DNA from: a virus
Direction: 5' to 3' (one strand)
DNA: 38,461 bases
IMG/VR virus record: IMGVR_UViG_3300020281_000056
Location: 1-38,461 of that record
Part shown: positions 1-38,461 of the stretch, piece by piece
Position numbering within the stretch: the stretch's first letter is position 1
How the letters are laid out: every line of letters starts with the position of its first letter
Position numbers and translations under genes: made by a program
The notes under the pieces: generated by a model
Database searches by the model: none
Seen by the model: the letters and a program-made list of their open reading frames with translations, nothing else
What the model was told of the DNA's origin: nothing

Positions 1-1062
1 GGCTATGATGAAAACAATACACCTATACTAATAGGTAGATTTATAGATTATTCAAATACAAAAATTATTTCTATAGAAGATTTAGAAAAAATTAAGACAC
101 AAGAATATGAGCCAGAGAGTAGATGGTCTGAGTATCCACCTTGCGTGCAAAGCATGATTAATGAAAAATGGTCAGGTAACCACCGAAATGATTTGCTGTT
201 TAATATTGGTGTGATGGAGATGAAGAAAGCTGATGGAGAACTATCAAAAAAAGAATTACTAGAGATATTGGTAGATAGAAATAAACAAGTGTTTACTAAA
301 CCACTTACAGTGCAAGAAATTAAAAGCACCATACTAAATTCATTATCCAAAAAAAATTATACTTTGAAATGTATGACTCCACTATGTTCTAAAGATAAAT
401 GTAAAAATAGATCATTAGGTATAGGCACTCAACCACCTGATATATTAGAGGACTTCTCTGAAATAACATTTGTGCAGGATACAAAGTCCATGCATTATAC
501 TTTTAAATTTCAAGATAAGTATATTACAGTAACACCTGAAGACATGAAGGATGAGAAGTCTTGGAGAGTAAAACTTTTAAAATATAAAATTTTTTGGAGA
601 ACATTACCAAAACCAAAGACGGGCCCATCACCATTTGAAATGTTATTATATGAGTTAGTACAAAGGGCAGAAGAAGATACTAATTTAAAATTTGAAGATA
701 CTATGGCTGAAGAGAAGTATAGAATATTAAAAGGATTCTTTGAGGACCACATTGAAGAAGATGATTATGAAAAACTTAAAGACGATTATGTTATTTTAGA
801 TTCTAAAACAAATCTCTGTTATTTTAAAAAAGCAACATTAGAAAGTTATTTAAATTCTAGAAAAAGAATTTTCAACACTACCACAGAGGCTATTAGATTT
901 TTAGGCTGCCAAAGGCATGACTATTACGAAGGTGAACAAAATGTATGGTATGTCAAACTACCGACTTTTGCAGAGCACAGAAAAGAAAAACCACCGGTCA
1001 AAGTAGATAACAAACCATCAGAGCTTGATGATGAATTTCATACCGGCAAATTTAAAACCTGA
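1..1062 (+). CDS. DNA primase (PrimPol-type), C-terminal part, 5' truncated
   Basis: The frame is open from the first base to the TGA at 1060-1062 (353 residues), so the gene starts outside the window; a GTG at 145 lies inside a conserved motif and is not the start. The visible part carries PPC (Cys48), an N-rich GNHRND segment, then Cys124-x4-Cys129-x4-Cys134 followed by RSLGIG. A PPC motif, a helical stretch and a Cys cluster is the pattern of the iron-sulfur domain of archaeo-eukaryotic primase large subunits, and a similar block follows the PrimPol domain in many marine phage primases. Role: primer synthesis for phage replication, next to a helicase and polymerase. The catalytic PrimPol domain is not visible here. 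The primase assignment comes from motif memory; the Fe-S reading is inference. Confidence 0.6.
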   Translation, partial: GYDENNTPILIGRFIDYSNTKIISIEDLEKIKTQEYEPESRWSEYPPCVQSMINEKWSGNHRNDLLFNIGVMEMKKADGELSKKELLEILVDRNKQVFTKPLTVQEIKSTILNSLSKKNYTLKCMTPLCSKDKCKNRSLGIGTQPPDILEDFSEITFVQDTKSMHYTFKFQDKYITVTPEDMKDEKSWRVKLLKYKIFWRTLPKPKTGPSPFEMLLYELVQRAEEDTNLKFEDTMAEEKYRILKGFFEDHIEEDDYEKLKDDYVILDSKTNLCYFKKATLESYLNSRKRIFNTTTEAIRFLGCQRHDYYEGEQNVWYVKLPTFAEHRKEKPPVKVDNKPSELDDEFHTGKFKT

Positions 1063-1553
1063 TGACCCAACAGAAACAATTTAATCTTTTGCACACTAAA
1101 AAGATTTTAAAAATGAAATGGATTAGAACACCAAAAGAAATATGGAGCGCACTGTCTAAAGAATTTAATTTCACTGTGGATGCATGTGCCTCAGACAAAA
1201 ATCATTTAGTAGATAAATATTGGACTAAAGAACTAGATGCACGTAAACAAAATTGGAATGGTGAAACTGTTTACTGTCACCCCATGTTTGATTACACGAT
1301 ACCAAGCTTTATTAAAAAGGCTTGTGAGTCTAAGTGCACTGCAGTATTTTTATTACCCGCATCGACTAATTCTGTTTATTTCCATACTTACCTTTGGGAT
1401 AATAAAAAACATAAACCAAAAAATAATATAGAGATAAGATTTATTGAAAAGACAAAAGGTTTATATGGCACTAAATTTTTTAGTGAGGATAATCAAGAAC
1501 CTAAAACTGGATATTTAAGACCTTTGATGATAGTGGTAATTAAGAATGGATAA
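1062..1553 (+). CDS. Phage N6-adenine DNA methyltransferase-like protein, diverged catalytic motif
   Basis: This 163-residue protein has the layout of the phage Dam-like family: an N-terminal WIRTPKEIW block (residues 20-28), FTVDACAS (38-44), a short linker and Trp-Asn-Gly before motif IV, then a FLLPAST strand and a C-terminal PLMIVV strand. It would methylate adenine in DNA. In the usual family the catalytic motif IV reads [DN]PPY; here the aligned position reads HPMF (residues 73-76, bases 1278-1289), so the catalytic Asp/Asn is replaced by His. Similar IHPLFD forms occur in other phages as I recall them, so this may be a diverged subfamily rather than a dead gene. The start overlaps the primase stop by one base (TGATG). 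Confidence 0.7.
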   Translation: MTQQKQFNLLHTKKILKMKWIRTPKEIWSALSKEFNFTVDACASDKNHLVDKYWTKELDARKQNWNGETVYCHPMFDYTIPSFIKKACESKCTAVFLLPASTNSVYFHTYLWDNKKHKPKNNIEIRFIEKTKGLYGTKFFSEDNQEPKTGYLRPLMIVVIKNG

Positions 1554-3171
1554 GACTCAAGAAATAAAAAAATTAAAAGAGCTCTACCACAAAACAATAA
1601 AAATATTTGGACCACCCGGCACAGGCAAAACGTTTACATTGATTGAACGTGTTTTAAAAAAATACTTAAGATTAAATTATAATCCAGAGAATATTGCTTT
1701 TCTGTCTTTCACAAACAAAGCTGTTAACACAGCAGTACAAAGAGCTATGGATGCTTTTCCACAATATGGTGATAAAGACTTTAGTAGATTTAAAACATTG
1801 CATACATACTGTAGAAGATATTTTGAAGAAGAAGTCTTTGATCCTAAAGATTGTATGATTGATTATGCGTTGCAAACAAAGATAGTTAAAAGATCAGACA
1901 AGAGATTATCAGATGATAACTTTACATATAAAGACTGGTCGCTTGGTGTTTATTCTAAGTCTAGAAATTTATTAGTCTCACCAGAAGAGTGTTACAAAAA
2001 TGAAAGTTACAAACGAGACTCCCTTACAGTTTACCTTAGAAAGATTAATACATATGAGAATTACAAAAGAGCAGGCGGACAAAGATCTTTTATAGACTTT
2101 GATGATATGATTGAGAGAGCGATAAAAGAAGTAGAGTTTCCGAAACTATCTGTTTTAATTTTAGACGAAGCTCAAGATTGCACACCGTTGCAATGGTCTG
2201 TCATTTACAAGATGGCAACTAAGGTAGATAGAATATATTTAGCTGGAGATGATGATCAGGGAATATATAAATGGAATGGTGCAGACCCTAAATACTTTAC
2301 TAAATTTTTCCCAGGCAGAAAAGTTAAGTTAAGGAAGACAAGAAGATTTGGAGAAGCCATACATAAATTTTCTCAGATTATTAGAAGGGGCATACTTGAT
2401 AGTGAAGAGAAAGAATATTTACCAAGTGCAACACAAGGATATGTAAAGTCTTATTTAAATTTTAGAGAGATACCTTTTGATAAGAGTGAAGACACATGGT
2501 TTATTTTAGGTCGGGTACATAACACTGTTAATGAATTAAGAATGTTAGCTAAGGATGCTGGTTTATATTTCAAAGATAATCATGACAATAAATGTTTTGA
2601 CGAAAAACAATGGGAGGCAATCAAAGCTTGGACTAAGTTAAGCAACAATAAATCTATTAATAAAAAGGCATCACAAAATTTGTATAGGTTTATTAGAGAA
2701 GTAAGTGATTCGGATTACAGGACAGATAAGTTTTGGTCTAAGGAGCCAGACTACAGAGACTACACATTTGATTATTTAAAAGAATGGTGTGGCTTAGATT
2801 TACCTAATAGCTCACAAAAGAAACACTGGTTTTGGATATTGAAAAGAAATTTTAAGCCAGGTCAGACAAGAAATTTTATTAGACTACTTAGAAGGTATGG
2901 ACAAAAACAATTAGATCAAGAGCCTAAGATTATTATAGATACAATACACTCTGTAAAAGGAGATGAAGCTGATAATGTAATATTATATTCGAAAGCTAAT
3001 TACCCAGCAAATTTTAGAACAAAAAATAGAGAAGAAAAAATTAATGAAAAGAAAGTTTGGTACACAGGTGTGACCAGAGCAAGAAAGGCTTTACATTTAT
3101 TGAGAAGTGATTATAAATATAACTATCCGTTAGGTGCTGATTACTTAGTGTATATACAGGAAAAAAAATGA
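1546..3171 (+). CDS. UvrD/Rep-type superfamily 1 DNA helicase
   Basis: ATP-driven DNA unwinding, presumably at the phage replication fork. Visible motifs: Walker A GPPGTGKT (residues 22-29), LSFTNKAV (motif Ia region), Walker B LILDEAQD, a motif III-type DDDQGIYKWNGAD, TIHSVKGDEADNV (motif V region) and VTRARKALHLL (motif VI). The 541 residues fit a compact SF1A helicase without the long insertions of UvrD. The start overlaps the methyltransferase by 8 bases and the stop overlaps the DUF3310 gene by 4, so the primase-to-DUF3310 genes form one translationally coupled operon. The family is clear; the exact subfamily is not. Confidence 0.9.
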   Translation: MDKTQEIKKLKELYHKTIKIFGPPGTGKTFTLIERVLKKYLRLNYNPENIAFLSFTNKAVNTAVQRAMDAFPQYGDKDFSRFKTLHTYCRRYFEEEVFDPKDCMIDYALQTKIVKRSDKRLSDDNFTYKDWSLGVYSKSRNLLVSPEECYKNESYKRDSLTVYLRKINTYENYKRAGGQRSFIDFDDMIERAIKEVEFPKLSVLILDEAQDCTPLQWSVIYKMATKVDRIYLAGDDDQGIYKWNGADPKYFTKFFPGRKVKLRKTRRFGEAIHKFSQIIRRGILDSEEKEYLPSATQGYVKSYLNFREIPFDKSEDTWFILGRVHNTVNELRMLAKDAGLYFKDNHDNKCFDEKQWEAIKAWTKLSNNKSINKKASQNLYRFIREVSDSDYRTDKFWSKEPDYRDYTFDYLKEWCGLDLPNSSQKKHWFWILKRNFKPGQTRNFIRLLRRYGQKQLDQEPKIIIDTIHSVKGDEADNVILYSKANYPANFRTKNREEKINEKKVWYTGVTRARKALHLLRSDYKYNYPLGADYLVYIQEKK

Positions 3172-3401
3172 CAGACCCAGATTTATTCAAAGACGCATTC
3201 CCACAAAACAAAGGGCCTAAACATTATAAAGGATATAAAATTCAACCCTACGAATTTATTGCAAAAAATAATCTCTCGTTCTTCCAAGGGGTAGTTATTA
3301 AATACGTTGTTAGATATTTAATGAAGGACAAAGAAAAGGATTTAGATAAAATTATTCATTACTGTCAACTAGAAAAGAAAAGATTAAAAGATGGCGATTA
3401 A
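3168..3401 (+). CDS. DUF3310-family protein
   Basis: A 77-residue protein with the family pattern: HYKGYKIQPYEFI near residue 19, then FFQGVVIKYVVRYLMKD and DLDKIIHYCQLEKKRL at the C-terminus (two helices, the KYxxR motif and the Lys/Asp-rich end). DUF3310 proteins are frequent in phage replication and nucleotide-metabolism modules and have been annotated as nucleotide-kinase-like, but no activity is established to my knowledge. It overlaps the helicase by 4 bases (ATGA) and the next small gene by 11, consistent with coupled translation. Confidence 0.8.
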   Translation: MTDPDLFKDAFPQNKGPKHYKGYKIQPYEFIAKNNLSFFQGVVIKYVVRYLMKDKEKDLDKIIHYCQLEKKRLKDGD

Positions 3402-3570
3402 ACATAGAATAAAAATAAGGGGTAAGATACCAAATGATTTAGAGGCAGCTAAAGAAAAAGCTGATCAAGATTATCAAGGCGGTGGGGCTTATCGAGCATT
3501 TTTAAAATTATTTTTCAAAGCAAAAAAGGAGAAGGATGATAACAATCCCGGATCTAGTAACGAAGATTAG
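3391..3570 (+). CDS. Small basic hypothetical protein
   Basis: A 59-residue frame from ATG 3391 to TAG 3568-3570, starting inside the last 11 bases of the DUF3310 gene. The N-terminal third is rich in Lys/Arg (MAIKHRIKIRGK), the middle is Ala/Gly rich, and the C-terminus is acidic and Asn/Ser rich. I recognise no domain. The purine-rich AAAAG just before the ATG is a weak ribosome site; tight packing between coupled genes supports it being real. Confidence 0.5.
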   Translation: MAIKHRIKIRGKIPNDLEAAKEKADQDYQGGGAYRAFLKLFFKAKKEKDDNNPGSSNED

Positions 3571-3703
3571 AATAATTCTAAAGAGGACATTGGATAAACC
3601 TTACTCATGGATAGAAAGATTAGGTTCAAAACTTAATGTTTGGGCATGGAACAAAAGGTGGAGTAACAGAGATCAAGGCACTGGTTACACTGAAGTTGAA
3701 TGA
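3536..3703 (+). CDS. Small Trp-rich hypothetical protein
   Basis: A 55-residue frame from ATG 3536 to TGA 3701-3703, with a good ribosome site (AAGGAGAAGG) just upstream. It overlaps the preceding small gene by 35 bases and the cytosine methyltransferase by 4 (ATGA). The second half (SWIERLGSKLNVWAWNKRWS, then GTGYTEVE) is Trp-rich and resembles small conserved proteins I associate with pelagiphages. No function can be assigned. The strong ribosome site and the overlap with the methyltransferase start make it a likely real gene. Confidence 0.6.
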   Translation: MITIPDLVTKIRIILKRTLDKPYSWIERLGSKLNVWAWNKRWSNRDQGTGYTEVE

Positions 3704-4644
3704 AAACTTTAGACTTATTTAGTGGCATTGGTGGATTTTCTTTAGGGTTAGAGAGAGCAGGTTTTGAAACGGTTGCTTTTTGTGAGATAGATAAATATTG
3801 TCAGAAAGTGATTAAAAAATTTTGGGATAAAAAAATTTATAACGATGTCAAAGAAATCACAAAACAAAAACTTAAATCAGATGGAATTGAGTTTCCCGAA
3901 ATTATCACAGGTGGCTTCCCCTGCCAGCCGTTCAGTATTGCAGGAGCAAGAAAAGGGACAGACGACAACAGACATCTCTGGCCAGAAATGTTTCGCATCA
4001 TCAAAGAGTTTAAGCCGAGGTGGGTTATTGGAGAAAATGTGCGAGGTATTATTAATATCCAAGACGGCATGGTATTCGAAAATGTGTGCACTGACTTGGA
4101 AGGAGAAGGTTACGAAGTCAGGGCGTTCAATATTCCAGCTGCAGCTGTTGGTGCCCCGCACAAAAGAGAGAGAATCTGGATTGTGGCGAACGCCAGACGC
4201 AGCATCAGGGGGGAGCAATCTTCCAGGAATAAAGAAAGCGCTAGATCAGGGACATATGAAAAGACCGAGTGGTCATGCAATACATCTAAGATTAGAGGAT
4301 CAAGTGAGAGAACCAAGACTATGGCCAACGCCAACATCAACGGAACGGAGCGGAATCAATCCGAAGACAGGGAGAGGAGCCGGACTCAGCAAAGCAGTCA
4401 AGATGTGGCCAACGCCAGTACAGGACGACGTACATTACAGGAAAAACAAATATCAACAAGGGGGGACAGCTCTAAGCACCAAAGCTGGTGGGAAGCTGAA
4501 CCCAACGTGGGTAGAGTGGCTGATGGGTTACCCGGCAGAATATACAGACTTAGAGCATTGGGAAACTCTATTGTCCCACAAATCGCAGAAGAAATCGGTA
4601 AAGCTATAATGATAGCAGAGCAGGAGATACATGGATCCAAATAG
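3700..4644 (+). CDS. DNA cytosine-5 methyltransferase
   Basis: Transfers a methyl group from AdoMet to C5 of cytosine, probably protecting phage DNA from host restriction. Motifs in order: motif I LDLFSGIGGFSLGLERAGF (residues 4-22), the catalytic loop GGFPCQPFS with Cys75, ENV at 112-114 (motif VI), HKRERIW at 154-160 (motif VIII), and the C-terminal ALGNSIVPQ (motif X) ending near residue 302. The 314 residues are normal for a small phage enzyme. The target-recognition region (about 165-265) is unusually hydrophilic and Ser/Arg/Glu rich, and the DNA there carries a second long frame (separate entry). Start ATG 3700 overlaps the upstream stop. Confidence 0.95.
   Translation: MKTLDLFSGIGGFSLGLERAGFETVAFCEIDKYCQKVIKKFWDKKIYNDVKEITKQKLKSDGIEFPEIITGGFPCQPFSIAGARKGTDDNRHLWPEMFRIIKEFKPRWVIGENVRGIINIQDGMVFENVCTDLEGEGYEVRAFNIPAAAVGAPHKRERIWIVANARRSIRGEQSSRNKESARSGTYEKTEWSCNTSKIRGSSERTKTMANANINGTERNQSEDRERSRTQQSSQDVANASTGRRTLQEKQISTRGDSSKHQSWWEAEPNVGRVADGLPGRIYRLRALGNSIVPQIAEEIGKAIMIAEQEIHGSK
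3845..4609 (+). CDS. Second reading frame inside the cytosine methyltransferase gene
   Basis: A 254-codon open frame on the same strand as the methyltransferase, shifted by one base. It does not read like random shadow: it has three LW(R/P)TP or MWPTP motifs, FQLQLLVPRTKERESGLW, and near the end GGKLNPTWVEWLMGYPAEYTDLE. The same bases encode VGRVADGLPGR and VANA-type motifs in the methyltransferase frame. I recall the WPTP and NP-WVEWLMGFP-GWT motifs from proteins annotated in other phages and Bacteroides, so both frames appear conserved. No clear ribosome site precedes 3845; expression could be by internal start or frameshift. Translation is not shown; the alternative is that the motifs are forced by the main frame. 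Confidence 0.4.
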   Translation: MSKKSQNKNLNQMELSFPKLSQVASPASRSVLQEQEKGQTTTDISGQKCFASSKSLSRGGLLEKMCEVLLISKTAWYSKMCALTWKEKVTKSGRSIFQLQLLVPRTKERESGLWRTPDAASGGSNLPGIKKALDQGHMKRPSGHAIHLRLEDQVREPRLWPTPTSTERSGINPKTGRGAGLSKAVKMWPTPVQDDVHYRKNKYQQGGTALSTKAGGKLNPTWVEWLMGYPAEYTDLEHWETLLSHKSQKKSVKL

Positions 4645-4717
4645 ATTTGAATTGTATTTATACTTAGGATTTTTTGTTACTGTGTTTATGTTGCTTTATG
4701 CATATTTATTTATATGA
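4631..4717 (+). CDS. 28-residue single-span membrane microprotein
   Basis: ATG 4631 to TGA 4715-4717, with AGGAG 5 to 9 bases upstream, a good ribosome site. After a short polar start (MDPNRFE) the rest is one hydrophobic segment (LYLYLGFFVTVFMLLYAYLF), so it would be a single transmembrane helix. It overlaps the methyltransferase end by 14 bases and the next gene by 4 (ATGA). Both the ribosome site and coupling support it; no function is known. Confidence 0.5.
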   Translation: MDPNRFELYLYLGFFVTVFMLLYAYLFI

Positions 4718-5169
4718 AAATAAAACCTACTACACTTAGGTTTGCAAATGAATATGTTAAACAGAATCATAGGCACAGTAAAATTGTACAAGGTTGTAAA
4801 TTTTGTATAGCTGCAATTGATGCAAAAGAAACTATTTTAGGAGTGGCAATAGTAGGTAGACCCGTATCTAGAAGATTAGATGATGGATATACTGCAGAGA
4901 TAGTTAGAACTTGCACAACAGGCACTAAGAATGTAAACAGTTTACTATATGGAGCTTGCGCTAGAATTTGGAAAGAAATGGGTGGGACTAAAATTTTGAC
5001 TTACACATTAGAGACAGAGACAGGGATAAGCTTAAGAGCAGCTGGTTACATACACTCAGGCACAACGCAATCTTTCTCGGAAGGTAAAGGTTGGACCACT
5101 CGCAAAGGTAGAGAGTGGCAACCTAAAGTACACTCTTTACAAAAGTTTAGATGGGAGAGATCTTTATGA
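4714..5169 (+). CDS. XF1762-family, GNAT acetyltransferase-like protein
   Basis: A 151-residue protein with the features I associate with the XF1762 family: an N-terminal NEYVKQNHRHSKIVQGCKF block, ILGVAIVGRPVSRRLDDGYTAEIVRTC, LLYGACARIWKEMGGTKILTYTL, and SLRAAGYIH. The order (His pair, GVAIVGRPVSR strand, LLYGAC helix) fits an acetyltransferase-like fold. In phages it sits in replication and DNA-modification modules, and relatives have been discussed as modifying enzymes; the substrate is unknown. It is coupled to both neighbours by ATGA overlaps, between two DNA methyltransferases and the polymerase, so a nucleic-acid-related role is a reasonable inference. Confidence 0.75.
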   Translation: MKIKPTTLRFANEYVKQNHRHSKIVQGCKFCIAAIDAKETILGVAIVGRPVSRRLDDGYTAEIVRTCTTGTKNVNSLLYGACARIWKEMGGTKILTYTLETETGISLRAAGYIHSGTTQSFSEGKGWTTRKGREWQPKVHSLQKFRWERSL

Positions 5170-7034
5170 GTTTACAGTTAGCGATGAATTTTAAAAAACA
5201 TATTTGGTCTTCACCATCAGAGTTCAAAGATTTATCTGGAGCAACCGAGATTGCAATTGATTTAGAAACTAAAGACGACGGCATAAATGAAAGTCTTGGT
5301 GCTGGTTGGGCATTGAATAAAGGAGAGATAATCGGCATAGCTGTAGCAGTAGCAGGCTGGCAAGGATATTATCCGTTTGGTCATTTCGGTGGTGGTAATA
5401 TGATACCTGAGCAAGTTAAGAAATATATGAAAGATATATGTGCTTTACCTTGTACGAAAATTTTTCATAATGCACAGTACGATGTTGGTTGGCTAGAGGC
5501 TAGTGGAATCACGGTGCACGGACCTATTGTAGATACCATGATAGCTGCAGCTTTGATTGATGAAAACAGATATCAATATAGTTTAAATAGTTTATCCAAA
5601 GATTATTTAGGTGAATTAAAAGCAGAGACAGATCTTAAGTTAGCAGCTGAAGAACACGGCATCGATGCTAAAAGAGAAATGTGGAAATTACCAGCAGAGC
5701 ATGTTGGATTTTACGCTGAACAAGACGCACGGCTCACGCTTATGTTATGGCAAAGATTTAAACAAGAAATTCAACAACAAAGTCTTACTACTATTTGGGA
5801 GTTAGAGTCTGAGCTCTTACCTATTTTAATTAAAATGAGGCAAAGAGGAGTGAGAGTGCAAGTGGAATCAGCTGAAAAATTAAAACAAGAAATGATACGC
5901 CAAGAGAAAGAAGTAATGTTGGCAATAAAAAAAGAATCAGGATTAGACATTGACATTTGGGCAGCACGCCAGATCTCCACCGCCTTTGATAAATTAAAGA
6001 TAGAATACCCACGTACTCAGAAAACTGGCGAACCTTCATTTACACACAATTGGTTGGTTAATAGTAAACATAAAATCTCAAAACTTATATTACAAGCTAG
6101 AGAATTAAACAAGTTCCATGGCACATTTTTATCTTCAATTATGAGATATCAAATTAAGGGTAGAATACATGGAGAGATAAATCAATTACGCTCAGATCAA
6201 GGAGGCACAGTATCTGGTAGGTTATCTATGGGTAACCCCAACTTACAGCAAATCCCTGCACGTAATAAAGATTTTGGTCCTAAGATTAGATCTTTGTTTA
6301 TACCTGAAGAGGGACATCAATGGGGTAGTTTCGATTACTCTCAACAAGAACCTAGAATGACGGTGCATTATGCAGCCTCTATTGGAGAGGGATATGAAGG
6401 GTCTCAAGAATTAGTTGATGCATATAAAAATGCATCTGCTGATTTTCATCAGACAGTAGCTGATCTTGTTGGAATAGAGAGAACACAGGCAAAGACAATT
6501 GGTTTAGGTTTAATGTATGGCATGGGTAAGAATAAACTTGCAAACAGCTTAGGCTTAACAAAAGATGAAGCGGAGATATTAATAAGTAAGTATAATAGAA
6601 AAGTCCCATTTGTAAAATTGCTTTCAGAAAAATGTATGTTAACTGCTCAAGACAAAGGTGTAATACGAACTAAGAGAGGACGCAAGTGTAGATTTGATCA
6701 ATGGGAAACTAAAGACTTTGGTTTACACATGCCAGAAACTTTTGACAACGCTGTAGCCAAATACGGTAGAGATAATATTAAAAGAGCAAAAACATACAAA
6801 GCACTAAACAGATTAATTCAAGGATCTTCTGCTGATCAAACTAAACAGGCAATGGTTAACTGTTATAATGCTGGTCACTTGCCGATATTACAAATACATG
6901 ATGAACTTTGTTTTAATGTAAAGGATAAAAAAGATGTTTCGACAATAAAAAAAACTATGGAGGAGTGTATTGAATTTAAAGTTCCCTTCGTCGTTGACCA
7001 TGGCACAGGAAAATCATGGGGCGACGCAAAATGA
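5166..7034 (+). CDS. DNA polymerase I (family A) with 3'-5' exonuclease domain
   Basis: Replicative phage polymerase. The N-terminal 180 or so residues are the proofreading exonuclease (EIAIDLETKDD, FHNAQYDVGWL, FYAEQDARLT). The polymerase part has motif A WGSFDYSQQEPRM, motif B RTQAKTIGLGLMYG and motif C ILQIHDELCF. In motif B the position matching E. coli Phe762 is Leu (codon 6504-6506, residue 447). No 5'-3' nuclease domain is present, as usual for phage PolA. I chose ATG 5166 over 5151 because GGGAGAGA lies at a good distance before it and the ATGA overlap matches the rest of the operon; this gives 622 residues. Confidence 0.95.
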   Translation: MSLQLAMNFKKHIWSSPSEFKDLSGATEIAIDLETKDDGINESLGAGWALNKGEIIGIAVAVAGWQGYYPFGHFGGGNMIPEQVKKYMKDICALPCTKIFHNAQYDVGWLEASGITVHGPIVDTMIAAALIDENRYQYSLNSLSKDYLGELKAETDLKLAAEEHGIDAKREMWKLPAEHVGFYAEQDARLTLMLWQRFKQEIQQQSLTTIWELESELLPILIKMRQRGVRVQVESAEKLKQEMIRQEKEVMLAIKKESGLDIDIWAARQISTAFDKLKIEYPRTQKTGEPSFTHNWLVNSKHKISKLILQARELNKFHGTFLSSIMRYQIKGRIHGEINQLRSDQGGTVSGRLSMGNPNLQQIPARNKDFGPKIRSLFIPEEGHQWGSFDYSQQEPRMTVHYAASIGEGYEGSQELVDAYKNASADFHQTVADLVGIERTQAKTIGLGLMYGMGKNKLANSLGLTKDEAEILISKYNRKVPFVKLLSEKCMLTAQDKGVIRTKRGRKCRFDQWETKDFGLHMPETFDNAVAKYGRDNIKRAKTYKALNRLIQGSSADQTKQAMVNCYNAGHLPILQIHDELCFNVKDKKDVSTIKKTMEECIEFKVPFVVDHGTGKSWGDAK

Positions 7035-7407
7035 TTTAATAGCTTACGCAGCTGGTCTATTTGATGGTGAAGGATGTGTTGTGTACAAACAATACAGAAT
7101 TAAAAAAGGTTGTATGAAGTGGCACATTAATTTAGAGATAGCTATGACTGAGATAGAACCTTTGCATTGGTTTTACAATATAGTTAAAGTTGGGACGATA
7201 AATTATAAAAAAAATCAAGGACTAGGAAAAAAACCACAATGGAGATGGAGATGCTCCCATAGGAAAGCTTTTCATGTTGCTAACTTATTATTAAAATATT
7301 CAGTCGTTAAAAGAAAAAAATTAATGAGTATTGTTAATCACTATAATTTTAAAAAGCCGATAGGTATCCTGAGAGAAAAGTTTAGTTTTGATACTATTAA
7401 AAGCTAG
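7000..7407 (+). CDS. LAGLIDADG-type homing endonuclease-like protein
   Basis: It carries a LAGLIDADG-type motif, YAAGLFDGEGCV (residues 16-27 from ATG 7000), followed by a basic body with WHINLEIAMTE and later WRWRCSHRKAFHVANLLLKY. One motif and about 135 residues fit a single-motif homing endonuclease that acts as a dimer. The frame runs into the polymerase gene: from ATG 7000 the overlap is 35 bases, and an ATG at 6970 would extend it to 65. It is free-standing rather than within an intron. Its TAG (7405-7407) abuts the stop of the reverse-strand gene without a spare base. Activity is inferred from the motif only. Confidence 0.7.
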   Translation: MAQENHGATQNDLIAYAAGLFDGEGCVVYKQYRIKKGCMKWHINLEIAMTEIEPLHWFYNIVKVGTINYKKNQGLGKKPQWRWRCSHRKAFHVANLLLKYSVVKRKKLMSIVNHYNFKKPIGILREKFSFDTIKS

Positions 7408-7593
7408 TTAACCTGTAGCTCTTAAGTTTTCTTGTACGTCCTCATACTTAATGGCATTTCTTGTAGACTTAATATCTCTCTCAGTCTGAACCATATTAAC
7501 ATTTACTGAACCCTGATTTTTTAAATAGTCATTAGACCACTTAGCGTTGAGATTGTTCAGCTTGTTCAACAGACGTATTTTCTCTGGACTCAT
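7408..7593 (-). CDS. Small hypothetical protein, reverse cassette gene 4
   Basis: A 61-residue, mostly helical, charged protein (LLNKLNNLNAKWSNDYL, then NMVQTERDIKSTRNAIKYEDVQ) with no membrane segment and no domain I recognise. Its start is well supported: AGGAG lies four bases before the ATG on the reverse strand. It overlaps the upstream cassette gene by 53 bases, so the two are probably translated from one mRNA. It is the last gene of the reverse-strand cassette and ends exactly where the LAGLIDADG gene ends on the other strand. Confidence 0.55.
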   Translation of the reverse strand: MSPEKIRLLNKLNNLNAKWSNDYLKNQGSVNVNMVQTERDIKSTRNAIKYEDVQENLRATG

Positions 7594-7774
7594 TCAACTC
7601 CTCATATGTTACGTAAGTGTGGTTTTTATTGTAGAAGTCTTCGTCCTTCATCTCTACTTTGCCCTCACCTACTTTTACTACAAAAGCATCTAGGGCTGCC
7701 TTGTCGTTTTCAGCGACTAATAAGTGGTTCATATACTTTCCTCCCACTCTGGCTTGGATCCTATATGCTCTCAT
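7541..7774 (-). CDS. Small hypothetical protein, reverse cassette gene 3
   Basis: A 77-residue protein: a beta-rich N-terminal half (MRAYRIQARVGGKYMNHLLV, AENDKAALDAFVVKVGEG) and an acidic Glu/Gln-rich tail. I recognise no family. There is no ribosome site before the ATG; instead a near-consensus promoter ends 5 bases upstream (separate entry), so this gene may be read from a leaderless mRNA. Two bases separate it from the stop of the gene upstream. Confidence 0.6.
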   Translation of the reverse strand: MRAYRIQARVGGKYMNHLLVAENDKAALDAFVVKVGEGKVEMKDEDFYNKNHTYVTYEELNESRENTSVEQAEQSQR

Positions 7775-7776
7775 AT

Positions 7777-8034
7777 TTAATTATAGGATAAATTGATAGT
7801 CTTGTCTACACCGGGCTCAGTAGACAGACAAACACCCTGTACATAGGTCATAGATAGCTCTTTTTCTGTGATTTCACGGTCAAGCCTATTGGCGGTACTC
7901 TGCCAAATTACTGAGCAGTCTGCGGGGCTTAAAACGCCTTTTTGAATGATTTGATGACATTTATCAACGTCTCCAGGGTTGGTATAACATAGGGTACCAA
8001 ACAGTATCCAAGATCCTATAGTTGAAGCTAACAT
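7777..8034 (-). CDS. Small secreted or membrane-anchored hypothetical protein, reverse cassette gene 2
   Basis: An 85-residue protein whose N-terminus (MLASTIGSWILFGTLCY) looks like a signal peptide or short membrane anchor. The rest holds three further cysteines (DKCHQII, PADCSVIW, GVCLSTE), which suggests an exported protein with disulfides. No family recognised. Its ATG overlaps the TAA of the gene upstream by one base, so translation is probably coupled. In a phage accessory cassette an envelope protein of this type may affect superinfection or host surface; that is inference. Confidence 0.5.
   Translation of the reverse strand: MLASTIGSWILFGTLCYTNPGDVDKCHQIIQKGVLSPADCSVIWQSTANRLDREITEKELSMTYVQGVCLSTEPGVDKTINLSYN
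7780..7808 (-). promoter_or_regulatory. Sigma70-type promoter, possibly giving a leaderless mRNA
   Basis: Read on the reverse strand: TAGACA (-35, 7808-7803, 5 of 6 matches), a 17-base spacer, then TATAAT (-10, 7785-7780, perfect). Only TAAAT separates the -10 box from the ATG at 7774, so transcription would start at or next to that ATG. Confidence 0.6.
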
Positions 8035-8246
8035 TAGATTTGTTCTAAGACTCTACATTTAAAAGCAGGCCCCAATTGATTAGTGTTCATCATGTCTTTA
8101 TCTAACATATTTATAACGTTTGTCACTTCAAATATGGCCGTTTTTACACAACTTTCCCATGTATCAAATATAACAGGGTGCTGAACAGGAGGGGAACAAT
8201 CCTGAAAAACCATGGAACAAATACTTATAGTAAGAATAAATTTCAT
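8034..8246 (-). CDS. Small exported hypothetical protein, reverse cassette gene 1
   Basis: From the ATG at 8246 this is 70 residues beginning MKFILTISICSMVFQDCSPP, a typical signal peptide followed by Cys-Ser-Pro-Pro. Later cysteines (WESCVKTA, FKCRVLEQ) could form a disulfide, and the spacing resembles small periplasmic proteins I associate with pelagiphages. An upstream in-frame ATG at 8264 would add six polar residues before the signal peptide, so 8246 is preferred. It is the first gene of the reverse cassette, downstream of a TATAAT box. Confidence 0.55.
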   Translation of the reverse strand: MKFILTISICSMVFQDCSPPVQHPVIFDTWESCVKTAIFEVTNVINMLDKDMMNTNQLGPAFKCRVLEQI

Positions 8247-8273
8247 ATTTTCGTTGACTTCCACACCTATCCC

Positions 8274-8304
8274 ATTATATTGTATGTAATAATATGTTGA
8301 TCAA
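8274..8304 (-). promoter_or_regulatory. Candidate promoter of the reverse cassette
   Basis: Reverse strand TTGATC (8304-8299), a 19-base spacer and TATAAT (8279-8274). The spacer is a little long. The predicted start is near 8267, shortly before the first cassette gene, in the divergent gap to the + strand genes. Confidence 0.4.
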
Positions 8305-8818
8305 GATTAAGAGCTCGAGTCTGTTATTTCATTCTATCATAAAACATATGGATGATACACTCGCTGACATTCCTATAATGGATCATGAAGGTTGTGATAC
8401 TGAGGACTCTTTATCTTTTGACAGTTATGTTTCAGCCATAGAGAATTGCAATGTGAAGGATAAAGACGGTAGATATCACTATCCTGCTAATAAAACATTA
8501 GCCATAGTGCTGCTCTATGATGAAGTTAAATGTAAACGCAAACAGGGAGAACAAATGAGTCTAGTAAAAAAAACAATTGAACTTTTCGGTGAACCCGCAA
8601 AGATTACAAACAAACCAAACTATGATGATGCTTTTAAAATCATTGAAGAGCAATTCAAAAATATAATCAAAGTGACTGATGCCACTGGTGAAGTATTGAA
8701 AAGCACAAAGGATCTATGCAACAAAACTTTACATATGTCTGTGGAGATTAGAGATCACATGATAAAATTAGAAAAGAGGATCGATGAATTGGAAAGACAA
8801 ACGAATACACGCCATTAA
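8294..8818 (+). CDS. Hypothetical protein, helical C-terminal half
   Basis: 174 residues from ATG 8294, or 156 from the in-frame ATG 8348 (MDDTLADIPIMDHEGCDTED), which is the better biological start because the first 18 residues are basic and unlike the acidic remainder. Neither start has a clear ribosome site. The C-terminal half is charged and helical, ending MIKLEKRIDELERQ, a probable short coiled coil. No family recognised. It is the first + strand gene after the divergent gap and leads a run of very small genes. Confidence 0.6.
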   Translation: MLIKIKSSSLLFHSIIKHMDDTLADIPIMDHEGCDTEDSLSFDSYVSAIENCNVKDKDGRYHYPANKTLAIVLLYDEVKCKRKQGEQMSLVKKTIELFGEPAKITNKPNYDDAFKIIEEQFKNIIKVTDATGEVLKSTKDLCNKTLHMSVEIRDHMIKLEKRIDELERQTNTRH

Positions 8819-8957
8819 TCGTATCACTCAAAAATATAATAACGGATCTCAGTATATTGATGAGTATAGCAATATACTGAAGTCTAAAGCTAAAAATAAA
8901 AAAGAATATAAAAAAGAGAGAGAGGAACAATGGATATTAACAAGTGGAAGAGTTTAG
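8784..8957 (+). CDS. Small basic hypothetical protein
   Basis: A 57-residue frame, ATG 8784 to TAG 8955-8957, nested between neighbours: it overlaps the previous gene by 35 bases and the next by 28. AGAGGA lies 3 bases before the ATG. The sequence is basic and helical (MNWKDKRIHAINRITQKY, then KSKAKNKKEYKKEREEQW). The ribosome site makes it credible; the overlaps keep confidence moderate. Confidence 0.5.
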   Translation: MNWKDKRIHAINRITQKYNNGSQYIDEYSNILKSKAKNKKEYKKEREEQWILTSGRV

Positions 8958-9130
8958 CTATCAACAAAGATGACCATACTTTATTGGTTGCGATTGCTAA
9001 AACAAAACATAGAGGACCAGGACCACAGTTTAGTAAAATCTTTAATGACTATCTTAAGTTTCAAGCTAAGAGAGAGGGATTGTCATTAGAAGCTTTTAAA
9101 AAGAAGCTGTTAAATGGTAAAACAAAATGA
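8930..9130 (+). CDS. Small helical protein, possibly ribbon-helix-helix-like
   Basis: A 66-residue protein beginning MDINKWKSLAINKDDHTLL and followed by KFQAKREGLSLEAFKKKLL. A short strand with Ser-Leu-Ala-Ile followed by two basic helices is compatible with a ribbon-helix-helix DNA-binding fold, but this is a pattern guess. GAGAGAGGAA precedes the ATG. The next gene overlaps by 4 bases (ATGA). Confidence 0.55.
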   Translation: MDINKWKSLAINKDDHTLLVAIAKTKHRGPGPQFSKIFNDYLKFQAKREGLSLEAFKKKLLNGKTK

Positions 9131-9345
9131 TTGAAGCTCAAGATATTGAAAGAATAAATTTTCATCACAAAGGAAAAGAAAAGTTTAGTGTTGAAGTAAA
9201 TCAAATAACAGGCACTTTAGAACTATGGGTCAATGGCGAAAAAAGAAACGCTATTACGATAGAGCAGCCAATGGGTAAATTTGAAGAGATGCTTGAGTAT
9301 TGTAAAAATAAATTTTTAGAAATGAGAACAGGAGGTAAGCAATGA
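9127..9345 (+). CDS. Small hypothetical protein
   Basis: 72 residues: an N-terminal beta-rich part (FHHKGKEKFSVEVNQITGTLELWVNGE) and a C-terminal helix (GKFEEMLEYCKNKFLEM). No family recognised. Coupled to both neighbours by ATGA overlaps. A GGAGG close to its 3' end serves as ribosome site for the lipoprotein gene that follows. Confidence 0.55.
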   Translation: MIEAQDIERINFHHKGKEKFSVEVNQITGTLELWVNGEKRNAITIEQPMGKFEEMLEYCKNKFLEMRTGGKQ

Positions 9346-9506
9346 GACTTATAATGATGTTTGCATTTTTATTCTTAACAGGCTGCGGTTATACCGTGAC
9401 GTTGGGTAAAAAATGTACACCTGGGCATGATGAGTGGTCCTATGTCTGGTTTTTTGAGAAAGATGGATCACATGACATAAACAAAGGTAACTGTAGGAAA
9501 GAATAA
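9342..9506 (+). CDS. Small lipoprotein
   Basis: A 54-residue frame, ATG 9342 to TAA 9504-9506. The N-terminus MRLIMMFAFLFLTGC is a compact signal peptide ending in a lipobox (L-T-G-C, Cys15), so signal peptidase II processing is expected. The mature part is about 40 residues with two more Cys and no repeats. GGAGGTAAGC precedes the ATG. It overlaps its neighbours by 4 bases and 1 base. An outer-membrane spanin subunit is one option, but no inner-membrane partner is adjacent. Lipoproteins of this size in phages can also block superinfection; that is inference. Confidence 0.7.
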   Translation: MRLIMMFAFLFLTGCGYTVTLGKKCTPGHDEWSYVWFFEKDGSHDINKGNCRKE

Positions 9507-9727
9507 TGATGCGATACACATACAAAGTTAGAGAGTTAAGTAAGGATATAGTAGACAACGTTACTAATGAAGTTGGTAAAGACGTTGGAGAGGCAGAGGA
9601 GATGCAAGCAATGTCTCTTAAAAAATTACAATCTAAACTTGATCATAAGAAAGAATATCATGTGGAGTACACCAATAAAAAAGGAAACTTCATATCTACA
9701 ATAATAACTGGAAGGGAGAATAAATAA
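9506..9727 (+). CDS. Small hypothetical protein
   Basis: 73 residues with an acidic helical centre (NEVGKDVGEAEEMQAMSLKK) and a C-terminal beta-like end (HVEYTNKKGNFISTIITG). No family recognised. It starts on the last base of the lipoprotein stop and shares one base with the next start (TAATG), so it belongs to the same coupled run. Confidence 0.55.
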   Translation: MMRYTYKVRELSKDIVDNVTNEVGKDVGEAEEMQAMSLKKLQSKLDHKKEYHVEYTNKKGNFISTIITGRENK

Positions 9728-9948
9728 TGTCTAAGAAAAACTTTGATTATAAAGTCACTGTAAATTTTGAAATGTCTGCTCATGCACAACGAGAGTATCA
9801 AACTGATAAGATGATAAAAGATAGTTTGCTACAAATGTTAAAACAACATTTGGATGAAGTTAAACGTTCTAAGTTTGTTAAAATCGAAAGGAACTATTCT
9901 CGTGAAAAGTGGAGTAAGGATCGATTAAAGAAAAGGAGGGCAGCGTGA
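9727..9948 (+). CDS. Small hypothetical protein
   Basis: 73 residues: a strand (FDYKVTVNFEMS), a helix (DKMIKDSLLQMLKQHLDEV) and a very basic C-terminus (REKWSKDRLKKRRAA). This strand-helix-basic tail could bind nucleic acid, though no family is recognised. GGGAG precedes its ATG, and AAGGAGGG near its 3' end serves the next gene. Confidence 0.55.
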   Translation: MSKKNFDYKVTVNFEMSAHAQREYQTDKMIKDSLLQMLKQHLDEVKRSKFVKIERNYSREKWSKDRLKKRRAA

Positions 9949-10130
9949 AGGATTTTAAGATGAAACGAATCAAGAAACAAACTATTACAGTAGAGATCAG
10001 TGGTGGTAGTAAGCAACACGTTGATACCATGGCCATAGAACTTTTGTTGTTATTAAAGAAAGAACTGCAGCCTTGGAATCGTCAGGTAAAAAAAGTTGAA
10101 GTGAAAAAGAACGGAAAAAAAGTTGCGTAA
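9945..10130 (+). CDS. Small basic hypothetical protein, GTG start
   Basis: 61 residues from GTG 9945, which overlaps the previous TGA (GTGA). The GTG is supported by AAGGAGGG five bases upstream, one of the strongest ribosome sites here. The protein is Lys-rich with a strand (KKQTITVEISGG), a Leu-rich helix (MAIELLLLLKKEL) and a basic end. It resembles the gene before it in overall plan (strand, helix, basic tail), perhaps a diverged duplicate. No function known. Confidence 0.6.
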   Translation: MKDFKMKRIKKQTITVEISGGSKQHVDTMAIELLLLLKKELQPWNRQVKKVEVKKNGKKVA

Positions 10131-10173
10131 TAAAGTAGGGGTCTATGACCCTTGCTTAAATTAATAAGGTATA

Positions 10174-10257
10174 ATGTGTATTTTTTGTATTGATATGATG
10201 GTAGCACTCGCATTAGCTCTAAGTCTTGGAGCTTTAATTTATTTTGTGAATAAATAA
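10174..10257 (+). CDS. 27-residue membrane microprotein (tentative)
   Basis: ATG 10174 to TAA 10255-10257; an internal ATG at 10195 would give 20 residues. The product is almost entirely one hydrophobic helix (MMVALALALSLGALIYFV). It lies in a 186-base gap otherwise free of genes, with a TATAAT at 10170-10175 overlapping the first ATG and a small hairpin (AGGGGTC/GACCCTT, 10137-10153) upstream. No good ribosome site. Confidence 0.35.
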   Translation: MCIFCIDMMVALALALSLGALIYFVNK

Positions 10258-10316
10258 AAGATATTTAAAAATTTTTTTGTGTTATTTTTAGTTTGAAATT
10301 AAACTGAAAATAATTT

Positions 10317-10541
10317 ATGCATCAAAAGATAAGCAAGTCTATAAAGATTTGTAAACACTGCAAAGGCAACGGTTATGTTCGAGGCAGCTCCGAGAACACT
10401 GGCACGTGTCTCTTCTGTAGTGGATCAGGCCATAAATATCACGGACCACGGGTCACGGCTGACGATTACATAAACATTATTGATAAACTTTATGTAGAAA
10501 ATTATGGCAGCAAAAAGCAAACTAAGAAAAAATCTAACTGA
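10317..10541 (+). CDS. DnaJ-type zinc-finger protein
   Basis: 74 residues with two Cys-x2-Cys-x-Gly-x-Gly knuckles, CKHCKGNGY and CLFCSGSGH, the zinc-binding signature of the DnaJ central domain, here without a J domain. Such mini zinc fingers are common in phages and probably serve protein or nucleic-acid binding rather than chaperone function. The gene overlaps the next by 38 bases. Upstream DNA is very AT-rich with no obvious ribosome site. Confidence 0.75.
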   Translation: MHQKISKSIKICKHCKGNGYVRGSSENTGTCLFCSGSGHKYHGPRVTADDYINIIDKLYVENYGSKKQTKKKSN

Positions 10542-10779
10542 TACGCTAAAGCTATTAGCGCGTAAACTTACTTACCCTCAATATCATCAAGTTTTAGTAA
10601 CCATTGATTCGGCTATGTGTGGTGTTGAGTTTGGATATGATGATACCAGTATATACAAATTTTTTGCTGATGCTGACGAGATATATAAAAACAATAATAA
10701 ATCTTCTAAAAACATCAAAAGTAAATCTGCTGAGATTATAAATTTCAAAGTGATCAAGGGTGACAAGCCTAATGACTGA
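10504..10779 (+). CDS. Hypothetical protein
   Basis: 91 residues: a basic start (MAAKSKLRKNLTDTLKLLARK), a middle with GVEFGYDDTSIYKFFADADEIY and a Ser/Lys/Asn-rich tail. No family recognised. It overlaps the zinc-finger gene by 38 bases and the next by 8 to 20 bases, depending on which start the next gene uses. Confidence 0.55.
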   Translation: MAAKSKLRKNLTDTLKLLARKLTYPQYHQVLVTIDSAMCGVEFGYDDTSIYKFFADADEIYKNNNKSSKNIKSKSAEIINFKVIKGDKPND

Positions 10780-10990
10780 AGCGTATAATTATAAAATGAA
10801 TTATGCTGATGAATTTAAATCTCTTCAACATGTTATATGTGAAGAAAAGATAACCGGTGCACAGTTAACGTCACTGATTGAAGACGTACAGCAAAATTAT
10901 GAGGTCGCCTCTCTAAGTCCTATTATCAAACATCTGGAGGCACCATATCGTGATTTACTCTCAAAGCTTATTAAGACTTATGGGCACTGA
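10772..10990 (+). CDS. Hypothetical helical protein
   Basis: 72 residues from ATG 10772 (MTEAYNYKMNYADEFKSLQH); a GTG at 10760 would add four. CAAGGG 11 bases upstream is a distant ribosome site for the ATG. The protein is helical and acidic in the middle (LIEDVQQNYEVASL), ending DLLSKLIKTYGH. No family recognised. It overlaps the next gene by 11 bases when that gene starts at 10980. Confidence 0.55.
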   Translation: MTEAYNYKMNYADEFKSLQHVICEEKITGAQLTSLIEDVQQNYEVASLSPIIKHLEAPYRDLLSKLIKTYGH

Positions 10991-11417
10991 GTTAGCCACA
11001 GACTTAGTACACAACAATCATCAAGACGCAGAACAGAAATTATGGAGGCATGTAATATTAAATGCCTTAGAAGATGCTAGTGTAGATCTGAATGACAGAA
11101 AGTCAGCTGTTAATAAATTTGAAGCGCATAATTGGATAATGAAGGGCAAAGATTTTGAAAAGATAAGTTGGTGGGCTGGTTGGGATCCAGAACAAGTAAG
11201 GCAGCAATATAGAAAAGCTGTCAAAAATATGACAATAAAGTTTACCTATAAACAAGTTAAATGGCAAAAATACTACGTTTTATACAAAAAATTACAGGAT
11301 GAAAAAGATACAGAAACTAGAATAATTTTAAGAAGATTAGTAGAGGAAGCTCGAAAACAAGTCTATAACGCGCCTATTTCAAATGTAAAAAATTTATGCG
11401 CACTTATAATTCAGTAA
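10980..11417 (+). CDS. Helix-turn-helix-like phage protein
   Basis: 145 residues from ATG 10980; a GTG at 10950 would add ten. The central part (LWRHVILNALEDA, then WIMKGKDFEKISWWAGWDPEQVRQQ) matches a pattern I know from phage proteins close to terminase genes, where a W-R-x-V-I-x-x-A-L-x-D-A helix precedes a compact helical unit resembling a helix-turn-helix. The C-terminal third is basic. It is the last gene before the 456-base non-coding region, so a role as transcription regulator or packaging-site binder is plausible, but this is inference. Confidence 0.6.
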   Translation: MGTELATDLVHNNHQDAEQKLWRHVILNALEDASVDLNDRKSAVNKFEAHNWIMKGKDFEKISWWAGWDPEQVRQQYRKAVKNMTIKFTYKQVKWQKYYVLYKKLQDEKDTETRIILRRLVEEARKQVYNAPISNVKNLCALIIQ

Positions 11418-11423
11418 AAAGTC

Positions 11424-11463
11424 AAGGCGGAATACGGCGAGGATTTCTATCCCCCGCCGCCTT
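11424..11463 (+). terminator. Rod-like hairpin after the early gene run
   Basis: AAGGCGG (11424-11430) pairs with CCGCCTT (11457-11463); inside, CGG/CCG and GGAT/ATCC continue the stem around a TTCT loop, with an AATA bulge. It lies 6 bases after the last stop codon. No T-tract follows, so it may be a processing or stability element rather than a true intrinsic terminator. Confidence 0.4.
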
Positions 11464-11547
11464 CACTAACCCACGAGGTAAAAAAAATGCAAATAAATGC
11501 ATGATTTATAATACTAAATAAACTTATATGGGTAAAGGATAAAAAGA

Positions 11548-11573
11548 TAAGGGGCTAGTCTCCCAGCCCCTTA
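11548..11573. terminator. Perfect 9-bp hairpin
   Basis: TAAGGGGCT (11548-11556), an 8-base loop AGTCTCCC, then AGCCCCTTA (11565-11573). On the + strand the following bases are ATACACAAAC, with no T run. On the reverse strand the stem is followed by TCTTTTTATCC, so a reverse-direction terminator is the better reading, although no reverse gene lies nearby. Confidence 0.4.
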
Positions 11574-11602
11574 TACACAAACAAAGATAAAGATATCTAA
11601 AA

Positions 11603-11614
11603 TTGTTCGAACAA
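11603..11614. promoter_or_regulatory. Perfect palindrome TTGTTCGAACAA, operator candidate
   Basis: Twelve bases with exact dyad symmetry in otherwise irregular AT-rich DNA. This size fits the binding site of a dimeric repressor. No cognate regulator is identified. Confidence 0.35.
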
Positions 11615-11691
11615 ACTATTATAACAAATTTTTTCGTAATACCTATAGCTTACAAATAAAAAAAAATATTTTTTTTAAAAACAAGATTCAT

Positions 11692-11759
11692 TTTAAGAAT
11701 TAAGAAAAACAGCATAAATAAAGGGTTTTATGACAATTTTATTCTTAAAGTTTAAGAAT
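11692..11759. repeat. Repeated TTTAAGAAT half-sites with a 19-base palindrome
   Basis: TTTAAGAAT occurs at 11692-11700 and 11751-11759, and its complement ATTCTTAAA at 11741-11749. The last two face each other around a single G, making a 19-base palindrome. It lies in the most AT-rich part of the gap, as expected of an operator or of initiator-protein sites at an origin. Confidence 0.4.
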
Positions 11760-11837
11760 TTTATTAAAATCAAAAAATTTTTGACCCCTTTTTCTGTTAA
11801 AAATTAATTAGTTTTATTATTTTGTAAGGTAGAGGTA

Positions 11838-11865
11838 TTAGCAAAATAAGAATATTTGGTATATT
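11838..11865 (+). promoter_or_regulatory. Candidate promoter of the small terminase gene
   Basis: TTAGCA (11838-11843, 4 of 6 matches), a 16-base spacer and TATATT (11860-11865). The ATG at 11874 follows only 8 bases later and has no ribosome site, so a leaderless or nearly leaderless mRNA is predicted. Confidence 0.4.
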
Positions 11866-11873
11866 AAAATACA

Positions 11874-12383
11874 ATGAGCAATAGAAGATCTAAGGCAGTA
11901 AAATCAATTACAGACTTGACACCAAAGCAGAAAGCTTTTGTTGATATACTTGTAACGAATTGGGGACAAATTTCAAAAGCCGATGCAGTAAGACAAGCTG
12001 GGTATGAAACTAAAAGTCCAAATGGAGCTCATGAGATTGGCTCGAGACTTACAAATCCAGATAAAAATCCACATGTTGTTAGATACTTAGAAACAAAATT
12101 ACTAAAAGAAAAAAGCATTTATGAAAAAGATAAATTAAAAAGATATAAACGTTTTGAATATTTATCTAATAAAGCGGAGAATAAAGGTCAGATAGGTGTA
12201 GCAGTAAATGCTGAATATAGATCTGGTCAAATGGCTAATATGTTTGTTAATCAAACAGAAGTAAAACATGTAGGACTGGAGGGTATGAGTCGTGAACAGC
12301 TTGAGAAACGTCTTGGAGAGATCGAAAAGAAAATTGGTCAAGCCAAGAATATCATTGACGTTACGCCAAAAGAAACTTCTTAA
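11874..12383 (+). CDS. Terminase small subunit (probable)
   Basis: 169 residues. The N-terminal part LTPKQKAFVDILVTNWGQIS, then KADAVRQAGYET and IGSRLTNPDKNPHVVRYLE, follows the Terminase_2-type small subunit pattern: a basic start, a helix-turn-helix that binds the packaging site, then a helical oligomerisation region; the C-terminal MSREQLEKRLGEIEKKI is a likely coiled coil. It recognises phage DNA and hands it to the large subunit. The large subunit is 5 kb downstream with accessory genes between, an unusual separation. Family assignment is from motif pattern. Confidence 0.7.
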   Translation: MSNRRSKAVKSITDLTPKQKAFVDILVTNWGQISKADAVRQAGYETKSPNGAHEIGSRLTNPDKNPHVVRYLETKLLKEKSIYEKDKLKRYKRFEYLSNKAENKGQIGVAVNAEYRSGQMANMFVNQTEVKHVGLEGMSREQLEKRLGEIEKKIGQAKNIIDVTPKETS

Positions 12384-12474
12384 AACTGGTTGGTCTGGAT
12401 TTATGACCGTATTTAATGAAGTGCATAATCCAGGTTTGAATATGAATGTTGGCAGCGTGAAGGTAAAAACAAAA

Positions 12475-12578
12475 AACAATATTACTAAACTTTACTATGA
12501 AAAATAAAAACACTATTACTAAACGTTACCATGTAAATTTTAAAACAATATTACTAAAAGTTACTATGTAAATTTTTT
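12475..12578 (+). repeat. Three direct repeats of 34-35 bases (iteron-like)
   Basis: Units begin at 12475, 12509 and 12544. Each opens AAC(A/C)(A/C)TATTACTAAA, continues with a variable pair and TTAC(T/C)ATG, then an A/T-rich tail. Periods of 34 and 35 mean the repeats are out of frame with each other, so they are DNA-level elements rather than coding repeats. They fill the gap between the small terminase gene and the next gene start at 12579. Iterons at an origin, terminase cos/pac sites or tandem operators are possible. Confidence 0.7.
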
Positions 12579-12872
12579 ATGCAGCCAGATAAAACAACAT
12601 TAGAAAAAATTAAAAAAAAATATAAACTTGTTGAAGTGCATTGGTACGATATAACAAGTGAAAGCGGTTGGCAAAGTATTGAAGAGGCAAAAAATGTAAA
12701 ACTAGCTGTTTGTATAACTAAAGGTCATTTATTAAGTAAAAGCAAAGGTATGTATAGAATTTTTGGTGATTATGCTTTAGAGGATAACGAAAAAGATATT
12801 GCAGAAATAGGAAATTTAACTATAATACCAAAAGGTTGCGTCATAGAAGTTAAAGATATTAAAACTAAATGA
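12579..12872 (+). CDS. Conserved phage hypothetical protein
   Basis: 97 residues with a pattern I recognise from small phage proteins: VEVHWYDITSESGWQSIEEA, then KLAVCITKGHLLSKSKG and NLTIIPKGCVIEV, a compact beta-rich fold whose role is unknown. The ATG follows directly after the third repeat unit; no ribosome site is present, and the T-rich leader comes from the repeat. Confidence 0.6.
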   Translation: MQPDKTTLEKIKKKYKLVEVHWYDITSESGWQSIEEAKNVKLAVCITKGHLLSKSKGMYRIFGDYALEDNEKDIAEIGNLTIIPKGCVIEVKDIKTK

Positions 12873-12876
12873 CACA

Positions 12877-12984
12877 ATGCTTGACTACATAATCGCACTT
12901 TTAATCATATTCGTTATAAATCACCCCATACTATTCGTAGGTCTTATTTTTGTAATTCACTTCATTATCAAAAAATTTACTTGA
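12877..12984 (+). CDS. 35-residue membrane microprotein
   Basis: ATG 12877 to TGA 12982-12984. The sequence is nearly all hydrophobic, with two membrane-type segments (LDYIIALLIIFVINHP and ILFVGLIFVIHFIIKK) joined at a central Pro. A frame with the same plan and several identical residues occurs at 16331-16435, which suggests both are real and related. No ribosome site is visible; the start is 5 bases after the upstream stop, so re-initiation is possible. Confidence 0.45.
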   Translation: MLDYIIALLIIFVINHPILFVGLIFVIHFIIKKFT

Positions 12985-13008
12985 CCTTTATCTGCTATCT
13001 TATAGTAT
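12981..13008 (+). promoter_or_regulatory. Candidate promoter upstream of 13016
   Basis: TTGACC (12981-12986, 5 of 6), a 16-base spacer and TAGTAT (13003-13008, 4 of 6). The expected start is at about 13015, so the ATG at 13016 would head a leaderless message. No ribosome site precedes it. Confidence 0.45.
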
Positions 13009-13015
13009 CCCATGT

Positions 13016-13291
13016 ATGAAGAAAAAAATGAAAAATGATATTCAAACTTTTTTACATTGTAAAAGTTGTTTGGATAAAAGACCTATTAATGACAAAAAAG
13101 AATATATCATTAGCCCTCGTGAGTGGGTTCATTTAGAAGTGGGTTTCACTTTTAAGGGGTTACAAATTTATTGCGTCAGATGTGAGAAAAATGTTTGCGC
13201 TTTAGATTTCTTAGGTCAAAAAATCAGCTATGATAGCAAATGGCACAAACCAAAAAGAAAGGAAAAAAATGGGACTAGATCAATATGCTAA
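13016..13291 (+). CDS. Small Cys-rich (zinc-ribbon-like) protein
   Basis: 91 residues with CKSC near residue 15 and CVRC near 55, two Cys pairs that could bind one zinc. The core (IQTFLHCKSCLDKRP, ISPREWVHLEVGF, KGLQIYCVRCEKNV) recalls a small phage and bacterial family, usually unannotated. The C-terminus becomes basic. It starts next to a promoter-like pair and overlaps the next gene by 23 bases. Confidence 0.6.
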   Translation: MKKKMKNDIQTFLHCKSCLDKRPINDKKEYIISPREWVHLEVGFTFKGLQIYCVRCEKNVCALDFLGQKISYDSKWHKPKRKEKNGTRSIC

Positions 13292-13718
13292 ATTAAAAGG
13301 TCAAAAATTAAATTTTGAAAAAATATTTAGTGATGAATGCAAACCTGAGGAACATGGTTTTTATTGGCGAAAACACGCAAGGCTTCAGGTCTTTATGAAT
13401 AGACAATGGATAAAACAAAATGAACATAAGTATAAAAAACTTTTAGAGGGAAAAGACAAGGAAGAGGGTTTTGATATGTCTCATTTAGGTTTTAATGCTG
13501 GTGATACTGTCTATATGACAGAGGAAGTTGTTAAAGCATTAGAGAAAGCAATTAAAGAAGATTATTATTCTTATTTTGCAAGTGACGGCTTTTTTTGGGG
13601 GCAACAATTTCAAGAAGATGCTGTGAACGAATACAGAAAACTAGATGAACAGTTTTTAGATTTCTGCAAAAAAGCATTAGCAGAAAAGAAAGTAGTTGAA
13701 TATGAGTGTTCTTGGTAA
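13269..13718 (+). CDS. MGLDQYA-type hypothetical phage protein
   Basis: 149 residues from ATG 13269, chosen because AAAGGAAAAAA precedes it and MGLDQYA at the N-terminus is a conserved beginning in this family. Later blocks are FYWRKHARLQVFMNRQW (residues about 34-50) and YYSYFASDGFFWGQQF. Relatives in marine phages are sometimes labelled phosphoglycerate kinase, but no kinase motif is visible here and I do not support that name. Function unknown. It overlaps the next gene by 17 bases. Confidence 0.65.
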   Translation: MGLDQYAKLKGQKLNFEKIFSDECKPEEHGFYWRKHARLQVFMNRQWIKQNEHKYKKLLEGKDKEEGFDMSHLGFNAGDTVYMTEEVVKALEKAIKEDYYSYFASDGFFWGQQFQEDAVNEYRKLDEQFLDFCKKALAEKKVVEYECSW

Positions 13719-13950
13719 AGAAAATCATTGGAACGAGCAAGCGAGGCAAGTTCTTGAAGGTAAAAAAATTGTATCTGTGAGATACATGTCTAATCAAGAG
13801 GCGGAGGAAAATGGTTTTGACAATAGACCAGTTTCTTTTAAACTTGATACAGGGGAAATCATTGTTGTTCAGTCAGATGACGAGGGTAACAATGGTGGTT
13901 CTCTGTGTGTAATTAAAAAAGGTAAGATTAAAATTTTACCTACAATATAG
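13702..13950 (+). CDS. Small conserved hypothetical protein (DDEGN motif)
   Basis: 82 residues from ATG 13702; a TTG at 13696 would add two. The sequence contains LEGKKIVSVRYMSNQEAEENG, then RPVSFKLDTGEIIVVQSDDEGNNGGSL, a small beta-rich family shared by phages and bacteria with an invariant DDEGN near the end. The function is not established. It overlaps the previous gene. Confidence 0.65.
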   Translation: MSVLGKENHWNEQARQVLEGKKIVSVRYMSNQEAEENGFDNRPVSFKLDTGEIIVVQSDDEGNNGGSLCVIKKGKIKILPTI

Positions 13951-13961
13951 AAAGGAAAAAA

Positions 13962-14510
13962 ATGTCAAAGGGTATGCAATTATATCAAAGAGACCATTTC
14001 AGAGATAAGTTGAATAGAAAACTTGACCCTCTTATTGAACAAGAGGAGTTATTGTTGAAATCAACTATTGCAGAGATGACTGAGAGTGTTGAGAAAACTT
14101 TAGCCAAAAAAATTGGCGCAGAGAAAATAATTGACAATCTTGAAAAAGCAGAAAATAATCTTGAAATAGCAAGGCGAAAAGCAAGGTCGTTTTTTGAAAA
14201 TACTAGCAAAAAAAATAAAACTTATCGTGCTAGTAAGGAGTGGTATGGTAGAGATGATGATGACTTTTCAAAAATAAGTGTTGAGTTTTGTCTAAATCAG
14301 ATAAGAAAATGGGCAAAAGCACTTGCCGAAAAGAAAGCAGAAGAAACTAATCAAGGTCAAAAATTAGGATATCTTAAAAACCTTAAAGAAACTTGCAGAG
14401 ATCAAGTCATGGAGGCAAATGTTTCAGAGGATTTGAAGAAATCACTTAATGATGTTTTAAGTAATGTGGGAATAACTTGGCAAAATCAGGTTAAAAAACT
14501 ACCAAAATAA
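13962..14510 (+). CDS. Hypothetical coiled-coil protein
   Basis: 182 residues, mostly helical and charged: an N-terminal YQRDHFRDKLNRKLDPLIEQ, a long probable coiled coil (about residues 25-75), a central YGRDDDDFSKISVEF and a helical C-terminus. AAAGGAAAAAA precedes the ATG, the same ribosome site as at 13269. No family recognised. It ends the coupled 13016-14510 cluster and is followed by a hairpin terminator candidate. Confidence 0.6.
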   Translation: MSKGMQLYQRDHFRDKLNRKLDPLIEQEELLLKSTIAEMTESVEKTLAKKIGAEKIIDNLEKAENNLEIARRKARSFFENTSKKNKTYRASKEWYGRDDDDFSKISVEFCLNQIRKWAKALAEKKAEETNQGQKLGYLKNLKETCRDQVMEANVSEDLKKSLNDVLSNVGITWQNQVKKLPK

Positions 14511-14535
14511 TAAAATTGATGACGCAATCAGTATC

Positions 14536-14563
14536 ATAGGCGACTTGACTGTCGCCTATTGAT
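14536..14563 (+). terminator. Hairpin terminator candidate
   Basis: ATAGGCGAC (14536-14544), a 6-base loop and GTCGCCTAT (14551-14559) form a perfect 9-bp stem followed by TGATTTATCT, a moderately T-rich tail. It ends the 13016-14510 gene cluster. Confidence 0.55.
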
Positions 14564-14586
14564 TTATCTAAAAACTTGACTAATAT
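14559..14586 (+). promoter_or_regulatory. Candidate promoter overlapping the terminator
   Basis: TTGATT (14559-14564, 4 of 6), a 16-base spacer and TAATAT (14581-14586). The -35 box begins on the last base of the terminator stem. The ATG at 14593 is 7 bases after the -10 box and lacks a ribosome site, again suggesting a leaderless message. Confidence 0.4.
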
Positions 14587-14592
14587 TCTCTC

Positions 14593-14967
14593 ATGAAAAA
14601 ACGAGAGAGTTTATTGTGGGCAAAGATAAAAAAACTCAAGTTAATAGGTCAAATTTTTCGTATAGAAAGTAATACAATCAATGGAATTCCTGATGTTTAT
14701 TATATCTGTGAGGGTAAGTCTATTTGGGTTGAATTAAAGTCAAATGAAGTCAAGAATTTGGGTCTCTCAAAGTACCAAATAAATTGGCATTTAGATCATC
14801 AATTACACGGAGGCAAGTCTTTTATCTTGCAAGAGACCCTCACGCAAGGTCTCTTAAAACTTTACAAGGTGCGTGAGACGAGGCGCGTGGAACTTTTAGC
14901 AGAGGGCGAGGCTTCAAGTGCCACGCTTCTTCTACTTTTTGATCGTATGCTATGGGAAAAAATTTGA
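14593..14967 (+). CDS. PD-(D/E)xK / VRR-NUC-like nuclease
   Basis: 124 residues. The core GIPDVYYICEGKSIWVELKSNE contains the PD...(E)xK signature (Pro-Asp near residue 37, Glu-Leu-Lys near 52), followed by LSKYQINWHLDH, the Q/H-rich helix typical of VRR-NUC and Holliday-junction resolvase-like phage nucleases. It probably cuts branched DNA during replication or packaging. The C-terminal 30 residues (RETRRVELLAEGEASSATL) are encoded by much more GC-rich DNA, with an 8-bp inverted repeat AAGAGACC/GGTCTCTT at 14831-14855, so the 3' end may be a recent replacement. Confidence 0.75.
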   Translation: MKKRESLLWAKIKKLKLIGQIFRIESNTINGIPDVYYICEGKSIWVELKSNEVKNLGLSKYQINWHLDHQLHGGKSFILQETLTQGLLKLYKVRETRRVELLAEGEASSATLLLLFDRMLWEKI

Positions 14968-14975
14968 GTTTCTAA

Positions 14976-15051
14976 AAATCGCTATGCGAGATCCTTAAAA
15001 ATCGCTATGCGATTTTTAAATGTTGCTATGCGATTTCTAAATGTTGCTATG
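14976..15051 (+). repeat. Four-copy GCTATG direct repeat with hairpin symmetry
   Basis: GCTATG occurs at 14981, 15004, 15025 and 15046 (spacing 23, 21, 21) within longer units such as AAAATCGCTATGCGAT. The second unit reads AAAAATCGC-TAT-GCGATTTTT, a symmetric stem with a 3-base loop and flanking A and T runs, able to act as a terminator on either strand. Spacing close to two helical turns also suits protein binding. Confidence 0.6.
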
Positions 15052-15125
15052 TGCGTGGAGCTCGGGTCTAGCTGCGCGAGGCAAATGCTTATATGCAATT
15101 TTTTTTAAATAATTAACCATTGAGC

Positions 15126-15145
15126 TCCGGCCCTGGCGGGCCGGA
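15126..15145. other. Perfect 8-bp GC hairpin
   Basis: TCCGGCCC, loop TGGC, GGGCCGGA, the most GC-rich hairpin in the window besides the one at 17125. GAGCTC lies at its left edge, GGATCC at its right edge and AAGCTT a few bases beyond. No T-tract follows. Confidence 0.5.
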
Positions 15146-15179
15146 TCCTAAGCTTTAGCTGCCAAGCTGTAAAAAAGAT

Positions 15180-15209
15180 TTGACAGCCCATCAAATCCCA
15201 TGCTATAAG
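15180..15209 (+). promoter_or_regulatory. Strong sigma70-type promoter
   Basis: TTGACA (15180-15185, perfect -35), an 18-base spacer and TATAAG (15204-15209, 5 of 6). Expected start near 15216, giving a leader of about 165 bases before the ATG at 15380. It is the only candidate promoter here with a perfect -35 and a good -10. Confidence 0.65.
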
Positions 15210-15215
15210 GATCTC

Positions 15216-15379
15216 GCAGCGCCAGCACTCAACCCCCTAGTCAACGACGAAGGGAGGGTTCGACTCTCGGCCCTGCAATTTGGCTCGGTCCGTCCACACC
15301 TGTTAAAGTCAGGGCTCATAGCTAGCATGGGGGATGGATTAAAAATGGACCGGGCCGTAACACAAACAAAAGGAAAAAA
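15216..15379 (+). promoter_or_regulatory. Predicted structured RNA leader
   Basis: Downstream of the strong promoter. GGCTCGGTCC (15282-15291) can pair with GGACCGGGCC (15347-15356), a 10-bp stem with one G-U pair closing a 55-base domain. Upstream, AGTCAAC (15239-15245) pairs with GTT-C-GACT (15258-15265), a 7-bp stem with one bulged C. A GC-rich leader with long-range pairing in an AT-rich phage suggests a regulatory RNA or riboswitch-like element controlling the 15380-16341 genes. No known riboswitch motif is recognised; the pairing was found by eye. Confidence 0.4.
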
Positions 15380-15661
15380 ATGAAAAAAAATACAATTGTA
15401 GATTTTAAAGGAAAAAAAATAAAAATTCCATTTGATATCTATGTGAACCCTAAAACAGCTAAAGAGCTGGACACGGTGGAGAATCCCTTCAGCGGAAAAA
15501 AAGCAATAATTCCAAAATTTGCTACAGCTGTTTATGATGTAATAAAGGGCTCGGAGCTCTTATATGATGCGGGTGACTTCACTGCAGCTAAAACAATGAA
15601 TAAAGGACGTGAATTTTTTCAAAAGTATTTTACTAATGAATATTACACGCTATTGGACTAA
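15380..15661 (+). CDS. Small conserved phage protein upstream of the GP88-like gene
   Basis: 93 residues: a basic start (MKKNTIVDFKGKKIKIPFD), then DTVENPFSGKKAIIPKFATAVYDVIKGSELL and REFFQKYFTNEYYTLLD. The ENPFSG...FA..VYD pattern and the YYTLLD end recall small proteins that precede GP88-like genes in other phages. AAAGGA lies 7 bases before the ATG. It shares one base with the next start. Function unknown; a partner of the GP88-like protein is plausible from this pairing. Confidence 0.65.
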   Translation: MKKNTIVDFKGKKIKIPFDIYVNPKTAKELDTVENPFSGKKAIIPKFATAVYDVIKGSELLYDAGDFTAAKTMNKGREFFQKYFTNEYYTLLD

Positions 15662-16341
15662 TGCCCCTTCTTAATTATTATAGTCAGACCAAGATGGCTA
15701 AAGGGGAGCGATTCGGATATAAGACGGCCATCCTTCATTTAGCGCCGTATAAGCTAAGTGGGAAAAATGTCTGCCCTAATGCATCAAAAGCTTGCGCAGC
15801 AGCTTGTTTAAATACATCTGGCCGTGGACAAATGAATTCAGTTCAGGCTGCGCGAATCAATAAAACAAATGCATTTTGGGAGGACCGCTTAAAATTTTTA
15901 AAAGATCTAGATGCGGAGATTAAGCAGCTCAGCAAGCGAGCTGATCAAGCTGGCTTTAAATTTGCGGTTCGATTAAATGGGACTTCAGATCTACCATGGC
16001 ATCGTTACAAGCTGGAAGGTCAGAACTTAATGCAGCTAAACCCCTGTGTCCAGTTTTATGATTATACAAAGGTTTTTAATTATTTGGATCATGGTGTTAA
16101 AAACTACTATGTTGTCTACTCTCATAGCGGAGAGAATAATCATGAATGTAAGGCAGCATTGCGCAGGGGCGTGAATGTTGCATATGTGTTTAAAAATAAG
16201 CTACCTAAAACATTCAAAGGGCGTAAAGTCATTGATGGGGATAAACACGATTTAAGATTTAAAGAAAAACAGTCAGGCGTGATTATTGGATTAAGAGCAA
16301 AGGGACTGGCTAAAAAACAGGTGTCAGATTTTGTGGGATAA
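15661..16341 (+). CDS. GP88-family-like phage protein (Fe-S or barrel-type fold)
   Basis: 226 residues matching a conserved phage family named after mycobacteriophage gp88: TKMAKGERFGYKTAILHLAP, VCPNASKACAAACLNTSGRG with Cys38, Cys45 and Cys49, RLNGTSDLPWHRYK, VQFYDYTKV, NVAYVFKNKLPKTFKG and VIDGDKHDLRF. The invariant Cys triad suggests an iron-sulfur cluster, and the repeated strand-helix plan suggests a barrel; an enzyme of radical-SAM-like type has been discussed. The chemistry is unknown. It stands behind its own promoter and leader with the 15380 gene. The stop overlaps the start of a membrane microprotein. Confidence 0.75.
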   Translation: MPLLNYYSQTKMAKGERFGYKTAILHLAPYKLSGKNVCPNASKACAAACLNTSGRGQMNSVQAARINKTNAFWEDRLKFLKDLDAEIKQLSKRADQAGFKFAVRLNGTSDLPWHRYKLEGQNLMQLNPCVQFYDYTKVFNYLDHGVKNYYVVYSHSGENNHECKAALRRGVNVAYVFKNKLPKTFKGRKVIDGDKHDLRFKEKQSGVIIGLRAKGLAKKQVSDFVG

Positions 16342-16435
16342 ATTTTTAGTAGGATTAATTTTATTCATAATCTATAGACCGATTATGACTATAGCTATAA
16401 TTTTTCTTATTCACATATTAACAAGATCATTTTAG
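16331..16435 (+). CDS. Membrane microprotein with TTG start (tentative), relative of 12877
   Basis: TTG 16331 to TAG 16433-16435, 34 residues: WDKFLVGLILFIIYRP, then IMTIAIIFLIHILTRSF. The plan matches the 12877-12984 product: an acidic residue at position 3, a hydrophobic segment, a central Pro, and a second segment with IF-IH near the same place. It overlaps the GP88-like gene by 11 bases, consistent with coupling. The weak start codon keeps confidence low; the similarity raises it. Confidence 0.4.
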   Translation: MWDKFLVGLILFIIYRPIMTIAIIFLIHILTRSF

Positions 16436-16481
16436 CAGCTGTCCATAATGGGTCGAGCTCCGAACATTTTAGCAACATAAG

Positions 16482-16517
16482 AGGACTAAAGAGAGTCCGA
16501 CCATTTTGGGTCGTTTA
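16482..16517 (+). other. Two small stem-loops in the gap before 16566
   Basis: GGACT/AGTCC around AAAGAG and, directly after, CGACC/GGTCG around ATTTTG. They lie between the membrane microprotein and the promoter at 16531, and may end transcription from the GP88-like module. No strong T-tract follows. Confidence 0.35.
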
Positions 16518-16530
16518 TAACTTTTTTATC

Positions 16531-16559
16531 TTGAATATCTTATTAAGTCCCATTATATT
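16531..16559 (+). promoter_or_regulatory. Sigma70-type promoter
   Basis: TTGAAT (16531-16536, 4 of 6), an ideal 17-base spacer and TATATT (16554-16559, 5 of 6). Start expected near 16566, where an ATG begins a 13-codon frame. Confidence 0.5.
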
Positions 16560-16565
16560 AAACTC

Positions 16566-16607
16566 ATGTTTAATATTCATAAAACACAAACAAAGGGGGT
16601 CAAATGA
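16566..16607 (+). CDS. 13-residue leader peptide (tentative)
   Basis: ATG 16566, at the predicted transcription start, to TGA 16605-16607, which overlaps the next ATG (ATGA at 16604). The product is MFNIHKTQTKGVK. It would be read from a leaderless mRNA, and its ribosomes would end on the AGGGGG ribosome site of the next gene, so it could control that gene's translation. Confidence 0.3.
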   Translation: MFNIHKTQTKGVK

Positions 16608-16966
16608 ATAACAAACATAAACTTATCAAACAGTTGTCAAAAATGACTGTTAATGAAATGGCTTTTAAACTTGCGGAACATAAGCAAGTATTAAAAGACT
16701 TTAAAGAAAAAAGCGACTTGCTACAGGAACAGCTATTAATTTCGCTTGGTTGTGTAAAGATTAAAGACGATAAAAAAGTCTTTATTAAACCACTAGCAAA
16801 ATCATTTAGCTGGAAGGGTGTCAAGACTTGGCTTGAAGTTGTCAATAATAAAAAAATTATTTTTGACAGTAAGGCGTTTAAAAATGCTCACGCTGATTTA
16901 TACGCTAAATTTAAAAACAAGCCTGTTGATGCTGTAACAGTTAAGGCAAAGCGTGAAGAAGAATAA
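16604..16966 (+). CDS. Hypothetical protein
   Basis: 120 residues. The N-terminal half is helical and charged (MTVNEMAFKLAEHKQVLKDF, KSDLLQEQLLISLG), the centre has FIKPLAKSFSWKGVKTWLEV and the end is basic. AGGGGG 6 bases before the ATG is a strong ribosome site. No family recognised. Its own promoter makes it a separate unit between the GP88-like module and the late genes. It overlaps the following GTG frame by 14 bases. Confidence 0.6.
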   Translation: MNNKHKLIKQLSKMTVNEMAFKLAEHKQVLKDFKEKSDLLQEQLLISLGCVKIKDDKKVFIKPLAKSFSWKGVKTWLEVVNNKKIIFDSKAFKNAHADLYAKFKNKPVDAVTVKAKREEE

Positions 16967-17114
16967 ATTAAAAGACCTTAACCCCTCTAAACGAGGGGTT
17001 AAGACCTTAACAGGTATCAAGCCTTATAAACTTGATACTTATAGGATAGCGCAAGAAAATGCTAATATTCAACGCATTGATGCGCAAGTAAAAAAATACT
17101 TTAAGAAAAAATAA
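16953..17114 (+). CDS. Small basic protein with GTG start, encoded across two strong hairpins (tentative)
   Basis: GTG 16953 to TAA 17112-17114, 53 residues, very basic (KKNKLKDLNPSKRGVKTLTG, then QENANIQRIDAQVKKYFKKK). AAGG lies upstream of the GTG. The first half is encoded by two perfect stem-loops (separate entry), so the alternative is a structured non-coding RNA or 3' region of the previous message. The codon pattern reads like protein; neither reading is excluded. Confidence 0.45.
   Translation: MKKNKLKDLNPSKRGVKTLTGIKPYKLDTYRIAQENANIQRIDAQVKKYFKKK
16977..17038 (+). other. Two tandem strong stem-loops
   Basis: First: CTTAACCCCTC (16977-16987), loop TAAAC, GAGGGGTTAAG (16993-17003), a perfect 11-bp stem. 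Second: GTATCAAG (17014-17021), a 9-base loop, CTTGATAC (17031-17038), a perfect 8-bp stem extendable by two pairs. AAGACCTTAAC is also repeated directly on each side of the first stem. No T-tract follows either. Confidence 0.6.
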
Positions 17115-17124
17115 ATAAACTCGT

Positions 17125-17208
17125 GGGGGGCAGCAGCCCCCCGCAGCTATAGGGGTCTCAAAAAACTTTCGTTTTTTGGTTTTTTGTCAAAATTTTTTTT
17201 TGACAAAA
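17125..17208 (+). terminator. Cluster of three hairpins before the late genes
   Basis: (a) GGGGGGC-AGCA-GCCCCCC (17125-17142), a 7-bp GC stem. (b) CAAAAAAC-TTTC-GTTTTTTG (17159-17178), followed by a T run, on a terminator plan. (c) TTTTGTCAAAA (17182-17192), five T, TTTTGACAAAA (17198-17208), an 11-bp inverted repeat. Together they should stop transcription strongly in front of the large terminase gene. A perfect TTGACA (17200-17205) lies in the right arm of (c), with only a weak TAAGAC 17 bases later. Confidence 0.6.
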
Positions 17209-17305
17209 GATTTACATGTTACTAAGACTATGACTAAATCTTGCAACACAAATACATGTAGTGTAGTGTGAAAGTAAATGGGGACCCAAAAGGATATAAA
17301 ATCTC

Positions 17306-18781
17306 ATGTCTGACACAAATTTATTAACCACAGATCAGTTACGATTGAAGGTAGAGAGAACCTGGATAGAACATATTAAATTATGTCAGGACAACTTCTT
17401 ATATTTTGTAATGAATGTTTGGCCAGAATTTATTTGTAGAACAGATAAGGACCCAAATAGATGGGGCCACCATCAGCATATCGCTTATGAATTTACTAAA
17501 ATAGCTGAAAACAAAAAAGGCAGATTAATTGTTAACATGCCTCCTAGGCATACTAAATCTGAGTTTGCATCTGTTTATTTTCCAGCTTGGATGATTGGTA
17601 AAAACCCCAAAATGAAATTGATGCAGGTATCACACAACGCAGAACTTTCAGCTAGATTTGGTGCAAAGGTAAGAAATTTAATTGATAGCCCAGAGTTTAA
17701 AGAAATCTTTGGAGATGTTAAACTACGAGAAGATTCAAAAGCAAAAGGACGTTGGGAGACCAATCAAGGTGGAGAATATTATGCAGCGGGGGTAGGCGGT
17801 TCTATCACAGGACGAGGGGCGGATCTTTTGATTATTGATGACCCACACACGGAACAAGATTCTTTATCTGATTCGGCAATGGAAAGAACTTTTGATTGGT
17901 ATCTTTCTGGACCAAGACAACGTTTACAACCTGGAGGCTCAATCGTACTCGTGATGACGAGGTGGGCACAAGACGATTTAACAGGTCGATTAATAAAATC
18001 AGAGTCTGAACCTAAAGCAGATAAATGGCAAAAAATTTCGTTTCCAGCAATACTACCAAGTGGTAATCCTGTTTGGCCTGAATATTGGAACATAGAAGAA
18101 TTAGAAAAAGTTAAAGCATCATTGTCCGTGAGAAATTGGTCGGCACAATATATGCAAGAGCCTTCGTCTGAAGAAGGAGCGATCATCAAAAGAGATTGGT
18201 GGATTCCATGGTCACATGATATGCCAATTCTGAAACACGTAATACAATCTTACGATACTGCGTTTTCAAAAAAAGAAACAGCAGATTACTCTGCTATAAC
18301 GACTTGGGGTATATTTAAGCCTGAGGATGGCGCAGCAGATGCAATAATGTTAATTGATGCAATTAGAGGTAGATTTGATTTTCCTGAATTAAAAGCTGTT
18401 GCCTTAGATCAATATAAATATTGGCAACCTGAAACTACAATTATCGAAGCCAAAGCTTCTGGGCAACCATTATTACAAGAATTTAGAAGAATGGGTATAC
18501 CAGTGATGGATTTTACACCTGGACGGGGAAAAGACAAACACTCACGGGTCAACGCTGTAGCTCCTATTTTTGAATCTGGACAAGTTTATTATCCTAGGGA
18601 TGAGAAATTTGCTGAGGAAGTTATTGAAGAATGCGCAGCATTTCCTCATGGAGAACACGACGATTATGTTGATAGCACCACACAGGCTATGTTAAGATAC
18701 CGGCAAGGATATTTTGTATCAACTTATTCAGATGAAGATGAAGTTACGAAATATAAAAATAGAAAATACGTATACTATTAG
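17306..18781 (+). CDS. terL: Terminase large subunit
   Basis: ATPase-nuclease motor that packages DNA into the prohead. 491 residues. The ATPase part has a Walker A-like PPRHTKSEF (79-87), Walker B LLIIDDP (174-180) and a VMTRW coupling motif (216-220). The nuclease part has SYDTAFSKKETADYSA (Asp317 is a likely metal ligand), MGIPVMDFTPGRGKDKHSR and a C-terminal HDDYVDSTTQA. This is the DNA-packaging protein of the late block. AAAAGGA about 11 bases upstream is a weak ribosome site, and TATAAA at 17295-17300 lies directly before the start. Confidence 0.95.
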   Translation: MSDTNLLTTDQLRLKVERTWIEHIKLCQDNFLYFVMNVWPEFICRTDKDPNRWGHHQHIAYEFTKIAENKKGRLIVNMPPRHTKSEFASVYFPAWMIGKNPKMKLMQVSHNAELSARFGAKVRNLIDSPEFKEIFGDVKLREDSKAKGRWETNQGGEYYAAGVGGSITGRGADLLIIDDPHTEQDSLSDSAMERTFDWYLSGPRQRLQPGGSIVLVMTRWAQDDLTGRLIKSESEPKADKWQKISFPAILPSGNPVWPEYWNIEELEKVKASLSVRNWSAQYMQEPSSEEGAIIKRDWWIPWSHDMPILKHVIQSYDTAFSKKETADYSAITTWGIFKPEDGAADAIMLIDAIRGRFDFPELKAVALDQYKYWQPETTIIEAKASGQPLLQEFRRMGIPVMDFTPGRGKDKHSRVNAVAPIFESGQVYYPRDEKFAEEVIEECAAFPHGEHDDYVDSTTQAMLRYRQGYFVSTYSDEDEVTKYKNRKYVYY

Positions 18782-18789
18782 GAGATAAT

Positions 18790-19134
18790 ATGAAGAAAAA
18801 AACTAAGCGAAGACTCAAAAAAATTCTTGCTTTAGGAATCCTTGGCGCTGGTGCTAAAATGGGCATGAACAAGTTGGCAGCGGATAGAGCTATTAAAGAA
18901 AGTGCTATGAGCGCAAAACCTATGTTTGCCACAAAAATGAATGAAGCTAGAATTCCTGCTATTGTAAAAAACAGAAGAACAGGAATAGGAAAAGCATTTT
19001 TACCTAAAGGTAATATATCAGGACAGACTTTTGGTATTGATCCTTTTGGTGCTGGCATGGGTGCAAAAAAAGGTAAGATGATAAAAGCAAGAGGCGGAAG
19101 ATTAGCTAGAGTAAAACCAACAAAAATGATGTAA
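18790..19134 (+). CDS. Small basic protein between terminase and portal
   Basis: 114 residues, strongly basic. Begins MKKKTKRRLKKILALGILGAG, then a Met/Ala/Gly-rich centre and ends KKGKMIKARGGRLARVKPTK. The N-terminal LALGILGAGAKMG may be a short hydrophobic helix. TAGGAG precedes the ATG and the stop overlaps the portal start by one base. The Gly/Lys/Arg ending resembles that of other basic proteins in this genome (31311). Perhaps a virion-associated DNA-binding protein; inferred only from composition and position. Confidence 0.6.
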   Translation: MKKKTKRRLKKILALGILGAGAKMGMNKLAADRAIKESAMSAKPMFATKMNEARIPAIVKNRRTGIGKAFLPKGNISGQTFGIDPFGAGMGAKKGKMIKARGGRLARVKPTKMM

Positions 19135-21473
19135 TGGCTGAAGTTGAAAAAATTAAAGAGGACTTGGAAGTAGAAACTCCGGGCGAAGAGGTTAATATTG
19201 AACTTGAGGAAGAAACTCCTGAGTTAGAAAAAATTCGTGACCGAGCAGAAATTATAGATGAGTTTTATGAAAACGTCGCTTTAAAATTATCAGATGAAGT
19301 ATTACAAAGAATATCAAGTTCTCTAGTTCAAGAATATAAAAGAGATAAAGTATCCAGAAAAGATTGGGAGACTGGATACACAAAAGGTTTAGATCTACTT
19401 GGTTTCAAATACACTGAAATGACTAGACCTTTTAAAGGTTCAGCTTCTGTTACTCATCCCTTGTTAGCAGAGGCTGTAACACAATTTCAAGCACAGGCTT
19501 ATAAAGAATTAATTCCATCAGATGGCCCAGTAAGAGCACAAGTTGTTGGTGCACAAAGTGATGATAAAGTTAATCAAGCTACAAGAGTGCAAGAATTTTT
19601 TAATTACATGTTATTAGAAAAAATGGAGGAATATACTCCAGACATGGATCAAATGTTATTCTATTTACCATTAGCAGGATCTGCATTTAAAAAAATTTAT
19701 TTTGATGAAATCATGCAAAGAGCTGTTGCAAAATTTGTACCTGCAGAGGATTTAGTTGTTCCATATTATGCAACAGATTTATTAGAATGTGAAAGAATTA
19801 CTCACGTTGTTAGAATGAGTGAGAATGATATTATTAAACAACAGAAGTCTGGTTTTTACAGAGATGTAGAATTAAAACCTGTGCAAACAGGTATGACAGA
19901 TATTGAAAAAAAATATCAAGAATTAGAGGGAGTAACACCATCAGGTGATAAACAATATGGTTTTAATATTTTAGAAATGCATGTTGATTTAAACATAGAC
20001 GAGTTTGTACAAGAAAATCCTGAGAAAGATATAAAAATTCCATACATAGTAACAATAGATGAAGGTTCTGGAGAGATTTTATCTATATACAGAAACTACG
20101 ATATAGATGATGAAACAAAAAAACGTAAAGAATATTTTGTTCACTACAAATTTTTACCAGGATTAGGTTTTTATGGCTTTGGTTTAATTCACATGATCGG
20201 TGGATTATCAAGAACAGCCACACAAGCTTTAAGACAACTCCTTGATGCGGGAACTTTGAGCAATTTACCAGCAGGGTTCAAGAGCCGTGGTATCAGAATC
20301 AGAGATGATGACCAACCATTTCAGCCTGGTGAGTTCAGAGACGTTGATGCACCTGGCGGAAATATCAAAGATCAGTTTCAAATTTTACCATTTAAGGAAC
20401 CAAGTGGCACGTTATACCAACTTTTAGGGTTTGTCGTGCAAGCTGGTCAGAGGTTCGCGGCTATTACGGACATGTCTGTTGGTAATGATGCTCAAAATCG
20501 TGCAGTAGGCAGTACGATTGCACTTTTGGAACGCGGATCACGGGTCATGTCAGCTATTCATAAGCGTTGTTACTACGCAATGCGTAAAGAATTTAGACTT
20601 TTAGGTAAAATTTTTTCAGTTTATCTACCACCGGTCTACCCATATTCGGTTTATGGAGCAGATCGAATGATAAAAGTGCAAGATTTCGACGATAGAGTCG
20701 ATGTAATACCGGTTGCAGACCCAAATATTTACTCAATGGCGCAAAGAGTTACACTTGCTAACGAAAATTTAAAGATTGCAGTCTCAAATCCTGGATTACA
20801 CAACATCAGAGAAGCATATAGAAGAGTTTACGAGGCATTAGGTACAAAAGACATCGATAGTTTACTTAGACCTGACGAAGTTCCAGTACCGAAGGACCCA
20901 GCGATAGAAAATTTAGAGGCAATGCAGATGAAAATCCCGCAAGCTTTCCCACAACAGGATCATGATGCACATATTAACGCTCACAGAGCTTTTATGGCTA
21001 CAAGAATGGTTCAGATCAACCCTATGGTTTACGCAAACTTACAAGCACATATCTCTCAACACGTAAGTTTGAAGGCTCAAGGTGAAGTTGGTGCTCAAGT
21101 TGCAGCTGATATGGACATGCAAATTTTAATACAACAAGATCCTCAAAGTGCAGAGATACAAATCAATGCTATGATAGCGAGAAGAATAGCTGAGATTACA
21201 ACTGAGCTCGCACAAGCTGAGACTCAAACAAATAGAGACCCATTAGTTGCATTGAAGCAAAGAGAGTTAGATTTAAGAGCAATGGAAGTACAAAGAAAAG
21301 CAATGCAAGACATGGAATCTAATGAAATAAGAGAAAATGAAATTGAAGAGAATTTAGAGATACAAAAAATGAAATTAGAAAACCAAGAGGATCAAGCAGC
21401 TGAAAGAATTAAAGTTGCTAGAGAAAAATTAGACGTACAAAGGAAGAAAAATGCCCCTAACCGAAAAAGGTAA
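19134..21473 (+). CDS. Portal (head-tail connector) protein
   Basis: 779 residues, the size of podovirus-type portals. It forms the ring at the capsid vertex through which DNA enters and to which the tail binds. Supporting features: position directly after terL and before scaffold and capsid genes, GYTKGLDLLGFKYTEM and RPFKGSASVTHPLLAEAVTQFQAQAYKEL (a known portal block near residues 100-125), GDKQYGFNILEMHVD, FLPGLGFYGFGLIHMIGG and a Gln/Glu-rich helical C-terminus (660-779) like the barrel of long portals. An acidic N-terminal extension (residues 1-40) is unusual. It overlaps the next gene by 23 bases. Confidence 0.85.
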   Translation: MAEVEKIKEDLEVETPGEEVNIELEEETPELEKIRDRAEIIDEFYENVALKLSDEVLQRISSSLVQEYKRDKVSRKDWETGYTKGLDLLGFKYTEMTRPFKGSASVTHPLLAEAVTQFQAQAYKELIPSDGPVRAQVVGAQSDDKVNQATRVQEFFNYMLLEKMEEYTPDMDQMLFYLPLAGSAFKKIYFDEIMQRAVAKFVPAEDLVVPYYATDLLECERITHVVRMSENDIIKQQKSGFYRDVELKPVQTGMTDIEKKYQELEGVTPSGDKQYGFNILEMHVDLNIDEFVQENPEKDIKIPYIVTIDEGSGEILSIYRNYDIDDETKKRKEYFVHYKFLPGLGFYGFGLIHMIGGLSRTATQALRQLLDAGTLSNLPAGFKSRGIRIRDDDQPFQPGEFRDVDAPGGNIKDQFQILPFKEPSGTLYQLLGFVVQAGQRFAAITDMSVGNDAQNRAVGSTIALLERGSRVMSAIHKRCYYAMRKEFRLLGKIFSVYLPPVYPYSVYGADRMIKVQDFDDRVDVIPVADPNIYSMAQRVTLANENLKIAVSNPGLHNIREAYRRVYEALGTKDIDSLLRPDEVPVPKDPAIENLEAMQMKIPQAFPQQDHDAHINAHRAFMATRMVQINPMVYANLQAHISQHVSLKAQGEVGAQVAADMDMQILIQQDPQSAEIQINAMIARRIAEITTELAQAETQTNRDPLVALKQRELDLRAMEVQRKAMQDMESNEIRENEIEENLEIQKMKLENQEDQAAERIKVAREKLDVQRKKNAPNRKR

Positions 21474-22179
21474 AAAAATAAAAAAGTCTTTTAAAAAACA
21501 ATACGGCAAAGATGCTGATAAAGTTTTTTATGCTGCCGCGAATAAGGGAACTTTAAAAGGAGTTGTCAAAAGAAGAAAAGGATCAACTGGTTTTGAAGGA
21601 TCACCTGAACTTGGTGGCCAAGGAACACGTACGTCAACAACATATGGTGGTAATGGGAATGGTGGTAATGGAGCATCGTCAGGAGGTGGAGGACCAAAAA
21701 TAAGTACGGCAGCTAAAGTTAGTGCAATAGGAAAAGGAGTTTTTGATATTTCAGGTTTAGGTTTAGTTTATCAGGGAGCCAAAAAGGCTGCAGGAAAAAT
21801 TCAACAATTATCTACGCCAAAAATTCAAAAAGATATTTCATCAGCTGCATTATCTGGGTCTCCAATATTTAAAGTTCCTACAAAAAGAACAATAGGACCT
21901 TCCATAAGTGGTGATAATGGAGGTAGTCCAATACAACCAATATTAAAAAAACCAATTAAAACAAAAACAAAATCTTTTAGTGCGCCCGATTTTTTTCCTT
22001 TCAGGGCGTACAAAAGTGGCGGCGTGAGATTCGGACCACCCCCTAAAAGAGGGCCGAATCCGCTCGTCCCACCTGTAAAGTTGAAAACTGGAGGAAGAGG
22101 CACTTGCCCTCATCGACCAGATGGGATAAAAGGAGTAGGAAAGGCAATTAAAGGATTTAAATTTATTGGTGTAAAATGA
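21451..22179 (+). CDS. MPLTEKGKK-type basic protein with Gly-rich middle
   Basis: 242 residues. The N-terminus MPLTEKGKKIKKSFKKQYGK, then VFYAAANKGTLKGV, is a conserved small unit that I know as a separate protein in marine phages; here it is fused to a low-complexity Gly/Ser/Asn stretch (residues 55-90) and a Pro/Lys-rich C-terminal part (about 130-242). The start overlaps the portal end by 23 bases, preceded by AGGAAG. Function unknown; probably a minor virion protein. The fusion with a low-complexity tail is notable. Confidence 0.6.
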   Translation: MPLTEKGKKIKKSFKKQYGKDADKVFYAAANKGTLKGVVKRRKGSTGFEGSPELGGQGTRTSTTYGGNGNGGNGASSGGGGPKISTAAKVSAIGKGVFDISGLGLVYQGAKKAAGKIQQLSTPKIQKDISSAALSGSPIFKVPTKRTIGPSISGDNGGSPIQPILKKPIKTKTKSFSAPDFFPFRAYKSGGVRFGPPPKRGPNPLVPPVKLKTGGRGTCPHRPDGIKGVGKAIKGFKFIGVK

Positions 22180-22385
22180 GTTTCGCAAAAGCAATATTAG
22201 ACGCTTTAGAGAAAAAATATGATGCTGAAATAGCTCATGGTGATGCTACAATAAAAATATACCTTACTAATTCAGTAGGAATTGGTGAACATCCACAACA
22301 CATTGAGGAAGTTGATAAGTTGATATCTAAAATTTGTCATGCTAAAGAGAAGAAAGAAGAATTAAAAAATTTTGGAGATTTATAA
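22176..22385 (+). CDS. Small conserved hypothetical protein
   Basis: 69 residues: MSFAKAILDALEKKYDAEIAH then GDATIKIYLTNSVGIGEHPQ and HIEEVDKLISKICHAKEKKEEL. A helix, a strand and a helix. Short proteins of this plan recur between portal and capsid genes of uncultured marine phages as I recall them. It overlaps the genes before and after (ATGA and a single base). No function assigned. Confidence 0.6.
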   Translation: MSFAKAILDALEKKYDAEIAHGDATIKIYLTNSVGIGEHPQHIEEVDKLISKICHAKEKKEELKNFGDL

Positions 22386-22771
22386 TGGCGTGGTTTAGTT
22401 TAGCAAAAATAGCACTACAAGCAGGTAGTAAAATATACGCAAATAGACAAAAAACAAAAATGGCAATGTCAGATGCACAACTCATGCATGCTGAAAAAAT
22501 GGCTCGGGGTGAAGAAGCTTACCAAGGCAAATTGCTTGAGGCTCGTCAAAACGACTATAAGGATGAATTTGTTTTGATAATTATTTCGGCGCCCATCGTG
22601 GTGTTAATGTGGGCAGTCATGTCAGACGATCCTGAAGCGATGGAGAAAGTAAAGCTATTCTTTGAGTATTTCCAGTCACTTCCTTCTTGGTTTACAAACC
22701 TGTGGATTCTTGTGGTGGCGAGCATTTTTGGAATAAAGGGTACACAAATTTTTAGAAATGGTAAGAAGTGA
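22385..22771 (+). CDS. Two-span membrane protein
   Basis: 128 residues with a basic helical N-terminus (residues 1-60) and two membrane segments, FVLIIISAPIVVLMWAVM (about 62-79) and LWILVVASIFGIKGTQIF (about 106-123). Between them DDPEAMEKVKLFFEYFQSLPSW is a conserved-looking block. The plan resembles holin-like proteins, but the long cytoplasmic-type N-terminus and its location among virion genes also fit a virion membrane protein. Holin function is not supported beyond topology. Its TGA overlaps the GTG start of the next gene. Confidence 0.6.
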   Translation: MAWFSLAKIALQAGSKIYANRQKTKMAMSDAQLMHAEKMARGEEAYQGKLLEARQNDYKDEFVLIIISAPIVVLMWAVMSDDPEAMEKVKLFFEYFQSLPSWFTNLWILVVASIFGIKGTQIFRNGKK

Positions 22772-22974
22772 TCTTAGATTACCAAACCAGACAAGCCATC
22801 GAAAATATAATTAAGAAACAGCTTGAAAGAGAAAAAGACCATCTTATATATGGGGTTGATACCATAGACAAACTAATGTATTGTCGGGGTAAGATCAGTG
22901 GCCTTGAGTCACTGCTTCAAGATATAAAAAGCTTGCAAAAGGAGGATAACGATGGTCAGTTTGATAAAACCTAA
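22768..22974 (+). CDS. Small helical protein, GTG start
   Basis: 68 residues from GTG 22768 (GTGA overlap). Helical throughout: YQTRQAIENIIKKQLEREKD, then DTIDKLMYCRGKISGLESLL and an acidic end. A common type in phage virion blocks, occasionally linked to scaffold or capsid assembly. It overlaps the GroES-like gene by 23 bases; AAAGGAGG near its 3' end is the ribosome site of that gene. Confidence 0.6.
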   Translation: MILDYQTRQAIENIIKKQLEREKDHLIYGVDTIDKLMYCRGKISGLESLLQDIKSLQKEDNDGQFDKT

Positions 22975-23392
22975 ACCACTTTTAGTTCCGAAAGGACAAA
23001 AAAAGTCAGAGGAAAATTCAAAAGTTCCTACAGATCCCAAAGGCATAGAAGAATATCTTAAACAACTACCAGACCCAGTTGGATACAGAATGTTAGTACG
23101 TCCTTATTCTGGTGAAAAGAAAACTGAGGGTGGCATACTTTTAACTGATGAGACAAGTGAAAAAATTCAAATGACAACTGTTTGTGCACTTGTGGTTAAA
23201 ATGGGAGATCTTTGTTATCAAGACAAAGAAAAATTTCCTAACGGACCTTGGTGTAAAGAAGGTCAGTTTATTATGTATGGTAGATATGTTGGTAATCGAT
23301 TTCAAACGAAATACGGTGAACATAGAATTCTGAATGACGACGAGATTATAGGTACTATAAAAGACCCGAAAGATATCCTCCACTTGTTTTAG
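22952..23392 (+). CDS. GroES (Cpn10)-like co-chaperonin
   Basis: 146 residues, longer than the roughly 95 of bacterial GroES because of a basic N-terminal extension (residues 1-38). The core has PDPVGYRMLVRPYSG (41-54), KTEGGILLTDET (57-68, the mobile-loop region), then VVKMGDLCY, GPWCKEGQFIMYGRYVG and a C-terminal HRILNDDEIIGTI. These blocks follow the GroES beta-barrel order. Like T4 gp31 it may pair with the host GroEL to fold the capsid protein, which fits its place before scaffold and capsid. AAAGGAGG precedes the ATG. Confidence 0.75.
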   Translation: MVSLIKPKPLLVPKGQKKSEENSKVPTDPKGIEEYLKQLPDPVGYRMLVRPYSGEKKTEGGILLTDETSEKIQMTTVCALVVKMGDLCYQDKEKFPNGPWCKEGQFIMYGRYVGNRFQTKYGEHRILNDDEIIGTIKDPKDILHLF

Positions 23393-23404
23393 AAGGAGGA
23401 TAAC

Positions 23405-24421
23405 ATGGTCGAAGTAACCGCTGAGGAGAAAAAACCTCAAGAAGTAGAACTCGATACTGATGACGTCAAAGAAGAAAGTGTTGAAGTCAAACAGGAAGAG
23501 AAAAAAGAGGAAGCACCTAAATTAAATTTAGGTGAAGTTGACTTAGGATATACAAGTCACGATAAGTCAGAGAAAAAAGAAGAACTTCCAGAGGGTGTAG
23601 AGGTTAAAGAAGAAAAACCTGAAGAACCTAAAAAAGAAGTTAAAGAAAATAAACCTGTAGATAATCTTAAAGATCAATCAACTAATTATCAAAAAAGAAT
23701 TGATAAGTTGGTTTATCAAGTAAATGAAGCTAAGCGTAGAGAAAAAGCAGCTACGGATTATGCAAAGGGTTTACAAAAAAAGTATGACACTACTATCAAA
23801 AAGTATGATGCTTTAGATCAAAAAAACTTAAAAGAATTTGATGCTAGAGTGGATGCTCAAAGAGAACAGGTCAAAGTTTCCCTTAAACAAGCGATCGAGG
23901 CTAATGATTCGCAGAAGATAATGGAAGCTAACGATGCTCTAACTAAATTAGCAGTTGAAAAAGAAAAAGCTAGATTAGAAATGGAAAATCGTGAACAACA
24001 ACAACAACAAAAACAAAACGTAGAAGCAAAACCTAAAGAAACTCCTTCTGAGCCACCTCAGATCACGCCTAAAGCAAAAGAATGGGCGGAGAAGAATAAA
24101 TGGTTCGGAGAGGATAAAATCATGACTGATGCTGCGGTATCTATACATCAACAAGTTGTTCAAGAGGGTATTGAAGTAGATAGCGATGAGTATTATAATG
24201 AGGTTAATTCAAGGATTGGGAAGTATTTTCCTAATGCCTTTGAAACCACGACTAAAGAAGAAGTTAAGGAGCAACCTAAACCCGTCCAAACAGTTGCTTC
24301 AGCTGGTCGTAAACAACATGGACGCCGAACTGTGAAACTCACCAAATCACAGGTAGCAATAGCGAAAAGATTAGGGGTGCCTTTAGAGGAATACGCTAAA
24401 TACGTGAAGGAGGATAAATGA
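23405..24421 (+). CDS. Capsid scaffolding protein (probable)
   Basis: 338 residues. The N-terminal 100 are highly charged and rich in Glu, Lys and Pro; the centre (about 100-210) is a long charged helix with probable coiled coil (YQVNEAKRREKAATDYAKGL to LEMENREQQQQQK); a small folded part follows, and the C-terminus (GRKQHGRRTVKLTKSQVAIAKRLGVP) is basic, as in scaffold proteins that bind the coat with a basic tail. Position upstream of the capsid gene agrees. AGAAGGAGG precedes the ATG. Composition and position carry the assignment; no clear family motif. Confidence 0.75.
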   Translation: MVEVTAEEKKPQEVELDTDDVKEESVEVKQEEKKEEAPKLNLGEVDLGYTSHDKSEKKEELPEGVEVKEEKPEEPKKEVKENKPVDNLKDQSTNYQKRIDKLVYQVNEAKRREKAATDYAKGLQKKYDTTIKKYDALDQKNLKEFDARVDAQREQVKVSLKQAIEANDSQKIMEANDALTKLAVEKEKARLEMENREQQQQQKQNVEAKPKETPSEPPQITPKAKEWAEKNKWFGEDKIMTDAAVSIHQQVVQEGIEVDSDEYYNEVNSRIGKYFPNAFETTTKEEVKEQPKPVQTVASAGRKQHGRRTVKLTKSQVAIAKRLGVPLEEYAKYVKEDK

Positions 24422-24894
24422 GCGATAAGATAGATAGAACTTCACGCGAGTCTGAGTCTAGAGAAAATCTAGAACAACCAAAAACTTGGACTCCACCATC
24501 CAGTTTGGATGCTCCGAAAGCACCAACAGGATATGCACATAGGTGGATAAGAACCGAAGTGCAAGGTTTTGAGGATACAGCGAATGTATCTAAAAAACTT
24601 AGAGAGGGTTGGGAGTTTGTCAAAGCTTCTACTGTAGAAAGTGAACTTGGCAAAAATCATAAATACCCTTCTTATTCTGATGGCAAGTATAAGGGGTTAA
24701 TCGGGATTGGGGGCCTTGTGTTGGGAAGGATACCTTTGGATATTCTACAACAACGTGCTGAGTATTTTAAAAAAATAACTCAAGATAGAATGAATGCCGT
24801 TGATAGAGATCTTATGAAGGAACAACATCCGGACATGCCAATCAATATTGATAGGCAGTCCAACGTAACCTTTGGAGGTGGTCGTAAAAAATAA
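24418..24894 (+). CDS. Virion-associated hypothetical protein
   Basis: 158 residues: a polar, Ser/Arg-rich start, then TWTPPSSLDAPKAPTGYAHRWIRTEVQGF, LREGWEFVKAS, GLIGIGGLVLGRIPLDILQQRAEYF and an NVTFGGGRKK end. The GYAHRWIR...LREGWEFV block is a pattern I know from marine phages in exactly this place, between scaffold and capsid genes. Function unknown; probably a structural or assembly factor. It overlaps the scaffold gene by 4 bases (ATGA). Confidence 0.65.
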   Translation: MSDKIDRTSRESESRENLEQPKTWTPPSSLDAPKAPTGYAHRWIRTEVQGFEDTANVSKKLREGWEFVKASTVESELGKNHKYPSYSDGKYKGLIGIGGLVLGRIPLDILQQRAEYFKKITQDRMNAVDRDLMKEQHPDMPINIDRQSNVTFGGGRKK

Positions 24895-24952
24895 TATTTT
24901 TACTATTACTATCTAAGGACGGTAACTTAAAAATAATAGGAGAAAAAAACAA

Positions 24953-25528
24953 ATGGCAAACGTAGCGGAAAAGTTTGGTCTAAGACCTTACAGAAAACTA
25001 GACGGTACACCATTAGTTGGAGCTCAGAACAGATATAGTATTGCTAGTGGTCACACTACTGCAATTTTCCAAGGTGATTTGGTAATCCCATTAACTGCAG
25101 GAACAATTGACAGACACACTGCTAACAACTCAACAGCTGTTATAGGAGTTTTCAATGGATGTTTTTACACAGATCCTACTACGCAAAAACCGACCTTTAG
25201 AAATAGTTATCCAGGATCAATCGCGGCGAGTGATATCACAGCATTCGTAGTCGATGACCCAGATGCTGTTTTCTTAATGGATGCGGATGCAACATTTGCG
25301 CAAGCAGATCTGTTCCGAAACTATTCAGTATCAACTGGTGGCGGTAACACAACAACAGGCATTTCAGAAGTACAGCTTGACGTCTCGGTATCAGGAACAA
25401 ATGCGTCGTTTATAATTCAAGCGATCGACATTTCTCAAGATCCAGATAATAGCGATACTGGTTCAGCAAATGCCAACATTCTTGTAAGAATCAATAAGCA
25501 TTTTTACAGAAGTGGAACAGGAATATAA
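24953..25528 (+). CDS. Virion structural protein, probably capsid-associated
   Basis: 191 residues, beta-rich, beginning MANVAEKFGLRPYRKLDGTP. Blocks FQGDLVIPLTAG, GVFNGCFYTDPTTQKPTFRNSYP and VFLMDADATFAQADLF are recognisable from uncultured marine phage virion proteins. It directly precedes the major capsid gene, so a decoration or minor capsid role is likely. AGGAGAAA precedes the ATG. No enzyme motif. Confidence 0.65.
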   Translation: MANVAEKFGLRPYRKLDGTPLVGAQNRYSIASGHTTAIFQGDLVIPLTAGTIDRHTANNSTAVIGVFNGCFYTDPTTQKPTFRNSYPGSIAASDITAFVVDDPDAVFLMDADATFAQADLFRNYSVSTGGGNTTTGISEVQLDVSVSGTNASFIIQAIDISQDPDNSDTGSANANILVRINKHFYRSGTGI

Positions 25529-25540
25529 GGAGAATAGATT

Positions 25541-26458
25541 ATGGCAATAACACGTTCACAACTAGTCAAAGAACTAGAGCCAGGTTTAAATGCCTTATTT
25601 GGCCTGGAATACAACAGATACGAAAATCAGCATGCTGAAATTTATGTATCAGAAACATCTGACAGAGCTTTCGAAGAAGAAGTAATGTTAAGTGGTTTCG
25701 CTTCTGCACCAACTAAACAAGAAGGTGCTGGAGTAGTGTTTGATCAAGCGAATGAAACTTTCACAGCTAGATACACACACGAAACAATCGCTTTAGCATT
25801 TGCTATCACAGAAGAAGCAATCGAAGATAACCTTTATGACAGACTTGCAGCTAGATACACTAGAGCACTTGCAAGATCTATGTCTAACACGAAGCAAGTA
25901 AAAGCAGCTAACGTTCTTAACCAAGCTCAATTTACTGCAGTAACTGGTGGAGATGGTGTTCCGTTAATCGCGAACAATCACCCATTAGCAACTGGCGGTG
26001 AATTTAGTAACGTATTAGCAACAGCAGCTGACTTGAACGAAACTTCACTAGAGCAATCGTTGATTGATATCGCAGGATTCGTCGATGAAAGAGGCTTAAA
26101 AATCGCTGCACAAGGCGTGAAAATGATAATTCCAAAAGAATTACAATTCACAGCAGAAAGATTAATGAAGTCTCCTCAAAGAACGGCGACAGCGGACAAT
26201 GACATCAATGCATTAGTATCTATGGGAATGATTCCTCAAGGTTACAGAGTTAATAACTTTTTAACTGACACAGACTCATTCTTCATAATGACTGATATCC
26301 CTAACGGATTTAAGCATTTTGTCAGAGCACCAATCAAAACTGCAATTGAAGGTGACTTCGATACTGGTAACGTTAGATTTAAAGCTAGAGAAAGATACTC
26401 ATTCGGATTCTCAGATCCAAGATGTGTATTTGGTAACGGAAACTTACCAACTAGCTAA
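25541..26458 (+). CDS. Major capsid protein (HK97-fold type)
   Basis: 305 residues. Position after scaffold and before a strong terminator, plus conserved blocks MAITRSQLVKELEPGLNALF, YVSETSDRAFEEEVMLSGFA, ARYTHETIALAFAITEEAIED, TKQVKAANVLNQAQ, PLIANNHPLATGG and a C-terminal RYSFGFSDPRCVFGNGN. The pattern resembles the Mu gpT branch of HK97-fold capsid proteins. It makes up the capsid lattice. AAGGAG precedes the ATG. The terminator after it may raise its mRNA stability. Confidence 0.85.
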   Translation: MAITRSQLVKELEPGLNALFGLEYNRYENQHAEIYVSETSDRAFEEEVMLSGFASAPTKQEGAGVVFDQANETFTARYTHETIALAFAITEEAIEDNLYDRLAARYTRALARSMSNTKQVKAANVLNQAQFTAVTGGDGVPLIANNHPLATGGEFSNVLATAADLNETSLEQSLIDIAGFVDERGLKIAAQGVKMIIPKELQFTAERLMKSPQRTATADNDINALVSMGMIPQGYRVNNFLTDTDSFFIMTDIPNGFKHFVRAPIKTAIEGDFDTGNVRFKARERYSFGFSDPRCVFGNGNLPTS

Positions 26459-26482
26459 TACTAATTAACAGTATTACGAATT

Positions 26483-26513
26483 AAGGGGCGGTGTTCACAT
26501 CGCCCCTTTTTTT
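26483..26513 (+). terminator. Rho-independent terminator after the major capsid gene
   Basis: AAGGGGCG (26483-26490), a 10-base loop and CGCCCCTT (26501-26508), followed by a run of seven T (26507-26513). It is the clearest intrinsic terminator in the window. Its loop holds a -35 box (separate entry). Confidence 0.85.
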
Positions 26514-26522
26514 ATGTATAAT
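26494..26522 (+). promoter_or_regulatory. Promoter embedded in the capsid terminator
   Basis: TTCACA (26494-26499, 5 of 6), an exact 17-base spacer, and TATAAT (26517-26522, perfect). The -35 lies in the terminator loop; the spacer contains the right stem arm and T-tract. Expected start near 26529, leaving a leader of about 80 bases. Confidence 0.6.
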
Positions 26523-26528
26523 GTAAAC

Positions 26529-26607
26529 AACCTAGATTAAATAATCTGCAGACTGGCTAGGCAGACGCTATAGAGACTGCAGGTGCAAAACTATAGGAGA
26601 AAATATT
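26529..26607 (+). promoter_or_regulatory. Leader with inverted repeats before 26608
   Basis: CCTAG near 26531 and CTAGG near 26555 are complementary, and CTGCAG occurs twice, so this leader can fold. TATAGGAG precedes the ATG at 26608. No known motif. Confidence 0.35.
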
Positions 26608-27144
26608 ATGGCAAATACTACATTCGACGGTCCGGTAAGATCGAAAAACGGTTTTCAATCTATTGGCCCAGGTTCTGTAATCGCTCTAACTGCTGCAACT
26701 GATTTAACAGTTGCTGATCACGCAGGAAGAATAGTTACTATGGACCCAGTTGGAACTCCAACTGCAATCACACTTCCAACAATTGTTGCTACCTCAGATG
26801 GTGCATCAGCTGGTCCAGGAAGTGATCCGAACAACAAAAGTACAGTAGGGACAACTTTTGAAATTCTTTTCATTGATGAATTTACTGGTACTATTTCAAC
26901 TGATGGCACTGACAAGTTTGTTGGTTCAGTAATGATCGGTGTTGACGACGGTGCAAAAAAAGCTTTCGTGCCTGCAGCAGCAAATGATGTTATGAACTTA
27001 AATGGTGAAGCAGGAGCTGGTAACGCTACAACAGGTGGCTTAATTGGTTCAAGAGTAAAATTCACTGCAACAGCTGATAACACTTACATGGTTGAAGGTT
27101 TATTAATCGGTGATGGCACAATTGCTACACCTTTTGGTAACTAA
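26608..27144 (+). CDS. Virion structural protein, decoration-like
   Basis: 178 residues, beta-rich and Gly/Thr/Ala-rich: MANTTFDGPVRSKNGF, then VADHAGRIVTMDP, ITLPTIVATSDG, FEILFIDEFTGTISTDG and VEGLLIGDGTIATPFGN. The plan is that of small trimeric capsid decoration or head-stabilisation proteins. It has its own promoter behind the capsid terminator and a hairpin after it, so its amount can be set separately. No definite family. Confidence 0.65.
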   Translation: MANTTFDGPVRSKNGFQSIGPGSVIALTAATDLTVADHAGRIVTMDPVGTPTAITLPTIVATSDGASAGPGSDPNNKSTVGTTFEILFIDEFTGTISTDGTDKFVGSVMIGVDDGAKKAFVPAAANDVMNLNGEAGAGNATTGGLIGSRVKFTATADNTYMVEGLLIGDGTIATPFGN

Positions 27145-27153
27145 TAATTAAAC

Positions 27154-27173
27154 GGTGCTCCTTCGGGAGCACC
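27154..27173 (+). terminator. Perfect 8-bp hairpin with UUCG loop
   Basis: GGTGCTCC, TTCG, GGAGCACC: a perfect stem closed by the very stable C(UUCG)G tetraloop. No T-tract follows; ACTAAGGAG (ribosome site of the next gene) comes directly. It may be a processing or stability hairpin rather than a terminator. Confidence 0.55.
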
Positions 27174-27187
27174 ACTAAGGAGAATAT

Positions 27188-27478
27188 ATGGGTGGAGCAA
27201 GTTTTATGTCAGACCAGTCGAGTGCTCATGCAACAGCCACGGCACAGATGGTAGCGACAACGAGAAGAGCAAGATTAACTTCGATACAAGGTAAAGGTAA
27301 TTCAGCCAGTGGTTCAATTATTTTTAGAACTGGTGGTGCAACAGGAACTATAATTGCCACTTACTTGTTTGGTGAAGAGGGTCTAGATATGTATCTTCCA
27401 GGTTCTGGGATTTTATTTGAAGAAGGCATTCATGCTACTATTGCCGGAACAGCTGGCGTAACAATAACATTTACATAG
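27188..27478 (+). CDS. Small virion-type protein, copy 1 of a tandem pair
   Basis: 96 residues, beta-rich: RRARLTSIQGKGNSASGSII, TGTIIATYLFGEEGLDMYLPG and SGILFEEGIHATIAGTAG. The plan and several blocks (R-x-R-L, LP-x-x-GILFE-x-GI) match the next gene, so they are paralogues. Similar pairs occur in marine phages. Probably small virion surface proteins. AAGGAG precedes the ATG. Confidence 0.65.
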   Translation: MGGASFMSDQSSAHATATAQMVATTRRARLTSIQGKGNSASGSIIFRTGGATGTIIATYLFGEEGLDMYLPGSGILFEEGIHATIAGTAGVTITFT

Positions 27479-27485
27479 GAGAAAC

Positions 27486-27761
27486 ATGGCATTTAAATCA
27501 GACGTAAAAGCAGTTAGAACAAATGCTACTGGATCTTTATTTGGCGGTAGAACTAGACTAAGAGGTTTTATCCTTGGTAATTCATCTGGTGGTGGACAAG
27601 TTACTTTAAATGACTCGAGAGGAGCACAATTAGTTGTTGATGTTCCAGCGGGTGATATAGCCTCTACTAATTTACCTGAAGATGGTATTTTATTTGAAGG
27701 TGGAATATCAGTAACTGCAATATCTGCTAATACGACTATAACCGTATTTATAGATAAATAA
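27486..27761 (+). CDS. Small virion-type protein, copy 2 of a tandem pair
   Basis: 91 residues: FGGRTRLRGFILGNSSGGGQ, LVVDVPAGDIASTNLPEDG, then ILFEGGISVTAISANTTITV. The order of charged, Gly-rich and LP..GILFE blocks repeats that of the preceding gene, with low but clear similarity. ATAGGAG precedes the ATG. Its stop shares a base with the next start. Confidence 0.65.
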   Translation: MAFKSDVKAVRTNATGSLFGGRTRLRGFILGNSSGGGQVTLNDSRGAQLVVDVPAGDIASTNLPEDGILFEGGISVTAISANTTITVFIDK

Positions 27762-28063
27762 TGAATCAGTACACTGTTGAATTATTAAGCAAAGGAGGCA
27801 TGCCTCCTAGAAATAAAAAAAATTTCCGCCCAACGGAAAAGGGCGCTGGAATGACTGAGGCCGGAGTTAGAGCTTATAGAAGAAAAAACCCAGGTTCTAA
27901 ACTTAAAACTGCAGTCACAGGTAAAGTAAAACCAGGATCTAAGGATGCTAAGAGACGTAAATCATTTTGTGCTAGAAGCGCTGGACAAATGAAAAAGTTT
28001 CCAAAGGCAGCTAAAGATCCAAACTCAAGACTAAGACAAGCTAGAAGGAGATGGAAATGTTAA
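27761..28063 (+). CDS. DUF6321-like basic protein
   Basis: 100 residues, with a widely conserved C-terminal 70: MTEAGVRAYRRKNPGSKLKT, VTGKVKPGSKDAKRRKSFC, ARSAGQMKKFPKAAKDPNSR and a final RRRWKC. This pattern is known in many marine and other phages as DUF6321; its function is not established. It is highly basic and may bind nucleic acid. A conserved Cys ends the protein. It overlaps the next mini-gene by 7 bases and supplies its AAGGAG ribosome site. Confidence 0.8.
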   Translation: MNQYTVELLSKGGMPPRNKKNFRPTEKGAGMTEAGVRAYRRKNPGSKLKTAVTGKVKPGSKDAKRRKSFCARSAGQMKKFPKAAKDPNSRLRQARRRWKC

Positions 28064-28125
28064 AAAAAGTTTGGGACAAAATTAAAAAAGTTTGGGAAAA
28101 AATTATTTCTAAATTTTGGGTATAG
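28057..28125 (+). CDS. 22-residue cationic amphipathic peptide
   Basis: ATG 28057 to TAG 28123-28125. AAGGAG lies 6 bases before the ATG. The peptide is built of two nearly identical heptads, KKVWDKI and KKVWEKI, then ISKFWV: seven Lys, one Asp and one Glu (net about +5), and three Trp, with hydrophobic and Lys residues on alternating faces of a helix. This is the plan of membrane-active amphipathic peptides. It lies at the head of the lysis region, so a role in membrane or outer-membrane disruption is inferred. I know no homologue by sequence. Confidence 0.6.
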   Translation: MLKKVWDKIKKVWEKIISKFWV

Positions 28126-28128
28126 TTT

Positions 28129-28518
28129 ATGGCATTAAAAATTTCTGAGTCCGCAGCCGTACAAATGCCAATGAAGACGGTTGCTAGTTTGATCGCGATG
28201 GTCGCCATCGGGACCTGGGCTTTTTTTGGAGTACAGGAAACACTTAATCAACACTCAACTCAAATAGAGTTGATGCAAAAAGATTTAGACCAAAACTCCG
28301 AATTTAGAATTAAATATCCAAGAGGTGAATTAGGTCAGTCAGCTGGAGAAGCAGAGCTTTTTATGATTGTAGAACATGTTAGTGGCTTACTAGAAGATGT
28401 AGAGGAAGAAATTAAAGGTATGAGAAACAACGCTGTTAACATAGAATTTTTAAAGAAAAGAACTGAGAAGTTAACTGAAGATGTAGAAAAATTAATTAGA
28501 AACGGGAGTCATCAATGA
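28129..28518 (+). CDS. Single-span membrane protein with coiled-coil periplasmic or cytoplasmic part
   Basis: 129 residues: a short start, one membrane segment VASLIAMVAIGTWAFFGV (about residues 18-35), then charged helices with probable coiled coil (MQKDLDQNSEFRI, HVSGLLEDVEEEIKGM, LKKRTEKLTEDVEKL). Proteins of this plan stand beside endolysin genes in uncultured marine phages. The topology (N-terminal anchor and long helix) would suit an inner-membrane spanin, but no outer-membrane partner is adjacent. Holin or virion function cannot be excluded. It starts 3 bases after the amphipathic peptide. Confidence 0.6.
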   Translation: MALKISESAAVQMPMKTVASLIAMVAIGTWAFFGVQETLNQHSTQIELMQKDLDQNSEFRIKYPRGELGQSAGEAELFMIVEHVSGLLEDVEEEIKGMRNNAVNIEFLKKRTEKLTEDVEKLIRNGSHQ

Positions 28519-28724
28519 TAGAGACTGTGTTTGCATTAATCTTAACTTTAAACGGAAATATGATAGAGCACGTATACAAAAACTCGTTAAGCGATTGTTT
28601 GAAATCTAAGCGTATCGCGCAGAACGAGGTAAATCCTGAGAGAGTTGTATTTACTTGTAAGAAAGTAAAGGCTCAAACAGAGATATATATGGATCGAAAA
28701 AAAATAGTTAAAATATTGCCATAA
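28515..28724 (+). CDS. Small protein with hydrophobic N-terminus and two Cys
   Basis: 69 residues. MIETVFALILTLNGNMIEHVY is hydrophobic at its start (signal or anchor); then NSLSDCLKSKRI and RVVFTCKKVKAQ carry a Cys pair that could form a disulfide if exported. The block is familiar from marine phages. Start overlaps the previous TGA (ATGA). No function assigned. Confidence 0.6.
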   Translation: MIETVFALILTLNGNMIEHVYKNSLSDCLKSKRIAQNEVNPERVVFTCKKVKAQTEIYMDRKKIVKILP

Positions 28725-28810
28725 TGGAACCATTTATACCAGTGAATACTATCATAGCTTTTATATTACTTTGTGTTGTAATATATGTAGGTTTGAAAGA
28801 TAACGAATAA
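28724..28810 (+). CDS. 28-residue single-span microprotein
   Basis: ATG 28724 to TAA 28808-28810: MEPFIPVNTIIAFILLCVVI then a short polar end. It shares one base with both neighbouring genes (TAATG twice), so it fits the gap exactly. One transmembrane helix in the lysis region makes a pinholin-like role imaginable; not shown. Confidence 0.5.
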   Translation: MEPFIPVNTIIAFILLCVVIYVGLKDNE

Positions 28811-29469
28811 TGGCTTATCTAAATATTAACATTCCAACAATTTATGCTAAAGTTAAAAAGGAGTATTTATATGATTTGGATCCTAAATATAAAAAAGAAA
28901 GTTTGGACTGCATTATCTTTGGTATGGCGAGTATTACGGGAAAATCCCTCTTATTTCATTGCCTTTTACCAAATGGTGCGTGTTACTGGCGCTTGCCTAT
29001 CTCAGCGTTTTTTCAAAAATCATTTCATAGAGCCGAAGTGCCAGATATGTCGGTTGACGAGCTGGAATTGTGGAACTGTTTCAGTTATTATCCTAGTGTT
29101 ACTGAGTTTGATTTTTTAGGAGGAATGAGAGGAAAGTTTCTTGGTAAAGATAAAAAATTTTATAAAGGAGAATATTTATTTACAATAGACTGGGGGACAC
29201 CTGAAGTAAATGAAATTGATACAGAACATTCTGAGATACCTCAAGAACATAAGTGTGCACATATATTGGAACTCGATAACGGCAATTATGCTGCTCAGCC
29301 TAATAATCGTATCTTGTGGAGCGTTTCTAATTATACTACTGACAGATCTTGGCCAGACTATAAAGTGCAAAATACATATTGGACAGTCGAAAATAAAGAC
29401 TGGGTTACAGAAGATACAGACAAAATGTTTTACCAAATAGAGGAGGAGAAAGATGAAACTAACAGCTAA
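28810..29469 (+). CDS. Hypothetical phage protein upstream of the endolysin
   Basis: 219 residues, soluble. Recognisable blocks: ESLDCIIFGMASITGKSLLF, FHCLLPNGACYWRLPISAFF, ELELWNCFSYYPSVTEFDFL, then GKFLGKDKKFYKGEYLFTID and WPDYKVQNTYWTVE. This pattern is familiar from uncultured marine phages but has no function I can name. It overlaps the endolysin gene by 17 bases and provides its AGGAGGAG ribosome site, so the two are coupled. Confidence 0.65.
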   Translation: MAYLNINIPTIYAKVKKEYLYDLDPKYKKESLDCIIFGMASITGKSLLFHCLLPNGACYWRLPISAFFQKSFHRAEVPDMSVDELELWNCFSYYPSVTEFDFLGGMRGKFLGKDKKFYKGEYLFTIDWGTPEVNEIDTEHSEIPQEHKCAHILELDNGNYAAQPNNRILWSVSNYTTDRSWPDYKVQNTYWTVENKDWVTEDTDKMFYQIEEEKDETNS

Positions 29470-29926
29470 TATAACTTTAGATGAACTTTGTAAAAGTCAA
29501 ACTGCTGAAAGAAAAGGTATAAATAACAATCCTAGCCCTGAACAAATAGAAAATCTTAAAGCATTAGCAATAAATGTATTACAACCTATACGCTCACACT
29601 ATGACAAGCCTTTAATTATATCCAGCGGATTTCGATGTGCCCAGCTGTGCATAGAAATTGGCAGTTCAGTTAACAGCCAACATACAGCTTCCGATGAGTC
29701 AGCTGCAGCTGATTTTGAAATACCAAGTGTCGATAATAAAGAACTTGCAAAATGGATAAGAAATAATCTAGAAGTAGACCAAGGTATATTAGAATTTTAC
29801 AAGGATGGCGAACCTACATCAGGCTGGATACATTGCAGTTATTCACGTAATTCTAATAGACAACAATGGTTGCGTGCAAGTCGAGTTGATGGTAAGACTC
29901 AATATACACCTTGGTTAGGAGAATAA
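29453..29926 (+). CDS. Endolysin, M15 (D-Ala-D-Ala carboxypeptidase-like) peptidase
   Basis: 157 residues. The M15-type zinc site is visible: SQH with His77, AAADFE with Asp87 and GWIHCSY with His127. The N-terminal NITLDELCKSQTAERKGINN block is the usual beginning of this phage family, and IISSGFRC precedes the first ligand. It cleaves peptide stems of the host cell wall to release progeny. No signal peptide, so it needs a holin or pore to cross the membrane. AGGAGGAG precedes the ATG. Confidence 0.9.
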   Translation: MKLTANITLDELCKSQTAERKGINNNPSPEQIENLKALAINVLQPIRSHYDKPLIISSGFRCAQLCIEIGSSVNSQHTASDESAAADFEIPSVDNKELAKWIRNNLEVDQGILEFYKDGEPTSGWIHCSYSRNSNRQQWLRASRVDGKTQYTPWLGE

Positions 29927-29927
29927 T

Positions 29928-30155
29928 ATGGCAATAGGAAGATCACAAATGAGAAAGCAAGTTGAAGGTCAATTAAGAGGAGCTAGAGACGAAAATAAAA
30001 AAGTAAGAACATATGCAGGAGGCGGTATGAAAAATAGAAAAATTAAAAAAGTAATTAAAGGTTTAACAAAGGCTTCAAAGACACACGCAGCACAGGCTAA
30101 AACATTAAAAGGAGTTTTAAATGGATCCAAAAAAAGGAACGGGAAAAAAGCCTAA
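29928..30155 (+). CDS. Small basic protein (KASKTHAAQAKTLK type)
   Basis: 75 residues, strongly basic. MAIGRSQMRKQVEGQLRGAR, a Gly/Arg stretch and KVIKGLTKASKTHAAQAKTL. The last block is a pattern I recognise in uncultured marine phages. TTAGGAG precedes the ATG one base after the endolysin stop. It overlaps the next gene by 35 bases. It may be virion-internal and DNA-binding by composition only. Confidence 0.6.
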   Translation: MAIGRSQMRKQVEGQLRGARDENKKVRTYAGGGMKNRKIKKVIKGLTKASKTHAAQAKTLKGVLNGSKKRNGKKA

Positions 30156-30396
30156 AGGAACTGATCGTCGTCTTTATACTGATGAAAATCCTAAAGACAC
30201 AGTATCAATAAAATTTGCCACAGCAAAAGATGCTAGGGATACTGTAAGAAAAGTAAAGAACGTCAATAAACCATTTGCAAGAAAAATACAGATATTAACT
30301 GTTATGGAGCAACGTGCTAAAGTTATGGGTAAAACTGAGGTAGTTAACATTGCAAAAAAAGGTAAAGAATCCATTCGCAAAAATCGTAAGGTCTAG
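30121..30396 (+). CDS. Small basic phage protein (RRLYTDENPKDTV type)
   Basis: 91 residues. DRRLYTDENPKDTVSIKFAT, ARDTVRKVKNVNKPFARKIQ and ILTVMEQRAKVMGKTEV form a conserved block that I know from marine phages, with a basic helical end. AAGGAG lies before the ATG. Function unknown. The reading frame overlaps 35 bases with the previous gene and part of a tentative frame at 30350. Confidence 0.65.
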   Translation: MDPKKGTGKKPKGTDRRLYTDENPKDTVSIKFATAKDARDTVRKVKNVNKPFARKIQILTVMEQRAKVMGKTEVVNIAKKGKESIRKNRKV

Positions 30397-30499
30397 AACT
30401 TACGCTTCAAAAGTGTTAAAATCAAAAAAGTTGTACGACCGCAATAAGGAGAAAAAATCTCTCAAAGTGGCCACTAAAGAAGGAGAACAAAATGACTAA
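30350..30499 (+). CDS. Small basic frame overlapping two genes (tentative)
   Basis: Open from TTG 30350, or from GTG 30413, to TAA 30497-30499. The product is very basic (FAKIVRSRTYASKVLKSKKL, then YDRNKEKKSLKVATKEG). RSRTYASKVLKSKKLYDR resembles short basic proteins known from pelagiphages, which is why I list it. Both start codons are weak. It covers the 95-base gap otherwise left between 30396 and 30492. Confidence 0.35.
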   Translation: MQKKVKNPFAKIVRSRTYASKVLKSKKLYDRNKEKKSLKVATKEGEQND

Positions 30500-30743
30500 A
30501 TTATGTCCAAGAGGGAAAGCTGCAGCAAAGCGTAAATTTAAGGTTTACCCTAGCGCCTATGCTAATGCCTACGCATCTAAAATATGTGCAGGTAAAATTA
30601 AAGATCCTTCAGGAGTGAAAAGAAAAGATTTTAAAGGACCTAAACCTGCATACACAGGTAGTTTTATTGATTTAGAAGTAGACGGTAAAAAATATGCAAA
30701 CAAAAGTCTAAAACAATATTACAAAGGTATGTATGAGCAATAA
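30492..30743 (+). CDS. Small basic protein (CPRGKAAAKRKF type)
   Basis: 83 residues. LCPRGKAAAKRKFKVYPSAY, ANAYASKICAGKIKDPSG and a beta-like end (TGSFIDLEVDGKKY). The N-terminal block with Cys at 5 and 32 is shared by many marine phage proteins. AGGAGAAC precedes the ATG. Function unknown; it belongs to the run of basic genes after the endolysin and overlaps the next by 11 bases. Confidence 0.65.
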   Translation: MTKLCPRGKAAAKRKFKVYPSAYANAYASKICAGKIKDPSGVKRKDFKGPKPAYTGSFIDLEVDGKKYANKSLKQYYKGMYEQ

Positions 30744-31314
30744 AAAGAGAAAAACTTTACCTGATTATTTAAAAGGCACTACAATTGGTGGAGGTCTTGA
30801 TGTATATGATGATGAATTTGTAACATCTCCAAGAGTAGAATTTAATGTTAAGAAAAAAGGTGTAACTGTTGGAGTATCAGGTGAAAAGCCTTTTAGTAAA
30901 ATAGATAAAGAAAACATAAACAGTATTTTAGGTTTAAATATAATTAAAGAGGGAGATAGTTCATCTCTAGGTATTACAGGCACTAAACAAGGCAAAAGTA
31001 AAAATATAGGTTTTACTTTTTCTAAAAGTTTTAAAAAAGGGGGATTAAAAGAATGGTTCAAACAAAATTGGGTAGATATTGGGAGCAAACGAAAAGATGG
31101 TTCATATGCAAAATGTGGCCGTTCAAAATTAGCAGCGGACAGGAAACGAAAATATCCAAAGTGCGTCCCTGCTGCCAAAGCGGCAAGGATGACAGAATCC
31201 CAGATACGGAGTGCCGTTGCAAGGAAAAGAGCTAAGCCACAAGGTGTTGGTGGTAAACCTACAAACGTTAAGACCTTTACTAAGAAATATTACGGAGGTA
31301 TGATAGACGTATGA
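30733..31314 (+). CDS. DUF5872-like protein
   Basis: 193 residues in two parts: a beta-rich N-terminal 100 (GGGLDVYDDEFVTSPRVEFN, VKKKGVTVGVSGEKPFSK) and a conserved C-terminal block GGLKEWFKQNWVDIGSKRKD, AKCGRSKLAADRKRKYPKC and VPAAKAARMTESQIRSAVAR. The second part is the block that I associate with DUF5872, common in marine phages, with a Cys pair. The N-terminal part is not usual and may be a fused module. It may be virion-associated. The family name is from memory. Confidence 0.65.
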   Translation: MSNKKRKTLPDYLKGTTIGGGLDVYDDEFVTSPRVEFNVKKKGVTVGVSGEKPFSKIDKENINSILGLNIIKEGDSSSLGITGTKQGKSKNIGFTFSKSFKKGGLKEWFKQNWVDIGSKRKDGSYAKCGRSKLAADRKRKYPKCVPAAKAARMTESQIRSAVARKRAKPQGVGGKPTNVKTFTKKYYGGMIDV

Positions 31315-32168
31315 TAGATCCAAAATTCATAGGTCCACCAGCAAAATTATTTAAGTCAGGAACTTATTATAAAACTATGCCAGAAGCTAAAACAGCAACT
31401 GAGATTGGTAAAGACATAATGAAAAAAACAAATGTTGGAGCTGGTAAAGTTTTAACTGCTTTAGGATCACCAATACGTACAACGAAAAAAATATTAGCAG
31501 GTGCAAAAGCAAAATTTACAGGGGCTGCTAAAAAAGTAAAAGCTATTTCAAAAGGTGATATAGGAGGAACCACAAAACCTTTAATAGGAAAGAAAGCAAA
31601 AGCTGGTTTAGGAAAGCAAAATAAATTAATAGCACAACTGAAAAAAACTCCTACTAAGGCTAGGTTAGCAAGCAAAGCATTAAGAGTGGCAAAATTTGCT
31701 AGAGCAGCTACTCCAATTGGTTTAGCTACTGTTGCAGTGACAAGTATTAAAAAATTTGAACCTGGTAAGAGTCCACGAGAGATGGCAAGAAAAGCTTACA
31801 TAAAAGGGGGAAGAGATCCAGATAAAGCTATGAGAGATTCTGGTGATGTAACAAAAATGTTAAACTACAAAGGAGGCGGTTTGAAAGAAGCAACTAAAAA
31901 ATTAAAAGCACAAGGATATAAAGGAGGAAATATGGCTAATTTGAAAAAAATTCCAGAAGGTCCAGAAGGCGAAGGTCTTAGAAAGCTAAAAGCTAAAAGA
32001 CCTGATGTAACTAGAAAAATGGGTTTTGCTAAAAAAGGTAAAGTCATGAAAGCAATGGCTGGCAAGTCTGTTAGAGGTTATGGTGCTGCGAGAACTTCAG
32101 GAATGGGTTTACAGGATGAACAAATGGTTCCTGGTAAATCTATGGATTATTATAACGACTTAATGTAA
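31311..32168 (+). CDS. Large basic, Lys/Ala/Gly-rich protein
   Basis: 285 residues, strongly basic and of low complexity: Lys/Ala/Gly-rich stretches (residues 50-140), a hydrophobic ATPIGLATVAVTS segment (about 138-150), then NMANLKKIPEGPEGEGLRKL and a C-terminal GKSVRGYGAARTSGMGLQDE. The end resembles that of the 18790 product in its GxxRxxG/KxxM plan. Histone-like composition suggests DNA or membrane contact inside the virion. It overlaps the preceding gene by 4 bases (ATGA). Function unknown. Confidence 0.6.
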   Translation: MIDPKFIGPPAKLFKSGTYYKTMPEAKTATEIGKDIMKKTNVGAGKVLTALGSPIRTTKKILAGAKAKFTGAAKKVKAISKGDIGGTTKPLIGKKAKAGLGKQNKLIAQLKKTPTKARLASKALRVAKFARAATPIGLATVAVTSIKKFEPGKSPREMARKAYIKGGRDPDKAMRDSGDVTKMLNYKGGGLKEATKKLKAQGYKGGNMANLKKIPEGPEGEGLRKLKAKRPDVTRKMGFAKKGKVMKAMAGKSVRGYGAARTSGMGLQDEQMVPGKSMDYYNDLM

Positions 32169-32174
32169 TGAATT

Positions 32175-32867
32175 ATGGCAACGTCTGGAACAACAGCATT
32201 CGATTTAAATATCGATGATATCATAGAGGAAGCGTATGAAAGATGTGGCATACGTACTAACTCAGGCTATGACCTTAAATCAGCAAGAAGAAGTTTAAAT
32301 TTACTTTTTTCTGAATGGGGTAACAGAGGTGTTCATTTATTTAAAGTTGAACAACAGACTCAAGCATTAACTCAAGGCACTGCACAATACACTGTGCCAA
32401 CAAAAGTTAGTGATGTATTAGAAGCTTTCATATCTACAACTGCTGGAGTAGAAACAAATACTCAGGATGTATCTTTAACAAAAATTGATAGATCTGCCTT
32501 TGCTGCTTTACCTAATAAAGGAGCTCAAGGACAACCTTCACAATATTATGTTGATAGACAAGTTGTTCCTGTAATTAATTTATACTTAACTCCAGATGCT
32601 TCTACATTTACACATTTAAAATATTTTTCAATCAATAGAATTGAAGATGCGGGAGCCTACACTAATCAAGCTGATGTCGCTTATAGATTTTTACCGTGTA
32701 TGTGTTCTGGGTTAGCTTATTATTTAGCGATGAAAAAAACACCAGATAAAATACAAACCTTAAGATTAATTTATGAGGATGAATTACAAAGAGCATTAAC
32801 AGAAGATGGCCAGAGAACTTCTGTTTACATTTCACCACAAAATTACTTTGGAGATGGAGTTGCATAA
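32175..32867 (+). CDS. Head-tail adaptor protein (probable)
   Basis: 230 residues. NIDDIIEEAYERCGIRTNSG then YDLKSARRSLNLLFSEWGNR and GVHLFKVEQQTQALTQGTAQ is the pattern of podovirus-type tail accessory or connector proteins: a helical first third, beta-rich middle and a FLPCMCSGLAYYLAMKK helix. It would sit under the portal. Neighbours 32867 and 33271 carry related roles. Family assignment is by pattern. Confidence 0.65.
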   Translation: MATSGTTAFDLNIDDIIEEAYERCGIRTNSGYDLKSARRSLNLLFSEWGNRGVHLFKVEQQTQALTQGTAQYTVPTKVSDVLEAFISTTAGVETNTQDVSLTKIDRSAFAALPNKGAQGQPSQYYVDRQVVPVINLYLTPDASTFTHLKYFSINRIEDAGAYTNQADVAYRFLPCMCSGLAYYLAMKKTPDKIQTLRLIYEDELQRALTEDGQRTSVYISPQNYFGDGVA

Positions 32868-33271
32868 TGGCATTTGCTAGAGGAAAAAGATCAAAAGCAA
32901 TATCAGATAGATCAGGGCAAGCTTTTCCTTACACAGAAATGGTAAAGGAGTGGAATGGTTCTTTGGTGCATATTTCAGAGTTTGAGCCTAAACATCCCCA
33001 GTTAGATCCACCACATACAAAAGCTGATGCGATCGCTTTAAGGAATCCTAGAGTGCAAAAATTTCAACAACCAACAACAGTAGCTAGCAATGATGTAACT
33101 ATAGCTGACTCTGGAGGTATAACTGTTGGAGTTGCTAATCTAACTTTGCCCGGTGATTTTGCATTTAACAATCAAGGCACTAGTGAGATGAAACCAGCAG
33201 ATCCTTCTTTACAAAATAAAAGAAGACAAGTTACAGCTTTAATTAATTCAGTAACAATAGGTATTTCATAA
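32867..33271 (+). CDS. Virion-associated protein (ISDRSGQAFPY type)
   Basis: 134 residues. The N-terminal half GKRSKAISDRSGQAFPYTEM, VKEWNGSLVHISEFEPKHPQ and LDPPHTKADAIALRNPR is strongly conserved in uncultured marine phages; the rest is beta-rich. It sits between two adaptor-like genes, with one-base overlaps on both sides, so a neck or tail-attachment role is likely. Function not established. Confidence 0.65.
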   Translation: MAFARGKRSKAISDRSGQAFPYTEMVKEWNGSLVHISEFEPKHPQLDPPHTKADAIALRNPRVQKFQQPTTVASNDVTIADSGGITVGVANLTLPGDFAFNNQGTSEMKPADPSLQNKRRQVTALINSVTIGIS

Positions 33272-33921
33272 TGGCAATAACTTATACAAATTTTTTAACA
33301 CAAGTAAGAAACTATACAGAGGTATCAAGCTCTGTTTTATCAGATACTTTGCTGGATCAGTTTATTAGAAACACTGAATTAGCTATAGCAGGAGCTGTTG
33401 ATTATGATGATTTAAGAAAGTTTTCTAATTCTACTTTTACTAGTTCTAACAGAGCAGTTAGTTTACCTGGTGATTTACTTTATTTAAGAGCTGTAAAAAT
33501 TACAAGTGGTAGTTCTGAAATTTTTTTAGAAAAGAGAGATCAAACTTTTATAGCTGAATTCAACCCAGATGGTAACACTGGTGTGCCAAAATACTATGCT
33601 AATTATAATGATAAAAATATAATAGTAGCGCCTACGCCTAGTTCAGCTTTAGCTATACAAATTCAATACGTTAAAAATCCACCACATTTTGATTCGACGA
33701 CATCAACTATGTTGTCAGATCAACACGAAAATTTACTTTTATACGGTGTTTTAGTGGAATGCTTTTCTTACCTCAAAGGACCACAGGATATGTACAACCT
33801 CTACAAAACAAGGTATGATACAGAATTACAGGCTTTTGCTCTTGAACAAATGGGATCAAGAAGAAGAGGTCAGTATACAGATGGTCAACCGAGAACTCGT
33901 GTTCCGGCTCCATCACCATAA
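33271..33921 (+). CDS. Head-tail adaptor / tail tube-like protein (probable)
   Basis: 216 residues. MAITYTNFLTQVRNYTEVSS, LLDQFIRNTELAIAGAVDYD, VSLPGDLLYLRAVKI, FNPDGNTGVPKYYANYND and LLLYGVLVECFSYLKGPQDM follow a phage adaptor family of podoviruses (SU10-type). It likely forms a ring between portal and tail. The neighbours support it. Tail-tube function cannot be distinguished by eye. Confidence 0.65.
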   Translation: MAITYTNFLTQVRNYTEVSSSVLSDTLLDQFIRNTELAIAGAVDYDDLRKFSNSTFTSSNRAVSLPGDLLYLRAVKITSGSSEIFLEKRDQTFIAEFNPDGNTGVPKYYANYNDKNIIVAPTPSSALAIQIQYVKNPPHFDSTTSTMLSDQHENLLLYGVLVECFSYLKGPQDMYNLYKTRYDTELQAFALEQMGSRRRGQYTDGQPRTRVPAPSP

Positions 33922-33941
33922 AAATTTATAAGGAGAATAAA

Positions 33942-34385
33942 ATGGCAATAACAACAAACGCAATTACAAACACATTCAAGGAAGAGATTCTTGAAGGTGT
34001 TCATGACTTCACTCCAACAACTGGAGATGTTTTTAAATTAGCTTTATACACTTCACAAGCATCAATTGGGGCAGATACTACTGCTTATCCAGGAGACTCT
34101 ACTGGAAACCAAGTTGCAAATAGTGGACAGTACACGCAAGGTGGAGGAGCTTTAGTAAACGCTCTTGTTTCAACTCAAGGAACAGTAGCATTCGTAGATT
34201 TTTCAGACTTATCTTTTACAGGTGTAACATTAACAGCAAGAGGTGCTTTAATTTATAACACTTCAAACAGTAACAAATCTGTTTGTGTATTGGACTTTGG
34301 CGGTGATAAAACTGCTACGTCAGGAACTTTTACGATTCAGTTTCCTAACCCAAACAACACACAAGCTATAATTAGAATCGCATAA
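33942..34385 (+). CDS. Small virion protein
   Basis: 147 residues, beta-rich. MAITTNAITNTFKEEILEGV, FTPTTGDVFKLALYTSQA, QYTQGGGALVNALVS and VTLTARGALIYNTSNSNKSV are blocks common in marine phages, usually near adaptor or fibre genes. Probably a tail-tip or decoration protein; no definite role. AAGGAG precedes the ATG. Confidence 0.6.
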   Translation: MAITTNAITNTFKEEILEGVHDFTPTTGDVFKLALYTSQASIGADTTAYPGDSTGNQVANSGQYTQGGGALVNALVSTQGTVAFVDFSDLSFTGVTLTARGALIYNTSNSNKSVCVLDFGGDKTATSGTFTIQFPNPNNTQAIIRIA

Positions 34386-34402
34386 TTTAGGAGCCCGGTG
34401 TT

Positions 34403-35923
34403 ATGGCACAATTAACTTACACCGTTACTGTAGCAACGGGCAGCCTATACCTCGGTGGGGGTGCAACTGGTAACGTTTTTTATCTTAATGGTGTTAGAGA
34501 TATAGATTTAAAATGGGTCAAAGGAGCAACGCTAAGATTTGATCAAAGTGCAGCTACTAATGACAACCACCCTCTATTTTTTGCTACTCAAACTTCTAAT
34601 CCACAATCCAATGTCTATGGCACTGGAGTTTCTTATTATTTAGATGGTGCAACATCTCAAGCAAATTATTTTAATACAACAACTTTTAATGCTGCTGGAA
34701 CAAGGTACATAGAAGTTACTCCTGAATCTGAAACAGATTTTTATTATGCCTGTTACATTCATGGAATTGGTATGGGTGGCGCTATTGATTTAACACAAAC
34801 TACGTGGGGCGCATTAAGTTGGAATTTTGGTGAATGGGGTACACAAAATGAATTAGCTTTATCAATTGATGGCTTAAGTTTACAATCTTCCATAGGTGAT
34901 TTTGATGCATTTTCTGACAGAGGTTGGGGCGGAAATACCTGGTCACACGGAAACTGGGGAGAAGTTAATGCAACTGATATTCAAGTTTCTGGTATACAAC
35001 TACAATCTTCAATAGGAACATCTAACGCATTTCCTGAGTTTGGCTGGGGAGGTGGAGTATGGAACTCTTCTAAAGGAAGTTGGGGTAACTTGTCTGATGT
35101 TACAATTAATACTGAGTCTTTCCAATTACAAACTAATATTGGTGAAGAAGGAACTGAAGGCGAAATAAATGCAGGTTGGGGTAGAAAAACTTGGAATAAT
35201 AATGAAGGTTGGGGAATAGCTGGCACATTACAAGCTGATGGAATACAATTACAAACAACAGTCACAGATGTAACAATTGATGCGGAGGTCAACACCGGAT
35301 GGGGTAGACTAGAGTGGGGTAACGGTGCATGGAACGTAGCATTCTCTGTTGAATTAGGCTCATTAAGTTTACAATCTACAATCGGTGAAGAACAAGGATT
35401 TACAGACTTTATTGCAGAACCAACAGGTATACAGCTGCAATCAACGCTTGGAGATGCGCACGAAACTACCGCTGAAGGTAACGTAGCTCCTTTTGGTTTA
35501 CAAGCTCAGTCTTCAATAGGGGACGCAGTAGGCGCTCAAGATTTAGATTTTGTTTTAGCAGGAATTGCTATGCAATCTTCAATTGAGTCAGTAGAGGTCG
35601 GTGCATTAACTTTAATAAATCCTGATGGTATTCAATTACAATCAAATATAGGTGAAGAAACAGCTGAAGGATTTGCATTAGTAAATCCTACTGGAATCCC
35701 TATGGCATTCCTATCACCTTCAGCAGATGCTGTTTCAATAGCTGAAGCTACAGGTTCGCAATTGCAATCATCTATTTCTGGTGTAACAGTAACAGGCACT
35801 GGTGTTATTGACTTAACTGGCATACAGTTGACTGGAACACTCGGCTCAATTAATATTACACCATGGAATGAAGTAGATTTAGGAGTCAATAATACTTGGA
35901 CTGAGGTTGATTTGGCTGCTTAA
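34403..35923 (+). CDS. Tail protein with cupredoxin-like domain and repeat array
   Basis: 506 residues. The N-terminal 130 resemble a cupredoxin: KWVKGATLRFDQSAA, NHPLFFATQ with His56 and YYACYIHGIGMGG with Cys117, His120 and Met124, the four ligand types of a type 1 copper site. Then come five WG-x-x-x-W elements such as WGALSWNFGEWG (about 135-310), and from residue 155 to the end some twelve copies of a (G/S)(I/L)xLQSSIG unit with 20-50 residue spacing, probably building a beta fibre. It is likely a tail or fibre protein for receptor contact. Copper binding is not shown, and Cys-x2-His-x3-Met is one spacing off plastocyanin. Confidence 0.7.
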   Translation: MAQLTYTVTVATGSLYLGGGATGNVFYLNGVRDIDLKWVKGATLRFDQSAATNDNHPLFFATQTSNPQSNVYGTGVSYYLDGATSQANYFNTTTFNAAGTRYIEVTPESETDFYYACYIHGIGMGGAIDLTQTTWGALSWNFGEWGTQNELALSIDGLSLQSSIGDFDAFSDRGWGGNTWSHGNWGEVNATDIQVSGIQLQSSIGTSNAFPEFGWGGGVWNSSKGSWGNLSDVTINTESFQLQTNIGEEGTEGEINAGWGRKTWNNNEGWGIAGTLQADGIQLQTTVTDVTIDAEVNTGWGRLEWGNGAWNVAFSVELGSLSLQSTIGEEQGFTDFIAEPTGIQLQSTLGDAHETTAEGNVAPFGLQAQSSIGDAVGAQDLDFVLAGIAMQSSIESVEVGALTLINPDGIQLQSNIGEETAEGFALVNPTGIPMAFLSPSADAVSIAEATGSQLQSSISGVTVTGTGVIDLTGIQLTGTLGSINITPWNEVDLGVNNTWTEVDLAA

Positions 35924-35958
35924 TTTTAGTAAAATAACAATATAAGGATTTAATAATT

Positions 35959-37038
35959 ATGGCATCATCATATACAGCTCTCGGAGTAGAACTTCAAGTA
36001 ACCGGTGAAAATGCGGGTACATGGGGCGATAAAACAAATACAAATTTACAATTATTACAACAAATCGTAGGTGGATTTAATCAAACATCAATCGCTGGTG
36101 GAGCAGGCACAACTGCTTTAGATGTTGTTGACGGAAACACTACTGGAACAGCTCAACAAAATATGATTGAGTTAACAGGGACAATCACAGGAAATAGAAT
36201 TGTCACTATACCTACTGACGTAGAAAAACTTTACGTAATAAGAAACTCTACATCAGGAGCTTTTACTGTTGAATTTAAATACGCGTCTGGATCAGGAAAC
36301 AGCGTAACTTTTGCTACTACTGATAAAGGCACAAAAATGTTAATGGCAAAAGCTGATGACGTAACTAACCCTAACATTATCGATGTGGGCATGGTTGATT
36401 TAACTGGTGTTCAAACTTTAACTAATAAAACTTTAACATCTCCTGCAATAGGAACTTCAGTATTAGACACAGGTGGAGCTGAGTTATTAAAACTAACAGC
36501 AACTGGTTCTGCCGTAAATGAGTTAACTCTTGCAAACGCAGCGACTACTAATAATCCAACGTTGTCTGGAACTGGAGATGATAGTAATGTCGGTATTGAT
36601 TTAACACCTAAAGGTTTAGGAGCAGTTAAATTCACAAGTATTGGTAGCATTGAGGCTCTACAAGAAAGAGCGACTATAGCTGCAACTGGAACAACAGGGA
36701 CTGTGAACTACGATTTATTAACACAAGCAGTTCTATACCACACAACTAATGCCGCTGGAAACTTTACAGTAAACTTTAGAGGGGACGGTTCAAATAGTTT
36801 AAACAACGTAATGAATACTGGAGACTCTATGACAGCTGCTTTTTTAGTTACACAAGGTGGTACACCTTACTACAATAGCGCCGTGCAAGTTGACGGTTCA
36901 GGAGTTACTCCTGAATGGCAAGGCGGTGCAGCCCCAACTGCAGGAAACGCATCTTCTGTCGATGTTTACACGTACACAATAATAAAAACTGGAGACGCGG
37001 CATTCACAGTGTTTGCAGCACAAGTTCAGTTTGCATAA
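35959..37038 (+). CDS. Tail fibre protein (probable)
   Basis: 359 residues, beta-rich, Thr/Gly/Asn-rich. The N-terminus SSYTALGVELQVTGENAGTW then GDKTNTNLQLLQQIVGG is a common fibre beginning in marine phages; GVQTLTNKTLTSPAIGTSVL is a typical fibre block (the TLTNKTLTSP motif), followed by triple-stranded-type repeats and a C-terminal domain. It probably binds the host surface. AAGGATT precedes the ATG. Confidence 0.75.
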   Translation: MASSYTALGVELQVTGENAGTWGDKTNTNLQLLQQIVGGFNQTSIAGGAGTTALDVVDGNTTGTAQQNMIELTGTITGNRIVTIPTDVEKLYVIRNSTSGAFTVEFKYASGSGNSVTFATTDKGTKMLMAKADDVTNPNIIDVGMVDLTGVQTLTNKTLTSPAIGTSVLDTGGAELLKLTATGSAVNELTLANAATTNNPTLSGTGDDSNVGIDLTPKGLGAVKFTSIGSIEALQERATIAATGTTGTVNYDLLTQAVLYHTTNAAGNFTVNFRGDGSNSLNNVMNTGDSMTAAFLVTQGGTPYYNSAVQVDGSGVTPEWQGGAAPTAGNASSVDVYTYTIIKTGDAAFTVFAAQVQFA

Positions 37039-37056
37039 TAGGAGGATATAAATTTT

Positions 37057-38013
37057 ATGCCAATTTTAGGTTCTTTCGGTGCAGGATCAGGAAAAGGTTT
37101 TGGTCTTACATCGGCTGGAGCTCCTGATTTTATATGTGCTACTGGTGGAACTGTATCTGAGAGTGGAGATTTTAGAATTCACACTTTTACAGGTCCCGGA
37201 AGTTTTGTAGTAAACACAGCTAAAGAACCTTCAAACGCAAACGTAGATTATTTAGTAGTAGCAGGAGGCGGAGGCGGAGCTTATATATCTGGAGGCGGGG
37301 GTGCAGGAGGATTTAGAGAATCACACTCAGTTCCAGTTTCAGGTTGTTACACAGCAAGTCCATTGGCTAATCCAACAGGTTTGCCTGTATCAGAAACATC
37401 TTATCCAATAACTGTAGGCGGAGGCGGAGCAGGTGCTCCACCACCTGGAGGACCAGGTTCAAAAGGCGCTGATTCAGTTTTTTCAAGTATAACATCCACT
37501 GGAGGTGGATTAGGAGGAGTATATCCAGGGGGACCGGGGGGACCAGGAGGTTCAGGTGCTGGTTCACCACCTACCCCTTCACCTGGCGCTGGTTCAGGAA
37601 ATACTCCACCAGTTAGCCCACCACAAGGAAATAACGGTGGAGGTGCATCAAATAACTTTCCAAACATCGGTGCCGGTGGTGGCGGAGGTGCCGCTGGAAG
37701 TGGATCAGGCGGAGTTCCTAGTATTGGAGGTGCAGGTGGCACTGGAGCAGGAACACAAATCAATCCAGCTGTTGGTACTCCAGGACCAAGTGGACCATTA
37801 AAATATTTCTCTGGAGGAGGCGGAGGCGGTCAATACACTGCTTCTCCGAGTGATGGTGGACTTGGTGGAGATGGAGGCGGCGGTAAAGGATCACCTGGTG
37901 CCCCTACTCCTGAAAGAAATGGAGCCGACAACACAGGTGGTGGCGCAGGTGGAGGTGCTCCTGGTGCAACTGGCGGTTCAGGAATCGTGATAATAAGATA
38001 TAAATTTAAATAG
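37057..38013 (+). CDS. Glycine-rich tail adhesin
   Basis: 318 residues. A short N-terminal part (MPILGSFGAGSGKGFGLTSA), a beta unit (HTFTGPGSFVVN, VDYLVVAGGGGG), then about 230 residues of Gly/Pro/Ser-rich sequence with GGGGAG, PGGPGG and GGAGG runs, ending GGSGIVIIRYKFK. The LVVAGGGGG opening and IVIIRY ending bracket a known phage Gly-rich domain, which can fold as bundled polyglycine-II helices and bind receptors (as in the S16 adhesin gp38). AGGAGG precedes the ATG. Runs of GGA and GGC codons make this the most repetitive gene of the window. Confidence 0.75.
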   Translation: MPILGSFGAGSGKGFGLTSAGAPDFICATGGTVSESGDFRIHTFTGPGSFVVNTAKEPSNANVDYLVVAGGGGGAYISGGGGAGGFRESHSVPVSGCYTASPLANPTGLPVSETSYPITVGGGGAGAPPPGGPGSKGADSVFSSITSTGGGLGGVYPGGPGGPGGSGAGSPPTPSPGAGSGNTPPVSPPQGNNGGGASNNFPNIGAGGGGGAAGSGSGGVPSIGGAGGTGAGTQINPAVGTPGPSGPLKYFSGGGGGGQYTASPSDGGLGGDGGGGKGSPGAPTPERNGADNTGGGAGGGAPGATGGSGIVIIRYKFK

Positions 38014-38021
38014 GTAACGTT

Positions 38022-38461
38022 ATGGCTCATTTTGCAAAAATATCTGAAGAAAATAAAGTTTTACAAGTTTTAACATTAAATGATAAAGATACTTTAAATG
38101 CTGATGGGCAGGAAGATGAAGCTGTAGGTCAAGCTTATTTAGAAAAACATAATAATTGGCCAGCTCACTTATGGATTAAAACATCATACAACACAGTCAG
38201 TAACCAACATAAACTAGGTGGCACACCATTTAGAGGAAATTATGCAGGTATAGGTTATACTTGGGATGCAGAAAATCAAATTTTTTTATCTGAAAAACCT
38301 TATGCATCTTGGGTGTTAGATATCGAATCAGCTTCTTGGAAGTCTCCTATTGGAGATGCTCCTGAATTAACAGAAGAACAAAACAATCAAAACGCAGCTA
38401 ATACTAATCAATGGTCTTATGTTTGGAACGAAGATACAACTGCATGGGATTTGACAGATAT
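38022..38461 (+). CDS. Conserved marine phage virion-type protein, 3' truncated
   Basis: ATG 38022 open to the window end (146 codons). HFAKISEENKVLQVLTLND, EDEAVGQAYLEKHNNWPAHL, TSYNTVSNQHKLGGTPFRGN and YAGIGYTWDAENQIFLSEKP form a block found widely in cyanophages and other marine phages. Its role is not known, though its place after fibre genes suggests a tail or fibre accessory. The end is cut by the window. Confidence 0.7.
   Translation, partial: MAHFAKISEENKVLQVLTLNDKDTLNADGQEDEAVGQAYLEKHNNWPAHLWIKTSYNTVSNQHKLGGTPFRGNYAGIGYTWDAENQIFLSEKPYASWVLDIESASWKSPIGDAPELTEEQNNQNAANTNQWSYVWNEDTTAWDLTD

Follow-up and report, generated by a model that had tools for sequence, protein, structure and literature searches.

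Can one stretch of DNA carry both the catalytic and the site-choosing part of a cytosine methyltransferase, each in a reading frame of its own? The question is raised by a locus in the virus record IMGVR_UViG_3300020281_000056, whose full 38,461 nucleotides are referred to here as the window. At this locus, an open reading frame (beta) lies inside the gene for a C5-cytosine methyltransferase (alpha), on the same strand and shifted by one base (frame +1). The sequence-only reading had placed a 254-codon frame at 3845-4609 within a 314-codon methyltransferase gene, one base out of register and sharing its DNA with motifs of the main frame, and both the coordinates and the motif pairs are exact (Table 1). 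VANA, MANA and VANA of the alpha frame start at 4183, 4321 and 4405; WRTP, WPTP and WPTP of the beta frame start at 4184, 4322 and 4406. Likewise, NPTWVEWLMGYP (4499-4534) overlies the same DNA as EPNVGRVADGLPG of the other frame. Alpha has the C5-methyltransferase motifs I-VIII, including the catalytic PCQ (IV) and ENV (VI), as recognized by PF00145 and by alignment with M.HhaI, and in the window motif X is C-terminal in this same polypeptide. A conserved target-recognition domain (TRD) and motif IX are absent from alpha, frame 0 over the modules being no more conserved than the non-coding frame.

Table 1. Coordinates of the nested methyltransferase locus and its context in the window
Feature	Position	Strand	Basis
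Alpha, C5-cytosine methyltransferase catalytic subunit, 314 aa	3700..4644	+	PF00145 E=1.4e-54; TIGR00675 6.1e-47; PHROG_363 2.8e-83; M.HhaI over residues 2-163
Beta, nested +1-frame protein, 254 aa, proposed target-recognition subunit	3845..4609	+	PHROG_1008 6.8e-27; 107 phage records; 80 bacterial loci
Beta start codon (inferred)	3845..3847	+	homologous ATGs in relatives preceded by AAGGAG-type Shine-Dalgarno sites
Beta N-terminal region over alpha motifs IV-VIII, includes LTWKEKVTKSGRSIFQLQ (predicted beta hairpin)	3848..4183	+	zero +1 stops in 81 genes; 4-fold-site conservation
Alpha motif IV, GGFPCQPFS (catalytic PCQ)	3910..3936	+	sequence; M.HhaI alignment
Alpha motif VIII, GAPHKRERIW	4150..4179	+	sequence; M.HhaI alignment
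Beta module 1 (WRTPDAASGGSNLP...LEDQVREP)	4184..4315	+	module cluster, 146 copies, ordinal positions 1-6
Beta module 2 (WPTPTSTERSGINPKTGRGAGLSKAV)	4322..4399	+	8 copies, ordinal positions 2-6
Beta module 3 (WPTPVQDDVHYRKNKYQQGGTALSTKAGGK)	4406..4495	+	23 copies, ordinal positions 1-5
Alpha linker opposite beta modules: open, S/E/R/G/T/N-rich, amino acids unconstrained	4183..4500	+	window modules vs 32 loci
Beta LNPTWVEWLMGYP, motif IX equivalent by position	4496..4534	+	hhalign to fused-enzyme segment preceding motif X
Alpha motif X region, RLRALGNSIVPQ; constraint on both frames	4546..4581	+	substitution pattern
Dam-type adenine methyltransferase (context)	1062..1553	+	PF05869 2.8e-16
Mom-like DNA modification protein (context), 69 bp downstream of alpha	4714..5169	+	PHROG_1384 2.3e-31

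The distribution of substitutions can reveal which of the two frames selection acts on. We tallied substitutions at each codon position of frame 0 (given as 1/2/3), using ungapped alignments, with IMG/VR loci gathered by each frame separately; locus pairs are not independent, and the figures are effect sizes with bootstrap over loci, not P values. In the phage loci, the part preceding the overlap displays the pattern of a coding frame 0 (.211/.122/.418), the module region displays that of a coding +1 frame (.397/.173/.091), and downstream of the +1 stop the frame-0 pattern resumes. Independent bacterial loci follow the same frame-by-region pattern. Taken locus by locus, 136 of 137 are +1-like over the modules and 0 of 151 over motifs IV-VIII. 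The window's own modules, set against 32 loci, give.405/.184/.086, with amino acid identities of 0.51 in frame 0, 0.79 in +1 and 0.53 in +2. Judged by these patterns, selection follows the alpha frame in the part before the overlap and over motifs IV-VIII, and the beta frame over the WPTP modules.

The stretch that holds NPTWVEW and motif X is slow at all codon positions in the phage loci (.219/.079/.150). Only in this stretch (NPTWVEWLMGYP and motif X) and, more weakly, over motifs IV-VIII do the substitutions point at true two-way constraint. The earlier suggestion that one piece of DNA carries two conserved proteins is borne out there, and in weaker form over motifs IV-VIII, but not over the WPTP modules, where amino acid identity among the phage loci is 0.82 in +1 vs 0.52 in frame 0 and 0.55 in the non-coding frame. 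Dual coding calls for selection on both frames, and this is what the comparative tests indicate; evidence for expression is indirect only, consisting of an internal Shine-Dalgarno site and ATG. As far as comparison can settle the matter, the substitution pattern is the decisive evidence for a coding second frame.

Beta proteins consist of an N-terminal region, repeated modules beginning with W(P/R)TP, and LNPxWVEWLMG(Y/F)P, in this order. From 157 beta proteins we collected 476 modules, 1-7 per protein and with a median length of 38 residues. Within this set, the same module families recur at different ordinal positions, and the modules keep phase in all 4,199 HSPs. The comparison shows a shuffling of cassettes among beta proteins, and such module exchange would conserve both frames of the overlap. 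For the window's beta there was no Pfam match and no PDB match by sequence. The AlphaFold2 model of this protein alone is poor (pLDDT 61, pTM 0.30), with pLDDT of 83-91 at residues 81-100, and a search of the PDB by fold returned no match with a model too poor to use.

A clue to the role of the modules comes from relatives drawn from actinobacteria and their phages, in which a single ORF holds, in order, motifs I-VIII, LPTP modules, an EWMMG-type segment and motif X (GNGV). Examples are Gordonia phage Jabberwocky gp4, Mycobacterium phage Shauna1 gp67 and a Tsukamurella plasmid. By hhalign, the stretch immediately preceding motif X in these fused enzymes corresponds to the beta profile (prob 96.6, E=5.8e-10, only 22 columns), and a predicted model of a fused enzyme (pTM 0.74) matches M.HhaI from one end to the other (Z 23.2 over 252 residues). 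From the fused order, the profile match and the model match, we infer that the modules and LNPxWVEWLMG occupy the place of the TRD and motif IX of C5-methyltransferases. The small-subunit motif is equivalent to IX by position and by profile to the fused enzymes, not by sequence to canonical IX: two hhalign comparisons and a PSSM scan did not link LNPxWVEWLMG to canonical motif IX at a significant level, and a sequence identity of LNPTWVEWLMGYP with it was dropped.

Further relatives display other divisions of the same parts. A Bacillota locus (L248, 2763-4062) has an AquI-like division: alpha extends barely beyond motif VIII, and modules, IX-like segment and X are all in +1. The alpha linker seems to be needed only to reach X, because alpha of this locus stops where X has moved to the beta frame. 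Two fused actinophage enzymes (L250, L251) have a stranded +1 LPTP module between motif VIII and the in-frame modules, where it is read as linker; such stranded modules indicate that frame changes have moved modules between arrangements, in one direction or the other. A Streptomyces platensis plasmid (L162, 1291-2262) mixes the frames in another way: its LLPTP modules are in +1, and frame 0 provides EWMMG segment and motif X. In a Chloroflexota locus (L230, 2294-3377), alpha, modules and motif X are each in a different frame; this locus looks degenerate and is probably a pseudogene or an assembly error.

We propose, with good confidence, that the locus encodes a two-polypeptide C5-methyltransferase from one dual-coded gene, with catalysis assigned to alpha and site choice to beta; no protein, ribosome-profiling or methylation data for this family were available. 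Alpha (frame 0) would provide motifs I-VIII (SAM binding, catalysis), a variable linker and then motif X. Beta (+1), started within the alpha gene, would provide its N-terminal region, the WPTP modules and, in the place of motif IX, LNPTWVEWLMGYP. The modules, 35-45 residues each, would act as interchangeable target-recognition cassettes. In the assembled enzyme, alpha would flip and methylate the cytosine at a site picked by beta, and multiple modules would confer multiple target sites, which would protect the phage DNA from several restriction enzymes. The assembly, the choice of site by the modules, multispecificity, action in trans and the anti-restriction role are all inferred. The Dam-type and Mom-like genes are apparently part of a DNA-protection group, and their presence would fit a role in keeping the phage DNA safe from restriction. 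A DNA polymerase gene also lies on the Mom-like gene's side, placing alpha just before the Mom-like protein and the DNA polymerase.

A regulator, a target-recognition partner and an anti-restriction protein had all been suggested for the second frame. The target-recognition partner is the best supported of the three, because fused relatives carry the modules between motifs VIII and X. Overprinted viral genes are often functionally unrelated, the N-terminal region of beta has no counterpart in standard C5-methyltransferases, and the lack of Pfam and PDB sequence matches would also suit an independent protein, an anti-restriction factor or regulator that only shares the methyltransferase DNA. 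We nevertheless consider such independence unlikely. The same modules and EWMMG segment are integral to the single-ORF methyltransferases, a conserved TRD is missing from alpha itself, and no intact beta was found apart from alpha in the loci checked; the sole locus without the alpha N-terminal part (L247, the ninetieth) looks like a remnant.

In the bacterial loci, the third bases of 4-fold sites have an identity of.25-.35 ahead of the beta start,.66 at the start and.41-.66 after it. Synonymous-site constraint in the overlap, the absence of which would have spoken against a second gene, is strong and has its onset at the beta start codon. An AAGGAG-type Shine-Dalgarno site with an in-frame internal ATG is present in 62 of 88 genes (28.4 expected, maximum of 39 in 200 shuffles), and in many Clostridia the distance between the two is almost constant. 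Comparison of these genes supports a start of its own for beta in the relatives. No clear Shine-Dalgarno site is recognizable upstream of the ATG at 3845 in the window, so initiation at this position is inferred from relatives.

Programmed ribosomal frameshifting from alpha near motif VIII could dispense with such a start and yield one catalytic-plus-TRD polypeptide, and the single-ORF fused enzymes indicate that a contiguous polypeptide of I-VIII, modules and IX is viable. However, +1 is open and synonymously constrained for ~100 codons upstream of motif VIII, which a shift at that point would not need, and the internal Shine-Dalgarno site and ATG are conserved. The shifted product would moreover be without motif X, which remains in frame 0 in nearly all loci. 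Fusion by frameshifting is disfavored by the upstream +1 constraint and the internal Shine-Dalgarno site, and we regard it as very improbable.

In 160 homologous loci, +1 is open over almost the entire overlap, ~200-530 codons where the genes are complete, as it is in IMG/VR loci retrieved via the main frame alone, and frame +2 is never open for more than 99 codons. Openness alone is weak evidence, since +1 stays open in ~16% of cases after within-gene permutation of synonymous codons and since seven C5-methyltransferases outside the family have +1 open runs of 34-168 codons. Stops in the second frame of most homologues would have refuted a coding role; across 81 non-redundant genes there are none, neither over motifs IV-VIII (9,033 codons; 129 expected under within-gene synonymous permutation, 759 from family codon usage) nor over the module part (12,070 codons). 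Given the +1 protein, frame 0 in these genes also has zero stops over the modules, where 441 or 1125 would be expected, and stops in frame +2 are about as frequent as expected under within-gene permutation. The absence of stops in either frame, set against the expected counts, indicates that reading of both frames is selected. It follows that translation of alpha has to continue across a region in which its amino acids are of no consequence, presumably so that motif X is reached. The long +1 open runs (up to 168 codons) in some outside C5-methyltransferases speak for a second frame that is a mere by-product of codon usage or of strong alpha amino acid conservation, without a product, but we give this reading virtually no credence. 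In the module region it is +1 and not alpha that is conserved; the substitution pattern, stop counts and 4-fold sites, the latter two deviating strongly, rule out such an origin, and independent annotators have called the +1 ORF a gene. Runs of 144-168 codons were seen in L299, L300, L301 and L304, C5-methyltransferases outside the family from Firmicutes phages or plasmids.

Two-polypeptide C5-methyltransferases and tandem TRDs are each known already. M.EcoHK31I of E. coli HK31 (YGGCCR) is composed of two polypeptides, the large subunit with motifs I-VIII and X and the small one with IX (PMC3404938). The arrangement in the window would fit this, with I-VIII and X on alpha and, in the +1 frame, a segment that is equivalent to IX by position and by profile to fused enzymes but not by sequence to canonical IX. 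The subunits of M.EcoHK31I reportedly have 309 and 176 aa, the small gene lying inside the large one in a different frame. Its TRD has been reported in the large subunit, whereas the conserved variable modules here belong to the nested subunit, with no constraint on the TRD region of the large one. M.EcoHK31I may be a one-module member of the nested-gene family, homology with its beta subunit being untested; a search for it via E. coli genomes gave only other, prophage-borne members or no match. M.AquI (CYCGRG) is a two-polypeptide C5-methyltransferase split within the variable region, and active C5-methyltransferases have been reassembled from fragments (PMC3404938). The small subunit of M.AquI holds the distal variable region and motifs IX-X, whereas the window keeps X on alpha; IX and X together on the small subunit are found in L161 and L248.

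Multispecific phage C5-methyltransferases (SPR, phi3T, rho11, H2) have several tandem target-recognizing domains of tens of residues on one catalytic core. Beta proteins share with them several exchangeable modules in the TRD position (1-7 per protein, in shuffled order). In contrast, the TRDs of SPR, phi3T, rho11 and H2 belong to the polypeptide and frame of the core, and those proposed here are in +1 on a separate polypeptide; TRDs and core share a polypeptide in the fused actinophage relatives, not in the nested loci. Jabberwocky gp4 and Shauna1 gp67 have the same order of motifs and modules as alpha plus beta but all in one frame, and in both a stranded +1 module persists behind motif VIII. 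No earlier description of the alpha/beta overlap was found in the open-access literature. As far as the searchable literature shows, the combination, in which a nested +1 protein bears the TRD cassettes, is new, and so is its wide occurrence.

A tblastn search with beta returned 107 phage records, 85 of them covering at least 80% of beta, from Paenibacillus, Klebsiella, Escherichia, Salmonella, Lacticaseibacillus, Vibrio and other phages. This spread, and the match of the +1 protein to PHROG_1008 independently of alpha's PHROG_363, puts the second frame beyond chance. Scanning genomes with the beta alignment recovered 80 bacterial loci, in Bacillota, Bacteroidota, Chlorobiota, Acidobacteriota, several classes of Proteobacteria and Desulfobacterota, Verrucomicrobiota, Synergistota, Nitrospirota, Chloroflexota, Planctomycetota, Neomarinimicrobiota, Chitinispirillales and Coriobacteriia. 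Besides phages, roughly a dozen bacterial phyla have the alpha/beta pair. In 82 of 89 classified records, which include phage and plasmid records besides bacterial loci, a single ORF holds motifs I-VIII and X, and +1 holds the beta motif. The remaining records are actinobacterial forms that are split or fused (L161, L162, L166), a short form from Leptospira with no motif X detected (L167), a locus with X in frame 0 but in a separate ORF (L180), L248, and the broken L230. With little more than even confidence, we suggest that these are among the most widespread same-strand dual-coded genes, with a nested specificity subunit whose cassettes are exchanged in phase, multispecificity gained by shuffling, and a partner frame that is merely kept readable. 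They would offer a testable case of how a long same-strand overlap is maintained, with one frame held for its sequence and the other only for openness.

Depositors have annotated the two frames in differing ways. Phage Bloom is annotated with two overlapping 'DNA cytosine methyltransferase' genes (the +1 ORF being BLOOM_57), R9.1 with the main frame only, and Salmonella W5_chr3 with the second frame only, called 'Mte8-like'. PHROG_1008 (beta) and PHROG_363 (alpha) are catalogued as two separate 'DNA methyltransferase' families, with no mention that they share DNA. If our proposal is true, a large class of methyltransferases is half annotated, as pipelines keep one frame, label the other hypothetical or mark the gene as broken; alpha expressed alone would be a dead or unspecific enzyme, and specificity would have to be read from beta. 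E. coli prophages also carry the nested gene. In one of them (L306, 3489-4658), RefSeq marks alpha as two incomplete pseudogene pieces; its frame 0 is open throughout and its +1 frame has four modules. One uncultured Roseovarius chromosome (OX638333.1) harbors five near-identical copies of the nested gene (L217-L221), which suggests repeated related prophages.

Follow-up and report, generated by a model that had tools for sequence, protein, structure and literature searches.

A hypervariable family of Lys/Trp-rich micropeptides heading the pelagiphage lysis block and its possible disruptin-like role

Can a reading frame of 22 codons at the head of a phage lysis region be a gene in its own right, and could its product contribute to the opening of the host cell? 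The window, i.e. the whole stretch of DNA analysed here, is a virus record of 38,461 bases. Its portal protein shares 75% identity with Pelagibacter phage HTVC023P and its DUF6321 protein 77%, and the gene located 3' of the micropeptide, a conserved membrane/coiled-coil gene that we refer to as CC, has its nearest counterparts in HTVC041P/HTVC121P (70%). Judged from these protein matches, the window is an HTVC023P-type pelagiphage, i.e. a phage of SAR11. The CC gene is also present on contigs from SAR11 single-cell genomes.

The micropeptide gene of the window

The gene, which is described here based on its translation, a candidate scan, selection and helix-moment tests, is located at 28057-28125 on the forward strand and encodes the 22 aa peptide MLKKVWDKIKKVWEKIISKFWV, followed by a TAG stop codon. 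The peptide contains seven Lys, three Trp, one Asp and one Glu, resulting in a net charge of +5. An earlier note, made from the DNA letters alone, had proposed a real mini-gene of this length, composition and approximate charge with a KKVWDKI/KKVWEKI repeat, and the translation bears out all of these features. The well-spaced AAGGAG, which it had also pointed out, is located at 28045-28050 (forward strand), within the last codons of DUF6321 (RRRWKC) and 6 nt ahead of the ATG at 28057. Since an in-frame alternative ATG at 28051, which would give a product of 24 aa, immediately abuts the AAGGAG, 28057 is the better start.

The DUF6321 gene itself (27761-28063, forward strand; 100 aa; Pfam PF19846, E=5e-14) extends with its stop 7 nt into the micropeptide gene. 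On the other side, the micropeptide gene ends 3 nt upstream of the start of CC (28129) and, close to the 1.3 kb given earlier, 1,328 nt upstream of the M15 endolysin gene (start 29453). The suggestion that the peptide would be amphipathic if helical also holds, since only 14 of 20,000 shuffles of its own residues reached the hydrophobic moment of MLKKVWDKIKKVWEKIISKFWV; its lipid-binding discriminant is D=2.4.

A family with a common position and design

We compiled 332 loci, comprising 320 IMG/VR relatives of four neighbouring genes, 11 isolate regions and the window. Part of these loci represent the same contig reached via different scans, and distinct peptides and distinct intervals are therefore the safer counts. 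Ribosome-site-led ORFs of 14-45 aa were screened for a charge of at least +3, at least two Trp and a high helical moment. The coding strand had 105 passing ORFs out of 941, whereas the opposite strand had none out of 317 and dinucleotide-shuffled loci had 11 out of 2522, i.e. ORFs of this profile are far more frequent than expected by chance. Note, the thresholds partly preselect charge, Trp content and moment, so that the frame test described below and the strand and shuffle controls weigh most; a position-only set without a composition filter showed the same majority of this Lys/Trp-rich (KW) type among its short ORFs.

After the removal of unrelated ORFs, we retained 84 distinct KW peptides (length 15-44 aa with a median of 26 aa; charge +5; three Trp), which form 29 clusters at 0.6 similarity. 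We set aside 21 KW-type ORFs located elsewhere in the loci as lying outside the family, among them the MWKKICKW set, which seems to be a downstream DUF5872-like gene read in another frame, and MKRFGLGI, a lipoprotein. Nearly all of the 84 peptides are encoded in one slot, behind the DUF6321 gene or a PurM-annotated gene and ahead of CC. A KW peptide is present in 79 of the 125 distinct intervals, including 29 of the 31 behind DUF6321. Two gene orders are common, namely DUF6321-KW-CC-ORF69-TM28-PurM-M15, which includes the window, and PurM-KW-CC-ORF69-(TM28)-M15, and the median distance from the KW peptide to M15 is 1.4 kb. Two loci encode two different KW micropeptides in one block (L018:4487-4567 and 4920-4997; L028:2625-2696 and 3029-3106), one behind PurM and the other before CC, which are possible two-peptide pairs.

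The frame test was based on 31 independent pairs picked by DNA similarity, omitting the first three codons. The pN/pS ratio was 0.24 in the peptide frame; the other forward frames gave 0.95 and 0.98. Of the changes, 54, 42 and 109 were located at codon positions 1, 2 and 3, respectively, which corresponds to a third-position excess (109 of 205). Among the reverse frames, the ratio was 0.46 where third positions are shared with the peptide frame, and 0.98 and 1.35 in the others. As the peptide frame is the only one of the three forward frames with a ratio well below 1, we conclude that the KW peptide frame is a translated, constrained gene. Frame-specific selection together with the strand and shuffle controls led us to reject a chance frame in AT-rich DNA. 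The check that the earlier note had proposed, i.e. a synteny search for short frames rich in Lys and Trp in the stretch from DUF6321-like genes to the endolysin, was thus strongly passed, with 84 distinct peptides under purifying selection.

The hydrophobic moment has its maximum at 95-105 degrees in 79 of the 84 peptides and exceeds 95% of own-composition shuffles (p<0.05) in 53, while the lipid-binding discriminant is above 0.68 in 82. The family is composed of 21% Lys, 12.5% Trp and 11.7% Ile. Aligned members often differ in length by 4 or 11 residues, blocks with which the helix phase is kept, and AlphaFold2 predicts a single helix (residues 2-35, pLDDT 88) for a member of 37 aa. The sequence varies fast, while helix design and charge are conserved. 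When two members of the family were searched by tblastn (E 10) in 50,697 phage records, no useful match was obtained, and scans of 21 members against Pfam, NCBIfam and PHROG as well as PDB searches returned chance-level hits only, and our literature search found no published description of a KW micropeptide family.

Strongly amphipathic cationic helices bind membranes, and it is this established behaviour that leads us to expect membrane binding of the KW peptides. The presence of 84 distinct peptides in the same position and under purifying selection gives good support to a putative cationic, membrane-active helix that leads the lysis block. The same data bear on a translational-coupling leader, i.e. 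an ORF that merely feeds ribosomes to CC and whose peptide is functionless. Such a leader would explain the stop codon 3 nt before the start of CC and the missing ribosome site of CC, but it is disfavoured by the pN/pS ratio of 0.24, by the conserved helix moment and charge and by the presence of KW peptides in loci where the next gene is not CC, and we consider it highly improbable.

Neighbouring genes and other occupants of the slot

CC (28129-28518, forward strand; phrog_20984) encodes a protein of 129 aa, for which an N-terminal TM helix and a two-helix domain are predicted. AlphaFold2, run on an alignment from which isolate sequences were left out, places helices at residues 15-56 and 72-126, joined by a linker (mean pLDDT 73, pTM 0.27). 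The first helix spans a hydrophobic stretch at about residues 17-35, which a 19-residue hydropathy scan with a threshold of 1.6 did not list. Lambda Rz is built on the same plan, i.e. an N-terminal TM and two helices with a linker (PMC6139136). By its predicted fold, which is of moderate confidence, CC looks like an i-spanin, while a fold search in BFVD gave no confident match. An o-spanin lipoprotein was not found in the region near CC; the window has a single lipobox ORF, which lies in its early region (9342-9506, forward strand) and encodes a 54-aa lipoprotein (MRLIMMFAFLFLTGCGYT...). The earlier statement that the region has no clear spanin pair is therefore right with regard to the lipoprotein gene, but does not account for the i-spanin-like topology of the very next gene, and we describe the region as not clearly spanin-less, with an i-spanin-like protein and no visible o-spanin.

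Lipoproteins and secreted proteins were observed in relatives. A Pro-rich lipoprotein (MKISLLLIVLVLLGNCASQT..PPPKPKINE) fills the KW slot in one of them, and a lipoprotein of 40-44 aa (MKRFGLGIMILLFL(T/M)SCSQ...), which was not found in the window, is encoded 3' of M15 in three loci (L249:2916-3038, L225:5550-5672, L013:7833-7967) and represents a candidate outer-membrane partner. A movable gene pair (e.g. L083:3139-3992), consisting of an N-terminal TM coiled-coil protein and an MDYRFT secreted protein, often with a PPPKPK end, inserts 5' or 3' of CC and may itself be a spanin-like pair.

According to a ribosome-site tally, CC is without a ribosome site of its own in the window and in 47 of the 49 distinct intervals with a KW peptide directly before CC. 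Together with the stop codon located 3 nt before CC, this makes it likely that translation of CC is coupled to that of the micropeptide, and both products probably arise in a constant ratio. This arrangement would suit a non-lytic tether or regulator, in which the surface-bound helix aids the assembly, localization or timing of CC or another partner. The same role is suggested by the Lys/Trp helix that forms the tail of small Cys-rich (zinc-ribbon-like) proteins in the slot, such as MSLNICIDCNFEKKRCQCVVELPKVKISWWKRILNWFR and those of L317, L324, L354:4758-4985, which is from a SAR11 single-cell genome, and HTVC027P gp12 (L083:2971-3129). However, 12.5% Trp, 21% Lys and a strong charge exceed the needs of a tether, and the position of the KW peptide relative to CC shifts where the MSMIVG13-MDY gene pair is inserted, so that we regard a tether as rather unlikely. 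In L317 and L354, the helix portion of the Cys-rich protein has its own internal ATG.

The slot is occupied in relatives by such Cys-rich domains with a KW tail, by TM peptides or by no peptide, which indicates that the function of the micropeptide is either not universal or replaceable. Cultured HTVC023P does not encode such a KW peptide, and the KW-tailed Cys protein is all that HTVC027P has of it. In HTVC010P, HTVC041P, HTVC121P, HTVC203P and Skadi-4 (L081, L082, L086-L088), the slot holds proteins of 35-68 aa, in which an amphipathic helix rich in Phe is combined with a tail of Lys (MIDKIIYKFASFLDAIGDKLDD...KKKRK). HTVC041P gp45, HTVC121P gp52, Skadi-4 gp24 and HTVC010P AGE60314.1 resemble the KW peptides in their slot before CC or after DUF6321, their N-terminal amphipathic helix and their Lys-rich tail, but differ in length (35-68 aa), in using Phe instead of Trp and in a near-neutral helix with the charge in the tail. 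Accessory genes typically change fast in sequence and alternate with other occupants of their slot, which could point to a peptide for host takeover or exclusion that targets the host membrane at an early stage of infection. Yet the KW gene has the capsid module on one side and the endolysin on the other, and its linkage to CC-ORF69-M15 is kept, so that we give an early role very little credence.

The remaining genes of the block, all on the forward strand, are ORF69 (28515-28724; phrog_24646), a small protein kept directly 3' of CC; TM28 (28724-28810), which is present in part of the relatives and whose 28 aa look like a single TM helix, a possible holin-type partner; a phrog_3704 gene (28810-29469) with a PurM/ferredoxin annotation in isolates, which in other relatives is located directly 5' of the micropeptide; and the M15 peptidase endolysin (29453-29926; Peptidase_M15_3, E=1.6e-18), as the earlier note had recognized, without an obvious signal sequence. 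The endolysin thus appears cytoplasmic and the block is without an annotated holin, which raises the possibility that the micropeptide, itself a cationic amphipathic helix (18-37 aa) synthesized in the cytoplasm without a signal sequence, acts from the cytoplasm to permeabilize the inner membrane and thereby releases M15. Known holins have TM segments. By hydropathy, the micropeptide has no transmembrane stretch and was not among the TM candidates of the scan, while TM28 and a two-TM protein (22385-22771) are the better holin candidates of the window, and a holin-like role is accordingly unlikely in our view.

A disruptin-like role and comparison with known systems

By synteny with HTVC023P, a capsid gene is located just 5' of the block in the window, which makes late expression of the micropeptide likely. 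In the mechanism that we propose, the micropeptide would be made late, together with the capsid and lysis genes, and would build up on the anionic inner membrane, on the side of the cytoplasm. After the inner membrane has been opened and M15 has cut the wall, it could reach and disorder the outer membrane, either alone or with the CC protein. The KW peptides probably help to break open the host cell, since their sequence changes fast and the membrane-binding design is nevertheless kept. That the peptide acts on the outer membrane during lysis would be the most economical explanation and parallels the disruptins (PMC12819732). Against a role in lysis counts that the upstream neighbours, DUF6321 and PurM, are not lysis genes; the KW helix at the end of Cys-rich proteins, which also fits a tether, and the relatives without a KW peptide lower certainty, and the i-spanin-like CC may give the phage another route through the outer membrane. 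Altogether, we see an about even chance that 28057-28125 belongs to a hypervariable family of Lys/Trp-rich, membrane-active micropeptides that head the pelagiphage lysis block and act like disruptins at lysis. A more specific two-part system, in which the KW micropeptide replaces the o-spanin and works with the coupled, i-spanin-like CC to open the SAR11 outer membrane, has a slim chance.

Identifiable spanins are missing from about 13% of the phages that infect Gram-negative hosts, and the use of disruptins there has been stated as open (PMC12819732). With dozens of natural sequences of common position and design, down to 15 aa, the KW family makes this question directly testable. Micropeptide genes of this size are too short for routine annotation, but can be detected via position, frame selection and helix periodicity, and this one was so far overlooked in phages of SAR11, the ocean's most abundant bacteria. 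The likely mechanism is already known from phage lytic amphipathic peptides; what appears to be new is the family, together with its minimal size and hypervariability.

Disruptins are short amphipathic helices, whose diversity makes prediction hard (PMC12819732), and the PhiKT disruptin is gp28 according to Holt et al. 2022, as cited in PMC12819732 and PMC9239132. Like it, the KW peptides are phage-encoded, short cationic amphipathic helices (by prediction), are linked to lysis genes (KW-CC-ORF69-M15), carry no family signature and are diverse; they are set apart, by description, by their 15-44 aa, Trp richness, head-of-block position, many sequence types and i-spanin-like neighbour. The earlier claim that the peptide of the window is far shorter than known ones fits the comparison of its 22 aa with the PhiKT disruptin, which reportedly has about 56 aa. 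Compared to the two-component Rz/Rz1 spanins (Kongari et al. 2018, PMC6139136), CC matches the i-spanin plan with an N-terminal TM and two linked helices by prediction, but in the window a micropeptide instead of a lipoprotein o-spanin is found in the neighbouring position. Finally, the KW peptides resemble cationic helical antimicrobial peptides (LL-37-like) in charge, Trp/Lys content and amphipathic helix, and differ from them as intracellularly made phage products, which are without a signal sequence and probably translationally coupled.
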